Below, one piece after another: positions 1 to 64,000 of a stretch of 64,000 bases of DNA. Position 1 is the first letter of the stretch. Every line of letters starts with the position of its first letter. Under the pieces are notes generated by a model, which worked only from the letters and a program-made list of their open reading frames with translations, was not told where the DNA came from and did not search any database. This stretch comes from Gammaproteobacteria bacterium (GTDB lineage: Bacteria > Pseudomonadota > Gammaproteobacteria > Burkholderiales > Nitrosomonadaceae), in the NCBI GenBank assembly GCA_030431985.1, contig JAUIIB010000005.1, positions 1 through 64,000 of the forward strand, read 5' to 3'. Made by a program: the position numbers and the translations under genes.

Positions 1-1657
1 ATTTCGCCAAAACATTTTTACGCAATGCCTTGACGGTCTCCCTGGCAATGATATGCGCACCGACTGCAGCTTGTACTGCAATATCAAACATTTGCCGTGG
101 AATCAATTGGCGCATTTTCTGCACAAGCTCTCGTCCACGGTGTTGACTACTACTGCGATGGACAATTAATGACAATGCATCCACTTTATCACCGTTAATC
201 AAGACATCCAGCTTAACCAAGTCTGAAGCATTGAACGCTTTAAATTCATAATCCAGCGAAGCATACCCCCGGCTTACCGATTTGAGGCGGTCAAAGAAAT
301 CTAAAACCACTTCGTTTAACGGCATTTCATAAGTCAGCATAACCTGCTTACCCATATATTGCATGTTTTTCTGATAGCCCCGCTTATTCACACACAGCGT
401 TATCACCGCACCGACATATTCCTCGGGCACAAGAATTGTCGTTTGAATCATCGGTTCACGAATCTCGGCAATTTTGGACAAATCCGGAATTCTCGACGGA
501 TTATCGATTTCAATCACTGCGCCGTCTCGCATTAGTATCTGATAGACAACGGTTGGTGCCGTCGTAATCAAATCCATGTTGTACTCTCTTTCCAGGCGCT
601 CCTGAACAATATCCATATGCAGCAACCCCAGAAACCCACAACGAAACCCAAACCCAAGCGCTTGAGAAGTCTCAGGCTCGAACTGCAACGCCGAATCATT
701 TAGCTTTAACTTTTCTAGTGCAGCGCGTAACGCATCATATTGATTGGATTCTACAGGATAAAGCCCGGCAAAAACCTGCGGTTTTATCTTCTTAAAGCCC
801 TGCAAAGGCTTTTCCGCCGGATTTTTGACCGTTGTAACGGTATCGCCGACTTGAGCGGCATCAAGTTCTTTTATGCCGGATATCACAAAACCGACTTCAC
901 CGGCCCTTAGCATGTCTTTGTTCAGCGACTTAGGGATAAATACACCGACCTGTTCACAGGGGTGAACGCCTTTACTGGCCATCAGTAAAATTTTGTCGCT
1001 CGGTTTGAGTACACCGTCAATAACACGGACTAGAATAACAACACCCACATAGTTATCAAACCAGGAGTCGACTATCAGCGCTTTTAACGGTTTGTCCGGA
1101 TCGCCTGTCGGAGGCGGAATTCTTGCAACAATGGACTCCAACACATCTTCTATACCTACACCTGTTTTTGCACTCACATGCAGAGCATCCTGGGCATCAA
1201 TGCCAATTACATCTTCAATATTTTCAATGACTCTATCAGGGTCTGCAGCGGGCAAATCAATTTTATTCAAAACAGGAACGACTTCCACACCTTGTTCTAT
1301 TGCCGTATAGCAATTAGCAACGGTTTGCGCTTCAACACCTTGTGATGCATCCACAACGAGTAAAGCACCTTCACATGCAGCCAATGACCGCGACACTTCA
1401 TACGAAAAATCAACATGGCCGGGCGTATCAATCAAATTCAGTAAATAGGTTTCACCGTTTTTCGCCTTATACTGCAACGCGACCGTCTGCGCCTTGATGG
1501 TAATGCCTCTTTCACGTTCCAGATCCATGGAATCCAGAACTTGATCTTCCATTTCACGTTCGGACAAACCGCCACAAAATTGAATAATACGGTCGGCCAG
1601 CGTCGATTTGCCGTGATCAATATGGGCAATAATTGAAAAGTTTCGGATATGCTGCAT
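1..1657 (-). CDS. lepA: Elongation factor 4 (LepA), C-terminus cut by window edge
   Basis: Ribosome back-translocating GTPase of the EF-G-like family. From the ATG at 1657 the product begins [19 protein letters not shown], with the P-loop at residues 11-19, the G3 motif DTPGH at 77-81 and NKID at 131-134, the usual LepA N-terminus. The frame stays open to base 2 and ends in the conserved [10 protein letters not shown] stretch near the C-terminus, so 552 codons are visible and only some 45-50 are missing beyond the left edge. It is the last visible gene of a minus-strand run from rpoE through mucD, a common betaproteobacterial order in which lepA is usually followed by lepB. There is a gap of 110 bases to the glutaredoxin-like gene. 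Confidence 0.97.
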
Positions 1658-1767
1658 TCGGTTATTAGGAAAGTTGATTGACGCAATAAATTAGAACAAT
1701 GAACCCCTTGAAATCGGGTGACGGATAATATCAATTATCTGCACTATAGCAATCAAGAGGCAGCATT

Positions 1768-2034
1768 CTAACGAAATTTGGCAAGATAATCATCTAGCAA
1801 GGATGTATTCAGATGATATCGACATATCTCGCGCCGATCAAAAAGCGACATCAAGACAGGTACTTTGTCATTAAATTGCTTAATCAGTTCCGGGCACGAG
1901 TCAATATCAATTACTTTAAAATTAAATGATACACGCTCTTGGTACTTACCAAGTGCGTGTATCATTTGTTCACAAAGATGACAGCCTTCACGGCTATATA
2001 CAACTAAATCCGCCGCTGAATCAATGTTTGCCAT
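1768..2034 (-). CDS. Glutaredoxin-like thiol-disulfide protein (DUF836 type)
   Basis: A small thioredoxin-fold protein of 88 residues from the ATG at 2034. It has a beta strand (DLVVYSREGC) followed by the redox pair CHLC, the cis-Pro segment KVPVLM and a short C-terminal helix, the pattern of the glutaredoxin-like DUF836 family. A TTG at 2046, four codons upstream, is also in frame and abuts the mucD stop; I prefer the ATG because neither has a strong ribosome site and the extra residues are not part of the fold. It probably reduces disulfides in the cytoplasm. It is transcribed with mucD (gap about 12 bases), consistent with a role in protein quality control, but its substrate is unknown. 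Confidence 0.85.
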   Translation of the reverse strand: MANIDSAADLVVYSREGCHLCEQMIHALGKYQERVSFNFKVIDIDSCPELIKQFNDKVPVLMSLFDRREICRYHLNTSLLDDYLAKFR

Positions 2035-2046
2035 TGCTTTAAACAA

Positions 2047-3483
2047 TCAATCGACATCTACCAATTTCATAGTAATAAAAGTTGTAAAATCACCCCGTTT
2101 GATCAGTAATGCAATATTGCGTCCTTCTTTAGCCTGATTGAGCAATCGGTTGAATTGCTTGATATTCTTAATATCTTCGCTATTAAATCCGAGGATGACA
2201 TCGCCCTGACGGACACCGGATTCACTCGCAATACCGCGTTGAACGCCTTCTACCAACAAACCATTTTCAACATCCAGCTGCTCTTTCTGCTGCTTCGTCA
2301 ATTCGCTCAATACCAGGCCCAGGCGGTTAGATTTTTCAGTTTTCTGATTTTTCTGGCTAAGATGTTTCACATCCGCCTCTTCTCTCGGGATTTCACCGAC
2401 TTTGAGCCGGATATTTTTAGTCGCGCCATTCCGCCAAACTGTAACGTCAACTTTAGAGTCAGGCACAGTATTGCCGACGATACGTGGCAAATCAGCCGAC
2501 GTCTCAACCTCTGAACCATTAAAGCTCAAGATGATGTCACGTGCCTGTACCCCCGCAGCATCAGCTGGTCCGTTTTTTTCTACTGACACAACCAATGCAC
2601 CGCGAGTATTGGGTAATCGAAATGAATCTGCTAATTCTTTTGTAACTTCTTGTATCATCACACCGATTCTTCCACGCCGCACCACTCCCGAAGTTTTTAA
2701 TTGGTTGGCAATGTCCGTGGCAACGTTAATCGGGATAGCGAACGACAGTCCCATAAATCCACCGGTACGGCTATATATCTGTGAATTAATACCGACCACC
2801 TCACCATTCATATTAAATAACGGCCCTCCGGAGTTACCCGGATTAATAGCGACATCAGTCTGAATGAACGGCACATAGTTTTCCTGTGCAAGTGACCGGC
2901 CTTTTGCGCTTACAATACCTGCCGTTACACTGTTTTCAAATCCAAAAGGTGAACCGATGGCAACAACCCATTCACCGACTCTGAGATCATCCGGATCGCC
3001 TGTTGTTACCTTTGGTAAATTTTTAGCTTCTATTTTGATCAATGCTATATCAGTTTTTTTGTCTCTGCCAATCACTTCTCCCACAAATTCACGTTTATCG
3101 TTGAGTCTAACCGTGATTTCACCTGCCGATTCAACAACATGTGAGTTGGTCAAAATATAGCCGTCTGCACTAATAATAAAACCAGACCCCATTGATCTCG
3201 GCTCAGATTTTCTGGGTGCAGAGAAAGGCTCCAAATGCCGCCTAAAGAATTCATAAAATGGTGAATCCTTGGGTAAATTAGGCACTTCAGGAAACAGTTG
3301 TGTCACAGCATCGCGCTGTGCCTGAGTCGCACTGATATTAACAACAGCAGCACCATACCGATCCACTAAATCAGTAAAGTCAGGTAACTCTTTGGCCTGA
3401 ACTGCAGTAGCTCCAAAAGCCATACATAACACAAATAATAATAACTGACGTAAACGTGTCATCCTCAACATCCCCAACATCAT
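2047..3483 (-). CDS. mucD: Periplasmic serine protease Do (MucD/DegP family)
   Basis: HtrA-family periplasmic protease/chaperone that degrades misfolded envelope proteins. The 478-residue product has a signal peptide with a likely cut after AVQA30, a trypsin-like domain with the catalytic triad His115 (TNSHVV), Asp145 (KTDIAL) and Ser218 (GNSGGPL), then two PDZ domains (about 270-355 and 385-475). Length is normal. Several ATGs lie close together at the start (codons 1, 2, 5, 8); the one at 3462 has a GGGG about nine bases upstream and may be the real start. It follows rseB by 116 bases and belongs to the sigma-E module, which it is expected to answer to. Confidence 0.95.
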   Translation of the reverse strand: MMLGMLRMTRLRQLLLFVLCMAFGATAVQAKELPDFTDLVDRYGAAVVNISATQAQRDAVTQLFPEVPNLPKDSPFYEFFRRHLEPFSAPRKSEPRSMGSGFIISADGYILTNSHVVESAGEITVRLNDKREFVGEVIGRDKKTDIALIKIEAKNLPKVTTGDPDDLRVGEWVVAIGSPFGFENSVTAGIVSAKGRSLAQENYVPFIQTDVAINPGNSGGPLFNMNGEVVGINSQIYSRTGGFMGLSFAIPINVATDIANQLKTSGVVRRGRIGVMIQEVTKELADSFRLPNTRGALVVSVEKNGPADAAGVQARDIILSFNGSEVETSADLPRIVGNTVPDSKVDVTVWRNGATKNIRLKVGEIPREEADVKHLSQKNQKTEKSNRLGLVLSELTKQQKEQLDVENGLLVEGVQRGIASESGVRQGDVILGFNSEDIKNIKQFNRLLNQAKEGRNIALLIKRGDFTTFITMKLVDVD

Positions 3484-3599
3484 TAAGCAACAATCAAAAA
3501 AATTAACTACTTACTATATATTGCTGATTCAATTAACCAACATAGCATAGTTGTCTATAAAGAATAATGCACGGAACCGCACATTTAAAGAATTCATAA

Positions 3600-4583
3600 C
3601 TATTGAAACAAGACCGCATCCCCAATCATTTGAATTGTGTTAAGCGGCACTTCACCCACCACGGTAATTTTATTATTATCCAGCTCGCGTACGTAAATAT
3701 TAATCGCTCCCCGGCTGGAATAAAACCCGGCCTTTGTAACAGGCCCATCTTGTTCTATGGGTTCAATAAAAATCGATACTGATGCCAATTCATCCGATAG
3801 CACAATCTGATCAACCATTGCACTTTTTCCCGCAAGCTTCCGTTTCATTTCAGCAATTTTCACAAAGCCACTCGGGATGTTCTTCAATCCCCACCCTAAT
3901 TCACCATCATCGAGTACGACAGTCTTTAAGTGAACTGTTTTCCAGTTCTGAGCCGCCATCAATTCTGAGTTAAGTGAATCGTCATCAATTTCGCCACCAA
4001 TCTCCAATTGTGAAAAAGCAAACTGCTCTACAACATCATCTCGATCCACTGTTGCAGCCTTAAGCAATAACCCGCTATCTACATCTATCCAGAATTTATG
4101 ACCATAGCGCAGGTTATCCTTAGGCATAAGTTTCACAAACTGTGTATCGTAGCCTGCAACACGGCCTTGTTTCTTCGTTTCAACCTGATAATTGTCGTAA
4201 ACTTTTTTAGAGAGCTGTGATAACAGATCGGGAAAAAATTTTCTCAGCCACCGCTTTTCAGTATAGATTTTTTTTTGGGCCGGTATATAACACCTCATTT
4301 CATCGTTATGACGAAAAACGATACGAGCCATACCATCTAAAGTTTCAATTTTTTCGTATTCGCCCCGATGGTCAACTTGATGCGTAATCCGGGACGTTTC
4401 CATGTGTTCCTTGGCATAATACACAAAGGTGCCGTGATAGTTCAGATGCCGCGGTGCCTCGGCAACTTCTTGCAACCAATCAAAAGCTGTCCGGGTTGAC
4501 TCAGGCTGATCATCAGCAAATGCAATTTGTTGAGATATCAGGATAAAAAACAGTATCGGAATAACTACTTTACAATTCTTCAT
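3600..4583 (-). CDS. rseB: Sigma-E regulatory protein RseB/MucB
   Basis: Periplasmic regulator that binds the anti-sigma factor RseA and shields it from cleavage until mislocalised lipoprotein or LPS signals arrive. The 327-residue product has an N-terminal signal peptide (basic start, hydrophobic stretch, likely cut after AFA23), the typical opening AFDWLQ...NYHGTFVY, and a LolA-like N-terminal domain followed by a smaller C-terminal domain. Its ATG overlaps the rseA stop by four bases, indicating translational coupling. Gene order rpoE-rseA-rseB-mucD is the classical algU-mucA-mucB-mucD arrangement. Confidence 0.93.
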   Translation of the reverse strand: MKNCKVVIPILFFILISQQIAFADDQPESTRTAFDWLQEVAEAPRHLNYHGTFVYYAKEHMETSRITHQVDHRGEYEKIETLDGMARIVFRHNDEMRCYIPAQKKIYTEKRWLRKFFPDLLSQLSKKVYDNYQVETKKQGRVAGYDTQFVKLMPKDNLRYGHKFWIDVDSGLLLKAATVDRDDVVEQFAFSQLEIGGEIDDDSLNSELMAAQNWKTVHLKTVVLDDGELGWGLKNIPSGFVKIAEMKRKLAGKSAMVDQIVLSDELASVSIFIEPIEQDGPVTKAGFYSSRGAINIYVRELDNNKITVVGEVPLNTIQMIGDAVLFQ

Positions 4584-5164
4584 CTACCATATTTATCGTG
4601 GAGATCCGTCACTGGATAGATATAAACTGATTGACCTTGTCGTGCCGCTTCTGGCGGAAGCTCATCGCGATAATTCTGAAAATTATGATAGAGAAGATAT
4701 TGATCCATTTCATCTACTGAGACATGCGGAAATGTCGTTGCTGTATTAGGATGTGAAACAAATAGCGGCGCTGTCGATCTTTCAATACCCATTTCTTGGT
4801 GATCCCGGGATTGATCAGCCACCTGGATGGGGTGAGATTGCTGATAAACATCATTCATAGCTAGCCATGCAGTAACCATTGCTACAACAGACGCCGCCGT
4901 CGCATAAGCAAAAACCTTAGTTTTTCTATAGATGGGTTTGCCAGGATTAGGCTTTAAAAAAACAGGCTCGGATTCGAGTCGCTGTTGAATGCGTTGCGTT
5001 ACGTCGGTGAGCGGCAATTCCGGTTGCCTTATATAGTCGCCAATTAAATGATAAGCTTCCCAGTGCTGTTGTAACTCGTTGTCACGCTTAAGTGATTCGA
5101 TTGTTTCTTGGGCATCCAGATTTGTTAATTCACCATCCATCAATTCGGATACTTTATGCTTCAC
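4580..5164 (-). CDS. rseA: Anti-sigma-E factor RseA/MucA-like
   Basis: Inner-membrane anti-sigma factor of 194 residues. The N-terminus (KHKVSELMDGEL followed by a helical cytoplasmic domain) matches the RseA sigma-binding domain; a single membrane segment lies near residues 84-103, and the rest is periplasmic, where RseB binds and site-1 protease cuts. It starts one base after the rpoE stop and overlaps rseB by four bases, so the three genes are clearly one transcription unit. Sequence outside the N-terminal domain is poorly conserved in this family, so the call rests partly on context. Confidence 0.92.
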   Translation of the reverse strand: MKHKVSELMDGELTNLDAQETIESLKRDNELQQHWEAYHLIGDYIRQPELPLTDVTQRIQQRLESEPVFLKPNPGKPIYRKTKVFAYATAASVVAMVTAWLAMNDVYQQSHPIQVADQSRDHQEMGIERSTAPLFVSHPNTATTFPHVSVDEMDQYLLYHNFQNYRDELPPEAARQGQSVYIYPVTDLHDKYGR

Positions 5165-5165
5165 T

Positions 5166-5765
5166 TCACCACCTCTTATCTTTACTTGTTCCCAGCAATG
5201 GACGCAATTGATCAGAAATCGCCTCTCGTGCTCTAAAAATACGTGAACGGACAGTTCCTATGGGACAATCCATAATATTGGCAATTTCCTCATAACTTAA
5301 ACCTTCCATTTCTCTCAGTATGATCGCCGTTCTTAGCTCTTCAGGTAATTCTTCCAATGTGCGATTAACTGTTTGAGCGATTTGCTTGCTCATCAGTTCA
5401 CTTTCTGGTGTATTCATTTCGCGTAAGACACCGCCTTCTTCATAATTCTCAGCTTCTTCGCTATCCACACCATGTAACATGGATGCTTTTCTACCTTGAG
5501 ATACCAAATAATTCTTAGCCGTATTGATACCAATACGATACAGCCACGTGTAAAAAGCGCTATCTCCACGAAATGAAGGCAGCGCTCTATATGCTTTGAT
5601 AAAAGCTTCCTGCGCTACATCTTCGACTTCTGCCGGATCGCGCACAAACTGCGACAGCAATCTTGTCAACTTACGCTGATATTTTGCCACCAACAAATTA
5701 AACGCTTGTTTGTCACCACTTTGTACACGTTCTACCAGTTGTTGATCGACTTCACGATCACCCAT
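5166..5765 (-). CDS. rpoE: RNA polymerase sigma factor RpoE (AlgU)
   Basis: ECF sigma factor of 199 residues for the extracytoplasmic stress regulon. Region 2 runs from about residue 25 to 95 and includes DVAQEAFIKAYRALPSFRG and the DNA-melting segment FYTWLYRIGINTAKNYL; region 4 (about 135-185) contains the helix-turn-helix LSYEEIANIMDCPIGTVRSR. Both are nearly canonical for gamma/beta RpoE. The gene heads the rseA-rseB-mucD operon. A sigma-E-type promoter (GAACTT at 5907-5912 on the minus strand) lies about 140 bases upstream, suggesting autoregulation. Confidence 0.97.
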   Translation of the reverse strand: MGDREVDQQLVERVQSGDKQAFNLLVAKYQRKLTRLLSQFVRDPAEVEDVAQEAFIKAYRALPSFRGDSAFYTWLYRIGINTAKNYLVSQGRKASMLHGVDSEEAENYEEGGVLREMNTPESELMSKQIAQTVNRTLEELPEELRTAIILREMEGLSYEEIANIMDCPIGTVRSRIFRAREAISDQLRPLLGTSKDKRW

Positions 5766-5884
5766 TCACTTGATCCTTGTGCATCGACGCCTAAAAATTC
5801 TCAATTTTGTGACTTTGATTTAAGTCAGCGGGATCAAGTATACCTATTCAAATGGATCACGAAAACCGATACGCTACAATTTCA

Positions 5885-5912
5885 AAAGACAATTAATAAA
5901 ACAGATAAGTTC
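5885..5912 (-). promoter_or_regulatory. Candidate sigma-E promoter upstream of rpoE
   Basis: On the minus strand GAACTT (5907-5912) is followed after 16 bases by GTCTTT. The -35 element is the sigma-E consensus; the -10 element matches GTCTAA at four of six positions. Position and spacing fit the known autoregulated rpoE promoters. One good hexamer in AT-rich DNA can be chance. Confidence 0.4.
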
Positions 5913-6043
5913 ATTTATTGACGATTATTACAAAATTTGTAAATAATGTCTTATCATAAACAGCCCGAAATCAGCGCTACTTCTCGGATTTGATCACATG
6001 ATCACATTAAGCAATGACTGTAAATCAGTTTACCCCGAATAGA

Positions 6044-6463
6044 TTACAGTCGGGTATTTGACTGTTCATCAAATTGATGAAGCGCAATAGTCGGTTGTGG
6101 ATTCCATCTTGATTTACGATAATCTGCAATCACGTTGGTAAAAATTCCCCCTCTCACAAAAAAATGTGCCGTCAAGCGAATGTATCTTGGCTTTAAAGCA
6201 GCGACGAGATCTTCAAGTATCTGATTAGTAATCGCTTCATGAAAGGCTGCTTCATTACGGAATGACCAGACATATAATTTAAGACTTTTCAATTCCACAC
6301 ATTTTTTATCGGGAATATAATCCAAGATCAATCTGGCAAAGTCCGGTTGCCCTGTTTTTGGACACACACAGGTAAATTCGGGAATTTCCATATGTATCTG
6401 GTAATCTCTTTTGATACAAGGATTAGTAAACGTTTCCAGTTGTTTATTGGGTTTAGTCGGCAT
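6044..6463 (-). CDS. queF: NADPH-dependent 7-cyano-7-deazaguanine (preQ0) reductase, QueF type I
   Basis: Reduces the nitrile of preQ0 to preQ1 in queuosine synthesis. The 139-residue length is that of the short, unimodular QueF (type I). The catalytic cysteine is in [11 protein letters not shown] (Cys34), the following Asp41 is present, and the QueF signature [15 protein letters not shown] occupies 57-71; the tunnel-fold C-terminus has HFFVRGGI. It is a single gene divergent from smc. No preQ1-riboswitch-like leader is visible in the 137 bases between them; a 12-base palindrome (6518-6529) lies there. Confidence 0.95.
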
Positions 6464-6601
6464 TCAACATTCTCTACTTAATTAATTCAGTTACAATTAA
6501 CACTAATTTACTGACTGATTGTATACAATTTCAGGCATCGCTAGACATACCCATTGATTCTCCGTTAATTATAACTGCTGCTCGAACTAGCATATTGAAA
6601 A

Positions 6602-9600
6602 TTGCGCCTTACTAAAATTAAACTTGCAGGCTTTAAATCATTTGTCGATCCGACTGATATCCCGATCACACATGACTTAATCGGTATCGTCGGGCCTAAT
6701 GGGTGCGGCAAATCTAATATTATTGACGCCGTCCGCTGGGTATTGGGAGAATCAAAAGCCTCCGCACTGCGCGGTGAATCAATGCAAGACGTCATCTTTA
6801 ACGGAACGACTCATCGCAAGCCTGTCGGCCGCGCCAGCGTCGAATTATTATTCGACAATAGTCTTGGTAAGACCACTGGCTCATGGTCCAGTTACGCAGA
6901 AATTGCAATCAAACGCATCGTCCAACGGGATGGGCATTCAAATTATTACATCAATAATATCCACGTCCGACGGCGGGATGTCGCTGACCTGTTCCTTGGC
7001 ACGGGCGTTGGTGGCCGCGGCTATGCCATCATCGAGCAAGGTATGATCTCACGTATTATTGAAGCAAAACCACAGGATCTAAAAAGTTTTCTCGAAGAGG
7101 CCGCAGGAATATCCAAATACCGCGAACGAAGACACGAAACAGAACTGAGACTTGCCGACACACATAAGAATCTAGTTCGAATTGAAGATATTTCAAGTGA
7201 ACTAAAAAAACAAATTGAGCATCTTGAGAATCAGGCTAAGACTGCAATTAAGTATAATTCACTTAACCAGCAGCTTCAGGAAGCACAACAAATTCTCTGG
7301 TTAAAGCACCGAATGAAGGCCGCCAACGAACGAATAGCCGCCGAAAAAGAAATCAAAACCTTGGAACAAGCGCTCGAAACAGAAATCCACCAGATTCAAC
7401 TCAATAAAGAACAACGAGAAAAAGAACGTATTCACGAACAAAATTGCGGTGAGGAATTACATGATTTAGAGGGACAGTTATACAGCCTTAAAGCTGAAAA
7501 ATCCCGTATTGAGCAAGAAATTCATCAATTTCATAAAAATAGCCAGCAACTCGATCATCAAATACAGGATTTTGAGAAACAATTGACACGCAACCGTCAA
7601 CTGCACAGTACCGCAACCCATAATCTCCAACATTGGTCTTCTGAAAAAGAAAACGCTCAGCATTTATGCCAGTCCATTATTGATAAAACTCAAGCCGAAA
7701 AAGAGAAATTGCCTGAATTGGAAAAGGAGCTTAACCGGTATCAACAGCTATTCGATACTGAGCAGGAAAAGCTAATCGCAATAGAGCGCGCCGATAGCTT
7801 GGCAAAAGCACACATCGAACATGCGAACAAAACGATCCAACAGCTTGCGTCACGTAAGGACCGTTTGCAACGCGAACACGATTCATTGGCCACAACATGC
7901 TCCGCAAAATTAAAAGAAGTTGAACGGGAATTAGAACAAACCAAACAACAGTTTATTCAGACTGAACAAAGCCTGCACCAAACAGAGTCGGCTTTTAAGC
8001 AAAAAAGTAGCGAAAAAGACAGCGTTACATCAAAAATTCACGAACTGCAGAAGGCACTATCGCACTTGCAAGCTCAATTCAACGCCCTGGAAAATCTTCA
8101 GCAAAGGATTGAAACCAATGATGCATTAAAACAGTGGATTAATAAGCAGAATCTTGGCGAAACACCACGCTTGTGGCACCACATACATATTGAAAAAGAT
8201 TGGGAGAACGCGCTTGAATCCATTTTGCAGGAACGGTTGAACAGCCTCGGATTTCTCACGCTTGAGACTATCGCTGCATGGAAAGACGATTTACCACCCG
8301 GTAAATTATCAATCCTCGAATTTCAACAGGAACAAAGTTTAACCGATAATAATCGCTCTACCAAATTTCGAGAATGGAAAACACTGGCGGAATGTGTAAC
8401 CTGCGATCACCATGGCATAAAACATATACTCGCTGAATGGCTCAAGAATATTTATATTATCGAGCACATTCAAGATGGCTTACAACAAAGAAAACTGCTA
8501 GCGTTAGACGAACAGTTAATCACTCGTGAAGGACATATCGTAACTCGAAACAGCGTTCATTTTCATTCTCCTGATTCTCATCTGCATGGCGTACTATCGC
8601 GGCAACGAGAACTTAATTTGATTCAAACTAAAATACAAACACTAGAAGCGCAACAGGTAGATAAACAGGCGATACTGGCAGAGATCACGACAAACTATGA
8701 AAAATTACATCAAACCGTATTATCGAATCGTGATAATCTACAACAACTTACACAACGACAGCACCAACTTCAGCTTGAAAAAACAAAACTTTCCCAAATC
8801 GATGAACAAACCAAACAACGCAAAAACCTTATCGCGGCAGAACTAGAAGAGATTAACCAACAATTATTATCTGAAAATCAACAAAAAACACACACAGAGA
8901 AACAATCCGAAAACCAGGCCAGTCAAATAGAGGTCCTTAATGCACAGGTTCATGCCAATCGCGCCAAACTCGATTCTGCCAAACAACACTTAAAAGACCA
9001 ACATCAAAAAATTCAGGACTATAATAAGGAAATTCAAGAAGCCATTTTTAATGAGAAAATATGTCAAAATAAAATCAATGATATAGAAAATTCATTAGTG
9101 CAACTTGAAGAAGACAGCACTCACTTATCAACCAAACGTGACAATACGGTTATTGAAAAAAACAAACTAAACGATGCCACATTAAACTCTCAGCTACTCG
9201 ACTGTATCGAACATCACAACAAACTCGAACAAAATGTTACAGATAGCCGTGAACAGCTGGAAGCAACACGACATCAGGTACAAACGATTGAAAACCAATT
9301 GATGGAATCTGAGCAGAAACAATCATCCATTCGTGAATTATTAAATAAACTATATCTAAAAAGACAAGAGTCTGATTTGCAAGAAAAAAGATATGCAGAA
9401 CAGCTTTATGAAAAACAGGCGGACGAAAACAAGCTGATCTCTCAAATTGATAACAAAAGCACGACTGATGTACAAGCCGAAATCAATACACTCACAAAAA
9501 AAATTACGGCAATGGGAACCGTGAACCTTGCTGCCATTGATGAGCTTGACGCATCGCGACAGCGAGAGAGAAAATTAGATGTACAGATACAGGACCTCCG

Positions 9601-10144
9601 TGAAGCAATGGCACTACTTGAAAATGCCATTGAGCAGATCGATCAAGAAACCAGAAAACGATTGCAGGAAACATTCCAAACCGTCAATCGTAATTTAAAC
9701 GAAATATTTCCGATCGTTTTTTCTGGCGGAAAAGCCGAACTCGTGTTCTGCGATGGTAAGATACTCGAGTCGGGAATCATACTTACAGCACAGCCACCCG
9801 GGAAAAAAAATAATTCTATACACTTATTATCCGGTGGCGAAAAAGCACTCACAGCTTTATCGCTCATATTTGCTTTATTTCGTTTGAAACCGGCGCCATT
9901 TTGCTTGTTAGATGAAGTAGATGCCCCCCTTGACGATACAAATACTGTGAGATTCTGCGAACTAGTAAAAAAATTATCACAACAAATACAGTTTTTGTTT
10001 ATCAGTCATAATAAAATTACGATGGAAATCGCACAACAGTTAATCGGTATCACAATGCAGGATCAAGGAATTTCCAAAGTTGTAGCCGTTGATATTGCAA
10101 GTGTTGTAAACCCGGACGAGCAAAAAAATATTGCATTCTCATGA
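6602..10144 (+). CDS. smc: Chromosome segregation protein SMC
   Basis: Structural maintenance of chromosomes ATPase of 1180 residues, which with ScpA/ScpB (not in this window) compacts and separates replicated origins. The Walker A GPNGCGKSN is at residues 31-39, followed by long coiled coil, a hinge in the region of residues 500-660, a second coiled coil, then the ABC signature LLSGGEKALTA and the Walker B FCLLDEVDAPLDD. The start is a TTG at 6602: its translation, MRLTKIKLAGFKSFVDP, is the standard SMC N-terminus and no in-frame ATG precedes it. Followed after about 60 bases by zipA, as in many betaproteobacteria. Confidence 0.97.
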   Translation: MRLTKIKLAGFKSFVDPTDIPITHDLIGIVGPNGCGKSNIIDAVRWVLGESKASALRGESMQDVIFNGTTHRKPVGRASVELLFDNSLGKTTGSWSSYAEIAIKRIVQRDGHSNYYINNIHVRRRDVADLFLGTGVGGRGYAIIEQGMISRIIEAKPQDLKSFLEEAAGISKYRERRHETELRLADTHKNLVRIEDISSELKKQIEHLENQAKTAIKYNSLNQQLQEAQQILWLKHRMKAANERIAAEKEIKTLEQALETEIHQIQLNKEQREKERIHEQNCGEELHDLEGQLYSLKAEKSRIEQEIHQFHKNSQQLDHQIQDFEKQLTRNRQLHSTATHNLQHWSSEKENAQHLCQSIIDKTQAEKEKLPELEKELNRYQQLFDTEQEKLIAIERADSLAKAHIEHANKTIQQLASRKDRLQREHDSLATTCSAKLKEVERELEQTKQQFIQTEQSLHQTESAFKQKSSEKDSVTSKIHELQKALSHLQAQFNALENLQQRIETNDALKQWINKQNLGETPRLWHHIHIEKDWENALESILQERLNSLGFLTLETIAAWKDDLPPGKLSILEFQQEQSLTDNNRSTKFREWKTLAECVTCDHHGIKHILAEWLKNIYIIEHIQDGLQQRKLLALDEQLITREGHIVTRNSVHFHSPDSHLHGVLSRQRELNLIQTKIQTLEAQQVDKQAILAEITTNYEKLHQTVLSNRDNLQQLTQRQHQLQLEKTKLSQIDEQTKQRKNLIAAELEEINQQLLSENQQKTHTEKQSENQASQIEVLNAQVHANRAKLDSAKQHLKDQHQKIQDYNKEIQEAIFNEKICQNKINDIENSLVQLEEDSTHLSTKRDNTVIEKNKLNDATLNSQLLDCIEHHNKLEQNVTDSREQLEATRHQVQTIENQLMESEQKQSSIRELLNKLYLKRQESDLQEKRYAEQLYEKQADENKLISQIDNKSTTDVQAEINTLTKKITAMGTVNLAAIDELDASRQRERKLDVQIQDLREAMALLENAIEQIDQETRKRLQETFQTVNRNLNEIFPIVFSGGKAELVFCDGKILESGIILTAQPPGKKNNSIHLLSGGEKALTALSLIFALFRLKPAPFCLLDEVDAPLDDTNTVRFCELVKKLSQQIQFLFISHNKITMEIAQQLIGITMQDQGISKVVAVDIASVVNPDEQKNIAFS

Positions 10145-10205
10145 GCGGCGATATCAATTCTTAAAATAATAGTTATGAATCGAGATAGATGGTAAAGGGA
10201 CTAAT

Positions 10206-11387
10206 ATGGATTTATTGAATTTGAGCGATTTACAAATCAGTTTAATCATTATCGGTTTCATTTTTATTGTCGGTGTCGCTATCTTTAACTGGATACAACA
10301 AGTACGCGTTCGGCGCAAAATCGAATCCACCCTTGAGCACCAGCATGATGATGTCTTGTTTGAAAAGAAAAGCGACCATCATGCAGCGGAACCGCATCAA
10401 AGAATAGAACCACAATTTGACAAAACTGCTTTTTTAAACAATACACCTGAAACTGCATTGTCCAGTCAGCCAGACAATTTTTCGGACCACGAGCCTGTTC
10501 CAGAGCACAGCGCTGCGACTGAAACTTATGCCGAAAAAGATACTTTAGAACCCACTGCCGATGCATATGACGAACAGTCCAACTATATCGTCACTGTAGT
10601 TGCAGATGACACTATCCCTGATACCGAATTGAACCAGATCTTGCAAAGAAAGTACGACTTTGGAAAACCACTTATCTGGTTGGGTAAAACAAAAGGGTCA
10701 AATTTATGGGAAGAAATCATCAACGGAACTAATACTGAAAACATAAATTACACAAAACTCAAGGGTTGTTTGTTACTCGCTGATCGATCCGGACCAATTG
10801 GCGAAATCGATTTATCGAAATTCCGTGATACAGTACAAGACTTCGCCTCACAAATTGGTGCTACCGCAGAATGTCCCGATATCGTTTCTGCACACGAACA
10901 GGCTATTCTACTGGATAAATTTTGTGCCGAAGTAGATGTAATGATTGGTATCAATATTATCAGTAAAGACAATGGCGCGTTTGTTGGCACAAAAATTAGA
11001 GCATTAGCGGAGGCATCCGGCCTCAAATTTGAGCCAGAGGGTTTATTTAAATACCGCGATGAGAACAAGCATGTACTGTTTTCTTTAACTAACTATGAAT
11101 CAGAGCCATTCATGCCTGATAAAATGAAAACGATTACTACACATGGGGTTACGTTTTTGCTGGATGTACCGCGAGTTGCCAATGGAGAAAAAGTCTTCGA
11201 TCAGATGACTCAATTGGCAAAAATCTTCTCGAATACGCTTGGAGGTATTATGGTGGATGACAATCGAGTTCCGCTCAGTGAAAACGGACTTGCTAGAAGT
11301 AAGCAGCAACTCGTTAATATTCAAACATCGATGGAAAAGAATCATGTCGTTGCAGGCAGTCTGAATGCATTGCGGTTATTTAACTAA
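10206..11387 (+). CDS. zipA: Cell division protein ZipA
   Basis: Inner-membrane anchor of the FtsZ ring. The 393-residue product has the ZipA layout: a membrane segment at the very N-terminus (about 9-29), a charged patch (QQVRVRRKIES), a long acidic, low-complexity linker to about residue 125, and a folded C-terminal domain that binds the FtsZ tail. The smc-zipA order is typical; the ligA gene that often follows in relatives is replaced here by a CDGSH protein gene. Confidence 0.9.
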   Translation: MDLLNLSDLQISLIIIGFIFIVGVAIFNWIQQVRVRRKIESTLEHQHDDVLFEKKSDHHAAEPHQRIEPQFDKTAFLNNTPETALSSQPDNFSDHEPVPEHSAATETYAEKDTLEPTADAYDEQSNYIVTVVADDTIPDTELNQILQRKYDFGKPLIWLGKTKGSNLWEEIINGTNTENINYTKLKGCLLLADRSGPIGEIDLSKFRDTVQDFASQIGATAECPDIVSAHEQAILLDKFCAEVDVMIGINIISKDNGAFVGTKIRALAEASGLKFEPEGLFKYRDENKHVLFSLTNYESEPFMPDKMKTITTHGVTFLLDVPRVANGEKVFDQMTQLAKIFSNTLGGIMVDDNRVPLSENGLARSKQQLVNIQTSMEKNHVVAGSLNALRLFN

Positions 11388-11429
11388 TAACATTGCTTTA
11401 AACAAAGATAATCAACATGGAGAAAATTC

Positions 11430-11669
11430 ATGAGCGAGGATTCTCAAAGAACCTTTTCACCGATTGAAGTTCAATTGGAGGCCGGCAAACAATATTATTG
11501 GTGTACTTGTGGTCGTAGTCAGTCACAGCCATTTTGTGATGGATCGCATAAAAACACAACCTTTGCCCCCAAAACATTTTCCATTGATGAGAATAAATCC
11601 GCATGGCTTTGTACTTGTAAGAAAACGGGTAATGCCCCATTCTGTGATGGCACGCATAATAAACTGTGA
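11430..11669 (+). CDS. Small iron-sulfur protein with two CDGSH motifs
   Basis: A 79-residue protein that is almost entirely two CDGSH iron-sulfur modules. Each has the C-x-C-x(n)-P-x-C-D-G-[ST]-H pattern: WCTCG...QPFCDGSH in the first half and LCTCK...APFCDGTH in the second. Each motif provides three Cys and one His for a [2Fe-2S] cluster. A good ribosome site (GGAGAAAATTC before the ATG) supports the start. The role of such bacterial tandem-CDGSH proteins is unclear; redox or iron-sulfur storage functions are proposed for the family. It sits between zipA and zapB. Confidence 0.92.
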   Translation: MSEDSQRTFSPIEVQLEAGKQYYWCTCGRSQSQPFCDGSHKNTTFAPKTFSIDENKSAWLCTCKKTGNAPFCDGTHNKL

Positions 11670-11725
11670 GCACGTAGCCATTGTATTGTAGAAATCACTG
11701 GGTTTTTGATCCCCACTGGATATTT

Positions 11726-11923
11726 ATGAAATCAGAACTCAAGCTTCTAGCGGAAGAAGTGGATCGGCTCATTCACTTGTACCGGGATTTACGTAGCGAA
11801 AACACAAAACTGCGCCACAAGCTTGCAATAACCAGTGCTGAAAACGAAAAACTAACACAAAAAATCCACGTTGCCAGCAACCGTCTGGAAACACTTTTAA
11901 AACACCTACCTGACCATGAATGA
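11726..11923 (+). CDS. zapB: ZapB-like coiled-coil cell division protein
   Basis: A 65-residue protein that is one heptad-rich coiled coil (LKLLAEEVDRLI...LRSENTKLRHKL...NEKLTQKI), as in the small ZapB/TIGR02449 family that bridges ZapA at the FtsZ ring. The open frame extends 15 codons upstream, but the ATG at 11726 with CTGGA eight bases before is the natural start. The stop overlaps the zapA start by eight bases. Identification rests on size, coiled-coil pattern and the zapA neighbour. Confidence 0.8.
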   Translation: MKSELKLLAEEVDRLIHLYRDLRSENTKLRHKLAITSAENEKLTQKIHVASNRLETLLKHLPDHE

Positions 11924-12212
11924 TGAAAACATTTTAAAAGTCACAATCATGGGACGTGAGTTTAGTATTAATTGTCCCGAACATGAACGTGATGAACTGC
12001 TGTTAGCAGCAGATTTTTTAGAAAATAAAATTCAAGAAATTAAACTGGAAGGAAAAATAATCGATTCCGATCGCATTATCATCGCAGCTGCGCTCGGAAT
12101 CACGCATGAATTGCTTATTTTCCGCCAGTCAAACGGTTTTGACATTGAAGAGATTAGGCGTAGAATAGCCGACATTCGTAACAAAATTAATAATGAATTA
12201 ACCAGCAGCTAA
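11916..12212 (+). CDS. zapA: Cell division protein ZapA
   Basis: FtsZ-ring stabiliser of 98 residues. The N-terminal fold (LKVTIMGREFSINCPEHERDELLLAADFLENKI) and the following amphipathic helix with SDRIIIAAALGITHELL are characteristic. It overlaps zapB and is directly followed by the 6S RNA gene, the same zapA-ssrS neighbourhood known in enterobacteria and betaproteobacteria. Confidence 0.93.
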   Translation: MNDENILKVTIMGREFSINCPEHERDELLLAADFLENKIQEIKLEGKIIDSDRIIIAAALGITHELLIFRQSNGFDIEEIRRRIADIRNKINNELTSS

Positions 12213-12250
12213 TACTTACCGATTGATACTTAGGATCGCTACTGATGCTA

Positions 12251-12256
12251 TATAAT
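12251..12256 (+). promoter_or_regulatory. Candidate -10 element of the 6S RNA gene
   Basis: A perfect TATAAT about 30 bases before the closing stem of the 6S RNA. No good -35 hexamer is present at 16-18 bases; a TTGATA lies 22 bases upstream, too far for a standard promoter. Transcription from here would begin near 12263 and give a short 5' extension that could be trimmed. Confidence 0.4.
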
Positions 12257-12283
12257 ATCTTAAGATAGATCGAACAGGTTATC

Positions 12284-12469
12284 TGGAATTGCTCCCTGCG
12301 ATGTACGTTATAGGCTGAAATTCTTTGAACCAATTATCAAATGAGGTTGTTGACTATAGTGGTACTGTTGCGCTGACCCCTTAGGGGTTGCCTGATGTAC
12401 TCGGAAAACGACCACCTTGAACCTACAGGTTCAAGATGATGGCCTGGCGGCATTCGCGGGGAGCCCCAT
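12284..12469 (+). ncRNA. ssrS: 6S RNA
   Basis: RNA that mimics an open promoter and sequesters sigma-70 RNA polymerase in stationary phase. The ends pair (GCTCC near 12291 with GGAGC near 12460), flanking an extended hairpin with a large central bubble. Two hallmarks are visible: the CACCTTGAACC...GGTTCAAG element (12413-12434), nearly identical to the enterobacterial 6S segment, and GGCCTGGCGGCATTCGCGG on the 3' side. Position directly downstream of zapA is conserved. Ends are estimates within about 10 bases. Confidence 0.9.
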
Positions 12470-12538
12470 TTTCCTACTCTGAATTCAAGAACAGATAGCA
12501 AATATTAATGCGAAGCTATCTCCCATTCTTCAAACCTC

Positions 12539-13153
12539 ATGGTATTTCTTTTTGACATCGGACGTGTATTACTCGATTTCGATTTTGAGCAATCGCTCAA
12601 AAAACTGTTACCCCCCGGAACCCCAAATGCAGCCCAAGTCATCGAATGCATATTAGGGCGCAAGGATTCACTGGAAGCCGGATCAATTACACCGGAGGAT
12701 TATACAGACTGGGCTCTTAACATTTTGCAAAATAACGTCAGTGCCTCACAATTTCGTGATGCCTGGTGCGATATATTCACAATTAACCAACCGATGTGGC
12801 AGAATATTTACGAGCTCAACGCACTCGGTCATCGGTTAATTTTAATTTCTAATATTAGTGCAATCCATTGCCCCTGGATTTTTACGGCCTTTCCACAGTT
12901 CTCAAACTTTGAGGCATCAATATTGTCATTTAAGGTTCGGGCGCTAAAACCACAAGTTGACATTTACCAATTTGCAATCCGGAATTACGATTTGGTTCCT
13001 GAAGAAACACTATATATCGACGATTCACTTGAAAATATCCAAACAGGTAAGCAATTAGGATTTAAATGCTGGCAATATGATATAAACAATCATGCCGACT
13101 TTGAGCAATGGCTGCAAGATACATTGAATACCTGCGGCCAAAATCAAGAATAA
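12539..13153 (+). CDS. HAD-superfamily hydrolase (YihX-like, subfamily IA)
   Basis: Predicted small-molecule phosphatase of 204 residues. HAD motifs are visible: motif I FDIGRVLLD with nucleophile Asp6, motif II Ser104 (LISNIS), motif III Lys137 (LKPQ) and motif IV Asp161-Asp162 (IDDSLENI). The second acidic position of motif I is Gly, as in the YihX-type FDLGNV proteins, so this is a feature of the group rather than damage. The cap is the small helical type. Substrate unknown. It follows 6S RNA in the place where many relatives carry the 5-formyltetrahydrofolate cyclo-ligase gene. No clear ribosome site precedes the ATG. Confidence 0.85.
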   Translation: MVFLFDIGRVLLDFDFEQSLKKLLPPGTPNAAQVIECILGRKDSLEAGSITPEDYTDWALNILQNNVSASQFRDAWCDIFTINQPMWQNIYELNALGHRLILISNISAIHCPWIFTAFPQFSNFEASILSFKVRALKPQVDIYQFAIRNYDLVPEETLYIDDSLENIQTGKQLGFKCWQYDINNHADFEQWLQDTLNTCGQNQE

Positions 13154-13231
13154 AACCATACTATCGCTAAAGAAAATAGTAATAGTTGCTTTTTCATAAT
13201 TTAACATCGCATAGGCAGTAATCGCACACAC
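13055..13231 (-). CDS. Possible small membrane protein with strong ribosome site
   Basis: A 58-codon frame beginning at a GTG (13231), exactly eight bases after a perfect AGGAGG (13240-13245, minus strand). The product is hydrophobic in its second half (VLFLILAAG...VGMIVYIILPAF). About 100 bases are antisense to the 3' end of the HAD gene, which weakens the case. I know no homologue; it may be chance. Confidence 0.2.
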   Translation of the reverse strand: MCAITAYAMLNYEKATITIFFSDSMVLFLILAAGIQCILQPLLKVGMIVYIILPAFKS

Positions 13232-13400
13232 TTCGTTATCCTCCTGCAAGCTTAAAACCTAGGCTTTTGGGCATCTCTACACAATCCACCCCGAATAATT
13301 CGCTGCAGTAACGAATATTTGCTTATGCTAATAATTTACATCCTAACGTGTAATGCAGTATCTCCAAATCAAAATAGATCAGAAAAATCTTTATTAATGT

Positions 13401-14054
13401 CTACTTTTGTGCCAAAAGTTGCTCAATAACAGATTCTTTCTGAGGAGTTTGGCCAAAAGAAACATCCTTCAACTGACCTTTTCGGTCAAACAAAATAGCG
13501 GAAGGCGTACCTTGTAGTGAAAAGCGTTCAAATGTTTCCGCTTTCATCACTTTTTGCTCAAAAAAGGTACGTATCTGGCTTTTAATCGACTTTTGCTGAT
13601 CTTCTGGTAAAGTACCGAATTGCGCGATTAACCGATGAGCATAATTCAACACGCGCTCATCTGTAACCGGCTCATTATCCGGTTCTATTCGATCCATACC
13701 TACTGCAAAGGGCAGTTTCCACGGCAATTTCCGATCAACTAACAATCCACGCTGATTCAACGCTCTGAACGTCTCACCGATCACTTCCCCTGAATCTATT
13801 AACAACTGTAAATTATCCAGTGTATTTTTATCATAATCTTCAAAAGCTGTTGCAAGACCGATAATGACAAGCCCCTGATTATGATACTTTTCATGGAGCC
13901 CAATCGCATTTGGTAATGCGTACATAAAACAGCCGGGACAATTGACCTGGAATACTTCAACAAGTACAACAGAACCTGACAAATCATCTAATTTAACAGG
14001 CCCTTTATGCACCCATGTATCTACAGCCACATCCGATAGACTTAAATTTTCCAT
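13401..14054 (-). CDS. Thioredoxin-like redoxin (TlpA/AhpC-TSA fold) with CPGC motif
   Basis: A 217-residue thioredoxin-fold protein with the redox pair Cys39-Pro-Gly-Cys42 after the strand VVLVEVFQV. No signal peptide is visible, so it is probably cytoplasmic. An insertion of about 70 residues lies between the central helix and the C-terminal strands, which contain the cis-Pro segment QGTPSAILFDRKG. Such long TlpA-like redoxins occur in many proteobacteria without a defined substrate. It is a single gene, 195 bases downstream of purA. Confidence 0.85.
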   Translation of the reverse strand: MENLSLSDVAVDTWVHKGPVKLDDLSGSVVLVEVFQVNCPGCFMYALPNAIGLHEKYHNQGLVIIGLATAFEDYDKNTLDNLQLLIDSGEVIGETFRALNQRGLLVDRKLPWKLPFAVGMDRIEPDNEPVTDERVLNYAHRLIAQFGTLPEDQQKSIKSQIRTFFEQKVMKAETFERFSLQGTPSAILFDRKGQLKDVSFGQTPQKESVIEQLLAQK

Positions 14055-14249
14055 TTGTGCTTACCTGTTAAGTGGAAATTTAATATAGCGTTAGAGTAAG
14101 TCTTAATCACTCAGAACGAACACCGATATTTCTATCACAAACGATAAAACGCAGACATTTTAAGCACGATTCATCTCAAACGTTTAATAACACAAACTCT
14201 ATTCTATCATGCCAGTTTCCCAGATAATCCATAGGCCGTCAGGAAAGGA

Positions 14250-15563
<1,314 letters not shown>

Positions 15564-15730
15564 CTATTTTAACCACTTATTAAAAACCGACGACATTATG
15601 TTGTTATTACATCAAAGATAAAACTGTCGCTACACTTATTATTCAGCCCTTTCCTTATCGGTCTTCGCTGATGAAGTCCAGCAACAGGAAAATATAATCA
15701 GTCTATCTTTCGCTCATTTGAATCGACAGA

Positions 15731-16882
15731 TCAAATTTTTTCAATAATCCAATCACCCTCTTGCATGACAAGCTGTCTGTCACAATTCATCGTTGTCTCC
15801 GGTTGTTGAGGCAATTCCATAATGACAATATGCCCCTCACTACGCAACTGTTCAATTTTCATCGCTAACGCCTGATTTTTCTGCATATAAGGTGCACGTA
15901 TGGCGTGTGGATAAGATTTTTGCTCGACAAGCCTTGCCAATTCTCTTAAATCCATACTGAATCCGGTTGCAGGTCTGGCTCTGCCAAACGCTTTACCAAT
16001 TTCATCATACCGTCCCCCCAGGGCAATAGCGTTTGAACAGCCACGTGTATACGCAGCAAAAACCATTCCGGTATGGTAGTGATAGCCCCGCAAATCAGCC
16101 AAATCAAATGCAATCGTATCAACAACCTCCTTAAGTTCCTGACTAACTTGTTCGAGCTGATCAAGTGCAAAGGTAATCTCGGAATGTGCCGGTAATTTAT
16201 TTTTAGCGATGTTTAAAACCTCAATACCGCCATAAAGTTCTGTTAGTAATAATAGTGACTCATAGGTTTTCTTACTCAGTCCGCTGCAAATTTCTCTCAA
16301 GGTTGAAAGGTCTTTTGCCTGTAGCACAGCAAACAACTCAGCTTCCATTTCGAGTGAAATGTTTGCATTTTTAATGATGCTCCTAAAAACAGTCACATGG
16401 CCCAGATCCAAATGAACTCGATCCAGTCCTGTCACCGACAAACATTTCAGCATCAATTGCTGGATTTCTAGATCACTTTCCACACCTATATGACCATAAA
16501 GCTCTGCACCGACCTGAAATGGTTCGCGTGTTTGAGTCAAACTTGAGGGAACAGTATGTAACACACTGTTCGCATAACAAAGCCGGGTTATCCCTTCGCA
16601 ATTCAAAAGATGTGCATCAATTCGCGCAACTTGTGGCGTCATGTCTGCACGTAAACCCATCATTCGACCACTTAACTGATCAATTACTTTAAACATTTGC
16701 AAATTCATATCACTACCGCTGCCGGACAGCAATGATTCAATGTATTCCAACAATGGAGGCGAAACCTGTTGATACCCATGAACTTTCAAGAGATCGATAA
16801 TACGCCGCCGCACTGTCTCTATATGCAGTGCTTCAGCAGGCAAAATGTCCTCAATATACTCTGGCAGCAACCAATTACGCAT
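15731..16882 (-). CDS. hisZ: ATP phosphoribosyltransferase regulatory subunit HisZ
   Basis: A histidyl-tRNA-synthetase paralogue that lacks aminoacylation activity and forms the hetero-octameric ATP phosphoribosyltransferase with the short HisG, conferring histidine feedback. The 383-residue product starts WLLPEYIEDILPAEA and has the class II synthetase segments SGRMMGLRADMTPQVARI and ALGGRYDEIGKAFG, but no anticodon-binding domain, as expected for HisZ. Its presence implies a short HisG elsewhere in the genome; no hisG is in this window. It lies between the DUF2065 gene and purA. Confidence 0.93.
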   Translation of the reverse strand: MRNWLLPEYIEDILPAEALHIETVRRRIIDLLKVHGYQQVSPPLLEYIESLLSGSGSDMNLQMFKVIDQLSGRMMGLRADMTPQVARIDAHLLNCEGITRLCYANSVLHTVPSSLTQTREPFQVGAELYGHIGVESDLEIQQLMLKCLSVTGLDRVHLDLGHVTVFRSIIKNANISLEMEAELFAVLQAKDLSTLREICSGLSKKTYESLLLLTELYGGIEVLNIAKNKLPAHSEITFALDQLEQVSQELKEVVDTIAFDLADLRGYHYHTGMVFAAYTRGCSNAIALGGRYDEIGKAFGRARPATGFSMDLRELARLVEQKSYPHAIRAPYMQKNQALAMKIEQLRSEGHIVIMELPQQPETTMNCDRQLVMQEGDWIIEKI

Positions 16883-16918
16883 GGTTAGAAATTATAGAAT
16901 AAGCACAATGAATGATGA

Positions 16919-17104
16919 TTAACTTACGATTAGAAACAATGCCAAGCCGATTATCATGGATGTCAAGCCTATAAATCGAATTTGTCCATCTTGAACATCA
17001 GTCAGTTTCCGAAAAGTCTCACGCCAAAGACGCGGTGAAATAAAAGGCAACACACCTTCCAAAATCAACATGAGTGCAAATGCCATTAGAAAAGTTTCTA
17101 ACAT
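16919..17104 (-). CDS. DUF2065 family small membrane protein
   Basis: A 61-residue protein with two membrane segments (about 5-23 and 42-60) separated by a short basic loop (SPRLWRETFRKLTDVQDGQIRFIG), the DUF2065/YjeT pattern. A good GAGGAG site precedes the ATG. Genes of this family are typically found between hflC and hisZ/purA as here; the function is unknown. Confidence 0.88.
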   Translation of the reverse strand: MLETFLMAFALMLILEGVLPFISPRLWRETFRKLTDVQDGQIRFIGLTSMIIGLALFLIVS

Positions 17105-17303
17105 ACAACATTACTCCTCAATAAAGCCTCAACCGCAGACACCTTTTAATTAAAAGTCCGATATAAAAAGTACACAATGTTCTATATAAAACAGAACCAA
17201 CTTTAACGGGCGTTCTTTTCTATGGATAAGCAGAAATTCAGGTAGGTAAACTCAAACAAATAACCGAAGCTTAATTATTTGATATTTCAGATGCGCCAAG
17301 TAA

Positions 17304-17334
17304 TTCTGCACAGTTAATATAAGTCTGTGCAGAA
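17304..17334 (-). terminator. Inverted repeat downstream of hflC
   Basis: A perfect 10-bp inverted repeat, TTCTGCACAG (17304-17313) and CTGTGCAGAA (17325-17334), with an 11-base loop, 27 bases after the hflC stop. It can fold as an RNA hairpin and probably ends the hfq-hflXKC message, though a clear T-run is missing. Confidence 0.4.
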
Positions 17335-17360
17335 CACCTAGCCCTATCTGTACAAAACGA

Positions 17361-18233
17361 TTAATTACTTACTGGACTCTTAAGAAACTTAAAGAAATCG
17401 GAGCTTGGTTCCAGCACTAAAATATCATTTTTATGTTTAAAGGAGTTTTTATAGGCATCCATACTACGCCAGAATGCATAAAAATCTGAATCTTTTTCAA
17501 AAGCTTTTGCATAAATTGCAGCAGCTTCTTGATCCCCTTCACCCATCGTTTTCTGCGCGTCACGGTAAGCTTCAGCAAGAATCACTTCACGCTGACGATC
17601 TGCATCCGCGCGGATCTTTTCTGATTCCGCCGCACCAGTTGAGCGTAATTCATTTGCCACACGCTTACGCTCGGCTTCCATTCTACGATAGACCGATTCG
17701 CTCACTTCTTGAGGCAAATCCACCCGCTTTAGGCGAACATCGACCACTTCCACGCCAATAGTCCGCGCATCCACATCGGCCTTCTGGCGCATGATTTCCA
17801 TAATCACATCTCTTTCACCCGACACAACATCGTGAACCGTTCGATTACCAAATTCGTCACGCATACTCGCATTAATAGTCTGAGCCAGCCTAATTTGTGC
17901 CAGGCTTTCATCTCCGCGCACACTGATATAGTACTGCTTGACATCAACAATACGCCATTTCACAAACAAATCCACAAGAACGTTCTTTTTTTCCGATGTA
18001 ATAAAACGTTCTGGCTCCTCCGCATCCATTGTCAAAATACGTTTCTCAAAGAACCGAACATTTTGCGCAATAGGGATTTTGAAATACAAACCAGGCTCAG
18101 TTTTTACATCAACAACTTCACCAAGTTGAAACAGTATGGCTTGCTGTCGTTCATCAACAATATAGATTGCAGAAGTAGCCAGTAAAAAGCCCACCAATAC
18201 AACACCCATCAATACCGAAGTAACGCTTTTCAT
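17361..18233 (-). CDS. hflC: Membrane protease modulator HflC (SPFH/Band 7)
   Basis: Partner of HflK in the membrane complex that surrounds and restrains the FtsH protease. The 290-residue protein has one N-terminal membrane anchor (about 5-25), then the Band-7/prohibitin domain (YIVDERQQAILFQLGEVV...) and a long helical, charged region (MEAERKRVANELRSTGAAESEKIRADA). Its start directly abuts the hflK stop. Normal length and order. Confidence 0.95.
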   Translation of the reverse strand: MKSVTSVLMGVVLVGFLLATSAIYIVDERQQAILFQLGEVVDVKTEPGLYFKIPIAQNVRFFEKRILTMDAEEPERFITSEKKNVLVDLFVKWRIVDVKQYYISVRGDESLAQIRLAQTINASMRDEFGNRTVHDVVSGERDVIMEIMRQKADVDARTIGVEVVDVRLKRVDLPQEVSESVYRRMEAERKRVANELRSTGAAESEKIRADADRQREVILAEAYRDAQKTMGEGDQEAAAIYAKAFEKDSDFYAFWRSMDAYKNSFKHKNDILVLEPSSDFFKFLKSPVSN

Positions 18234-19421
18234 TTATCTCATCTCCCTTTCACGTCCACGGAACACTTCACGTGACCGAGCGTTGCTACCGCCAGACATC
18301 GTTTCTTGCGACATTGAAGGTTGCATCTGCGTTACGGACGATGGCACAGGAGCAGAACCGCTCATTCCAATTAATTTCTCTAGTGGTAAGTACAAAAGAT
18401 TACTACTGCTTTGCTGGTCAATCATAATTTTGCTGGTATTTGACAGAACCTGCTGCATCATATCTAAGTACAAGCGCTCACGCGTTACCGCCGGTGCTTT
18501 ACTGTATTCTTGAAGAATTTGATCGAAACGGCTGGCATCACCCTGAGCACTGGCAATAACGCGCGCCCTGTAACCCTCTGACTCCTCTATCAAACGTGCC
18601 GCATTACCACGAGCTTTCGGAATAACGTCATTGGCATAGGCCTGTCCCTCATTTTTTTGACGCTCTCTATCCTGACCCGCTTTAACCGCATCATCAAAAG
18701 CCGCTTGCACTTGTTCAGGTGGCTGTGCATTCTGCATTGTCACTCTACTAATCGCAATACCAATCTGGTAACGATCTAAAATTTCCTGCATCAGTACTGT
18801 TGCCGCCGATGCAACTTGCTCACGTCCCTCGTACAACACATAATCCATCCTGCTTTTACCAATAATCTGTCTGATCGCAGTTTCTGCTGCTTGGAGCACA
18901 GAATCATCGGGATCACGGTTATTGAATAAGAAATTCTCCGGATTGTTCAAGATATACTGCACTGCGAATTGAATATCGATAATATTCTCGTCATCAGTTA
19001 GCATCAAGGATTCCCGCAACACCTTGCTTCTAACATTATTTCGATAGCCAATTTCGACGGTACGCACCTGGCTTACATTAACAATCTCAACGGTTTCGAT
19101 AGGATATGGTAAATGCCAACGCAAACCTGCAGGGGTCGTATCAACATAAGCCCCAAAACGCAAAACAACACCTCTGTGGCCTTCATTGACGATATAAAAT
19201 CCACTGGCAATCCAAACAACGAGCAATAAGCCTAAGATTAAAATGATGCTGCCACGACTGTATGGCTTCGGCCCATTACCACGCGAGTCTCCGCCATCCT
19301 TACCACCATTTGAACCAAATATACTATTGATTTTCTTATTGACATTACGCAGGACTTCATCCAGATCAGGCGGTCCAGAATCGCCTTTGTTCTTTCCCCA
19401 TTGAGGATCATTTAAACCCAT
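18234..19421 (-). CDS. hflK: Membrane protease modulator HflK (SPFH/Band 7)
   Basis: A 395-residue HflC partner. The N-terminus is the Gly/Asp-rich cytoplasmic stretch typical of HflK (WGKNKGDSGPPDLDEVLRNV), followed by a membrane segment at about 55-77 and the Band-7 domain (SGFYIVNEGHRGVVLRFGAY). The helical region ends in a low-complexity tail. A clear ribosome site (AGGAAAAGTT) precedes the ATG. It is 33 bases downstream of hflX. Confidence 0.95.
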   Translation of the reverse strand: MGLNDPQWGKNKGDSGPPDLDEVLRNVNKKINSIFGSNGGKDGGDSRGNGPKPYSRGSIILILGLLLVVWIASGFYIVNEGHRGVVLRFGAYVDTTPAGLRWHLPYPIETVEIVNVSQVRTVEIGYRNNVRSKVLRESLMLTDDENIIDIQFAVQYILNNPENFLFNNRDPDDSVLQAAETAIRQIIGKSRMDYVLYEGREQVASAATVLMQEILDRYQIGIAISRVTMQNAQPPEQVQAAFDDAVKAGQDRERQKNEGQAYANDVIPKARGNAARLIEESEGYRARVIASAQGDASRFDQILQEYSKAPAVTRERLYLDMMQQVLSNTSKIMIDQQSSSNLLYLPLEKLIGMSGSAPVPSSVTQMQPSMSQETMSGGSNARSREVFRGREREMR

Positions 19422-19454
19422 AACTTTTCCTGTCTTATTTGTTTAAAATATAAC

Positions 19455-20636
19455 TCAAACTGCCGCATTTCTAGGCTTTACCTTACTCTCATTAAAAGGG
19501 TTATCGTCTATTAGCTCAGATTCTTCTTTTAAAACAATTTCAGACAAAGCCTGTCTTATCAAATCCAACCCTTCCCCTGTTTTTGCACTTAGACGAATCC
19601 GCGATATTCTACCATACTCGTTGCGCGTATAGCCCACGACACTTGTAGACAAATCACTTTGATCAATCTTATTGAATATCAGAATTTGAGGAACTCGATC
19701 AGCGCCAATCTCAGTTAATAATTTATTAACCTCCATAATCTGCTCGTCTCGATTAGGGCTACACGCATCAACAACATGAAGCAGCAAATCCGCTTCAATT
19801 GTCTCTTCCAACGTGGCACGAAATGCCGCGACCAAGGTATGCGGTAAATCCCGAATGAAACCCACGGTATCAGAAACTACAATCGAACCACACTCCGGTA
19901 TAAATAATTTTCGCGTAGTCGTATCCAATGTTGCAAACAACTGATCTGCAGCATAAGCCTGCGAACGTGTTAATCGGTTAAATAAAGTTGATTTTCCAGC
20001 ATTGGTATAACCCACAATCGATATGGATAACACTTGAGAACGACGCCTTGAGCGGCTCTGGATTTGGCGTTGGCGCTGAAGACCCTTTAGCTTTTCCTTT
20101 AATAATTTAACTCGCTTTCTCAGTAACCGACGGTCAGCCTCGAGCTGCGTCTCACCAGGGCCACGCAAACCAATACCCCCCTTTTGGCGCTCCAGGTGAG
20201 TCCAACCACGCACTAGACGTGTTGATAGATGCTCTAGCTGAGCTAACTCGACTTGTAATTTTCCTTCATAACTTTGAGCGCGCTGCGCAAAGATATCCAG
20301 TATCAAACTAGTACGATCTATAACTGAGCAATTTAGACGCAACATCAAGTTACGTTGTTGCACCGGTGTTAAATCGTGATTAAAAATCACCATATTTGAA
20401 CCGGTGTTCGAAATAATCCGGGCAATCTCTTCGGTTTTTCCAGTACCTACATACGTAGTTGGATCGGGACGTGCACGCTTACCATCGACAACGGCCCGTA
20501 CCTTTATTCGATCACTTGTTGCAAGTTGCTGTAATTCCTCCAGACGCTCTGCATTACTGCCGTTACCTAGGTCCAGACTAACCAAAACAGCATTATCTAC
20601 TCTTCGGTATCGTTGCATGCCTGATTGTTCAGGCAT
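19455..20636 (-). CDS. hflX: Ribosome-associated GTPase HflX
   Basis: GTPase of the Obg-HflX group that binds and splits stalled ribosomes. The 393-residue product has the N-terminal HflX domain (VGTGKTEEI..., then the glycine-rich GGIGLRGPGETQLE near 153-166), a coiled linker, and a G domain with GYTNAGKST at 209-217, DTVGFIRDLP and NKID. It overlaps the hfq stop by one base (TAATG), the usual hfq-hflX coupling. Confidence 0.96.
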   Translation of the reverse strand: MPEQSGMQRYRRVDNAVLVSLDLGNGSNAERLEELQQLATSDRIKVRAVVDGKRARPDPTTYVGTGKTEEIARIISNTGSNMVIFNHDLTPVQQRNLMLRLNCSVIDRTSLILDIFAQRAQSYEGKLQVELAQLEHLSTRLVRGWTHLERQKGGIGLRGPGETQLEADRRLLRKRVKLLKEKLKGLQRQRQIQSRSRRRSQVLSISIVGYTNAGKSTLFNRLTRSQAYAADQLFATLDTTTRKLFIPECGSIVVSDTVGFIRDLPHTLVAAFRATLEETIEADLLLHVVDACSPNRDEQIMEVNKLLTEIGADRVPQILIFNKIDQSDLSTSVVGYTRNEYGRISRIRLSAKTGEGLDLIRQALSEIVLKEESELIDDNPFNESKVKPRNAAV

Positions 20637-20881
20637 TAAGGATCTCTCGTTTCAGGCGTTTCAATTGGTAGGGTAACTGCTCTTGCAGGTACAACCGTGG
20701 AAATAGCATGTTTATATACCATCTGTGTCACCGAATTTTTAAGTAGTACAACATATTGATCAAACGAATCAATATGACCTTGCAGCTTAATACCGTTCAC
20801 TAAATAAATTGACACAGGAATATGTTCTTTTCGCAGCAAATTAAGAAACGGATCTTGCAGTAACTGCCCCTTGGTACCCAT
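20636..20881 (-). CDS. hfq: RNA chaperone Hfq
   Basis: An 81-residue Sm-like hexameric RNA chaperone that pairs small RNAs with mRNAs. Sm1 and Sm2 motifs are intact: [36 protein letters not shown] and [10 protein letters not shown] with the KH pair of the proximal RNA-binding pore. A GGGAGC ribosome site precedes the ATG. First gene of hfq-hflX-hflK-hflC. Confidence 0.97.
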
Positions 20882-21057
20882 GCGTTGCTCCCTGTTCTAA
20901 TTATTGGTTGTAGGAGTAATGACTCTACTTGATTTCAAAAATGCAAATCCAGTATTCGGTTATTCTTTTTTAGAATACTTGTCTTTATTAAGTCATGTGC
21001 CTTAAATCAATTAAAAACCTTGCTCAACAAAAATAATTTTTGGCTGCCATCTACTGC

Positions 21058-21111
21058 TTTGTTGTAGGTTCAGCTTAAACCAATATTGGTTTAAGCTGAA
21101 CCTACAACAAA
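21058..21111. repeat. Perfect 54-bp palindrome between hfq and the peroxidase gene
   Basis: Two 27-base arms with no spacer and no mismatch, centred between 21084 and 21085 at AATATT; the arms read GTTGTAGGTTCAGC...GCTGAACCTACAAC. It lies 46 bases beyond the peroxidase stop and 177 bases upstream of hfq. RNA from either strand would fold into a very stable hairpin, so it may end the peroxidase transcript, but no T-run follows on either side. Confidence 0.9.
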
Positions 21112-21156
21112 TTATAGTTTACTTCCCTTTCTAAAACAAACCCAACCTATCGCGAC

Positions 21157-22143
21157 CTAAAAGGGTTCCGGTCTTGGCGTATCATTGTTGGAAGGAGGAA
21201 GAATCGGCAATTGGATTTCTGGCTGCTCGCCTGTAAGCGTTTTCAAAAAAGCCACGATACTATCGACTTCTTTTTTACTAAAATCACGATCGAGCTGCAC
21301 TTTTCCCATTATTTTTACCGCTTCCTCTAATGTCCATACCGCACCATCGTGGAAATAGGGATAAGTTAATTCAATATTACGTAACGTTGGCACTTTAAAA
21401 ACATTCAAATCGGTATCTTTACCGGTAACAGCTTTGCGGCCTTCAATTTTACTGTCTGTTTGGTAAGGATGATAAACGCCAAATTTCTGATACGCCAGTC
21501 CACCAACCGCCGCACCGTGATGACAACCTGTGCAACCACTGCTCTTAAACAAACGATATCCCTCAAGCTCCTGCTTGTTAATTGCATTCTTATCGCCCTC
21601 AAGCCATTGATCAAAACGGGATCCAGGTGTAACCAGTGTATCCTCAAATGCGGCTATTGCTGTTGTAACACGGTCAATATCGATTTTATCGGAACCAAAT
21701 GCCTTTTCAAATTTTGCACGGTATTGAGGGATCGAATTTAAAACGTTAACAGCCAGTTCGTGGGTAAAAGCCATTTCGCCAGGGTTTGCAATCGGCCCAC
21801 CCGCTTGCTCTTTCAAATCTTTTGCGCGACCATCCCAAAATTGCGCCAAATTCATACTTGAATTCAATACTGTTGGTGCATTAATTGGGCCTTGATGCCA
21901 TTTATGACCAACTGATGTCGCAATGTTATCCGTGCCGCCCATGCTTAGGTTATGGCAGGAATTACAGGATATAAAACCTGACTTGGACAATCGCGGATCA
22001 AAATACAGCATTTTACCCAAATCAACCAAATCAGAGTTTTGTGGTGTAACTGCCTTAATCGGTTGTATCGGTTCGTTAGCTGCCGATACGTTGATCGAGG
22101 TGACCATCAATAGCAGCAAAATCACCAATGTACGTATCATCAT
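21157..22143 (-). CDS. Di-heme cytochrome c peroxidase (CcpA/MauG family)
   Basis: Periplasmic peroxidase that reduces hydrogen peroxide with electrons from c-type cytochromes. The 328-residue product has a signal peptide (cut near residue 21) and two heme-c sites, CNSCH (60-64) and CTGCH (204-208), plus the conserved FWDGRA and PTLRNIELTYPYFHDGA segments of bacterial CCPs. The tail is Pro-rich. A GGGAGAAA site lies before the first of two adjacent ATGs. A close family member from Nitrosomonas europaea is known to be active without prior reduction; whether that holds here cannot be read from the sequence. Single gene. Confidence 0.93.
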   Translation of the reverse strand: MMIRTLVILLLLMVTSINVSAANEPIQPIKAVTPQNSDLVDLGKMLYFDPRLSKSGFISCNSCHNLSMGGTDNIATSVGHKWHQGPINAPTVLNSSMNLAQFWDGRAKDLKEQAGGPIANPGEMAFTHELAVNVLNSIPQYRAKFEKAFGSDKIDIDRVTTAIAAFEDTLVTPGSRFDQWLEGDKNAINKQELEGYRLFKSSGCTGCHHGAAVGGLAYQKFGVYHPYQTDSKIEGRKAVTGKDTDLNVFKVPTLRNIELTYPYFHDGAVWTLEEAVKIMGKVQLDRDFSKKEVDSIVAFLKTLTGEQPEIQLPILPPSNNDTPRPEPF

Positions 22144-22227
22144 CGATTTTCTCCCTTATATATTAAAAACAACGGCCGAATTAGGCGCAGCCGATTCGCC
22201 TTATAAACATCCACAATGAAAACTAAC

Positions 22228-22249
22228 AAAAAAGGAGCAAAGTTGCTCC
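22228..22249 (-). terminator. Rho-independent terminator of rppH
   Basis: On the minus strand GGAGCAA/TTGCTCC (22234-22249) forms a hairpin followed directly by six T's (complement of 22228-22233). It lies between the rppH stop and the peroxidase start, so rppH and the peroxidase are probably separate transcripts. Confidence 0.75.
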
Positions 22250-22332
22250 CGGTCTTCTGGTTATGCTCTAAATAAACCCATAGTAAATATGGATAAAAAT
22301 AATAGATTTAGCGTTCATAGAATAATTGATGT

Positions 22333-22830
22333 TTATTTGCTGGATATCCGCCCAGTATTTGCAGACAAATGTTTCGACAACTCAGTCAGTGCCTGTTTAT
22401 ACACATCGCGTTTAAACTCGACGACCGACTCCAGTTCGACCCAATACTGGTTCCATCGCCATGCATCAAATTCCGGGTGCGCTGTACTACGCAGAGACAC
22501 GTCACTATCCCTTCCAATCAAACGCAACAAATACCAGATTTGTTTTTGTCCCTTGTAATTTCCACGCCATTCACGCCTGATCCATTTTTCAGGAACCTCA
22601 TAGCGAAGCCAATGCCGCGTTCGCCCAACTATTTTCACATGACTAGGCATCAACCCAACTTCCTCAGCTAATTCACGATACATGGCCTCCTCAGGACTCT
22701 CCCCTGATTTTATTCCACCTTGTGGAAACTGCCAGGAATTCTGTTTGATACGTTTTCCCCAAAAAACTTCATTCTTCGAATTCAACAGAATAATACCGAC
22801 ATTTGGGCGATACCCGTTACGGTCAATCAT
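22333..22830 (-). CDS. rppH: RNA pyrophosphohydrolase RppH (Nudix)
   Basis: Removes pyrophosphate from the 5' end of mRNAs to start decay, and hydrolyses dinucleoside polyphosphates. The 165-residue protein starts [17 protein letters not shown] and carries a complete Nudix box at 38-60 (GG...GES...REL.EEVGL); WQFPQGG and WRGQ-like [11 protein letters not shown] segments are typical of RppH. Divergent from proS. Confidence 0.95.
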
Positions 22831-23039
22831 TTACACAATCCATTAGCCCTATTAAACAGTATGGATTTTTTCATAATTCGCCCAAGATTAAAAGTATCAT
22901 TCAAATAAAATCGTGATCTGATCTAATGAACTAAAGTTTTACATCATGGTTATCAAATAAAATAACACTCAGTCTAATCGCGCTTAAAATAAAATTTCAA
23001 TGTAGAATTGCTACCCTTTTAATCATAATGGAATCTGGC

Positions 23040-24752
23040 ATGCGCGTCTCGCAATTTTTTATTTCTACGCTTAAAGAAGCTCCAGCAGAAGCCGAGCTAG
23101 TCAGCCACAAATTAATGTTACGGGCAGGATTGATTAAACGGCTAGGCAGCGGTTTATATACATGGATGCCGCTAGGTTTAAGAATTTTACGTAACATCGA
23201 AAATATTGTTCGCAAGGAAATGAATCAAAGCGGCGCAATTGAATTACTGATGCCTGCAGTGCATCCTGCCGAGTTATGGCAAGAAACCGGAAGATGGGAT
23301 GTTTTCGGCCCACAAATGCTGAAAATAAAAGACCGGCACGATCATGATTTCTGCTTCGGCCCCACCCACGAAGAAGTCATTACAGATATTGTCAGAAGAG
23401 AAATCAATAGTTACCGGCAATTACCACTTAACTTCTATCAAATACAAACAAAATTCCGCGACGAAATTCGTCCGCGCTTCGGCGTCATGCGCGCAAGAGA
23501 ATTTATTATGAAAGATGCCTATTCATTTCATACCGATGCGGAAAGTCTGGATAAGACTTACCAGCTGATGTATCAAACGTATTCCCGCATCTTTTCCCGC
23601 CTTGGATTGAATTTTCGCGCCGTCTCTGCAGATCCCGGTGCCATTGGCGGCAGCGGATCGCATGAGTTTCATGTATTGGCCGAATCGGGAGAAGATGCCA
23701 TAGCATTTTGTCCCGACTCAGACTATGCCGCAAATGTCGAGCTTGCCACATCCAAGCTTCCGGATCGCGTCTCTGCAGAACCAGCAAATACAATGCAAAA
23801 GGTGCACACCCCTAATCAAAAAACTATCGCCGAAGTAGCAGATTTCCTTAAAATACCGCGCCATCAAACGCTCAAAACACTCGCTGTTACGGCAAACAAC
23901 AAGTTTTATTTATTGTTGCTTCGCGGCGATCATCAACTTAATGAACTCAAAGTCCGAAAAATACCGTTTCTGGCTGACTTTGAAATGGCAGATGAAACAA
24001 CAATTTTAAATGAGACCGGATCGAAACCGGGTTTCATCGGTCCTGTGGGACATGCCATTGAAATTGTTGCAGACTCGGCAGTAATGGCGATGGACAATTT
24101 TGCTTGTGGCGCTAACGAAGCTGACTTTCATTACATTCACGTTAATTTTGGTCGTGATATTCAAAAACCTAAGCATATTTATGATATTCGTAATGTCTCC
24201 CCCGGTGATTTATCTCCAGATGGTAAAGGCACATTAGAAATCTGCCGCGGCATTGAAGTCGGTCATATTTTCAAATTGCGCGCCAAATACTCTGAAACCA
24301 TGAAAGCGAATTACTTAAACGAACAGGGAGAAACACAATCTTTTGAAATGGGCTGTTATGGTATCGGTATTTCACGTATTATCGCTGCTGCAATCGAGCA
24401 AAATAATGATGACAACGGTATTGTTTTTCCCGCTGCTATGGCACCGTTCCAGCTGGTTATCGTTCCGATAGGCATGCACAAAAGTGAACAAGTCCGGTCT
24501 GAGACCGAGAAACTGTACGACACTTTATTGGATGCCAACATCGACGTATTGCTAGATGACCGCAACGAGCGGCCCGGTGTCATGTTTGCCGACATGGATC
24601 TAATTGGCATACCCCATCGCATTGTCATTGGTGAGCGCGGATTAAAACAATCCTGTGTTGAATATAAGGGACGCTCCGATCAACACGCAGAGACTATTGA
24701 GTTGAACAAAATCAGCGCATTTATTACGGCAAAGCTATGTACTTCAGATTGA
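23040..24752 (+). CDS. proS: Prolyl-tRNA synthetase, bacterial type with editing domain
   Basis: Class II synthetase charging tRNA-Pro. The start at 23040 gives [19 protein letters not shown], the family N-terminus (570 residues, E. coli 572); an ATG four codons upstream at 23028 is in frame but less likely. Motif 2 includes [26 protein letters not shown], the YbaK-like editing insertion covers roughly 220-400, motif 3 is [17 protein letters not shown], and an anticodon-binding domain ends the protein. The next gene overlaps its end by 16 bases. Confidence 0.96.
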
Positions 24753-25336
24753 CAATCGTTATCTTACTTTTTTTGTATTCAGCCACGGCTTTTACCAATC
24801 AGCAACGCTACGAACGCCTCATTCTGAGTACTCAGATTTTTACACAAGCTGTGATCAACGACACAGCGGTAACCCATCAAGAATATGTAAAACTATCCAA
24901 CGATCAAGCATGGTTAGCCGTAATGAATGAACGGCTCAAGTACTTTAAGCCCGATCAGAATGAACGGAATGCTTTCTTACGTACTGTTTTCTATGAGGCA
25001 ACACGCGCAGGTTTAGACCCGCAGCTTATTCTGAGTATCATCCAAATAGAAAGCGGCTTTAGAAAATACGCCGTATCACATGCTGGGGCACGGGGATATA
25101 TGCAAATCATGCCTTTCTGGGTGGACACCATAGGCGATACTAACCACAATCTGTTTCATTTGCGCGTCAATCTACGATATGGCTGCATGATATTAAGACA
25201 TTATCTAAACAAAGAAAATGGCGACTATTTCCGCGCTCTGGGTCGCTATAATGGCAGTCTTGGACAACCCGAATACCCACGGCTTGTGTTCAAAGCATGG
25301 CGAGACACTTGGTATTACCCCGGTTCTACTGTATAG
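24737..25336 (+). CDS. Lytic transglycosylase (SLT domain)
   Basis: Exported murein lytic enzyme of 199 residues. After a signal peptide (about 1-20) comes a short helical region and a goose-lysozyme-like SLT domain: catalytic Glu105 in IIQIESGF, then [10 protein letters not shown] and the ALGRYNGS segment of the active-site groove. No lipoprotein Cys. It overlaps the 3' end of proS by 16 bases in another frame, so translation is probably coupled; the proS-transglycosylase pair is common in betaproteobacteria. Confidence 0.92.
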
Positions 25337-25353
25337 CACATACCCCCGGGTCT

Positions 25354-25806
25354 TTACCGTTTATTAATAAAGTCCTCGATACTCTGTCGTGTTACTAGGC
25401 CTTGCTGCCGCGCAGCAGGGTTACCATTTGGATCAAAAAAATAGGTACTGGGTAGCATTGAAATATCGTCTAACTGAGAAGCAATGCGCCTGTTTCCCAA
25501 TACTGTCGGATAGCTAATCGACATTGCCTTGACATAGTCCATTACGCTATTCGGATCCGAAAACTCCATCGCCACACCAATAACCATAATATCACTACGT
25601 TCTTCATACAAAGCAATCAGATCGGGAATTTCTTTCAAGCAAGGCGGACACCAAGTCGCCCAGAAATTAACGATAACCCATTTTCCTTTGTAGTCTGCCA
25701 GCGTGTGGATTTTGCCGTCAGTATCCTGCAACTGGAATGCTTTGGCTTCCACAATCAAAACCAGCATGATAATACCTATAGCACTACACAAATACTGTCT
25801 CATCAT
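25354..25806 (-). CDS. TlpA-family periplasmic thioredoxin
   Basis: Thiol-disulfide oxidoreductase of 150 residues with an N-terminal signal or anchor segment (about 5-23) and the TlpA core FWATWCPPCLKEIP with Cys53 and Cys56; the cis-Pro segment is MLPSTYFFDPNG. Probably periplasmic and possibly involved in cytochrome c maturation, a common job for this family; the substrate cannot be read from sequence. It lies 34 bases downstream of leuA on the same strand and converges with the transglycosylase gene. Confidence 0.88.
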   Translation of the reverse strand: MMRQYLCSAIGIIMLVLIVEAKAFQLQDTDGKIHTLADYKGKWVIVNFWATWCPPCLKEIPDLIALYEERSDIMVIGVAMEFSDPNSVMDYVKAMSISYPTVLGNRRIASQLDDISMLPSTYFFDPNGNPAARQQGLVTRQSIEDFINKR

Positions 25807-25840
25807 TTGTAAAATTCTGCTGCTGACAATCCATATTCAA

Positions 25841-27373
25841 TTAAACCTGAGGGTGCGCCCGTTCCATCTTACTGTGCAGTTTATTCAACGCACTTAAATA
25901 AGCTTTTGCTGAGGCCACAACAATATCGGTATCCGCACCGTGACCATTAACAATACGATCGGACTTTTGCAAACGAACAGTAACTTCACCCTGAGCGTCA
26001 GTACCACTGGTTATATTGTTAACCGAAAATAACTGGAGTTGCGCGCCACTGGATAATAATTGTTCAATCGCACAGAATGTTGCATCGACCGGGCCGCTAC
26101 CTTCCGATTCAGCCTGCATTTCACTGCCATTGTCCGATATGACGATACTGGCGTGCGGAATCTCACCAGTTTCACAACGAATACCTAACGACACCAGGCG
26201 GTACCGTTCCTGCAGCACAAGCACTTCATCAGAAACTAATGCATGCAAATCTTCATCAAAGATTTCATGCTTTTTATCCGCCAATTCCTTGAATCGCTTA
26301 AAGGTATGATTAAGCATTTCTTCAGATTCCAGTTCGATACCCAACTCTTTTAAGCGAGTACGAAACGCGTTACGCCCCGAGTGTTTACCAAGCAACAATT
26401 TATTTGCTCCCCAACCCACGTCTTCGGCACGCATAATTTCATAGGTCTCACGGTGCTTCAGTACACCATCCTGATGAATCCCCGATTCGTGGGCAAAGGC
26501 ATTGGCCCCGACAATTGCCTTATTCGGCTGTACTGGAAAACCTGTAATGCCTGAAACAAGCTTACTCGCCGGAACAATATGTTTGGTATCTATTCGGGTA
26601 TCGCAAGGAAAGTAGTCTTGGCGTGTACGAACCGCCATGACAACTTCCTCCATGGATGCATTACCAGCACGTTCACCCAACCCATTAATAGTACACTCAA
26701 TCTGACGTGCACCATTCATAACTGCAGATAATGAATTTGCCACCGCAAGCCCAAGATCATTATGACAATGAACCGAAAAAACCGCCTTATCTGAATTTGG
26801 AATGCGCTCCCTTAACGTGCGAATCAACCCACCGAACTGCTCCGGCATGGTATAACCAACGGTATCTGGAATATTGAGCGTTTTAGCGCCTGCATCAATT
26901 ACTCTTTCAAGTATTTTGCATAAAAAATCAATATCAGAGCGCCCAGCATCCTCTGGAGAAAATTCGATATCATCGGTATATTCACTTGCCCATTGTATTG
27001 CTTTTACTGCCTGCTCGATCACTTGATCCGGTGACATGCGCAGTTTGTTTTGCATGTGGATCGGCGAAGTCGCTATAAATGTATGAATACGTGCGGCACC
27101 GGTATTTTTTAACGCATCTCCAGCACGTCTAATGTCCACTTCCATTGCACGCGCTAACCCACACACTACACTTTCTTTAACCGATTCAGCCACGGCCCGA
27201 ACTGCTTCAAAATCACCGTCAGACGCTGCAGGAAAACCCGCTTCAATAACATCCACACCCATACGTTCTAGCTGCCACGCAATACGGACTTTTTCTTCTT
27301 TTGTCATTGAAGCGCCAGGACTTTGCTCACCATCACGTAACGTTGTGTCAAAAATAATCAATTGATCTTGCAT
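25841..27373 (-). CDS. leuA: 2-isopropylmalate synthase
   Basis: First enzyme of leucine synthesis: condenses 2-oxoisovalerate with acetyl-CoA. The start at 27373 (510 residues) has a GGAGC ribosome site seven bases upstream; the frame is open 14 codons further but without support. The TIM barrel begins [18 protein letters not shown], the metal-binding [13 protein letters not shown] is near residue 200, and the C-terminal LeuA regulatory domain (about 390-500) that binds leucine is complete. The region upstream encodes a leucine-rich leader peptide, so transcription is probably also controlled by leucine supply. Confidence 0.96.
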
Positions 27374-27412
27374 TTTATATGCTCCATTTCTGGAAGAAAG
27401 ATTGAATCGAAA

Positions 27413-27445
27413 CAAAACCCTCTGTAATTGAATCGACGGGTTTCG
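27413..27445 (-). terminator. Candidate attenuator hairpin upstream of leuA
   Basis: On the minus strand CGAAACCC (27438-27445) pairs with GGGTTTTG (27413-27420) through a 17-base loop, and the 3' arm runs into a T-rich TTTTGTTT. It lies 36 bases after the leader-peptide stop and about 40 before leuA. An alternative pairing, CGAAAC with GTTTCG (27408-27413), excludes the GGG arm, and CGATTCAAT occurs twice nearby. This is the expected place for a terminator in a leader-peptide attenuator; folding has not been computed. Confidence 0.4.
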
Positions 27446-27481
27446 AATTTAGAAATAAAAAATGGAAAGAATGATAAAAAA

Positions 27482-27574
27482 TTAGCGCGCAAGGCGCAGC
27501 AGAAGCAGCAAATTTTCTAGCAATGCTGTCAATTTGGCGGGAGAAAAATAGAATAAAACAGATAAAGCAGTCAT
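27482..27574 (-). CDS. Leucine-rich leader peptide of leuA (attenuator)
   Basis: A 30-codon frame between pssA and leuA, ATG at 27574 and TAA at 27482-27484. Eleven of 30 residues are Leu, five of them in a row (TTG CTG CTT CTG CTG) followed by Arg-Leu-Ala-Arg at the end. Consecutive codons for the pathway end product just before a stop, upstream of the first leucine gene and followed by a hairpin with T-run, are the mark of a ribosome-mediated attenuator. A weak GAAG lies before the ATG. A short GC hairpin plus six T's directly overlaps the stop as well. Too short for standard gene callers. Confidence 0.7.
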   Translation of the reverse strand: MTALSVLFYFSPAKLTALLENLLLLLRLAR

Positions 27575-27582
27575 AGTGCTTC

Positions 27583-27611
27583 AATATAAACAGTTTTTCT
27601 AGCTTTTGCAA
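27583..27611 (-). promoter_or_regulatory. Candidate sigma-70 promoter of the leuA leader
   Basis: TTGCAA (27606-27611), a 17-base spacer, and TATATT (27583-27588) on the minus strand, just behind the pssA stop. Transcription would begin near 27577, only about three bases before the leader ATG, so the leader peptide would be translated from an almost leaderless message; read-through from pssA is an alternative. Confidence 0.5.
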
Positions 27612-27626
27612 TAGGTTAAGATGAAC

Positions 27627-28406
27627 TTATGGTGCTGGAGTATGAGATTCACTCTTCTTCTTATTCTTAATAAATCGCCACAGTTTGATCAAGTAACCCG
27701 ACATCGCATAACTTGTAAACAAGAAAAATAAAACCACAGGTGGATGACTCGGAATCAAAACAAAAAAGAACAGCACTAATAATAGAATAGTAAAAAAAGG
27801 AACCCGCTTTCCAAGATTAATATCTTTTCCACTGTAAAAAGGGATATTACTTACCATGGTCAGACCGGCAAATAAAGTAACAATCAGCACCAACCATTTA
27901 ATTTCCGAGCCCGACACTTGAAAATCCAGCATTACCCACACCAGTCCCGCTATTAATGCAGCAGCCGCAGGACTTGGCAAACCCTGAAAAAAGCGTTTGT
28001 CTATCACATGGATATTGGTATTAAAACGCGCCAATCGTAGCGCAGCACATGCGCAATAAATGAATGCAGTAATCCACCCTAATTGCCCCATTTCCTTTAG
28101 CGCCCATTCATACATGATCAGTGATGGTGCAACGCCAAACGAAACCATATCAGACATGCTGTCGTACTCGGCGCCAAACTCACTTTGAGTATGCGTCATT
28201 CTAGCCACACGTCCGTCAAGACCATCGAGCACCATCGCTATAAAAACAGCAACCGCAGAGTGCTCAAAATTACCATTCATCGCTTGAATGATGGCATAAA
28301 AACCAGCAAACAAAGCTGCAGTTGTAAATAGATTGGGTAACAAATAAATACCACGGCGACGTAGGCGTGACCGTGCAGCAACAGGTTCCGACTGTGGTTC
28401 AGACAT
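27627..28406 (-). CDS. pssA: CDP-diacylglycerol--serine O-phosphatidyltransferase
   Basis: Inner-membrane enzyme that makes phosphatidylserine from CDP-diacylglycerol. The 259-residue protein is a multi-pass CDP-alcohol phosphatidyltransferase with the family motif D64-G65-x2-A68-R69-x8-G78-x3-D82-x3-D86 complete, and a basic N-terminus (ARSRLRRRGIYLLPN) typical of the Bacillus-type PssA rather than the E. coli peripheral form. psd, the next step, lies 150 bases upstream on the same strand. Confidence 0.94.
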   Translation of the reverse strand: MSEPQSEPVAARSRLRRRGIYLLPNLFTTAALFAGFYAIIQAMNGNFEHSAVAVFIAMVLDGLDGRVARMTHTQSEFGAEYDSMSDMVSFGVAPSLIMYEWALKEMGQLGWITAFIYCACAALRLARFNTNIHVIDKRFFQGLPSPAAAALIAGLVWVMLDFQVSGSEIKWLVLIVTLFAGLTMVSNIPFYSGKDINLGKRVPFFTILLLVLFFFVLIPSHPPVVLFFLFTSYAMSGYLIKLWRFIKNKKKSESHTPAP

Positions 28407-28556
28407 TACATTTTACCATTCAATAATTCAGTGGTCTTTTGTTGATATTCTTGAATCATAAAAGTTCCCGCAATGCTGAGAATCAATTAAATAATAAAAT
28501 ATACACACACAAATAAAAAATTAGAACAGTCGTATTACCTTATTAACCTTATTACT

Positions 28557-29204
28557 TTACTCTCCAAGCGTAGCAAGAATCGTTGTTGTCGCACGCACCT
28601 TATCACCGATATTAACCTTGATTTTCGTATCGAGTGGCAAATAAACATCCACGCGGGAACCAAACCGTATAAAACCAAATCGTTGTCCGCGTGACAAGTG
28701 GTCTCCGGGTAGCACACTGCACAAGATGCGTTTGGCAATAAGACCCGCCACCTGAACGCAAGTCACATCAGAACCGTTATCTGCTTTAATCCACAGCGCA
28801 TTACGCTCATTTTCCAATGATGCTTTCGGTAAATCCGCATTGACAAATTTACCAGGAAAATACCATTTACTTTGCACGCTGCCATCAACCGGACTACGAT
28901 TCGAATGTACATTAAAAACATTCATAAACACACTCACTTTAACCGCATCGCGTTCTAAGTAAGGATCAAACACTTTCTCAACAGCAACAATTTTGCCGTC
29001 CGCAGGCGACAATACAGCGTTAGGAACTGAAGGTATCTCTCTCGGCGGATCCCGGAAAAATTGTAAAACAAAAACGGCTATTAGCCAGAAAATTAACGCC
29101 CACGCAAAACCAGCAATAATATTCACGACCAATGCGGTTAAACATGCAATCGCAATATAGCGCCAGCCTTCCCGGGCAATCAATGGATGCGGGTAATTCG
29201 ACAT
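28557..29204 (-). CDS. psd: Phosphatidylserine decarboxylase proenzyme (short form)
   Basis: Converts phosphatidylserine to phosphatidylethanolamine with a self-made pyruvoyl group. The 215-residue length is that of the short Psd-A type. One or two membrane-associated segments are at 15-50; SPADGKIV lies near 66-73 and the self-cleavage site FGS is at 181-183 (pyruvoyl from Ser183). It follows ilvC by 57 bases and precedes pssA, so phospholipid genes are embedded in the branched-chain amino acid cluster, a common betaproteobacterial arrangement. Confidence 0.95.
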
Positions 29205-29261
29205 ATTTCGTTTCGGTAATGTTAAATACTGAAAGGACAGTTTTGATCACTCAAAGCTGCT

Positions 29262-30287
<1,026 letters not shown>

Positions 30288-30384
30288 TTAAACTTAAAAC
30301 TTAATTGAAATCAAAACAGCAATGCACCGCTTTACATACAATTTGATCACGAAACGTTCTATATCGATTTTGAATAACTGATCA

Positions 30385-30876
30385 TTATACCTTTAAAGTC
30401 CAATCTCCGCGTCCGATACCAGACGCCCCGGTTCTGACCGTTTCCAGGACAGTACTACTATCCACTGCGCCAATAAATGCATCCAGTTTTGAACTGGTCC
30501 CCGTCAGCTCAATTGTGTAGGATTTGTCCGTCACATCAATAATACAGCCACGAAAAATATCGACAAGCCGCTTAATTTCATCGCGATCAGCACCAACGGC
30601 TCTGACTTTCACCAACATAAGCTCGCGTTCAATATGGTTGCCATCGCTCAGATCAATCACTTTGACAACTTCTATCAATTTGTTGAGTTGCTTGGTAACC
30701 TGTTCAATCACCTCATCCGAACCTGACGTCACCAAAGTCATACGTGACAACGTTGCGTCTTCCGTGGGTGCCACAGACAGCGATTCGATATTATAGCCAC
30801 GCGCTGAGAATAACCCTGCTACGCGTGACAAAGCACCCGCTTCGTTTTCCATTAATAAAGAAATAATATGTCGCAT
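30385..30876 (-). CDS. ilvH: Acetolactate synthase small (regulatory) subunit
   Basis: A 163-residue ACT-domain subunit that activates the catalytic subunit and confers valine inhibition. The N-terminal ACT domain (ISLLMENEAGALSRVAGLFSARGYNIESLSV) and the C-terminal ferredoxin-like domain are complete. It starts two bases after the ilvB stop. Confidence 0.96.
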   Translation of the reverse strand: MRHIISLLMENEAGALSRVAGLFSARGYNIESLSVAPTEDATLSRMTLVTSGSDEVIEQVTKQLNKLIEVVKVIDLSDGNHIERELMLVKVRAVGADRDEIKRLVDIFRGCIIDVTDKSYTIELTGTSSKLDAFIGAVDSSTVLETVRTGASGIGRGDWTLKV

Positions 30877-30878
30877 TT

Positions 30879-32582
30879 TTACACCAGAATCATTTCTGAA
30901 AGACCCTTACCACCCGGCACCATTGGAAAAACATTCTCAGTCTGGTCAGTAATAAAATCCAAAAATACCAACTGATCTTTCAGCTTAAATGCTTCCTGCA
31001 ACGCACCCTCCACGTCTTCAGGTCGTTCTACTCTTATACCCACATGGCCATAGCTTTCAGCAAGCTTGATAAAATCGGGAAGTGCATCCATATACGATTC
31101 GGCGTAACGATTGCCATGAAAAAATTCCTGCCACTGCCTAACCATACCCATGTAACGGTTATTTAAATTAACAATTTTTATTGGCAACCTGTATTGTTTA
31201 CAGGTCGACAATTCCTGTATACACATTTGAATACTGGCTTCTCCGGTTATGCAAGCCACTTTACTTTTTGGATTGGCAAACATAACTCCCATCGCTGCCG
31301 GTAATCCAAAACCCATAGTGCCCAATCCACCGGAATTGATCCAGCGCCGAGGCTTATCAAATTTATAAAACTGAGCCGCCCACATCTGATGCTGCCCTAC
31401 ATCGGACGTTACGAATGCTTCGCCTTTAGTCACATCATAAAGCTTCTCAACAACCAACTGAGGTTTGATAATGTCACTTTCCCGGTTAAATTTAAGACAA
31501 TCCCGCTCACGCCATAAATCGATCTGTTTCCACCATTCATCTAATGCTTTTTCATCCATTTCATCCTGACGCTGTTTCAGTAATTTCGTCAGTTCCTTCA
31601 ATACATCGGGCACATTACCGACAATCGGAATATCGACTTTTACGCGCTTTGAAATCGATGATGGATCAATATCAATATGGATAATTTTCCGATTCTCATT
31701 GGAAAAATGTTTTGGATTGCCAATGACACGGTCATCAAATCGTGCGCCTACAGCAATCAGTACATCACAATACTGCATCGCCATATTAGCTTCATAAGTA
31801 CCGTGCATTCCCAGCATACCGACAAAATGTTTGTCCGTCGCAGGAAATCCACCCAGTCCCATTAACGTATTGGTACACGGAAAGCCTAGCATACGGGTCA
31901 AATCAGTTAGCAGTTTTGCAGCATCACTCAAAATGACACCGCCACCGGAATACACTACCGGCCTTTTGGCACTCAGAATCAGATCGACTGCTTTTTTAAT
32001 TTGTTTCGAATTACCCCGGATAACCGGGTTATAGGAACGCATCGATAATTTCTCAGGGTATTCGAATACGATCTTCTGCTGCGTCACATCTTTGGGTATG
32101 TCAACCAAAACCGGACCGGGCCTGCCGGTCGCTGCGATGTAGAATGCCTTTTTTATTGTTGTGGCTAATTCATTTACGTCACTGACAAGCAAGTTGTGTT
32201 TTACGCATGGCCGGGTGATACCCACCGTATCCACTTCCTGAAAAGCATCCAGCCCAATAGCATTGGTCGGCACTTGCCCACTGATCACAACCAAGGGAAT
32301 CGAGTCCATATACGCTGTCGCAATACCCGTCACGGCATTAGTGACACCAGGGCCCGATGTTACCAATGCCACACCTACTTTCTGACTGGATCTGGCATAT
32401 CCATCCGCCGCATGAACCGCAGCCTGTTCATGCCTGACAAGAATATGTTTTACTTTATCCTGTTTGAATAATTCATCGTAAATAAACAGTACCGCCCCAC
32501 CTGGATAGCCGAAAATACATTCAACGTCCTCTTCCTGCAGGCAGCGGATTGTGATTTCCGCCCCGGTCAACTCCTCACTCAT
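30879..32582 (-). CDS. ilvB: Acetolactate synthase large (catalytic) subunit
   Basis: ThDP enzyme making acetolactate or acetohydroxybutyrate. The 567-residue product has the ThDP/PYR domain at the start with the catalytic Glu in RHEQAAVHAADGYAR, a central FAD-binding domain, and the PP domain containing the TGEASIQM...NNRYMGMVRQWQ magnesium/ThDP segment, where the first Asp of the usual GDGS/GDAS motif is replaced by Glu (TGEAS). A -10-like TATAAT lies about 30 bases upstream, so the ilv genes may have their own promoter after tldD. Confidence 0.96.
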   Translation of the reverse strand: MSEELTGAEITIRCLQEEDVECIFGYPGGAVLFIYDELFKQDKVKHILVRHEQAAVHAADGYARSSQKVGVALVTSGPGVTNAVTGIATAYMDSIPLVVISGQVPTNAIGLDAFQEVDTVGITRPCVKHNLLVSDVNELATTIKKAFYIAATGRPGPVLVDIPKDVTQQKIVFEYPEKLSMRSYNPVIRGNSKQIKKAVDLILSAKRPVVYSGGGVILSDAAKLLTDLTRMLGFPCTNTLMGLGGFPATDKHFVGMLGMHGTYEANMAMQYCDVLIAVGARFDDRVIGNPKHFSNENRKIIHIDIDPSSISKRVKVDIPIVGNVPDVLKELTKLLKQRQDEMDEKALDEWWKQIDLWRERDCLKFNRESDIIKPQLVVEKLYDVTKGEAFVTSDVGQHQMWAAQFYKFDKPRRWINSGGLGTMGFGLPAAMGVMFANPKSKVACITGEASIQMCIQELSTCKQYRLPIKIVNLNNRYMGMVRQWQEFFHGNRYAESYMDALPDFIKLAESYGHVGIRVERPEDVEGALQEAFKLKDQLVFLDFITDQTENVFPMVPGGKGLSEMILV

Positions 32583-32610
32583 GCTGTTTACACCCTAAGA
32601 TTAAATAATT

Positions 32611-32616
32611 ATTATA
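32611..32616 (-). promoter_or_regulatory. Candidate -10 element upstream of ilvB
   Basis: A perfect TATAAT on the minus strand in the 70-base gap between tldD and ilvB; transcription would start about 22 bases before the ilvB ATG. No convincing -35 hexamer is present at 17 bases, and no leader peptide precedes ilvB. Confidence 0.35.
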
Positions 32617-32652
32617 ATTTGTTATATGCTATCCAAACAGCTGTAATCGCTG

Positions 32653-34125
32653 TTAATTTCCTGTACCACCCACAGTCAAGCCATCAACACGCAAAGTTGG
32701 CTGCCCCACGCCAACCGGCACACTTTGCCCTTCCTTACCGCACGTGCCGACACCAGGATCCAACGCCATATCGTCGCCTACCATGGAAACGCGCGTCAAT
32801 ACATCCGGCCCGTTACCAATCAACGTTGCACCTTTTACCGGATAAGTGATTTTACCATTCTCAATCCGATACGCTTCCGCCGCTGAAAAAACAAATTTTC
32901 CACTGGTAATATCCACTTGTCCACCACCAAAATTAACAGCATACAACCCATCCTTAACAGACGCGATAATTTCTGCAGCTTCCTTATCACCATTGTGCAT
33001 GTACGTATTTGTCATACGCGGCATGGGAATATGGGCAAATGATTCACGGCGGCCGTTACCCGTTACCGGCAAATTCATCAAGCGTGCGTTTAAATTATCC
33101 TGCATATAATGCTTGAGTATCCCGTCTTCAATCAGTGTCGTACATTGTGCCGGATTACCCTCGTCGTCAATATTCAGCGAGCCTCTTCTATGTGCAATCG
33201 TCCCATCGTCAACAACGGTAACGCCCCGAGCTGCAACACGCTGACCGATCCGTCCCGAAAAAGCCGAACTCCCCTTGCGGTTAAAATCACTTTCCAAACC
33301 GTGTCCAATCGCTTCATGCAACAATATACCGGGCCATCCACTACCCAGCACAACCGTCATCGTGCCCGCAGGTGCGGCACGCGCCTCCAGGTTGATCACC
33401 GCCTGATGCACAGCTTTAGCCGCGTAATCATGTAACAACTCATCAGAAAAATGACGATAATCGAAACGTCCACCGCCACCTGCAACACCCTGTTCACGGC
33501 GACCGTTTTCCTCCACAATAACCTGTATCGACAAACGCACAAGCGGCCTGACATCCGCCGCAAGCAGACCGTCATTTCTGGCTACCAGAATCACATCATA
33601 TTCGCCAGCCAGAGAAGCCATAACCTGAATAACACGCGAATCTAACTCACGCGCATATTTTTCCAATCTTTCTAGTATCTCTACTTTCTCCGAATCACGC
33701 AGACTCAATATGGGGTCTTCGGGTGAATACAGTAACGATTGTCTCTTGATATCGGCGTTTCCATTCACCTTTACCGATTTTCCCGTACCCTGACTCGCGA
33801 TTGCGCGCGTTGTTTTGGCCGCCGATTCTAACGCCGTCATACTGATATCATCAGAATATGCAAACGCCGTTTTATCCCCGCTGATTGCGCGAACCCCCAC
33901 GCCCTGTTCGATATTAAAACTGCCGGATTTAACAATGCCCTCTTCCAACGCCCAACTCTCTGAACGACAATGCTGAAAATACAAATCCGCATAATCTACA
34001 TCATGCTTCAAAATCTGGCCAAATACCTGCTGTAACCCGGTCTTGTCAATATCATAAGGCGATAACAAACATTTATCGGCTATTGTGTAAAAATCAGATG
34101 ATTCAATCGTTGTCTCGATACTCAT
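32653..34125 (-). CDS. tldD: Metalloprotease TldD
   Basis: Zinc protease subunit of TldD/TldE, which digests unfolded peptides and matures some ribosomal peptides. The 490-residue product carries the metal and catalytic motif [11 protein letters not shown] at 270-280 and the glycine-rich C-terminal half ([27 protein letters not shown]). Its ATG overlaps the upstream amidase stop by one base. The TldE partner (pmbA) is not in this window. Confidence 0.95.
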
Positions 34126-35006
34126 TAATTATTCGTACTCATGTTAAAACTGCCAAGTTTACGATGCCTCAAAGCCGGTAAGCTGTCGCGCATGCGCGCC
34201 TGATATTTAGGGTCCAACTGTGCCACGACCGTACCGGCACCGCGCGGCAAACGCTTTACAATTCCCCCCCAGGGATCAACGATCATCGTATCGCCATTTG
34301 TCTCGCGTCCATTCACATGATAGCCGCCCTGCGCCGGTGCAATAACGTAAGCTAAATTTTCTATCGCGCGGGCTCGCACCAATATCTCCCAGTGAGCTTT
34401 ACCCGTAACCGCAGTAAATGCCGCAGGCGCAAGAATAACGTCTACATCACCCATTTCGCGGTAAAGTTCCGGGAATCTGAGATCATAACAGATCGAAAGC
34501 CCGATACGACCAAAAGGTGAATCCAAGGTGACGACACGGTCCCCGGCCTGGATAGTTTTACTTTCCGTGTAATTTTCCTTGCCCATGCTCAATCCAAACA
34601 AGTGAATTTTATCGTATCGCGCAACCTGTTTCCCATCATCGGCATAAACCAGGCAGCTATTGTAGACTTTATCCGGGTCTGGAGATACCAAGGGGACAGA
34701 ACCACCTACCAGCCATATGCCCAAACGCTTAGCAGTCTCGCCCAGAAAATGCTGTATCGGACCTTCACCGGGATGTTCCACAACCTGCAATTTGTCGGTG
34801 TCCTTCATGCCCATAACACAAAAATACTCAGGCAAAACAACCAACCTTGCATTCTGAGAAACCGCCTCTTCAATATGGCGTAACGCTTCTTCTAGATTTG
34901 CATCAACACTAGGCCCCGACGCCATTTGTATAGCCGAGACTACAGGCTTGTGTTCATAACTTGGTGCAAATTCAGCGTAATTTGCTGAACCGTTAGATTT
35001 ACTCAA
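34125..35006 (-). CDS. Carbon-nitrogen hydrolase (Nit1/Nit2-like amidase)
   Basis: Nitrilase-superfamily amidase of 293 residues with the triad Glu60 (VVLPEYF), Lys132 (YDKIHLF) and Cys172 ([10 protein letters not shown]). The motifs are those of the NIT branch that hydrolyses deaminated glutathione or omega-amidase substrates, a repair function. The first 20 residues are not conserved in the family and the true start may be later (for example near the segment PVVSAIQM). Coupled to tldD by a one-base overlap. Confidence 0.9.
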
Positions 35007-35291
35007 AACTTAACTATACTCCGGCAATAGACTTTTAGATTGTTAGATTCTATCTTTTTCCTGTTTTTATCCGCCGATACCAACCGACCCGATAGCTTTG
35101 ACCACCGCTGACAATACCGGCCATCTAAATGACCGTGGTTCATATCATGCCAAATGATAATTCTAGCATTTACTCTGACGTGATTCTATTTGCAAATCGA
35201 TCAGTTCCTACAAAAAGGCATCGCAAAGAATCCATATATAACACATCATATTTTCATCACCTTATCATCATTGGCTGATTTACAATACATC

Positions 35292-38105
35292 ATGAACACG
35301 ATAACTCCGGCTCCGGCTATTTCATCAATGACATTCGAACAGGCAATCACGTTCAGTCGCTACATCCAGCGCGCAATTGTCAGTGATCCGTTACAGAAAG
35401 AAATACTTCAGCAGCATATGGCACATCCTTATCAAAGAACCGAAATGCTGGATTTTCTGCTGAACGATACTCAGACAACGACCCGTGACGAGACCACCTT
35501 CGACAAGCAGCTACGGCAACTGCGCAAACAAGTTTTTTTACGGCTAGCTCTACGCGATATTAGCGGGCATGCCAATCTTGAAGAAGTGATGCTCACCATG
35601 ACCGATCTTGCGGAAGTGAGTATCAATTACGCACTCAAACACCACAAACAATCTCTCACCCGGCCGGAACATTTCGGCACACCCATCGGAAAAGACAGCG
35701 GCCTGCCGCAACAGTTACTGGTCGTTGCCATGGGTAAATTAGGCGGACGGGAGCTCAACGTCTCATCGGATATTGATCTGATTTTCGTCTATCCCGAAGA
35801 TGGCGAGACAAACGGTAAGAAATCGATTTCAAATCACGAATTTTTTGGGCGTCTCGGACGAAAACTTATTGCCAGCCTGAACGATTACACCATAGATGGA
35901 TACGTTTTCAGAGTCGACATGCGCCTGCGTCCGCACGGTGAATGCAGCCCCCTCGCCATCAGTTTTGACATGCTGAATGAATACCTGAAAACTCAGGGAC
36001 GTGAATGGGAACGCCATGCATGGATAAAAGGCCGCGTCATCTCCGAAAAAACACGTGCGAAAGACGAGTCGAAACTGATGGAACAGATTGTTCAACCTTT
36101 TGTGTTTCGTAAATATCTTGATTTCAGCGCCTACGAGTCAATGCGAAACCTGCATACACAGCTACGTAAAGAAGTGGAACGGCGTGAAATGCACGATAAT
36201 ATCAAGCTCGGGCCGGGCGGTATTCGTGAAATTGAATTCATCACGCAGGTTTTCCAGTTAATACGCGGCGGTCACGATGTCGATCTGCGTATCCGTCCGA
36301 CGCTTGACATACTCAAGCGGCTACTGAAAAAACAACAGCTTCCCGTACAAACTGTAACGGAATTGATTGACGCATATTGCTTTCTCCGCAAACTGGAACA
36401 CCGCCTGCAATATCTGGACGACCAGCAAACGCAGACACTGCCTAAAAACCCGGAAGATCAGCAATTAATCTCAGCCGCGATGGGTTTTCAGGATTATGCC
36501 CATTTCACACAACAACTTGACGTACATCGCATGCAGGTATCGCGTCATTTTGGACTGATATTCGCCGCCCCGAAAAAATCGCCTACGCATGATATGCTGT
36601 CGCACTTGTGGCAAACACATACTGAAGATACTGCACACAATGAAGCCGCAACGACACAATTGACCACTCTGGGCTTTGACGAACCCAAAAAAATTTCCGA
36701 GCGCGTACAGCAATTTTATCAAAGCCAGTTTTATTTGCAGCTCCCTGAAATTAACCGGAAAAAACTTGATATGCTCGTTCCGGCTTTAGTTGAAACGGTT
36801 GCTCAGTTCCCGCCCGTAGAAACCACACTGGAACGCATGTTGAAATTGCTCGAGACCATCAGTTCGCGGGCGGCATCTCCGGCATCTTATTTGACATTAC
36901 TACTGGAACACCCCAACACACTGCCGCGCATCGCTAAACTTGTCAGCATCAGCCAATGGGCAAGCGACTACTTGGGCAGACATCCTATTCTGCTCGACGA
37001 ATTTTTACGCCACCATGAGCCTAATCCGTTATCGGACTGGAAAAAAGTCAAAATCGAGCTTATCGACCAACTCAATCACGTCAACAAACCCAAAAGTGAC
37101 GTAATTGGGTGGCAAATGGACCATTTACGTCACTTTCAACACGCGCAAATCTTTAAACTGCTGGTCAGCGACCTCGAAGGCGTGCTAAAACTCGAAACAT
37201 TAAGCGACCATTTAACCGCGCTGGCCGATCTGGTACTGGAAACCGCACAGAGTCTCGCCTGGAACGCACTCAAAAAGCGGCATCAAAATGAACCGCGCTT
37301 TGCTATCGCCGGTTACGGCAAGCTGGGCGGCAAAGAACTCGGTTATGCCACCGACCTCGATATCGTTTTTTTATACGATGATGATCATCCTGATGCCGCC
37401 AAAATCTACACAAGACTCGCACAAAACATCAATGCATGGCTTGACACACACACCTCTGCCGGCTTGCTCTACAAAACCGATCTGCGGCTGCGGCCGAATG
37501 GCAGCAGCGGCTTGCTGGTACACTCAATGGACGCATTTACGCAGTACCAGCACAACCAGGCCTGGGTATGGGAGCATCAGGCACTGACACGGGCACGTTG
37601 CGTTGCCGGCGATCAAGCGGTCGCGCAGGCCTTTGAAACAACACGACAGGAAATTCTGCGCAAAGAACGGGATGTCAAGCAGCTCAAACAGGACATTTTG
37701 TCCATGCGTGAAAAAATGCGCAACGCGCACCCCGAGCAGACCGATCTGTTTGATATCAAACACGACCGCGGCGGCATCATCGACGTTGAATTTATCGTAC
37801 AATTCCTGGTTCTCGGATATGCTCGCCAATATCCTGAACTCACCGGTAATATCGGCAATATCGCGTTACTTAAGCTCGCATCGGAACTCGGTCTTATCGC
37901 AACTGACAAAGCGGGAAAAATCCGCACCGCATACCGCGAGTTCAGGCGCGTTCAGCACCGCCAACAGCTCAACAGCGGCGGCGATTTAAGCGGCACGTCA
38001 ACGACCGAAAATATCCTGCAAACACTCGACCCCAACGAAACCGAACAACTCAACGAACACCGCCTTGCGGTAACCGCACTCTGGAACGACGTATTCAGTA
38101 ACTAA
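35292..38105 (+). CDS. glnE: Bifunctional glutamine synthetase adenylyltransferase/adenylyl-removing enzyme
   Basis: Adds and removes AMP on glutamine synthetase in response to PII and glutamine. From the ATG at 35292 the product is 937 residues (E. coli 946). Two nucleotidyltransferase domains are visible: the removase domain with GKLGGRELNVSSDIDLIFVY near 147-166 and the transferase domain with GYGKLGGKELGYATDLDIVF near 674-693; the GPGGIREIEF and DRGGIIDVEF segments follow each. The frame is open to a TTG 34 codons upstream, without family support. Divergent from the amidase gene. Confidence 0.94.
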   Translation: MNTITPAPAISSMTFEQAITFSRYIQRAIVSDPLQKEILQQHMAHPYQRTEMLDFLLNDTQTTTRDETTFDKQLRQLRKQVFLRLALRDISGHANLEEVMLTMTDLAEVSINYALKHHKQSLTRPEHFGTPIGKDSGLPQQLLVVAMGKLGGRELNVSSDIDLIFVYPEDGETNGKKSISNHEFFGRLGRKLIASLNDYTIDGYVFRVDMRLRPHGECSPLAISFDMLNEYLKTQGREWERHAWIKGRVISEKTRAKDESKLMEQIVQPFVFRKYLDFSAYESMRNLHTQLRKEVERREMHDNIKLGPGGIREIEFITQVFQLIRGGHDVDLRIRPTLDILKRLLKKQQLPVQTVTELIDAYCFLRKLEHRLQYLDDQQTQTLPKNPEDQQLISAAMGFQDYAHFTQQLDVHRMQVSRHFGLIFAAPKKSPTHDMLSHLWQTHTEDTAHNEAATTQLTTLGFDEPKKISERVQQFYQSQFYLQLPEINRKKLDMLVPALVETVAQFPPVETTLERMLKLLETISSRAASPASYLTLLLEHPNTLPRIAKLVSISQWASDYLGRHPILLDEFLRHHEPNPLSDWKKVKIELIDQLNHVNKPKSDVIGWQMDHLRHFQHAQIFKLLVSDLEGVLKLETLSDHLTALADLVLETAQSLAWNALKKRHQNEPRFAIAGYGKLGGKELGYATDLDIVFLYDDDHPDAAKIYTRLAQNINAWLDTHTSAGLLYKTDLRLRPNGSSGLLVHSMDAFTQYQHNQAWVWEHQALTRARCVAGDQAVAQAFETTRQEILRKERDVKQLKQDILSMREKMRNAHPEQTDLFDIKHDRGGIIDVEFIVQFLVLGYARQYPELTGNIGNIALLKLASELGLIATDKAGKIRTAYREFRRVQHRQQLNSGGDLSGTSTTENILQTLDPNETEQLNEHRLAVTALWNDVFSN

Positions 38106-38123
38106 ATAACGAAAACAAAAAAC

Positions 38124-38140
38124 TGGCACAGTTCCTGCTT
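38124..38140 (+). promoter_or_regulatory. Sigma-54 (-24/-12) promoter of the pilin gene
   Basis: TGGCAC-N5-CTGCTT, matching the consensus TGGCAC-N5-TTGCW except for one T to C change; the invariant GG and GC pairs are in place 10 bases apart. It lies 52 bases upstream of the pilin ATG. Pilin genes of this class are typically RpoN/PilR-dependent, which supports the call. Confidence 0.65.
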
Positions 38141-38191
38141 AAGATACAATACACACATTGTGTGGAATAACTTACTTTTAGGAGATTAAAC

Positions 38192-38611
38192 ATGCATAAC
38201 GCACAAAAAGGTTTTACATTGATTGAATTGATGATTGTTGTTGCCATTATCGGTATTTTGGCAGCTGTGGCGATTCCAGCTTATCAGGACTATATTAAAA
38301 AATCTGCTTATACCGAAGTTACCGGCCAAATGGCACCGTATAAACTAGCCGTCGTTGAATGTTTCAATGTTACTGCCGATTTAACCGCCTGTGACGCAGG
38401 TGCTAATGGCGTCCCTCCTGTACCAGCAGCAAGTAATGCTAAAGCTTTTAACTCTCTCACCGTAACTGATGGCGTAATCGTAGCTACCCCAAATGCATAT
38501 AAAGGAATTTTAGCGGCGGACACCTGCACGCTTACCCCTACGATTGCTGGCAACCGCTTGACCTGGGCATATTCTGGCAACTGCGTCACCAAAGGCTACG
38601 TTATTAATTAA
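38192..38611 (+). CDS. Type IV major pilin-like prepilin
   Basis: A 139-residue type IVa prepilin. The short leader MHNAQKG is cut before Phe8, and the mature protein starts [27 protein letters not shown], with Glu5 for assembly. Two cysteine pairs follow, one around [11 protein letters not shown] and one in the C-terminal D-region (CTLTP...SGNC). A TAGGAG ribosome site precedes the ATG. It stands alone between glnE and the his genes, with no pilus assembly gene nearby, so the machinery must be encoded elsewhere. Low-complexity Ala/Val in the middle suggests a small head domain. Confidence 0.95.
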
Positions 38612-38972
38612 AATGTAGGAAGCGAGCACCTCACTTCAAACGGGGTGTTCGCGATTGTAAGGATAAATGCAAACTCACGACTGCGAAACTAAATAATCAG
38701 ACAGCATCTCTTGATTCTCACTTTCCTAATCCACTAGTACACGCGGAGAACAGTCCTTGACAAGCAACACTCTCGTAATTATTCCTCTTTTGTAACACCA
38801 TATCTACTACTCGACGGAACTTAAGCTTGTTTTTCCATAGTTTTACTTTTACCACGCAACCACACTTGATTAAATAAAAGACATACCTCTTGCTCTCTTC
38901 ATTCTTTTAATCTAATTACCCTCCCAACCAACAAAATAACAAAAATTTCTTTTTTCCGGCTAGAATATACAA
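38612..38972. other. Intergenic region between pilin and hisC
   Basis: About 360 bases with no supported gene. A hairpin, GCGAGCACC (38622-38630) with GGTGTTCGC (38644-38652), lies 11 bases after the pilin stop and may end its transcript, although no T-run follows. A TAGAAT (38961-38966) sits seven bases before the hisC ATG. No histidine-rich leader peptide was found. Confidence 0.6.
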
Positions 38973-40064
38973 ATGCTAAAGCTAAACTTGCATTCTCTAT
39001 CCAACATCATCCGCCCCGAAATCCTCGAATTAAATGCCTATCACGTGCCACCCGCAACCGGCATGATCAAGCTTGATGCGATGGAGAATCCGTACACGTT
39101 GCCGCAAGCCCTACAGGAAGATATTGAGCGGCTGACTGCACATACGCCAATTAACCGTTATCCCGACCCGAGTGCGACTCTATTAAAGGCGACGCTGAGA
39201 ACAGCATTACAGATTCCGGATCGAATGGACATCATGCTCGGCAACGGTTCCGACGAGATTATCCAGATCATCGCCATGGCGGCGGCCCGGCCCGGCGCGG
39301 TACTCATGAGTGTCGAACCGGCATTTGTCATGTTTCGTATGATTGCGACATTCGCCACCATGCAATATGTCGGCGTACCGCTGAGAACGGATTTTTCACT
39401 GGACATCGACGCTATGCTGGATGCCATTGCGCGCCACAAGCCCGCGGTTATATTTCTCGCCTACCCCAATAACCCGACCGGCAATTTATTTGATAAAGAA
39501 AATATCATCAAAATTATTGAGGCCGCTCCAGGACTGGTTGTAATCGACGAAGCCTATCACGCGTTTGCCGATGCCAGCCTCATGGATAAACTGGCGCATC
39601 ATCCCAATCTGTTACTGATGCGTACGCTATCTAAACTGGGATTGGCAGGATTAAGACTGGGGTTGCTCATTGGCCGCACCGAGTGGTTATCCGAATTTGA
39701 AAAACTGCGCCTGCCGTATAACGTCAGTGTATTGACACAATTGGTTACTGAAATTGTATTACAGCACATGGATATATTAATCTCTCAGGCCGAACACATC
39801 AAAGCGGAGCGTGCCCGAATGCTGGCACAGCTCACGGCAATGAAATCATTGGCGGTGTTTCCATCCGACGCCAACTTCATCCTGTTTCGCGTTGACCATG
39901 CAACGCACTTGTTCGAAAAACTGAAACAACATGGTATTTTGATTAAAAATCTTGATCGTTCGCATCCCTTATTGGATAATTGCTTGCGCGTTACCGTTGG
40001 CACACCCGATGAAAATACGCAATTTCTCGCCACACTGGAAACTTTATTGCAGAACGAAACTTAA
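38973..40064 (+). CDS. hisC: Histidinol-phosphate aminotransferase
   Basis: PLP transaminase of histidine synthesis, 363 residues. The N-terminus ([30 protein letters not shown]) is the betaproteobacterial HisC type; the PLP Lys221 is in [14 protein letters not shown], with YPNNPTG near 164-170 and IDEAYHAF near 191-198. There is no ribosome site before the ATG, and a -10-like TAGAAT only seven bases upstream, so the message may be leaderless. It opens a hisC-B-H-A-F-I-E run; hisG and hisD, usually just upstream in relatives, are absent. Confidence 0.95.
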
Positions 40065-40114
40065 TAGAAGTCTAATATTCATTAACCTAAACACCCTTCA
40101 AACAGTCTCACACT

Positions 40115-40702
40115 ATGCGTCAGGCCCAAGTCACACGTAACACACTGGAAACCCAGATTACCATCGATCTCAATCTGGACGGAAAAGGCTCTACTGCCAT
40201 GAAAACCGGCATCCCTTTTCTCGAGCACATGCTCGATCAGATTGCTCGTCACGGCATGATCGATTTTGACATTACCGCAAAAGGCGATTTACATATCGAC
40301 GCCCACCACACTGTTGAAGACATCGGCATCACACTCGGCCAGGCGTTTACCAAAGCCTTGGGCGACAAAAAAGGCGTACGCCGTTACGGACATGCCTATG
40401 TACCGCTTGATGAGGCCTTGTCGCGTGTCGTCATTGATTTATCGGGACGCCCCGGTCTGACACTCAACGCTGATTTTGTGCGCGCCCGTATCGGTGATTT
40501 TGACGTGGACCTGATTAATGAATTTTTCCAGGGCTTTGTCAACCATGCATTGGTTACCGTGCATATCGACAATCTGACTGGAAAGAATGCACACCATCAG
40601 GCTGAGACGATTTTCAAGGCATTCGGGCGTGCATTACGCATGGCACTTGAACACGATCCCCAAAGCGCTGACAGTATCCCGTCAACAAAAGGTACGTTAT
40701 AA
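40115..40702 (+). CDS. hisB: Imidazoleglycerol-phosphate dehydratase
   Basis: Manganese-dependent dehydratase of 195 residues, the single-domain form without the phosphatase domain of E. coli HisB. The paired metal sites [13 protein letters not shown]...DAHHTVED and, in the second half-repeat, [15 protein letters not shown]...[17 protein letters not shown] are intact. It follows hisC by 50 bases and precedes hisH. Confidence 0.97.
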
Positions 40703-40725
40703 ACCGATTTCTTTTTTAGCCAGTC

Positions 40726-41364
40726 ATGACTGACATTGCCATTGTTGATTACGGAATGGGTAATCTGCGCTCCGTCCATAAGGCGCTCGAACATGTCTTA
40801 CCTGAACACACAATCGTCGTGACCAGCGACCCGCACGTCGTTAATCGTGCAGACCGGGTAGTCGTCCCCGGCCAGGGTGCCATGCCCAATTGCATGCATG
40901 AGCTGAATCGCCTCGGGCTGCACGATGCCGTCGTTGACGCAGCCCGTAAAAAACCGTTCCTGGGTATTTGTATCGGGCTGCAAATGCTCTTCGAAGCCAG
41001 TGAAGAGGGCCATGTCAATTGTCTGAATATTCTCCCCGGCAAAGTAAAACGTTTCCCGCCACAATCCATGGTTACAACCGACGGACAAAAACTCAAAGTA
41101 CCGCACATGGGCTGGAATCAGATTGCCCATACCCTTGAGCATCCCATCTTAAAGAACATAGACAGTAATACGCGCTTCTATTTTGTACACAGTTATTATG
41201 TCGACACGGCAGATACAGCTATCGTCGCCGCACAAAGCCACTATGGCTTTCCATTTACCTGCGCAGTTGCCAAGGACAATCTTTTCGCGGTACAGTTCCA
41301 CCCTGAGAAAAGTCATCTTGCCGGATTGACGCTTTTACGCAATTTTGCAGAATGGACACCCTAA
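40726..41364 (+). CDS. hisH: Imidazole glycerol phosphate synthase, glutaminase subunit
   Basis: Class I glutamine amidotransferase that feeds ammonia to HisF. The triad is Cys82 (LGICIGLQ), His192 and Glu194 (FHPEKS); the start MTDIAIVDYGMGNLRSV is canonical. 212 residues, normal length. Located 23 bases after hisB. Confidence 0.97.
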   Translation: MTDIAIVDYGMGNLRSVHKALEHVLPEHTIVVTSDPHVVNRADRVVVPGQGAMPNCMHELNRLGLHDAVVDAARKKPFLGICIGLQMLFEASEEGHVNCLNILPGKVKRFPPQSMVTTDGQKLKVPHMGWNQIAHTLEHPILKNIDSNTRFYFVHSYYVDTADTAIVAAQSHYGFPFTCAVAKDNLFAVQFHPEKSHLAGLTLLRNFAEWTP

Positions 41365-41446
41365 AAGAAAGCACCATACTTCTAAAATCGCACATCTTGT
41401 ACATATAAATGGTACGATTCTTTCATCTTATTTTAACTGACTGGTT

Positions 41447-42199
41447 ATGCTGATTATTCCTGCGATTGATCTTAAGGACGGACATTGTGTACGCCTGAAA
41501 CAAGGCGTTATGGAAGATGCAACTGTATTCTCGGAAAATCCGGGTGAGATGGCCGCGCATTGGCTGGATCAGGGAGCACGCCGGTTACACCTCGTCGATT
41601 TGAATGGTGCCTTTGCCGGTCAGCCCAAGAATAAAAGCGCGATCCAGGAAATTGTGCAGGCGATTGACGATCAGATCCCGATCCAATTGGGCGGCGGCAT
41701 ACGCGATCTCGATACAATAGAATGCTATCTTGATGAAGGTGTTTCGTATGTCATTATCGGCACAGCAGCCGTCAAAATTCCAGGTTTTCTGCATGATGCC
41801 TGCAATGCTTTTCCTGGCCACATACTGGTCGGCCTCGATGCCAAAGAAGGTAAAGTGGCTGTTGACGGCTGGTCAAAAGTAACCGGACATGATGTCATCG
41901 ATCTGGCGGTAAAATTTGAAGACTATGGTGTTGAGGCAGTGATCTATACTGATATCGGCCGCGACGGTATGCTGAATGGCGTCAATATTAAAGCGACCGT
42001 TGAGCTAGCAAGCAACCTTACCATCCCTGTGATAGCGAGCGGCGGCATTACCGATCTAGACGACGTACAAACACTCTGTTCGATCGAGGCTGAAGGCATT
42101 ATGGGGGCGATAACCGGCCGCGCAATTTATCAAGGCACACTTGATTTTAAAGCGGCACAAATACTTGCCGACAAGCTCTCCCAAAACAAGCCGTTCTGA
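41447..42199 (+). CDS. hisA: ProFAR isomerase HisA
   Basis: Phosphoribosylformimino-AICAR-phosphate isomerase, a 250-residue half-repeat TIM barrel. It starts [17 protein letters not shown] with catalytic Asp8; [11 protein letters not shown] and [12 protein letters not shown] are the two phosphate-binding segments, and [12 protein letters not shown] carries the second catalytic Asp. Confidence 0.97.
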
Positions 42200-42272
42200 T
42201 GACACTTAACCCTACCCGGCTTTTGCGCTCTCCCTTATTTGATATTCTTTTTGTATTATAAGTTTTAACTGT

Positions 42273-43046
42273 ATGGGACTTGCCAAACGTATTATTCCTT
42301 GTCTTGACGTAACCAACGGACGTGTCGTTAAAGGTATCAACTTCGTTGAGCTGCGCGATGCGGGCGACCCGGTTGAAATAGCGCGCCGTTACAACGAACA
42401 GGGTGCAGACGAATTGACATTTCTCGACATCACCGCCAGTTCGGACAACCGTGATTTGATTTTACACATTATCGAAGACGTTGCATCACAGGTTTTCATT
42501 CCGTTAACTGTCGGCGGTGGAGTACGAAAAGTTGAAGACGTGCGCCGATTACTCAATGCAGGTGCTGATAAAGTCAGCGTCAATACCGCTGCTGTTCTGA
42601 ATCCGCAACTCGTAGCGGACGCATCGAGTCATGTCGGCTCTCAATGTATTGTAGTGGCGATAGACGCCAAGCGTGTTGAAACCAAAACTGACGAACCGCG
42701 CTGGGAAGTTTTTACCCATGGCGGACGAAAAGCAACAGGTATTGAAGTCATTCAATGGGCCCAAAAAATGCAATCGCTTGGCGCCGGGGAAATTTTATTA
42801 ACCAGTATGGACAAAGACGGCACACGAAACGGTTTCGACATCGAATTGACACGCGCCGTATCCGATGCCGTGGATATCCCGGTTATTGCCAGCGGTGGTG
42901 TCGGCAATCTGGATCATCTGGTTGACGGCATATTAAATGGCCACGCCGATGCTGTTTTGGCCGCCAGTATTTTTCATTACGGCGAATACACGATTTCTCA
43001 GGCTAAACAACGTATGGCCGAAAACGAGATTGAAGTACGTTTGTAG
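42273..43046 (+). CDS. hisF: Imidazole glycerol phosphate synthase, cyclase subunit
   Basis: TIM-barrel partner of HisH, 257 residues, producing IGP and [26 protein letters not shown] contains catalytic Asp11; the partner Asp lies in [13 protein letters not shown]; phosphate sites are [12 protein letters not shown] and [10 protein letters not shown]. Clear sequence relation to the preceding HisA. Follows hisA by about 70 bases. Confidence 0.97.
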
Positions 43047-43087
43047 TGATAAAATAATTTACTAGAATATTTAGGATCTAATTTATC

Positions 43088-43477
43088 ATGGCCGCAACAT
43101 GGCTCAATGAAATCAAATGGTCGGATGACGGGTTGATTCCGGTAATTGCGCAAGAAGCGAGCAGCGGAACCGTTCTGATGGTGGCATGGATGAACCGTGA
43201 AGCATTGAATTTAACGGTTGAAAAAGGCGAAGCAGTCTATTGGTCCCGCTCCCGGAATAAGCTCTGGCATAAAGGTGAGGAATCCGGTCATACACAAAAA
43301 GTAAAACACATTCATTTGGATTGTGATGGCGATGTTGTACTGTTAAGCGTTGAGCAGACTGGAGGTATTGCTTGTCATACCGGTAGACACCATTGCTTCT
43401 TCAGAACATTGGAAGGCAAGCAATGGATTACGACATCCCCGGTTATTAAAAATCCGCACACAATATACAAAACATGA
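43088..43477 (+). CDS. hisI: Phosphoribosyl-AMP cyclohydrolase
   Basis: Zinc- and magnesium-dependent ring-opening enzyme of 129 residues, separate from HisE. The signature [21 protein letters not shown] and the metal ligands in DCDGDVVLL and [11 protein letters not shown] are intact. Its stop overlaps the hisE ATG by four bases. Confidence 0.97.
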
Positions 43478-43803
43478 CGCAACCAACTGTACTATACCGC
43501 CTGAATGAGACCATAGCAGCCCGCAAGCAGGCTGATCCCGACAGCTCTTATGTCGCCAAATTGCTACAAGGAGAGCACGATAAAATTCTTAAAAAAATAG
43601 CGGAGGAATCCGCTGAGACACTGATGGCATCAAAAGATGGCGATAACCAGCATGTTGTCCGGGAAGTGGCCGACCTCTGGTTTCACTGCCTGGTACTGCT
43701 CGCCTATCATGGATTGACGGTGGAAAACGTGCTTAATGAACTGGAGAAACGTGAAGGCGTATCGGGGATTGCCGAAAAAGCTTCACGAAACACAAATAAT
43801 TAA
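43474..43803 (+). CDS. hisE: Phosphoribosyl-ATP pyrophosphatase
   Basis: All-alpha MazG-like NTP pyrophosphatase of 109 residues. The metal-binding helices are [22 protein letters not shown] and [16 protein letters not shown]. Stand-alone protein, coupled to hisI by a four-base overlap. The HIT gene starts 14 bases later. Confidence 0.96.
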
Positions 43804-43816
43804 GGGTAAATGCAAA

Positions 43817-44179
43817 ATGGATGAACAAAACGATTGCATTTTCTGCAAAATCGTACAAGCAGCGATTCCGGCGCAAAAAATATTTGAAGATGATGACGTT
43901 ATCGCTTTCAACGACATCAATCCTGTAGCACCCATGCATTTTCTGATTATTCCGAAAATCCATGTTGCTTCACTCATGGCGTGTGAGGAGCCCCATCAGC
44001 AACTACTTGGGAAAATGCTATTATTAGCACCGGCACTTGCGAAAAAACAGGGCTGTACCGATGGTTTTCGTACAATTATAAATACTGGCACAGTGGGCGG
44101 ACAGGAAGTCTACCATTTGCATATCCATGTTATCGGCAGTAAAAACCGTCTGCCCGCCATGATTCATAAAAGCCAGTAA
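43817..44179 (+). CDS. HIT-family nucleotide hydrolase (HinT-like)
   Basis: Histidine-triad protein of 120 residues with the catalytic HLHIHVIG near residue 100, and the zinc-type N-terminus CIFCKIVQAAIPAQKIFEDD typical of HinT. Hydrolyses nucleoside phosphoramidates. The frame is open 27 codons upstream into hisE, but the ATG at 43817 with AAGGGTAAA upstream fits the family start. The his-HIT-tatABC order is common in betaproteobacteria. Confidence 0.94.
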   Translation: MDEQNDCIFCKIVQAAIPAQKIFEDDDVIAFNDINPVAPMHFLIIPKIHVASLMACEEPHQQLLGKMLLLAPALAKKQGCTDGFRTIINTGTVGGQEVYHLHIHVIGSKNRLPAMIHKSQ

Positions 44180-44197
44180 TAGATAAAGGAGACAGTG

Positions 44198-44494
44198 ATG
44201 GGTACGTTTAGTATTTGGCATTGGATTGTTGTATTGGTCATTGTTGTTTTAGTTTTCGGCACCAAGAAACTGCGTAATCTCGGGCATGATCTTGGAGGCG
44301 CTATCAAAGGCTTTAAAGAAGGGATGAAAGATGCGAATACCGAAAACAGCGCTTCTGACGATTCAGGCACAGGCAGTTTAACATTTGATGATGATCGAAA
44401 CAGCACGGCCAATGTATTCGAGGAAACCACTCAGAACGCTAAAAACGAGAATCATAAACATGAATCCGCTAACGACACTAACGAAAAACCTTGA
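44198..44494 (+). CDS. tatA: Twin-arginine translocase subunit TatA
   Basis: Pore-forming Tat subunit of 98 residues: a short N-terminal membrane helix (about 3-21), the [10 protein letters not shown] hinge, an amphipathic helix ([15 protein letters not shown]) and a long polar, acidic tail. An in-frame GTG three bases upstream is not needed; the AAAGGAGACAGTG ribosome site fits the ATG at 44198. Confidence 0.95.
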
Positions 44495-44596
44495 CCTGGC
44501 TTAACTCAAACAAGCAGGCAGTATTAACAATGATATTCGTTGCACTGTTTACTGATACGTTATGACATACCTAAACCGTCTACAGGTAAAACGGAC

Positions 44597-44998
44597 ATGT
44601 TCGATATCAGCTTTTTCGAAATCATAGTCATATCGATGATTGCATTAATCGTTGTAGGCCCTGAGCGACTACCCCATGTTGCGCGAACACTTGGCCACCT
44701 GATAGGCCGATGCCGTCAATTTGTTTATAGTGTTAAAACAGATATTCATAACGAAATGCGCATGGAAGAGCTGAAAGAAATGCAGCACACCATGCAGGAA
44801 TCGGTTCATTCAATAGAAAATTCCTTGCAAAAGGAAATAAATGAAATCAAATCAACAGTGCCGCCGACATCACAGGAAAAAGCGACCGACACCCCCGCTT
44901 CCGTCGATTCCAAACAACCTGAAACCGATGGTCACATAAAAAACCAGGGTTCCGAGCAACCAAAAGTATCTGACAATGATCCGGCCTCATCGCCTTAA
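44597..44998 (+). CDS. tatB: Twin-arginine translocase subunit TatB
   Basis: Tat receptor subunit of 133 residues from the ATG at 44597: MFDISFFEIIVISMIALIVVGPERLPHVARTLG is the typical TatB start with its GPERLP hinge, followed by an amphipathic helix and a charged, Pro-rich tail. The open frame extends 19 codons upstream without family support. Lies between tatA and tatC. Confidence 0.95.
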   Translation: MFDISFFEIIVISMIALIVVGPERLPHVARTLGHLIGRCRQFVYSVKTDIHNEMRMEELKEMQHTMQESVHSIENSLQKEINEIKSTVPPTSQEKATDTPASVDSKQPETDGHIKNQGSEQPKVSDNDPASSP

Positions 44999-45064
44999 AT
45001 AGAGCAGCCTGCTGCATACGCCAATCATCAATATGTTGATTATCATTACTGTCGTTAAACCAAA

Positions 45065-45832
45065 ATGACTATTGAAGGCTCTCTGCTGTCTCATCTGGTA
45101 GAACTGCGCACCCGGCTGATACGTGCACTAGGCGGTTTATTGATCGGTTTCATACCATGCGCATTTTATGCCAGAGAACTTTATACTATTCTGGCACAAC
45201 CGCTCTTGGAAAAACTGCCGCAAGGCGGGCAAATGATTGCCACAGACGTAGCCACACCTTTCTTTGTGCCAATGAAAGTCGCCATGATGCTCGCTTTTGT
45301 GATTACTTTGCCACACACGCTTTATCAAATCTGGGCATTTGTCGCACCCGGGTTGTACACGCACGAAAAACGCCTTGCATTGCCTTTGGTCTTTGCAAGC
45401 AGCCTGCTGTTTTGCTTTGGTATGCTATTCGCTTATTATGCCGCCTTACCGTTAGTATTTGAGTTTATTACCTACTTCGCACCGGACGGTGTCGCGGTAA
45501 TGACCGATATCAATAAATACCTGAACTTTGTGCTCTCCATGTTTATGGCATTTGGCGTGACCTTTGAAGTGCCGGTTATTGTACTTGTGCTTGTCAAAGC
45601 CGGTATTATCTCGATTAAAAAGCTTAAAGAAATTCGTCCTTACGTTATTGTTGGATCTTTTGTCATTGCAGCGATTGTGACACCACCAGATGTCATTTCC
45701 CAGTTCATGCTCGCTGTACCGCTATGCCTGCTCTATGAGACCGGCATCATCATTGCAGCCGTATTATTCAAACAAAATAACGATACAAACAAAAATACCG
45801 CACCGGCGCACTCTGAAAACGACAAACATTGA
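45065..45832 (+). CDS. tatC: Twin-arginine translocase subunit TatC
   Basis: Six-helix membrane protein that recognises twin-arginine signal peptides, 255 residues. The N-terminus GSLLSHLVELRTRLIRAL and the FVAPGLYTHEKRLALPLV segment are conserved TatC elements, as is the conserved Pro/Phe pattern of the second loop. Short polar tail. Completes tatABC. Confidence 0.96.
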   Translation: MTIEGSLLSHLVELRTRLIRALGGLLIGFIPCAFYARELYTILAQPLLEKLPQGGQMIATDVATPFFVPMKVAMMLAFVITLPHTLYQIWAFVAPGLYTHEKRLALPLVFASSLLFCFGMLFAYYAALPLVFEFITYFAPDGVAVMTDINKYLNFVLSMFMAFGVTFEVPVIVLVLVKAGIISIKKLKEIRPYVIVGSFVIAAIVTPPDVISQFMLAVPLCLLYETGIIIAAVLFKQNNDTNKNTAPAHSENDKH

Positions 45833-45915
45833 AACTAAAAAAACGTTTCAAACTCTAACTTAGTTTTACCGTTAATTGATTAAACAACCGGATAATCAAT
45901 GATCTAAGCGGAGAT

Positions 45916-46543
45916 ATGGCAATGGGGTATTTTAAAACTCACTTAATTCAATTTGCACTGATTGGCATTACAATTTCTTTTGTCAGCGATCAGGTTTTGG
46001 CACAATCAGCTCAAACAAACACGCAGCTCAATTACATGCCACAGCCTGGCGTACAATTACCTATACCCAGTCCTGAGTCCCAATCAGGTTTCAATACGCC
46101 GCCTAGACGTATGGAGCGCACGGGAACCGCGATCAATGGCGCCAGAAACAGTGTCAGTATCAAAAGCACCGATGCAGGAATTATCCATTATCCACCCGCT
46201 GTTTCTGCCATACCCCGTCCCCAGCATGATTTGAGTGCAATGCATAGACACTCTCAATCAAACTGCATCAACTGTGGAACAATTGACTTTATACGCATTA
46301 TCGATCAAGAAAGACTATTTGACGCGGTCACCAGCGGCGTTATTGCCGGTACGGTGATTCGTAAAATGAATGGCAACAGCACACACTCCCTTACATCGCG
46401 GACAACATCCTCAATACCATATGGGTATTCGCATGAATAACGGTAGCCAACACATTATCAGCGCGCCAGACGCTTCTCACCTGCAGCAGGGCGACAACGT
46501 TCAACTTATTGACAACGTCACCGGACCAGATACAAGGCAGTAA
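45916..46543 (+). pseudogene. Glycine-zipper envelope protein, apparently frameshifted
   Basis: The frame starting at 45916 encodes a signal peptide (cut near VLA29), a Pro/Gln-rich stretch, and a module CINCGTIDFIRIIDQERLFDAVTSG resembling the start of the 17-kDa/SlyB-like glycine-zipper family, then loses that character and stops at 46440. In the +1 frame, reading on from about 46400 to a TAA at 46541, the sequence continues YHMGIRMNNGSQHIISAPD...LQQGDNVQLID, which is the C-terminal strand pattern of the same family. A single base change near 46390-46410 would join the two halves. It is either a recent frameshift or a sequencing error. Confidence 0.6.
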
Positions 46544-46678
46544 TCACATTCACTCTCATACTTGATTTTCAATTCTTGGTCACCATATGATAGAGGCGGA
46601 GTGCAGGAAATGGAGTTTTAATAACAGCAGCATCTACCCGATGACCCCGCCAAGTTATGAGAAAAAAGGATTACTGCA

Positions 46679-49060
46679 ATGCACCAACACATCGAATTGC
46701 CAATCGAAGGTATGACTTGTGCGGCCTGCGCATCTCGAATCGAAAAGAATTTAAACAAACTACCCGGTGTTCAGACCGCGGTTAACTTTGCCAACGAAAA
46801 AGCACAAGTGCACTATGACGACAGTCAAACCAAGCTAAATACACTCATAAAAACGATTGAAAAATCTGGTTTCAACGTCTCACCCCAAACAACACGATTA
46901 CAGCTATATAAAATGACGTGTACGGCTTGTGGAGACCACATAGAGAAAGCACTTAATGCACTTCCTGGAGCCAATGCAAAAGTAAATGTTTCTACTGAAA
47001 CAGGGCAAATTCAATATATTTCCGGTTTGACTTCTCCCGATCAGCTCATTGCAGCAATCAGAGAAATCGGTTACGACGCCAATATAATCGGCGAAGCTAG
47101 CCACGATGAAGAAAAGGCGCGCCGTCTTGCTACATATCAAACAGAGCTACGTTGGTTTTGGATTTCTGCAATACTGACACTACCGCTGGTGTTACAGATG
47201 GGCGCCATGTTTACCGATCACGACATGGATGTTTTGCCGCGCTGGCTACAATGGTTGTTGGCAACACCGGTGCAATTCTGGATTGGCAGACGTTTCTATA
47301 TCGGCGCATGGCATGCACTGCGCAGTGGCGGTGCAAACATGGATGTCTTAATTGCGCTGGGCACGAGTATGGCGTATTTTTTCAGTGCCGTTGTAACAGC
47401 ATTCTCATTGGACCAGCATGTCTACTTCGAGGCCAGCGCTGCGATTATTACACTCGTTTTACTCGGCAAACTGATGGAAGCACGCGCAAAAGGCAAAACC
47501 TCGGAAGCAATCGAAGCATTAATCAAATTACAACCGAAAACAGCGCATGTTGAGCGTAACGGCCAGATTGTTGAAATTCCAGCCGATCATCTGCAAATAG
47601 ATGATATTTACATTGTGCGTCCCGGAGAAAACCTGCCTGTCGACGGTATCGTCATTGAGGGAACATCCAGCATCAATGAATCAATGCTCACAGGGGAAAG
47701 CCTGCCAGTCAATAAACAACCCGGAGCCAAAGTTTTTGCCGCAACCGTTAATCAGCAAGGCCTGCTTAAATGCCGTGCAACGGATGTCGGAGCACATACT
47801 CAGCTGGCCGCGATTATCCGTTTAGTCGAAGAAGCCCAAGGCTCCAAAGCGCCGATACAACGTATGGCCGACACCATTGCAGGTGTTTTTGTGCCGGTTG
47901 TTGTTGTCATCAGTATCCTGACATTATGCATTACCTGGTGGCTGACCGGCGCATTTGTCACTGCGCTCATTCATGCCGTAGCAGTACTGGTCATTGCCTG
48001 TCCTTGCGCACTGGGACTCGCCACACCAACAGCGATTATGGTTGGAACAGGTCGCGGCGCCCAGGCTGGCATTCTGGTTAAAAATGCAGAGGCACTTGAA
48101 CATGCCGAAAAAATTCAAACCATCATTGTTGATAAAACCGGGACCTTAACCGAAGGCAAACCCGTAGTAACCGACATCATACCGACAGCTTCGCTCGATA
48201 AAACAGATTTCATACAAATTACAGCCTCTCTGGAGCAAGGGTCCGAACACCCTCTTGCCCGGGCAATTATGGAACTCGGTAAAGAAATGAACCTATCACT
48301 AAGCCCGATTACCGATTTTATGGCCATTGCCGGCAGCGGGATTGAAGCGCGCCTGGGCAATACCCGCTATATACTCGGCTCACCAGCGTTTCTGATACAA
48401 CAAGATGCGCAATTAGACGAAAATAAAATCAAAACATTGCAATCGGAAGGTAAAACCGTAATCGTCGTTGCTGCTGATTCAGATCAGAATCCAAACATCC
48501 TCGGTTATCTTGCAATCGCCGATCGTTTGCGTGAAACCTCAATCAAAGCAATCAGACAGTTACAGGATATGGGTATTGAAGTCGTTATGCTCACCGGAGA
48601 CAATGCGATTACAGCCGCCGCGATTGCTCAGTCCACAGGTATTAGCAAATTCCGGGCCGAAGTGTTGCCACAGGATAAAGCAGCAGAAGTCAAAAAGTTG
48701 AAAGAAAACGGGCAATTCACCGGCATGGTCGGTGACGGCATCAATGATGCACCCGCGCTTGCCGCCGCCAATGTGAGTTTTGCCATCGGTGCAGGCTCAG
48801 ATATTGCCATAGAAACGGCCGATATTACTTTGATGCGCAACGATTTAAGCAGCGTAGCCGATGCTATTTCGTTATCCCGGGCAACCCTTAAAAAAATCCG
48901 TCAGAATTTATTCTTTGCTTTTGTGTACAATTCACTCGGAATTCCGTTAGCTGCCGTTGGAATGCTTAATCCAGTCATAGCGGGTGCCGCAATGGCTATG
49001 AGCTCAGTATCTGTTGTCAGCAACTCACTCTTACTCAAACGCTGGAAAACCGACCAATAA
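46679..49060 (+). CDS. copA: Copper-exporting P1B-type ATPase
   Basis: Inner-membrane Cu(I) efflux pump of 793 residues. Two N-terminal heavy-metal domains with MTCAAC (Cys14/17) and MTCTAC (Cys81/84), eight membrane helices, the transport-site CPC at 441-443, the phosphatase loop TGES, the phosphorylation site DKTGTLT with Asp485, the nucleotide-binding HP pair (EHPLA) and [10 protein letters not shown]. The second metal domain is shorter and more divergent. A small CopZ-like chaperone follows 10 bases later. No CueR-type regulator or obvious CueR box is nearby. Confidence 0.96.
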
Positions 49061-49070
49061 GGAACGAACA

Positions 49071-49280
49071 ATGCAAACAACAACCATTCATATTCAAGGC
49101 ATGACCTGTCAGGGGTGTGTCAACAGTATAAACACCGTACTCAGGAAATTGCCGAACGTTTATCATGTTGAAGTCTCTCTCGATTCAGGTCATGCAACCA
49201 TACAACATGACCCGACCCAAACAAGTGTTGATCAGTTAAAAGCCGCCATTGAAGAAGCAGGATTTGAAGCGGTCGAATAG
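49071..49280 (+). CDS. copZ: Copper chaperone CopZ-like heavy-metal domain protein
   Basis: A 69-residue HMA-domain protein with the metal site GMTCQGC and the usual beta-alpha-beta-beta-alpha-beta length. The ATG at 49071 follows an AAGGAA site; an earlier in-frame start inside copA is not needed. It probably delivers Cu(I) to CopA, with which it is co-transcribed. Confidence 0.92.
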   Translation: MQTTTIHIQGMTCQGCVNSINTVLRKLPNVYHVEVSLDSGHATIQHDPTQTSVDQLKAAIEEAGFEAVE

Positions 49281-49662
49281 CATTGTAGATGCTCTAACTT
49301 CGCAGCACAAGACATTCCACATTCAGATGTAATCTGTACTTCGCCAAATTCAACGTCAGATTCAGCTCACCAAACAAACCTGTGGGCACGCGCTGCTAAC
49401 GAAGTAATAGCCAACACATCAAACGAGCCGTTGATGACTGTACGTACACTAGCCCGACCAGTTTTTACCATCACCGTTATCGTTTGATGCGGTTTACGAA
49501 AAGTCCGTATCGATGGCTTCAGCTGAACGATCAGCAAAGTACAGAACTGAACCAGTAAAATGGTTATGTAGTACATGTCTCAGTCAAATCCCGGCTAATT
49601 TCATCCCAAATAATTTGCGAATGAAGTATCGCGGTAAAAGCCATTTCTTCCCTTACCCTGAA
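49281..49662. other. Intergenic region between copZ and the TadE gene
   Basis: About 380 bases between convergent genes. Six-frame reading gives only low-quality frames; a 26-codon frame with an AAGGGAAGA site follows the TadE gene on the minus strand but resembles nothing I know. No repeat or terminator with T-run was found. Confidence 0.5.
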
Positions 49663-50100
49663 TTATCGGGTACATACCGGACTACTTACACTTTTCATAC
49701 TTTCACGCGATACAGTTGTTGAAAATGCTGGCATATCAAAATGAATTGGGATAAATGGCACGATTGATTGCACAGTAAGGCCTGTTACGTTGACCTTGAT
49801 GTATCGGCATGTCTCGATATCACACCCGCTCGGTTCATAAATCACCTCAACGTTCGCACCCGACAAGAAGCTCGCTTTTTCTGTCATCCTTGACTTAATG
49901 GCATCGGCATCACGATTGCAAACAATGGCAATTCGTGCACCAAGACGGGTAGCTTCGGTTGTCGTATTCATCATGTATAAAACGCGCCCCATTTCCGTGA
50001 TGCCAAACAACAGCGTAAACAAAATAACGGCAACTAAGGCATATTCAATTGCCACTACACCATTTTGCTTGCAACGATTATTATGTGGATCAAACTTCAT
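49663..50100 (-). CDS. TadE-like pilus assembly protein
   Basis: A 145-residue TadE/TadG-type pseudopilin-like protein: a Gly-Val-Val-Ala-Ile-Glu-Tyr-Ala motif (QNGVVAIEYALVAVILFTLLFGITEMGRVLY) at the start of a single membrane segment, followed by TTEATRLGARIAIVC and a periplasmic domain with several Cys. The ATG at 50100 has a GAGGCAATT site; the frame is open 24 more codons upstream. No other tad/flp genes are near, so it is an orphan or a remnant of a locus. Confidence 0.88.
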   Translation of the reverse strand: MKFDPHNNRCKQNGVVAIEYALVAVILFTLLFGITEMGRVLYMMNTTTEATRLGARIAIVCNRDADAIKSRMTEKASFLSGANVEVIYEPSGCDIETCRYIKVNVTGLTVQSIVPFIPIHFDMPAFSTTVSRESMKSVSSPVCTR

Positions 50101-50172
50101 AATTGCCTCATGGTTGTTTGTTTGAATTGGACCAAATGAAATACTGCTCTCCGAACTACCGAAAAGAACCAA

Positions 50173-51057
50173 CGGATGGAATATAAAATCAAATGTATAT
50201 CCTCCGGCAATATGTGCTTTAACTCAGTCAATTGTTATTTGGTTGCCAACAACGCTGTTGACGAAAAAACCTCCACCATATCCATTGTCAACCCTGAGAC
50301 CAGTGAATGAGACACTCATTCCGGTCGACATCTTACACAACTGCCACTTGAACAATCGGTGCATTTCAACATACCGCCCGTTCACCACAACTACTGTGAC
50401 TAACCCTAATTTCTAGCAAACCAGCATTATGTAATTTTCATTTTTTGATTCAAGAACCATCAATAGCCATCTCTCAATGCAAATAATTTTTTAATGACAT
50501 GATAAGGAATTACTGAGCTACCGAATTTAGCCCTGATACACTGCAAAACCGCTATCAGGGAATCAAAAAACGGCTTAATTTTAAGGAAGTCTACGAGAAA
50601 TCTTTCTGTCAATTAGAAGAGATTTAACCTTTTATTTACTAGGGTCTTTGACATTGTTGCGCCTGATAAAATGTCCCAGGTGTGAGGGAAAAATTAGATC
50701 ATTCCAAATAAGCAACGAACAACGCGAAATGACCCTTCATCAGGTACAACCTACAATGCAGGAACTATTTTTTCCCTGTGGCTGCAGTCGCTTATGTAGA
50801 ATGACTGCACTGCGTTTCTTTCACCTTACTAGACAATAAATAGTCACTGGCAGTGTGGAAGAAGAAATCCCCCTTATTGAGATTGAAGCTGATTACAGGC
50901 ATAAACGCCAAAAATTGATCTTTGGCAACACCTCGATAACGCGTAAGATAGGCTTACCATCAGTACAAGTACCTTACATTCTATAATCATAGAACACATT
51001 CCAAAAAACAATTGGAATGTAACCACTGTACCGTAGCACTGCACTACAATGCAGCTG
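50173..51057. other. Gene-poor region between the TadE and aldolase genes
   Basis: About 880 bases without a convincing gene. On the minus strand a 62-codon frame between stops (50224-50412; GTG at 50388 or 50385) reads VVNGRYVEMHRLFKWQ... and ends GYGGGFFVNSVVGNQITID, 123 bases before the TadE start; its protein-like composition suggests a small gene or gene remnant. On the plus strand a TTG-started frame (50648-50839) has CPRC and CGC pairs. Neither is supported by a good ribosome site. Confidence 0.4.
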
Positions 51058-51852
51058 TTATTCAAGACATGCCTGATGACTCCGTTTCTTGAGCGTGCGT
51101 CGCGCATAGTAGGCAAACCCGACGGCGCTACGCTGTGAGCGCAGTATCCAGTCATGCGCTTCGCGCCCGAGCTCAGGATCAATCGGTTTGATAGCCCCGG
51201 CGGACTGCGCGAGTAAATGCATTTTTGCCGCACGTTCAAATGCAATAGCGAGCAGGCAGGACTCTTCAATGCTCGAACAGGCAACCAACAGTCCATGATG
51301 CGTCAGTAGAATTGCCCGCTTCGTGCCGATTGCCTGTGCAATCAACTCACCCTCCTCATTGCCAACCGGCACACCCGGCCATTTAGACAAGAAAGCCACA
51401 TCATCGTAGAGTACGCAGTTGTCCATATGAGAAATGATCAGAGGTTCTTCCAACATACTCAATGCTGCCGTATGTAAAGCATGCGTATGGATAATGCACT
51501 GTACATCGGGTCTGGCACGATACAACCAGGAATGAAAGCGATTGGCGGGATTGGCCATACCCTGGCCTTGCAACACTTCCAGGTCTTCGTTGACCAGTAA
51601 TAAATTACCCGCACAAATCTCATCAAACCCAAGACCCAACCGTTGCGTTAGATAGGTCCCCGGCTGTTCGCCCCGTGCTGTTATTTGTCCGGCTAACGCG
51701 GAATCATGACCGTTGTCGAATAAAATACGGCAGGTTAACGCGAGCTTCTGTGCCTGACTGTATTGCGTACCCTGCAAATAGGTGTCCATCTGATCGAAGG
51801 ATTGTCTGATTAATGTTTTCTTATCGAGATTAAATGTATTGTCATTCATCAT
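51058..51852 (-). CDS. Class II aldolase/adducin family protein
   Basis: A 264-residue class II aldolase-fold protein. The zinc ligands are in IIHTHALHT and the later THHG, with NRFHSWLYRARPD upstream, so the fold and metal site are intact. Family members act on sugar phosphates (L-fuculose-1-phosphate, L-ribulose-5-phosphate) or as uncharacterised decarboxylases; the substrate here is unknown. The ATG at 51852 follows a CCGGAAGC; the frame is open 19 codons upstream. An SDR gene lies just upstream on the same strand and may be functionally linked. Confidence 0.88.
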   Translation of the reverse strand: MMNDNTFNLDKKTLIRQSFDQMDTYLQGTQYSQAQKLALTCRILFDNGHDSALAGQITARGEQPGTYLTQRLGLGFDEICAGNLLLVNEDLEVLQGQGMANPANRFHSWLYRARPDVQCIIHTHALHTAALSMLEEPLIISHMDNCVLYDDVAFLSKWPGVPVGNEEGELIAQAIGTKRAILLTHHGLLVACSSIEESCLLAIAFERAAKMHLLAQSAGAIKPIDPELGREAHDWILRSQRSAVGFAYYARRTLKKRSHQACLE

Positions 51853-51921
51853 GCTTCCGGTTATCTGAATATTGCTGACGATACTTAATGACTGATGACA
51901 GCATATCAACTATACGACCTG

Positions 51922-52620
51922 CTACCAGGGAATTATCTGTCCGTCAAAAGCAAAAAATTTACCAGTATCCGTGTGAATCAACGCATCGATAACATGACGC
52001 ATGCCCGAAACACTTTTCTCAGTTGAAATCAGTGCGTTTGGACCGCCCATGTCCGTCCTCACCCAACCGGGATGCAATAACGCCACGATAATGCCTTTAG
52101 ATTCCAAATCTATCGCAAGGCTTTTCATCACAATATTGACCGCTGATTTACTTGAACGATAGACGTAACTGCCTCCACTTCGATTATCCGCCACACTGCC
52201 CATTTTGCTGGTTATCGTAACAATTTTTTTTAGTTGACTGCTTGCAATCTGTGAATAAAAAGCGTCCACCATTTTGAAGGGCGCCATGGTATTCACCCTG
52301 AATGCATCGGCCCAAGCATTGTAATCAACCTGATGAAAGCTGGTATTACGGGCTACCGGATAGGTGCCCGCATTATTAATCAGCAGATCGATTTTTTCCG
52401 CCGATAATTCTTTAGATAATTGCTCAATTTGTTCATGTTTGTCGACGTCCAGCGCACAAATTTGAATCTCATCGGAAAATTGCGACGCAAGCTGGTTTAA
52501 CTCATTTGAAGTTAACGGATCACGAGTGCAAGCCAACACACGCCAACCGTCAAGAGCATATTGACGCACAAATTCCAGACCGATACCGCGATTTGCGCCA
52601 GTGATTAAAACTGTTCTCAT
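51922..52620 (-). CDS. Short-chain dehydrogenase/reductase (C-factor-like)
   Basis: NAD(P)-dependent SDR of 232 residues from the ATG at 52620. The cofactor site is TGANRGIG (7-14), then NNAG, the catalytic Ser in VTITSKMGS and YxxxK in YRSSK; PGWVRTDMGG follows. The pattern is close to the CsgA/sniffer group. The frame is open 22 codons further upstream without family support. Substrate unknown. About 70 bases separate it from the aldolase gene. Confidence 0.9.
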   Translation of the reverse strand: MRTVLITGANRGIGLEFVRQYALDGWRVLACTRDPLTSNELNQLASQFSDEIQICALDVDKHEQIEQLSKELSAEKIDLLINNAGTYPVARNTSFHQVDYNAWADAFRVNTMAPFKMVDAFYSQIASSQLKKIVTITSKMGSVADNRSGGSYVYRSSKSAVNIVMKSLAIDLESKGIIVALLHPGWVRTDMGGPNALISTEKSVSGMRHVIDALIHTDTGKFFAFDGQIIPW

Positions 52621-52846
52621 TCGATTAATAATTTTAAGTTGTGAATGACTTTTTATGTTACACGCAATTGATGTATTTGCATTCACGATTTATCAAGAAT
52701 CCCCGGCCTCGAACATGAATAAATTATCCGACGCATCAACTCAGAATTGACGAGAAAATTAATTAATATATTAATAATCAATTAGTTAAATAAGTAACGT
52801 ACACTGCATTAATGGTCGGATGAACAATGAAATATGATTCAAAGCC

Positions 52847-52876
52847 TTGTCTAATACTCGCCAGCTAGGGTATAGT
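52847..52876 (+). promoter_or_regulatory. Candidate sigma-70 promoter of the gcv operon
   Basis: TTGTCT (52847-52852), 18-base spacer, TATAGT (52871-52876), giving a start near 52883, about 20 bases before the first glycine aptamer. Four of six -35 and five of six -10 positions match consensus, and the location is right. Confidence 0.55.
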
Positions 52877-52902
52877 TCACGATCTGCCAAAATATGTTCA
52901 AG

Positions 52903-53101
52903 CAGGAGAGCGCGCTAATGACTATTTCAACAAGCGCCGCCGAAGGCGTAACTCCCCGGAATCGCTCAGGCACGGTCGAACATTGTTTCTCCCTGAGAAC
53001 CGCTTGAAACAGGCAATCTGGAGAGCGTCAGGCTGTCAAGCCTGACCACCGAAGGGGCACACGGTTTTCCCGTAATCTCTCAGGTAAAAGGACAGAGGGG
53101 T
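52903..53101 (+). promoter_or_regulatory. Tandem glycine riboswitch
   Basis: Two glycine aptamers upstream of gcvT. Aptamer 1 (about 52903-52996) has GGAGAG, GCCGAAGGCG and CTCAGG-type core segments; aptamer 2 (about 53018-53101) has GGAGAG, ACCGAAGGGGCA, a perfect 8-bp stem (53027-53034 with 53039-53046), TCTCTCAGGTAAAAGGACAGAG, all diagnostic. Glycine binding presumably switches on the glycine-cleavage genes. gcvT starts about 70 bases later; no terminator with T-run is evident, so control may be at translation. Confidence 0.93.
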
Positions 53102-53172
53102 GAGGTCATTGAAGTCATGGTATGGTTAGTACCATGCAGTATGACTTACTTTAAACACCGGGAGAATAATCC

Positions 53173-54264
53173 GTGCTAAAAAAAACACCCCTTAATCAAA
53201 CCCACCGCGAAATGAATGCCAAGATGGTGGATTTCGGCGGCTGGGACATGCCGCTGCATTATGGCTCTCAGCTTGAAGAACACCATAAGGTCCGCCAAGA
53301 CGCCGGTATGTTCGATGTCTCTCACATGTTGCCGGTCGATATCAAAGGCGAAGGCACGCGTGATTTTCTGCGCCGTCTCGTCGCAAACAATGTCGATAAA
53401 CTGACAGTTTCAGGTAAAGCGCTCTATACCTGTATGCTGACACCTCAGGGTGGCGTTATCGACGATCTGATCGTCTATTTTTTAACCGACTCATGGTTTC
53501 GAATCGTCGTCAATGCAGGAACCGCAGATAAAGATGTCGAATGGATTTGCAAGCAACGCGACACATTTGCACCAGATCTGGAAATCACACCGCGTCGTGA
53601 CCTGGCCATGGTTGCCGTACAAGGTCCCAGCGCCCGCGCTAAAGTCTGGCAGGTCATTCCGAATTCCCAAGCTGCAACCGAAACACTGAAGTTGTTTCAA
53701 TCCACATCACTCAATCAGTATTTTATTGCGCGCACCGGCTACACCGGTGAAGACGGCTTTGAAATCATTCTGCCTGCAGATGAAGCGTCCGCATTCTGGA
53801 AAGCATTGCATGCGGCAGGCGTTGCTCCAGCCGGACTCGGCGCGCGCGACACGCTGCGCCTTGAAGCGGGCATGAATTTATATGGCCAGGATATGGATGA
53901 GTCGATATCACCTTTGGAATCGGGACTGAGCTGGACGGTAGATTTAAAAAGCGAGCGTGATTTTATCGGCAAACAAGCACTATTGGATTCGAAATCAACG
54001 CAACAGCTTATAGGATTAATTTTACTGGACCGCGGCGTCTTGAGAAGTCACCAGAAAGTCATCGCTGACTATAACGGCCAGGAAATTGAAGGCGAAATTA
54101 CCAGTGGTGGATTCTCACCCACCCTGAATCAATCCATTGCCCTGGCTCGAATGAATGCTGGAATCTCTCCCGATACCGAGGTGCATGTGTTAGTCAGAGA
54201 TAAGAAATTGCGTGCTAAAGTGGTAAAATATCCCTTTGTACGAAACGGCAAAGCGCTGGTTTAA
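53173..54264 (+). CDS. gcvT: Aminomethyltransferase (glycine cleavage T-protein)
   Basis: Releases ammonia from the aminomethyl-lipoyl H-protein and makes methylene-tetrahydrofolate. The 363-residue product starts at a GTG (53173) with GGGAG about nine bases upstream; [29 protein letters not shown] is the canonical N-terminus, and [12 protein letters not shown] and [18 protein letters not shown] are conserved folate-site segments. First gene after the glycine riboswitch. Confidence 0.97.
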
Positions 54265-54303
54265 TCTTGGGATCATCTTTCAAAAATAATTCTGGAGTAA
54301 AAA

Positions 54304-54693
54304 ATGAGCATTCCTACAGATCTGAAATACACCAAATCACATGAATGGGTTAAAACCGAGGCCGATGGCACGGTTACCGTAGGTATTACCGATCACGCCC
54401 AGGAATTACTTGGCGATATGGTTTTCGTAGAACTTCCGCAAGTCGGTGACACATTTACACAAAAACAAGAATGTGCAGTTGCTGAATCCGTAAAGGCCGC
54501 CGCAGATGTATATTGCCCCATTTCCGGTGAAGTTGTGGAAGTCAACACACCACTGGTTGATAGCCCTGAAAACATTAATCAGGACGCCTTTAATTCATGG
54601 CTATTCAAATTAAAACCGAGTAATTCTGATGAACTGGGCGGACTACTTGACGCTGAAGGCTATCAAACCTTACTAGACAGCGAAGAACACTAA
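54304..54693 (+). CDS. gcvH: Glycine cleavage H-protein (lipoyl carrier)
   Basis: Shuttles the aminomethyl group between P, T and L proteins. 129 residues; the lipoylated Lys64 is in [17 protein letters not shown], and the start [13 protein letters not shown] is canonical. A clear GGAG ribosome site precedes the ATG. 40 bases after gcvT. Confidence 0.97.
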
Positions 54694-54765
54694 ACTAACA
54701 AGATGTGCGGCAGATAATTGACCGCATATTTATACATTATTTTTAAAGATTTTTTATAATTCGCT

Positions 54766-56109
54766 ATGCCGTTTATTCCACATACACAAGAAGACATTAC
54801 AGAAATGCTAGCCAGCATCGGCGCTGACTCTATCGAAACGCTTTTTGACGAAATACCTAGTGATTTAAAAAGCGGTCAGTTAACGAAAGTTCCTCCGGGA
54901 TTGAGTGAAATGGAAATTACCCGGCTCATGATGGAACGCGCCAATCAAGATGGTTTTTACCAGAACTTTATCGGCGCTGGTGCATACGAACACCATATAC
55001 CCGCTGCAGTTTGGCAAATCACAACACGCGGGGAATTCTATTCTTCTTACACGCCTTATCAGGCAGAAGCCAGTCAGGGTACTTTACAACTGCTGTATGA
55101 ATATCAAACCATGATGGCTTCGCTGACCGGCATGGACGTTTCGAATGCCAGTATGTACGATGGCGCGACAGCCCTTGCCGAGGCTGTTCTAATGGCAGTA
55201 CGCTCACACAAAACGTCGCGACGTATTTTAATGCCAGAAACGGTTCACCCGGTTTATAAAAAAGTCGTACGCGCTATTGTCGGCAATCAGAAAATAGACA
55301 TCGTCGAATTACCTTTCTGCACCGAGGCCGGACGTATTTTACCTGAATCACTCGACAACGATGATTTTGCAGCGCTCGTCATTCCCCAACCTAATTTCTT
55401 CGGCGTATTGGAACAAGTCGATGAACTGACCGATTGGGCACACAGTAAAAATATGTTTGCCATTGGCGTTGTCAATCCGGTTTCTCTGGCATTATTAACA
55501 CCGCCAGGAGAATGGGGTGAGAAAGGTGCCGATATCGCTGTCGGTGAAGGACAGCCGTTAGGTATCCCGTTATCCAGCGGCGGCCCTTATTTTGGATTTA
55601 TGGCATGTAAAAATAATTTGATACGTCAGATTCCCGGCAGAATTATCGGGAGAACCAATGACCTGGACGGAAAACCCGGATTCGTTTTGACACTCCAGGC
55701 CCGTGAACAACACATCCGCAGATCCAAAGCCACTTCGAATATTTGTACCAATCAAGGTCTAATGGTAACAGCAGCGACTATTTTTATGTCTCTACTCGGA
55801 CCTACGGGTCTTCGCCGTGTGGCTGAACATTCGCACGCCAACACCGTAAGCCTGGTTGAAAAACTTGAAAAAATTCCCGGTGTGGAACGCGCATTCAGTA
55901 GCCCATTTTTTCATGAAACGGCACTGAAATTGGCCAAACCTGTCGACAAGGTTCTCTCTGAGCTGAAAAACAAAGGTATTTTAGGCGGACTGAATCTGCA
56001 GACACTTTACCCAGAGATGGAAAATACACTATTAATCTGCGCGACAGAAACTAAAACCGCGGCTGACATTCAAAACTGTGTTGAACATTTTGCACAAGCG
56101 CTCAAATAA
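54766..56109 (+). CDS. gcvPA: Glycine dehydrogenase (decarboxylating) subunit 1
   Basis: N-terminal, PLP-free half of the split P-protein, 447 residues. [31 protein letters not shown] is the usual beginning; [28 protein letters not shown] and [15 protein letters not shown] are conserved. The two-subunit P-protein is the minority form in proteobacteria. Its partner gcvPB lies beyond an inserted tpx gene. Confidence 0.96.
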
Positions 56110-56194
56110 ACAATACTGCGCTATCTTATATCGCCGATTTACTACGAACATCACTTGTGTTTGTCTACTATAAATAGTTTATTAAAGGAATAAC

Positions 56195-56689
56195 ATGGTC
56201 ACATTAAAAGGTAATCCAATTCGTATTGAAGGTACTTTTCCACAAGTTGGACAGAAAGCGCCAGCCTTTTCACTGGTAAACCGGGATCTCGCTGACGTTA
56301 CGCTAGAAAATTACGCTGGCAAGAAAAAAGTACTGAACATTGTCCCAAGCCTGGACACACCGGTTTGTGCGCTCTCTACACGCAAATTTAACAAGCAGGC
56401 AAGTAATATGGATAATACCGTTGTACTCATTATCGCCGCCGACTTGCCGTTCGCCATGAGCCGTTTTTGTGATGCAGAAAACCTGGACAAAGTCGTAACA
56501 CTCTCGACTATGCGTGGCGCCGAGTTCATGAAAGACTACGGCGTTGCCATTGCAGACGGGCCCTTTGCAGGTGTTACAGCACGTGCTGTCATCGTTCTGG
56601 ATGAATCTGACACTATCGTGCACGCAGAACTCGTTCCAGAAATTGCTGACGAACCCAATTACGATGCAGCGCTAACTGCATTGAAATAA
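56195..56689 (+). CDS. tpx: Thiol peroxidase (Tpx-type peroxiredoxin)
   Basis: Atypical 2-Cys peroxiredoxin of 164 residues that reduces hydroperoxides with thioredoxin. Peroxidatic Cys58 is in [13 protein letters not shown] and resolving Cys92 in SRFCDAENL; the start [17 protein letters not shown] is canonical. It is inserted between gcvPA (85-base gap) and gcvPB (25-base gap) on the same strand, so it is probably co-transcribed with the glycine-cleavage genes and under the riboswitch. Confidence 0.95.
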
Positions 56690-56714
56690 TTTCAATAAAT
56701 CCGAATACTCAATC

Positions 56715-58166
56715 ATGCTGATATTTGAACATGCACGCCCTGGAAGGCGTAACTATTCACAGGCTCCAGAAAATGCCGCTGATACAAGCGGCATCCCGGA
56801 GCAATATTTACGCAAAAAACAGCCATTGCTGCCCGAAGTATCCGAAATGGATACTGTACGTCACTATACACGGCTGTCACAAAAAAATTTCTCTATTGAT
56901 ACTGAGTTTTATCCGCTCGGTTCGTGCACCATGAAATACAATCCGCGTGCATGTAATGCACTAGCCATGTTGCCGCAATACATAGGCAGACACCCACTTG
57001 CACCGGAAGATACGGGACAGGGATTTATGGCCTGCCTGCACGATTTGCAGGAAATTCTTAAAGATGTCACCGGTATGGCTGGCATTAGCCTGGCCCCTAT
57101 GGCCGGTGCACAAGGTGAGTTGATCGGTGTTATGATGATTCGGGCCTATCATGAATCTCGCGGTGATTTTGAACGGACAGAAATCATCGTACCGGATGCG
57201 GCGCACGGCACTAACCCGGCAACTGCAGTCATGTGTGGATTCAAAGTCGTAGAAATTGCTACCGATAAGAAAGGCAATGTGGACATCGACGCCCTCAAAG
57301 CTGCAGTGGGACCGCAAACAGCTGGACTCATGCTGACCAACCCATCCACCCTTGGTGTTTTTGAAGAAAATGTCACCGAAATGAGCCGGATCGTTCACGA
57401 AGCCGGTGGTTTACTCTACTACGACGGCGCCAATCTGAACGCTGTGCTGGGCAAAGTAAAGCCTGGGGATATGGGTTTTGATGTCATTCATATCAACCTG
57501 CATAAAACCTTCTCTACGCCACATGGCGGCGGCGGCCCCGGTTCTGCTCCGGTCGGCGTTTCCAAACGCTTGCTGCCATTTATTCCCATACCTTTTGTAA
57601 AGTTTGAGAACGGTCAATACGATTGGGTCACGGAAAAAGAAGTACCACAGACTATCGGCAGACTCTCTGCTCATATGGGCAATGCAGGCGTTTTATTACG
57701 CGCCTATGTGTATGTCCGTCTGCTGGGTAGAGACGGTATGCACCGAATTGCTGAGTTTGCGACATTAAACGCCAACTATTTGATGGCCGAACTCAAAAAA
57801 GCCGGCTTTGAAATTGCATATCCGACACGGCGCGCCAGCCATGAATTTATCGTTACATTGAAAAATGTTAAGGAAAAAACCGGTATTACGGCGATGAATC
57901 TGGCCAAGCGTTTGTTAGACAAAGGTTTTCATGCGCCTACAACATATTTCCCGATTCTGGTTCCAGAGTGTTTGCTTATCGAGCCTGCTGAAACGGAATC
58001 GAAACAAACACTGGACGCGTTTGTCACCGCAATGAAAGAAATTTTAGCCGAAATTCAGGAACAACCCGATCTCGTCAAAAACGCACCGCATACCATGCCG
58101 TTACGTAAGCTTGACGACGTCAAGGCGGCACGGGAACTTGATTTATGCTGGAAACCGGAAGATTAG
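56715..58166 (+). CDS. gcvPB: Glycine dehydrogenase (decarboxylating) subunit 2
   Basis: PLP-carrying half of the split P-protein, 483 residues; decarboxylates glycine and passes the aminomethyl group to GcvH. The PLP lysine is in [31 protein letters not shown] and [15 protein letters not shown] are conserved. Starts 25 bases after tpx. Together with gcvPA it makes a full P-protein. Confidence 0.96.
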
Positions 58167-58236
58167 ACAAAGAATAATCGAATTTTGAATTATTTCTAAA
58201 ACCGGTTTTTAACCACATTTAGTTTCAAAACACTGC

Positions 58237-58272
58237 ATTTCCCCAGATCCTCCAAATGGAAGCTGGGGAAAT
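58237..58272 (+). terminator. Inverted repeat after gcvPB
   Basis: ATTTCCCCAG (58237-58246) and CTGGGGAAAT (58263-58272) form a perfect 10-bp stem about 70 bases after the gcvPB stop, with a further small TCC/GGA pairing in the loop. It probably ends the gcv transcript; no T-run follows, so it may act with Rho or as a 3' stabiliser. Confidence 0.45.
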
Positions 58273-58332
58273 AACTCAGTTGCCTTTAAAACACGCTTCC
58301 AATCCACTTTATACGCACTACAATAAATAATT

Positions 58333-59268
58333 ATGCGAACACTTATTTGCGGTTCTATCGCCTACGACAACATCATGGTTTTCCCTGACCATTTTAAAAA
58401 TCATATTCTGCCTGAAAAGATTCATGCATTGAATGTTGCTTTTTTGGTACCCGAGATGCGCCGCGAATTCGGTGGTTGTGCGGGCAATATTGCCTATAAT
58501 CTAAAAATGCTTGGCGGCGATCCCATAATGATGGCAACAGTAGGTGATGATATCCAGCCTTACATGAGCCGATTTGAGCAATTGGGTTTGGATAAATCAT
58601 GTGTGCTTCATGTCAATGACGCCTTTACCGCTCAGGCATTCATAACAACCGATCTGGATGACAATCAGATTACTGCATTCCATCCGGGCGCAATGAATTT
58701 TTCACACTTAAATTCGGTCGCTGATGCGGGACAAGTTAAGCTTGGGATTATTGCGCCAGACGGCCGTGACGGGATGTTGCAACACGCCCGGGAGTTTCAT
58801 GCCGCCAGTATTCCATTCATCTTTGATCCAGGTCAAGGACTGCCCATGTACAATGGTGATGAACTGACCGACTTTATTAACAAAGCTGACTATATCGCCG
58901 TCAACGATTACGAGGGGCAATTGTTGCAGGATCGTACCGGGATGAATTTGGAATCAATTGCAGCCAACACCAAGGCACTTATCGTCACACTGGGTGCAGA
59001 GGGTTCGATTATTTATACCGACGGTAAACAAATTCAAATTCCGTGTGTCAAACCCACGGAGATAGTCGATCCTACAGGTTGTGGCGATGCTTATCGGGCT
59101 GGATTACTCTATGGTATTGTTAACGAAATGGACTGGCAAGCTATCGGGCAACTCGGATCATTAATGGGTGCTTTAAAAATCGCGCAGCGCGGTGGACAAA
59201 ATCACCGATTTACCCGCGATGAAATCGATCAACACTATTATGAGCATTTCAAAAGCCGGATTTTCTAA
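58333..59268 (+). CDS. PfkB-family kinase (adenosine kinase-like)
   Basis: Ribokinase-fold sugar or nucleoside kinase of 311 residues. GGCAGNIAYNLKMLGG near residue 47 and the C-terminal signature DPTGCGDAYRAGLLYG with the catalytic Asp are intact. Members of this branch in betaproteobacteria are usually annotated adenosine kinase, which fits the Asn/Gly pattern, but the nucleoside specificity cannot be proven from sequence. It is 166 bases after gcvPB. Confidence 0.87.
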   Translation: MRTLICGSIAYDNIMVFPDHFKNHILPEKIHALNVAFLVPEMRREFGGCAGNIAYNLKMLGGDPIMMATVGDDIQPYMSRFEQLGLDKSCVLHVNDAFTAQAFITTDLDDNQITAFHPGAMNFSHLNSVADAGQVKLGIIAPDGRDGMLQHAREFHAASIPFIFDPGQGLPMYNGDELTDFINKADYIAVNDYEGQLLQDRTGMNLESIAANTKALIVTLGAEGSIIYTDGKQIQIPCVKPTEIVDPTGCGDAYRAGLLYGIVNEMDWQAIGQLGSLMGALKIAQRGGQNHRFTRDEIDQHYYEHFKSRIF

Positions 59269-59362
59269 GTTAAATTCACACCACCGATTGGTCATACAGC
59301 CAATGATTCCGCATTGAATGTATAATCGGCAGATTGAATAAAAACGGATAAAGCAGACATTC

Positions 59363-60211
59363 ATGAAATTGCTAAGCTGGAACATTCAATGGGGTCGTGG
59401 CATGAACGGCAAAGTCGATCTCCAACGTATCCTCAAAACGATAGACCAGCTGGATAAATTTGATGTCATCTGCTTACAAGAAGTTGCCATAAATTTTCCT
59501 GGTTTGCCTGGTAGCCGGGGTGAAAATCAGCTCGCTATTCTTGCGGACGGTTTACCTGAGTATACTGCAATATATGGCGCCGCAACGGATTTGCCGGATA
59601 ACAATGGGAAAAGGAGTCAATTCGGCAATGTGATTTTTTCACGCTTGCCTGTGGGACAAATCTGGCGCCACTTATTGCCCTGGCCAGCAGAACCGGAAAT
59701 TCCAAGTATGCAACGTGCACTTATAGAAATTATCGTCACAGCACCTTTTGGACCGGTACGCATACAAACAACCCATCTTGAATATTATTCACAACACCAA
59801 CGTATAGCGCAGATTGAGGCAATTCGCCGTTTGCACGTTGAAGCATCCATCATGTCAAACCTTAGTTCTCGCTCCGCTAAACAAAACAGACCCTTAGATG
59901 GCTGCCTACGGCCCGCTGAAGCGATATTGTGCGGCGACCTGAATTTTACAGCGACCGCGCATGAAAGAGCGCAAATGCAAGCCCCGTTTGAACGCAACAT
60001 ACCGGCATTCCATGATACACGAACACTGATGTATCCCAATGAACCCCATGCGCCTACAGTCGGTATTCATGCGGTAGATTTTGTTGATCAACCCGAATGT
60101 TTTGACTATATCTTCATTACTGACGGATTAAGAAAGCATCTTAAAGCATATCATACAGACCCTATTACGCAGGCATCTGACCACCAGCCCGTTTGGATAG
60201 AATTAACATAG
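59363..60211 (+). CDS. Endonuclease/exonuclease/phosphatase family protein
   Basis: EEP-superfamily (DNase I-like) metal hydrolase of 282 residues. The catalytic blocks are LSWNIQWGR at the start, ICLQEVA near residue 36, a central block with QTTHLEYYS, CGDLNF near residue 195 and the final SDHQPVW. No signal peptide. Substrate could be nucleic acid or phosphoester; nothing in the context decides. Confidence 0.88.
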   Translation: MKLLSWNIQWGRGMNGKVDLQRILKTIDQLDKFDVICLQEVAINFPGLPGSRGENQLAILADGLPEYTAIYGAATDLPDNNGKRSQFGNVIFSRLPVGQIWRHLLPWPAEPEIPSMQRALIEIIVTAPFGPVRIQTTHLEYYSQHQRIAQIEAIRRLHVEASIMSNLSSRSAKQNRPLDGCLRPAEAILCGDLNFTATAHERAQMQAPFERNIPAFHDTRTLMYPNEPHAPTVGIHAVDFVDQPECFDYIFITDGLRKHLKAYHTDPITQASDHQPVWIELT

Positions 60212-60372
60212 TTACCGACATCCATTCAAACAGACGCTCATCTTTGATGCGTCCATACCACTACTCATTAATCACTGGCTCAAACTCACTGCCGGACTCA
60301 CCTCCACTGTTTCTATTGATATATAGGTTATGCTAGGATTTTAATTCCTCAATCAAACAAGGGAGAACTAAA

Positions 60373-60777
60373 ATGAAAAAAATGATTACAGCGCTTGTTT
60401 TGTTGCTACTCTCATCAACCTCAGTCGTTGCATCGGGCCCGTTTGACGGCATTTACGCATTCAGCGTCAATGGATCTGCAGCAGGCTTTGCATCTATCCA
60501 CGAAAACAATGGTGTCATGATTGCGATAACGCTTGAGCCTTCCCCTTTTGACTCAACCTGGGAAGCGATTCGCGGAACACGCAACGGCAATACAGCCCGA
60601 ATGAATTCGATTTTTGGCACCGTTAATCTTGAAATTGACATCACATTCAATAGTGATAACGTAACAGGCACGGCTACGATAATATCCTGCAGTGACGATG
60701 ACGATGATTCATCAAATGACGACGACAATTGCGATATTCCACCCGGTACTGTTTTGGGTCTAACTAAAATTTTTTAA
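60373..60777 (+). CDS. Small exported protein with acidic tail
   Basis: A 134-residue protein with a clear signal peptide (MKKMITALVLLLLSSTSVVA|SG) and a mature part of beta-rich character that ends in an Asp/Ser-rich stretch (positions 107-120: ten Asp) between two Cys. A GGGAG ribosome site precedes the ATG. I do not recognise a family. The acidic run could bind Ca2+ or cations, but it is only a composition feature. Confidence 0.75.
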   Translation: MKKMITALVLLLLSSTSVVASGPFDGIYAFSVNGSAAGFASIHENNGVMIAITLEPSPFDSTWEAIRGTRNGNTARMNSIFGTVNLEIDITFNSDNVTGTATIISCSDDDDDSSNDDDNCDIPPGTVLGLTKIF

Positions 60778-61817
60778 ACGTAACAACCCGAACGCGCTAT
60801 TCTGCAACAAGTGACCAAACGCAGAATATTAAGTAGTCGCCCCCTTATAAAATGCTCAAGCAATTGATATTAATTGAAAATACCAGATAGCGCTATTTAT
60901 TTATAACGACCAGGAATGTTAAAATTAATGCATATTCCTGGTCGAAATGGTGATACCCGATGCTTACACCGAGTAGAGCTATCCATTAAAGTAGTTTGTT
61001 TGAAACAAGGTGTTGAATAGAAACGTACTTTGTCAAGGATGTCAAATCACTGCACCTGGACATTCGGCATTTCCACCATTCTCAAAAAAAGAGTCAAGAG
61101 TAACGATCACAAACAATTCGAATACGACAGCAAGGCGTCAATCGCTTGCATCGAAAATTTATGTTTTTGCTTTGTAAACGCGATAATGACTTCATTGACC
61201 TCAAATTACCTCTATAACGAATTTAGAATGATTGTCGTTGTCCTGTAATTCACCATCACCATATGCTCAGGCTGCCACAGTGAATCCAAGTTCAAAAAAT
61301 TCTATACGCGCTTTGATATAAATCACCATTTATTAAAGATGATATATTCAGGTGATAAAAGGTTTTCCATAATGCATATTTAAATATATCAAGGCAAATC
61401 TGACACAGTCTACACCCAAAATTTGTCAGATATATTTCTGCCGACGTTACCAGGCACAACATCGTCGACCACGCACAGTGGACTGTTGCAAAAACGATTC
61501 TTCTGCGGTGCAGACGCACTATCACGCTGCGCGATCAATCCCAATACCCTTAATAGTTTCAACGTTCAGTGGCGCATGATGAACCGCTGAACATAGTATT
61601 TAGTCTATTATCTATATAGAAAAGTTTGATTGTTATCTATAGTAATAGTAGATCATAATTCTGATATGACTATAGTTCAAACCAATAAAAAGTGAAACTG
61701 GAAAAAGCGGCGTAGATAAATCCTTCTGCCACTACTCAGAACGGTCTGAACGAACAGATTCTTAGCCTATGAGCATTTGCCATGCCAGTGCCCACTAACG
61801 CTCCCAATCCAATTACT
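60778..61817. other. AT-rich intergenic region with inverted repeats, no clear gene
   Basis: About 1 kb. Two perfect inverted repeats follow the small exported protein: ATTCTGC/GCAGAAT (60799-60827) and an 11-bp pair CGACCAGGAAT/ATTCCTGGTCG (60907-60944). A plus-strand frame of 72 codons (61030-61248, ATG at 61039) is protein-like (FGISTILKKRVKSNDHKQFEYDS) but not recognised; it may be a relic. A 9-base direct repeat TTATCTATA occurs at 61608 and 61633 ahead of the porin gene. Confidence 0.5.
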
Positions 61818-63002
61818 ATGGCTAAAATAATACTCAATAGACTGACTAAATTCTTGACACCCATGGTCATATTTTCAGTATTAATGGCAAATGCTGTAGC
61901 AGATAAACCTATTGGAATGATTGAAAATTTGACAGGGTTTAATATCAATAAATCTAAATTTATGACAAAGTGGGGGCTTAGCTTGGACGGTTGGTTCGAG
62001 TCAGGTTTTGCGATCAACCCAGACAATCCAAGTAATCGCTCCAATAGTCCTGTAACCTTTAATGATCGTGCGAACGAATTTAATTTACATGAACTTTACT
62101 TAATATTTAAACGTGATACTAAGGCCTCACATGATTCCTGGAATCTTGGATTTCGGGCTGATATGCTTTTCGGAACAGATGCGAGATTTACTCTCCACGA
62201 AAATTTTGACGACAACTTATTTTTTAACAACACATCAAAAAAATATCAATTGTCTATTCCGCAAATTTATGCCGATCTATTTATTCCAATCGGAAATGGT
62301 TTGACAACCTTTATTGGGCATTTTTATACGATTATCGGAAAAGAAATGATAACTGCACCCGATAATTTTTTCTTTTCACATGCTTATACTATGCAATATA
62401 GTGAACCCTTCACACACACCGGCATCTTATCTACATATCCACTCAATAACAATTTTGCATTAACCGCAGGAATCGTTACGGGCTGGGATTCATTTCTTAA
62501 ACAACCTGTGAATTTCTTAGGTAATATTCGCTATAATACTGACAACAAACGATTTTCTATGGTTGCATCGATCGTTACTGGCCCAACCAGCCATGATAAG
62601 AAAGGCAGTCATAGAAGTATGTATAGCCTTGTATTTAATTATGACGTAACCAGCAAATTTCACTATACCCTGGAACATGATTTTGGCATTGAAGAAGATG
62701 GTGTAAGAAAAGGAGTAGCCGCTAAATGGTATGGCCTTAATCAATATTTTATTTACGACCTTACCAATGATATCGGTATTGGTTTAAGAGCCGAATGGTA
62801 TCGAGACGAAGATGGTGTGAGGGTAGCAAATGCAAAAAACAGTTATTTCTCAATAACAGGAGGATTTAACTGGTTCGCCCATCCTGGGCTAGTTATCAGA
62901 CCCGAAGTAAGATACGACATGGCAAGCTCTAATCCAGTTTATGATTCTAATACGAAAAAAAATCAATTGCTGATATCTATTGATATGATTGTGCGCTTCT
63001 AG
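61818..63002 (+). CDS. Outer-membrane beta-barrel porin, BBP2 (porin-2) family
   Basis: A 394-residue exported barrel from the ATG at 61818: signal peptide with a likely cut after ANAVA, then alternating amphipathic strands and a C-terminal Phe (MIVRF), typical of outer-membrane barrels. GHFYTIIGKEMITAPDNFFFSHAYTMQYSEPFTHTG is the BBP2 family signature. The frame is open 12 codons upstream; no good ribosome site is seen for either start. Its codons are clearly AT-richer than neighbours, and it sits in gene-poor DNA. Permeant unknown. Confidence 0.85.
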   Translation: MAKIILNRLTKFLTPMVIFSVLMANAVADKPIGMIENLTGFNINKSKFMTKWGLSLDGWFESGFAINPDNPSNRSNSPVTFNDRANEFNLHELYLIFKRDTKASHDSWNLGFRADMLFGTDARFTLHENFDDNLFFNNTSKKYQLSIPQIYADLFIPIGNGLTTFIGHFYTIIGKEMITAPDNFFFSHAYTMQYSEPFTHTGILSTYPLNNNFALTAGIVTGWDSFLKQPVNFLGNIRYNTDNKRFSMVASIVTGPTSHDKKGSHRSMYSLVFNYDVTSKFHYTLEHDFGIEEDGVRKGVAAKWYGLNQYFIYDLTNDIGIGLRAEWYRDEDGVRVANAKNSYFSITGGFNWFAHPGLVIRPEVRYDMASSNPVYDSNTKKNQLLISIDMIVRF

Positions 63003-63394
63003 AGTCTGCTGACATTTTATTTTTGCCACTGCTATCGACTATTTGTTGCTCAGCAAGGTGGAAAAAACACAGTGTAGTTTTTCTACCTAAGCGATTGGTA
63101 GCGCCACTAGGTAAAAAACAGTCCCTGCACTGCAGGTTGTGCCCAGAAAACGTCACTCTGCGTTGTTTGTCGCTTGTCTGGAATGGTCAAACCTCTCGCC
63201 TCGCGTCTTGATTCATAAAAAACTAATAGCAAAAAAACTGTCAGAACAATATAGAAAAAGTAGAGGCGTTATAAATGATATAGTATTTATTCGGAAAAAT
63301 AATGAACAATTGCTAGGCTTGATTCTGAATTATGACTAAACTAGCTATCAGCAGCTCATGCTGATCATTTTTACATAACGCAGCTGTATGAATA
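63003..63394. other. Intergenic region after the porin gene
   Basis: About 390 bases. Open frames here (for example 63023-63211 and 63139-63339) lack ribosome sites and family resemblance. A TACCTA/TAGGTA pair (63084-63113) flanked by T and A runs can form a weak hairpin but lacks a downstream T-run. Confidence 0.5.
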
Positions 63395-64000
63395 ATGAGC
63401 GACACACTGGTACTGGTACACAAAAAGCCGCAATTGGGCATTGGTAAACAAAGGCTGGCAGCACGATTCGGCGCTGAACTGACGGTTCGTGCTGCAGAAG
63501 CGTTATTGGCATGCGCACTTGAAGATGCTGCCACGTGGCCGGGACCGATCGTGCTTGCACCTGCAAATAAAAAAGACTGCGAATGGGCTCGGCGGCAAGC
63601 CAGTCATTTTTCTTCTCTATCCAAGGTTATCCCGCAGATCGAAGGCAACTTGGGGCAACGTTTGAACGCATTAGACAAAACACTACGCGGACAGGGAATG
63701 GAGCGGTTAACATACATTGGCAGCGATGCGCCCGGATTGACCGGACAAGATTATGCGACTGCACGATCACATTTGGATCAAAATGATGCTGTACTGATAC
63801 CGTCTGTAGACGGTGGCGTGGTGTTAATGGCCAGCCGGCTTGCATGGCCGGACTTGGCTGAATTACCCTGGAGTACAGATTGTTTAGGAACGGCTTTAAC
63901 AACCCTATGTCGATCTGCGCTAATGACGGTAAGCACGCTGAAAAACAGTTACGACATTGATCAGCCAGAAGATTTTCTACAGCTAGCAGAACTACTTCAG
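63395..64000 (+). CDS. DUF2064 glycosyltransferase-like protein, cut by window edge
   Basis: A frame from the ATG at 63395 open to the last base (202 codons). It reads like the TIGR04282/DUF2064 family of GT-A-fold proteins: an N-terminal K-x2-x-G-x-x-K-x-R-L segment (KKPQLGIGKQRLAARFG), IGSDAPGLTGQDY in place of the GSDCP/L motif, VDGGVVLMA as the D-G-G acceptor loop, and DIDQPEDF near the visible end, which is a typical closing motif, so little is missing. Base composition returns to that of the rest of the window. Substrate unknown. Confidence 0.85.
   Translation, partial: MSDTLVLVHKKPQLGIGKQRLAARFGAELTVRAAEALLACALEDAATWPGPIVLAPANKKDCEWARRQASHFSSLSKVIPQIEGNLGQRLNALDKTLRGQGMERLTYIGSDAPGLTGQDYATARSHLDQNDAVLIPSVDGGVVLMASRLAWPDLAELPWSTDCLGTALTTLCRSALMTVSTLKNSYDIDQPEDFLQLAELLQ

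Follow-up and report, generated by a model that had tools for sequence, protein, structure and literature searches.

The gap between pssA and leuA in the DNA analysed here, a stretch of 64,000 nucleotides (64 kb) from a member of the Nitrosomonadaceae that is referred to as the window, probably contains a ribosome-mediated leucine attenuator of leuA. By comparison of leuA upstream regions, a short leader ORF, its Leu codons, a mini-hairpin at the end of the ORF (H1), the position of the stop codon, a near-leaderless start and the association with leuA emerge as the conserved features, and from these we infer the ribosome stall, the direction of control and the output. A sequence-only reading of the same DNA had proposed ribosome-mediated attenuation with a terminator and a competing antiterminator: the sensor part of the proposal is conserved among the loci compared, but a terminator with its antiterminator is not the conserved core. 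The leader ORF is located in the pssA-leuA gap, and pssA, leuA and the leader are all on the minus strand, with the following layout.

27627-28406, minus strand: pssA, named from family matches.
27606..27611, minus strand: -35-like element TTGCAA, the TTGC of which recurs at the same place in many relatives.
27583..27588, minus strand: -10-like element TATATT, ending 8 nt 5' of the leader ATG.
27482..27574, minus strand: leader ORF of 30 codons, MTALSVLFYFSPAKLTALLENLLLLLRLAR, probably near-leaderless, with no Shine-Dalgarno sequence.
27497..27511, minus strand: five consecutive Leu codons, TTG CTG CTT CTG CTG, the G of the last codon being the first base of H1.
27485..27497, minus strand: H1, mini-hairpin GCGC-N5-GCGC, between the Leu codons and the stop codon and adjoining both.
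27482..27484, minus strand: leader stop codon TAA.
27445..27481, minus strand: G-free, pyrimidine-rich tract 3' of the stop codon.
27407..27446, minus strand: H2, the 'terminator' of the sequence-only reading, with arms 27440-27446 and 27407-27413 and inner AAACCC/GGGTTT.
27382..27385, minus strand: leuA Shine-Dalgarno sequence GGAG.
25841..27373, minus strand: leuA, 2-isopropylmalate synthase, the gene thought to be regulated (HMGL-like and LeuA_dimer matches; NCBIfam NF002087 equivalog above cut-off).

The 30-residue peptide with 11 Leu residues, five of them consecutive, that had been read at 27574-27482 was confirmed in the sequence, and a short leader ORF with codons for the end product, as in leu-type ribosome-mediated attenuators, is present. 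The run of five (27511-27497) had been placed just before the stop codon; the run stands but this position does not, as RLAR intervenes. It is the RLAR codons that form H1, absent from the earlier reading, as a GCGC-CUU-GCGC mini-hairpin (27497-27487, -5.5 kcal/mol, 4 bp), the DNA being GCGC-CTTGC-GCGC followed by TAA. Among the 836 ORFs of 20-60 amino acids in the 64 kb window, the leader ORF alone has a run of at least five Leu, and three have a run of at least four.

The comparison drew on the leuA upstream regions of 226 loci, 216 of them distinct. Besides the window itself, the sources were 36 further genomes of its genus, additional families within the order and 80 named GTDB records. 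Within 260 nt of leuA, 114 of the 216 distinct regions carry a strict motif, [CT]TGCGC-N5-GCGC. A core motif, defined by at least two Leu codons (the last being CTG or TTG), CGC-N(2-8)-GCGC and a stop codon within 33 nt, was found in 129 of the 216 regions, as compared with 0.15 expected from dinucleotide shuffles, and its carriers are called core loci. Thirty-five of the 37 loci of the window's genus are core, and the other two (L021 and L023) have H1 with Leu-Leu-Pro-Leu before it. Named core carriers include Nitrosomonas marina (L148), Nitrosovibrio tenuis (L159), Nitrosospira multiformis (L164), Aromatoleum buckelii (L183) and Pseudothauera nasutitermitis (L199). The core motif is missing in 87 of the 216 distinct loci; the named GTDB records in which it was not found include Thauera aminoaromatica (L224), Azoarcus indigens (L219), Pseudothauera lacus (L188) and Sulfuriferula multivorans (L173).

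The addition of 69 leuA loci from across the class, obtained from 69 of 103 genomes with a match, brought the set to 285; the 216 loci had been deduplicated and the added 69 were unchecked, at least L216 and L255 looking identical. A wider test with no hairpin criterion asked for a -10 box followed at 4-12 nt by an ATG, and for an ORF end rich in Leu, and was passed by 168 of the 285 loci, 119 of which are also core and 49 non-core; by this test the leader is missing in 117 of 285. In L081 (LeuA 79% identical), as well as in L098, L184, L173 and L193, no such leader was found in the 290 nt upstream of leuA, so that the element appears to be absent or to have been lost in some lineages. Most, though not all, of the non-core loci are gammaproteobacterial, and a few gammaproteobacterial records also occur among the core loci; the groups are therefore not clean taxa and, since the loci share descent, the counts are not independent. 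With this in mind, the leucine leader ORF that had been noticed ahead of leuA in the window is conserved well beyond the genus.

The leader pattern appears to sit almost only at leuA. In 41 genomes, 23 of the 24 occurrences of the strict pattern followed by TAA are at leuA (reversed control pattern, 3 occurrences); a promoter-ATG-CTGCTGCGC pattern gave 37 hits in 200 genomes of the order, and by coordinates 30 of these lie at leuA (control, 1). One of the genomes from the window's genus has the leader motif twice, the additional copy (G022:C63:17678-17698) preceding a partial second leuA match. The covariance models of Rfam 15 gave no leader family for the window stretch, for 20 loci and for 9 loci (E up to 5, 1 and 0.5, respectively); the rows that were dropped are sraL, on the window's other strand (E 1.9), and MIR9486, near the contig end of L204 and away from the leader.

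The promoter-like arrangement that had been described, TTGCAA (27611-27606), 17 nt, TATATT (27588-27583) and the ATG 8 nt further on, was found as stated. By itself such a site is at chance level in the window scan (2 found, 1.9 expected), and it is its conservation in relatives that makes it credible. The leader start is ATG in 127 of the 129 core loci, and a -10 box with at least five of six matches ends 5-10 nt 5' of it in 123 of 129, a count that is biased towards good -10 boxes by the choice of the leader start among in-frame starts by promoter score; for comparison, a -10 box precedes 142 of all 660 ATGs in the same stretches, leader starts included. A Shine-Dalgarno-like word precedes the leader start in none of the 129 core loci and leuA in 121 of 129. 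Thus, with a conserved -10 box near the ATG and no Shine-Dalgarno sequence, translation of the leader probably begins at the extreme 5' end of the transcript, which, judging from the conserved distance between the -10 box and the ATG, probably starts at the leader ATG or within a few bases of it. The proposal of a promoter within the pssA-leuA gap with a nearly leaderless start is therefore supported, again with conservation well beyond the genus.

The five-Leu run itself, the conservation of which in relatives had been put forward as a check on the attenuator, is not conserved: among the 129 core loci the run is of five codons in 2, four in 4, three in 76 and two in 47, so that two or three Leu codons are the conserved form. 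The body of the ORF shows a pN/pS ratio of 0.54 (36 independent close pairs of relatives, ungapped ones counted), as in a translated ORF, and the last seven codons are nearly invariant even at silent sites (pS 0.06 versus 0.25), as in an RNA element. From the pN/pS value and the conservation we infer that the leader ORF is translated. The lengths of the indels speak against translation, since they are not mainly multiples of three (8 of 26 in the ORF, as compared with 27 of 127 between the leader stop and leuA). Conservation of an RxxR ending at the peptide level was considered and rejected, because the C-terminal residues vary (GRAH, ASAN, RR or R in other loci), whereas the hairpin persists in the RNA.

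Along with the near-leaderless ATG and the two or three Leu codons, H1 is a conserved part of the 285 leuA upstream regions; it is a hairpin of at least 4 bp whose first base lies within a Leu codon and which either contains the stop codon or adjoins it. In the 119 core loci of the wider test the hairpin at the stop has a calculated energy of -4.94 kcal/mol, as opposed to -1.11 kcal/mol in shuffles, and in the 49 non-core loci of -6.98 kcal/mol, as opposed to -1.98 kcal/mol; on average, single-locus shuffles are as good as the real hairpin in 10% and 7% of cases, respectively, and 44 of the 49 non-core loci reach -3 kcal/mol or better. Since the GCGC motif served to select the 129 core loci, their H1 pairs are fixed, and independent support comes from the 49 non-core loci chosen without a hairpin criterion. 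There, the letters of H1 differ, for example GCCC-GGGC, or CUGCC-CUAG-GGCAG, in which the loop holds the stop codon, and two-sided changes of the pairs are evident between GCGC/GCGC in core loci and UGCC/GGCA or GCCC/GGGC elsewhere. One pair is GC in 135 loci, CG in 22, UA in 14 and UG in one, and never broken (172 of 173 loci, the core pairs being fixed by selection). The stop codon lies inside H1 in 39 of 172 loci and follows it in the others, by at most 6 nt in 126 and by more in 7. A stop codon in the loop was also observed with GCGC-type hairpins (GCGCCGCUAGGCGC, GCGCUAAGCGC and GCGCUAGCGC) in L041, L204, L222 and L280, and also in L115, L201, L212 and L218, so that the place where the ORF ends, with respect to a hairpin of similar form, may differ among loci. 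Since its loop measures 2-6 nt in core loci and the sequence of its arms changes, H1 is unlikely to be a DNA-binding palindrome of fixed spacing. On these comparisons, H1 is a conserved RNA element.

Constraint on H1 as RNA would also be expected if the small ORF were not regulatory, H1 serving to stabilize a small leader RNA at its 3' end or to mark where it is processed, and the Leu codons reflecting a short hydrophobic peptide, and the leader ORFs are indeed Leu-rich overall (23% Leu, in loci partly chosen for Leu). However, in core loci H1 directly adjoins the Leu codons, and this layout is found almost only at leuA, which is hard to explain without leucine sensing and makes this alternative highly improbable.

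For the attenuator, the following path can be proposed. A promoter in the pssA-leuA gap would start the transcript at or near the leader ATG, and a ribosome would translate the short leader ORF. When leucyl-tRNA is scarce, the ribosome would stall on the Leu codons and H1 would stay open, because the last Leu codon belongs to its 5' arm; a stall at an earlier Leu codon would leave the 3' arm of H1 and the downstream tract outside the ribosome. Which arm a stalled ribosome covers is based on standard ribosome footprints. With ample leucine, the ribosome would reach the stop codon in or beside H1 and leave, and H1 would re-form. The state of H1 and the position of the ribosome would set leuA expression, H1 acting as a gate in place of the first hairpin of classical attenuators. 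In the non-core leaders, Leu-Pro precedes the stop codon in 26 of 44 cases (e.g. L249, L257, L261, L262 and L281); proline before a stop codon slows release, and this ending could hold the ribosome over H1.

The output of such a gate would most likely be premature termination between the leader stop and leuA, with the help of Rho acting on the G-poor RNA or of weak hairpins specific to a clade, H2 being an example, rather than by a single conserved intrinsic terminator. With the possible outputs taken separately, termination of some kind is the one that we would on balance expect, masking of the leuA ribosome site is unlikely, and an output of another nature is slightly less probable still.

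Classical transcription attenuation, in which H2, or H1 with a U-run in the window, is an intrinsic terminator and the stalled ribosome favours an antiterminator, has clear precedents: Leu leaders with a terminator and an antiterminator are established in enterobacterial leu operons with candidates in other Gram-negatives (PMC6123439), and a leuA attenuator has been proposed for Shewanella, for which an anti-antiterminator stem is drawn (PMC6123439, PMC2659441). In the window, the hairpin at 27413-27445 had been taken as a terminator. The hairpin does exist as a predicted fold (-9.6 kcal/mol, as good in 6 of 200 shuffles), but in the 27413-27445 fold TTTTG is the paired 3' arm, followed by UUUCGAUUCAAUC, and in the longer H2 fold (27407-27446) all of TTTTGTTT is inside the hairpin, followed by UUCAAUC. 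The T-run is thus mostly or wholly within the hairpin, and no U-run follows the full one. The window terminator scan did not list H2, which its loop limit of 8 would exclude; it listed H1 with CTAATTTTTT as terminator-like, one site found as against 1.0 expected in shuffles, i.e. at chance.

Across loci, terminators were searched for with a home-made stem plus U-tail score 3' of the leader stop. In the Nitrosomonadaceae set, terminator-like sites are enriched three- to fourfold (23% of 52 loci versus 6% in shuffles; with a stricter score, 13% versus 3%), whereas in the other core loci they are not (5% of 77 versus 4%). The H2 counterpart shows two-sided changes in four pairs among 37 aligned Nitrosomonadaceae loci, in which it is typically AAAAUUCG-N4-CGA(A/G)UUUU; H2 therefore seems to be a real hairpin in Nitrosomonadaceae, typically with a UUUU end, and a weak terminator there is possible. 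The whole leader of the window (27400-27580) folds no better than shuffles (z 0.26), and the part 3' of the leader ORF (27375-27480) slightly better (z -1.59, 12 of 200 as good). The region 3' of the leader folds better than shuffles in the three groups of loci (mean z -1.46, -1.00 and -0.72), so that some downstream structure appears to be general.

For the competing pairing that had been proposed, no clearly conserved partner of the H1 arms emerged in shuffle tests on the three groups: downstream complements were at best slightly above shuffles for the 3' arm (mean z -0.35, -0.50 and -0.02) and gave mean z values of -0.34, -0.61 and -0.44 on the 5' arm side and, for the Leu codons, of +0.11 and -0.68 in the two core groups. 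With a weak terminator signal confined to the Nitrosomonadaceae set, none in the other core loci and no clear partner of H1, the classical terminator/antiterminator pair is not the conserved core of the element, and as an account of its output it is distinctly unlikely.

A second conserved hairpin, NCCU-GGCG-AGGN', was observed approximately 10-20 nt 3' of H1, usually with ACG(C/U) 4-9 nt later, in L206, L216, L221, L225, L247, L258, L262, L289, L307 and others, 70-145 nt upstream of leuA. The core word of this GGCG-loop hairpin occurs in 28 of the 285 leuA upstream regions, and its flanks can pair in 24 of 27 loci with five types of pair; Rfam gave no match at it in the three carriers scanned (L198, L204 and L206). 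Its loop GCG and ACGY could form a small pseudoknot.

As for Rho, the G-free run of the window (27445-27485, 41 nt) is the longest on this strand, the other strand having runs of up to 65 nt. The tract is U-rich, not C-rich (24 T, 7 A and 6 C of 37), and the best 78-nt stretch of the leader for C minus G is equalled or exceeded by 6.8% of all such stretches. Across core loci the trend is clearer: G makes up 3% of the 25 nt after the leader stop in Nitrosomonadaceae and 11% in the other core loci, versus 17% and 28% further on, and pyrimidines 78% and 70%, versus 52% and 49%; in 119 core loci, the positions 10-20 nt beyond H1 have 1% G and 49% C. In the non-core loci the tract is weak (G 18% in the 25 nt after H1) and, since these loci are without a strongly G-poor tract, a Rho loading site would not be universal. 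Words observed 3' of the C-rich tract, within 60 nt of the leader stop, in the 77 other core loci are GCAGTA (15), GTACC (19), ACAATT (12) and AATTCG (10). The G-poor tract might serve for the loading of Rho, or it might be kept unstructured. Since it would stay uncovered during a stall on the Leu codons, Rho alone would not give the expected sign of control unless a further step intervened; in a pure Rho model, the sign is not explained by occlusion alone. The system known as tna is an example of Rho-dependent leader attenuation with a short leader ORF. The present element resembles this type in its short leader ORF, followed by G-poor RNA in core loci, and differs from it in that the role of Rho is putative and the tract is not conserved in non-core loci and is U-rich in the window. 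The tna system is also mentioned in PMC1262725.

The alternative to termination is translational attenuation, in which the ribosome-binding site of leuA would be hidden by the pyrimidine-rich leader RNA until a ribosome on the Leu codons exposed it, as drawn for the actinobacterial LEU element. A simple form of it, masking of the leuA Shine-Dalgarno sequence by the tract, was suggested by a 7-bp match in the window and one fold, and was then not supported across loci: in both core groups, the post-stop tract is a poorer match for the leuA Shine-Dalgarno sequence of its own locus than tracts from other loci are (z +1.8 and +3.2), the non-core loci being neutral (-0.6), and there is no excess over shuffled tracts (z 0.08 and 0.24). 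Pairing of the whole leader ORF with the leuA start exceeds that of a same-length control by 5.1 expected pairs in Nitrosomonadaceae, 2.6 in the other core loci and 2.7 in non-core loci. The predicted access of the Shine-Dalgarno sequence with a ribosome on the Leu codons rises by 0.14 in non-core and 0.075 in other core loci, where a leader and start from the same locus also pair better than exchanged ones (other core, -13.86 versus -13.17, sd 0.26; non-core, -13.45 versus -12.58, sd 0.42).

However, access rises by only 0.023 in Nitrosomonadaceae, in which own partners are slightly worse than exchanged ones, and it does not rise in the window (0.14 free, 0.11 stalled). Shuffled ORFs are nearly as effective, so that composition explains most of the effect of leader-to-start pairing, the small exception being the non-core loci, where the real ORF lowers access slightly more than shuffled ORFs do (-0.052, sem 0.017). 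Furthermore, a ribosome at the stop codon is predicted to open the Shine-Dalgarno sequence as well as one stalled on Leu. By taking all this into account, translational attenuation is rather unlikely. Both this and the classical scheme differ from the gate formed by H1 and the ribosome in output only, and the odds of the three therefore overlap.

By anatomy, the actinobacterial leuA leaders are the nearest published parallels. The LEU element is described as an ORF with a Leu run, a pseudoknot and a base stem between the Leu codons and the leuA Shine-Dalgarno sequence (PMC1262725), and Streptomyces lividans LeuL1 as leaderless and without a typical terminator (PMC8079986). A leaderless Leu-run ORF ahead of leuA and the lack of a typical terminator are features seen here too (PMC8079986, PMC1262725), but in the present element the conserved structure is H1 at the stop codon, and pairing of the Leu codons with the Shine-Dalgarno sequence is not clearly above composition. 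With enterobacterial leuL and Shewanella leuA the element shares a Leu-coding leader ORF before leuA and, where this ORF ends, a hairpin that can be likened to the anti-antiterminator stem depicted for Shewanella leuA (PMC2659441); it differs in having no clearly conserved antiterminator or U-tailed terminator, a near-leaderless start with no Shine-Dalgarno sequence, an H1 that encloses or touches the stop codon and no Rfam leader family. Sinorhizobium trpL is likewise a leaderless attenuator ORF starting with its own AUG (PMC10117765), but from an alphaproteobacterium and described as an attenuator for tryptophan rather than leucine. A literature search, in which subscription papers were thinly covered, returned no account of the beta-/gammaproteobacterial element; Vitreschak et al. 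2004 (FEMS Microbiol Lett 234:357) may include some such leaders.

We tentatively propose, with a confidence somewhat short of even, that the element represents a type of leuA attenuator found class-wide in beta-/gammaproteobacteria, with a near-leaderless ORF for the end product, the last control codon and the stop codon built into or against one small hairpin, and no conserved intrinsic terminator or antiterminator, so that the ribosome opening or releasing the hairpin would decide. Leucine attenuation is textbook matter, but the textbook parts of the output are not the ones conserved here; what is kept, through two-sided changes in many lineages of the class, is the hairpin around the control codons and the stop codon. 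If the proposal is correct, it would describe an attenuator working without a dedicated intrinsic terminator, provide an annotation rule for leader ORFs ahead of leuA and make signalling from leader translation to termination testable in a small natural system. It would also parallel the leaderless, terminator-less actinobacterial leuA leaders, the mechanism of which is left open in the relevant passages of PMC8079986 and PMC1262725.
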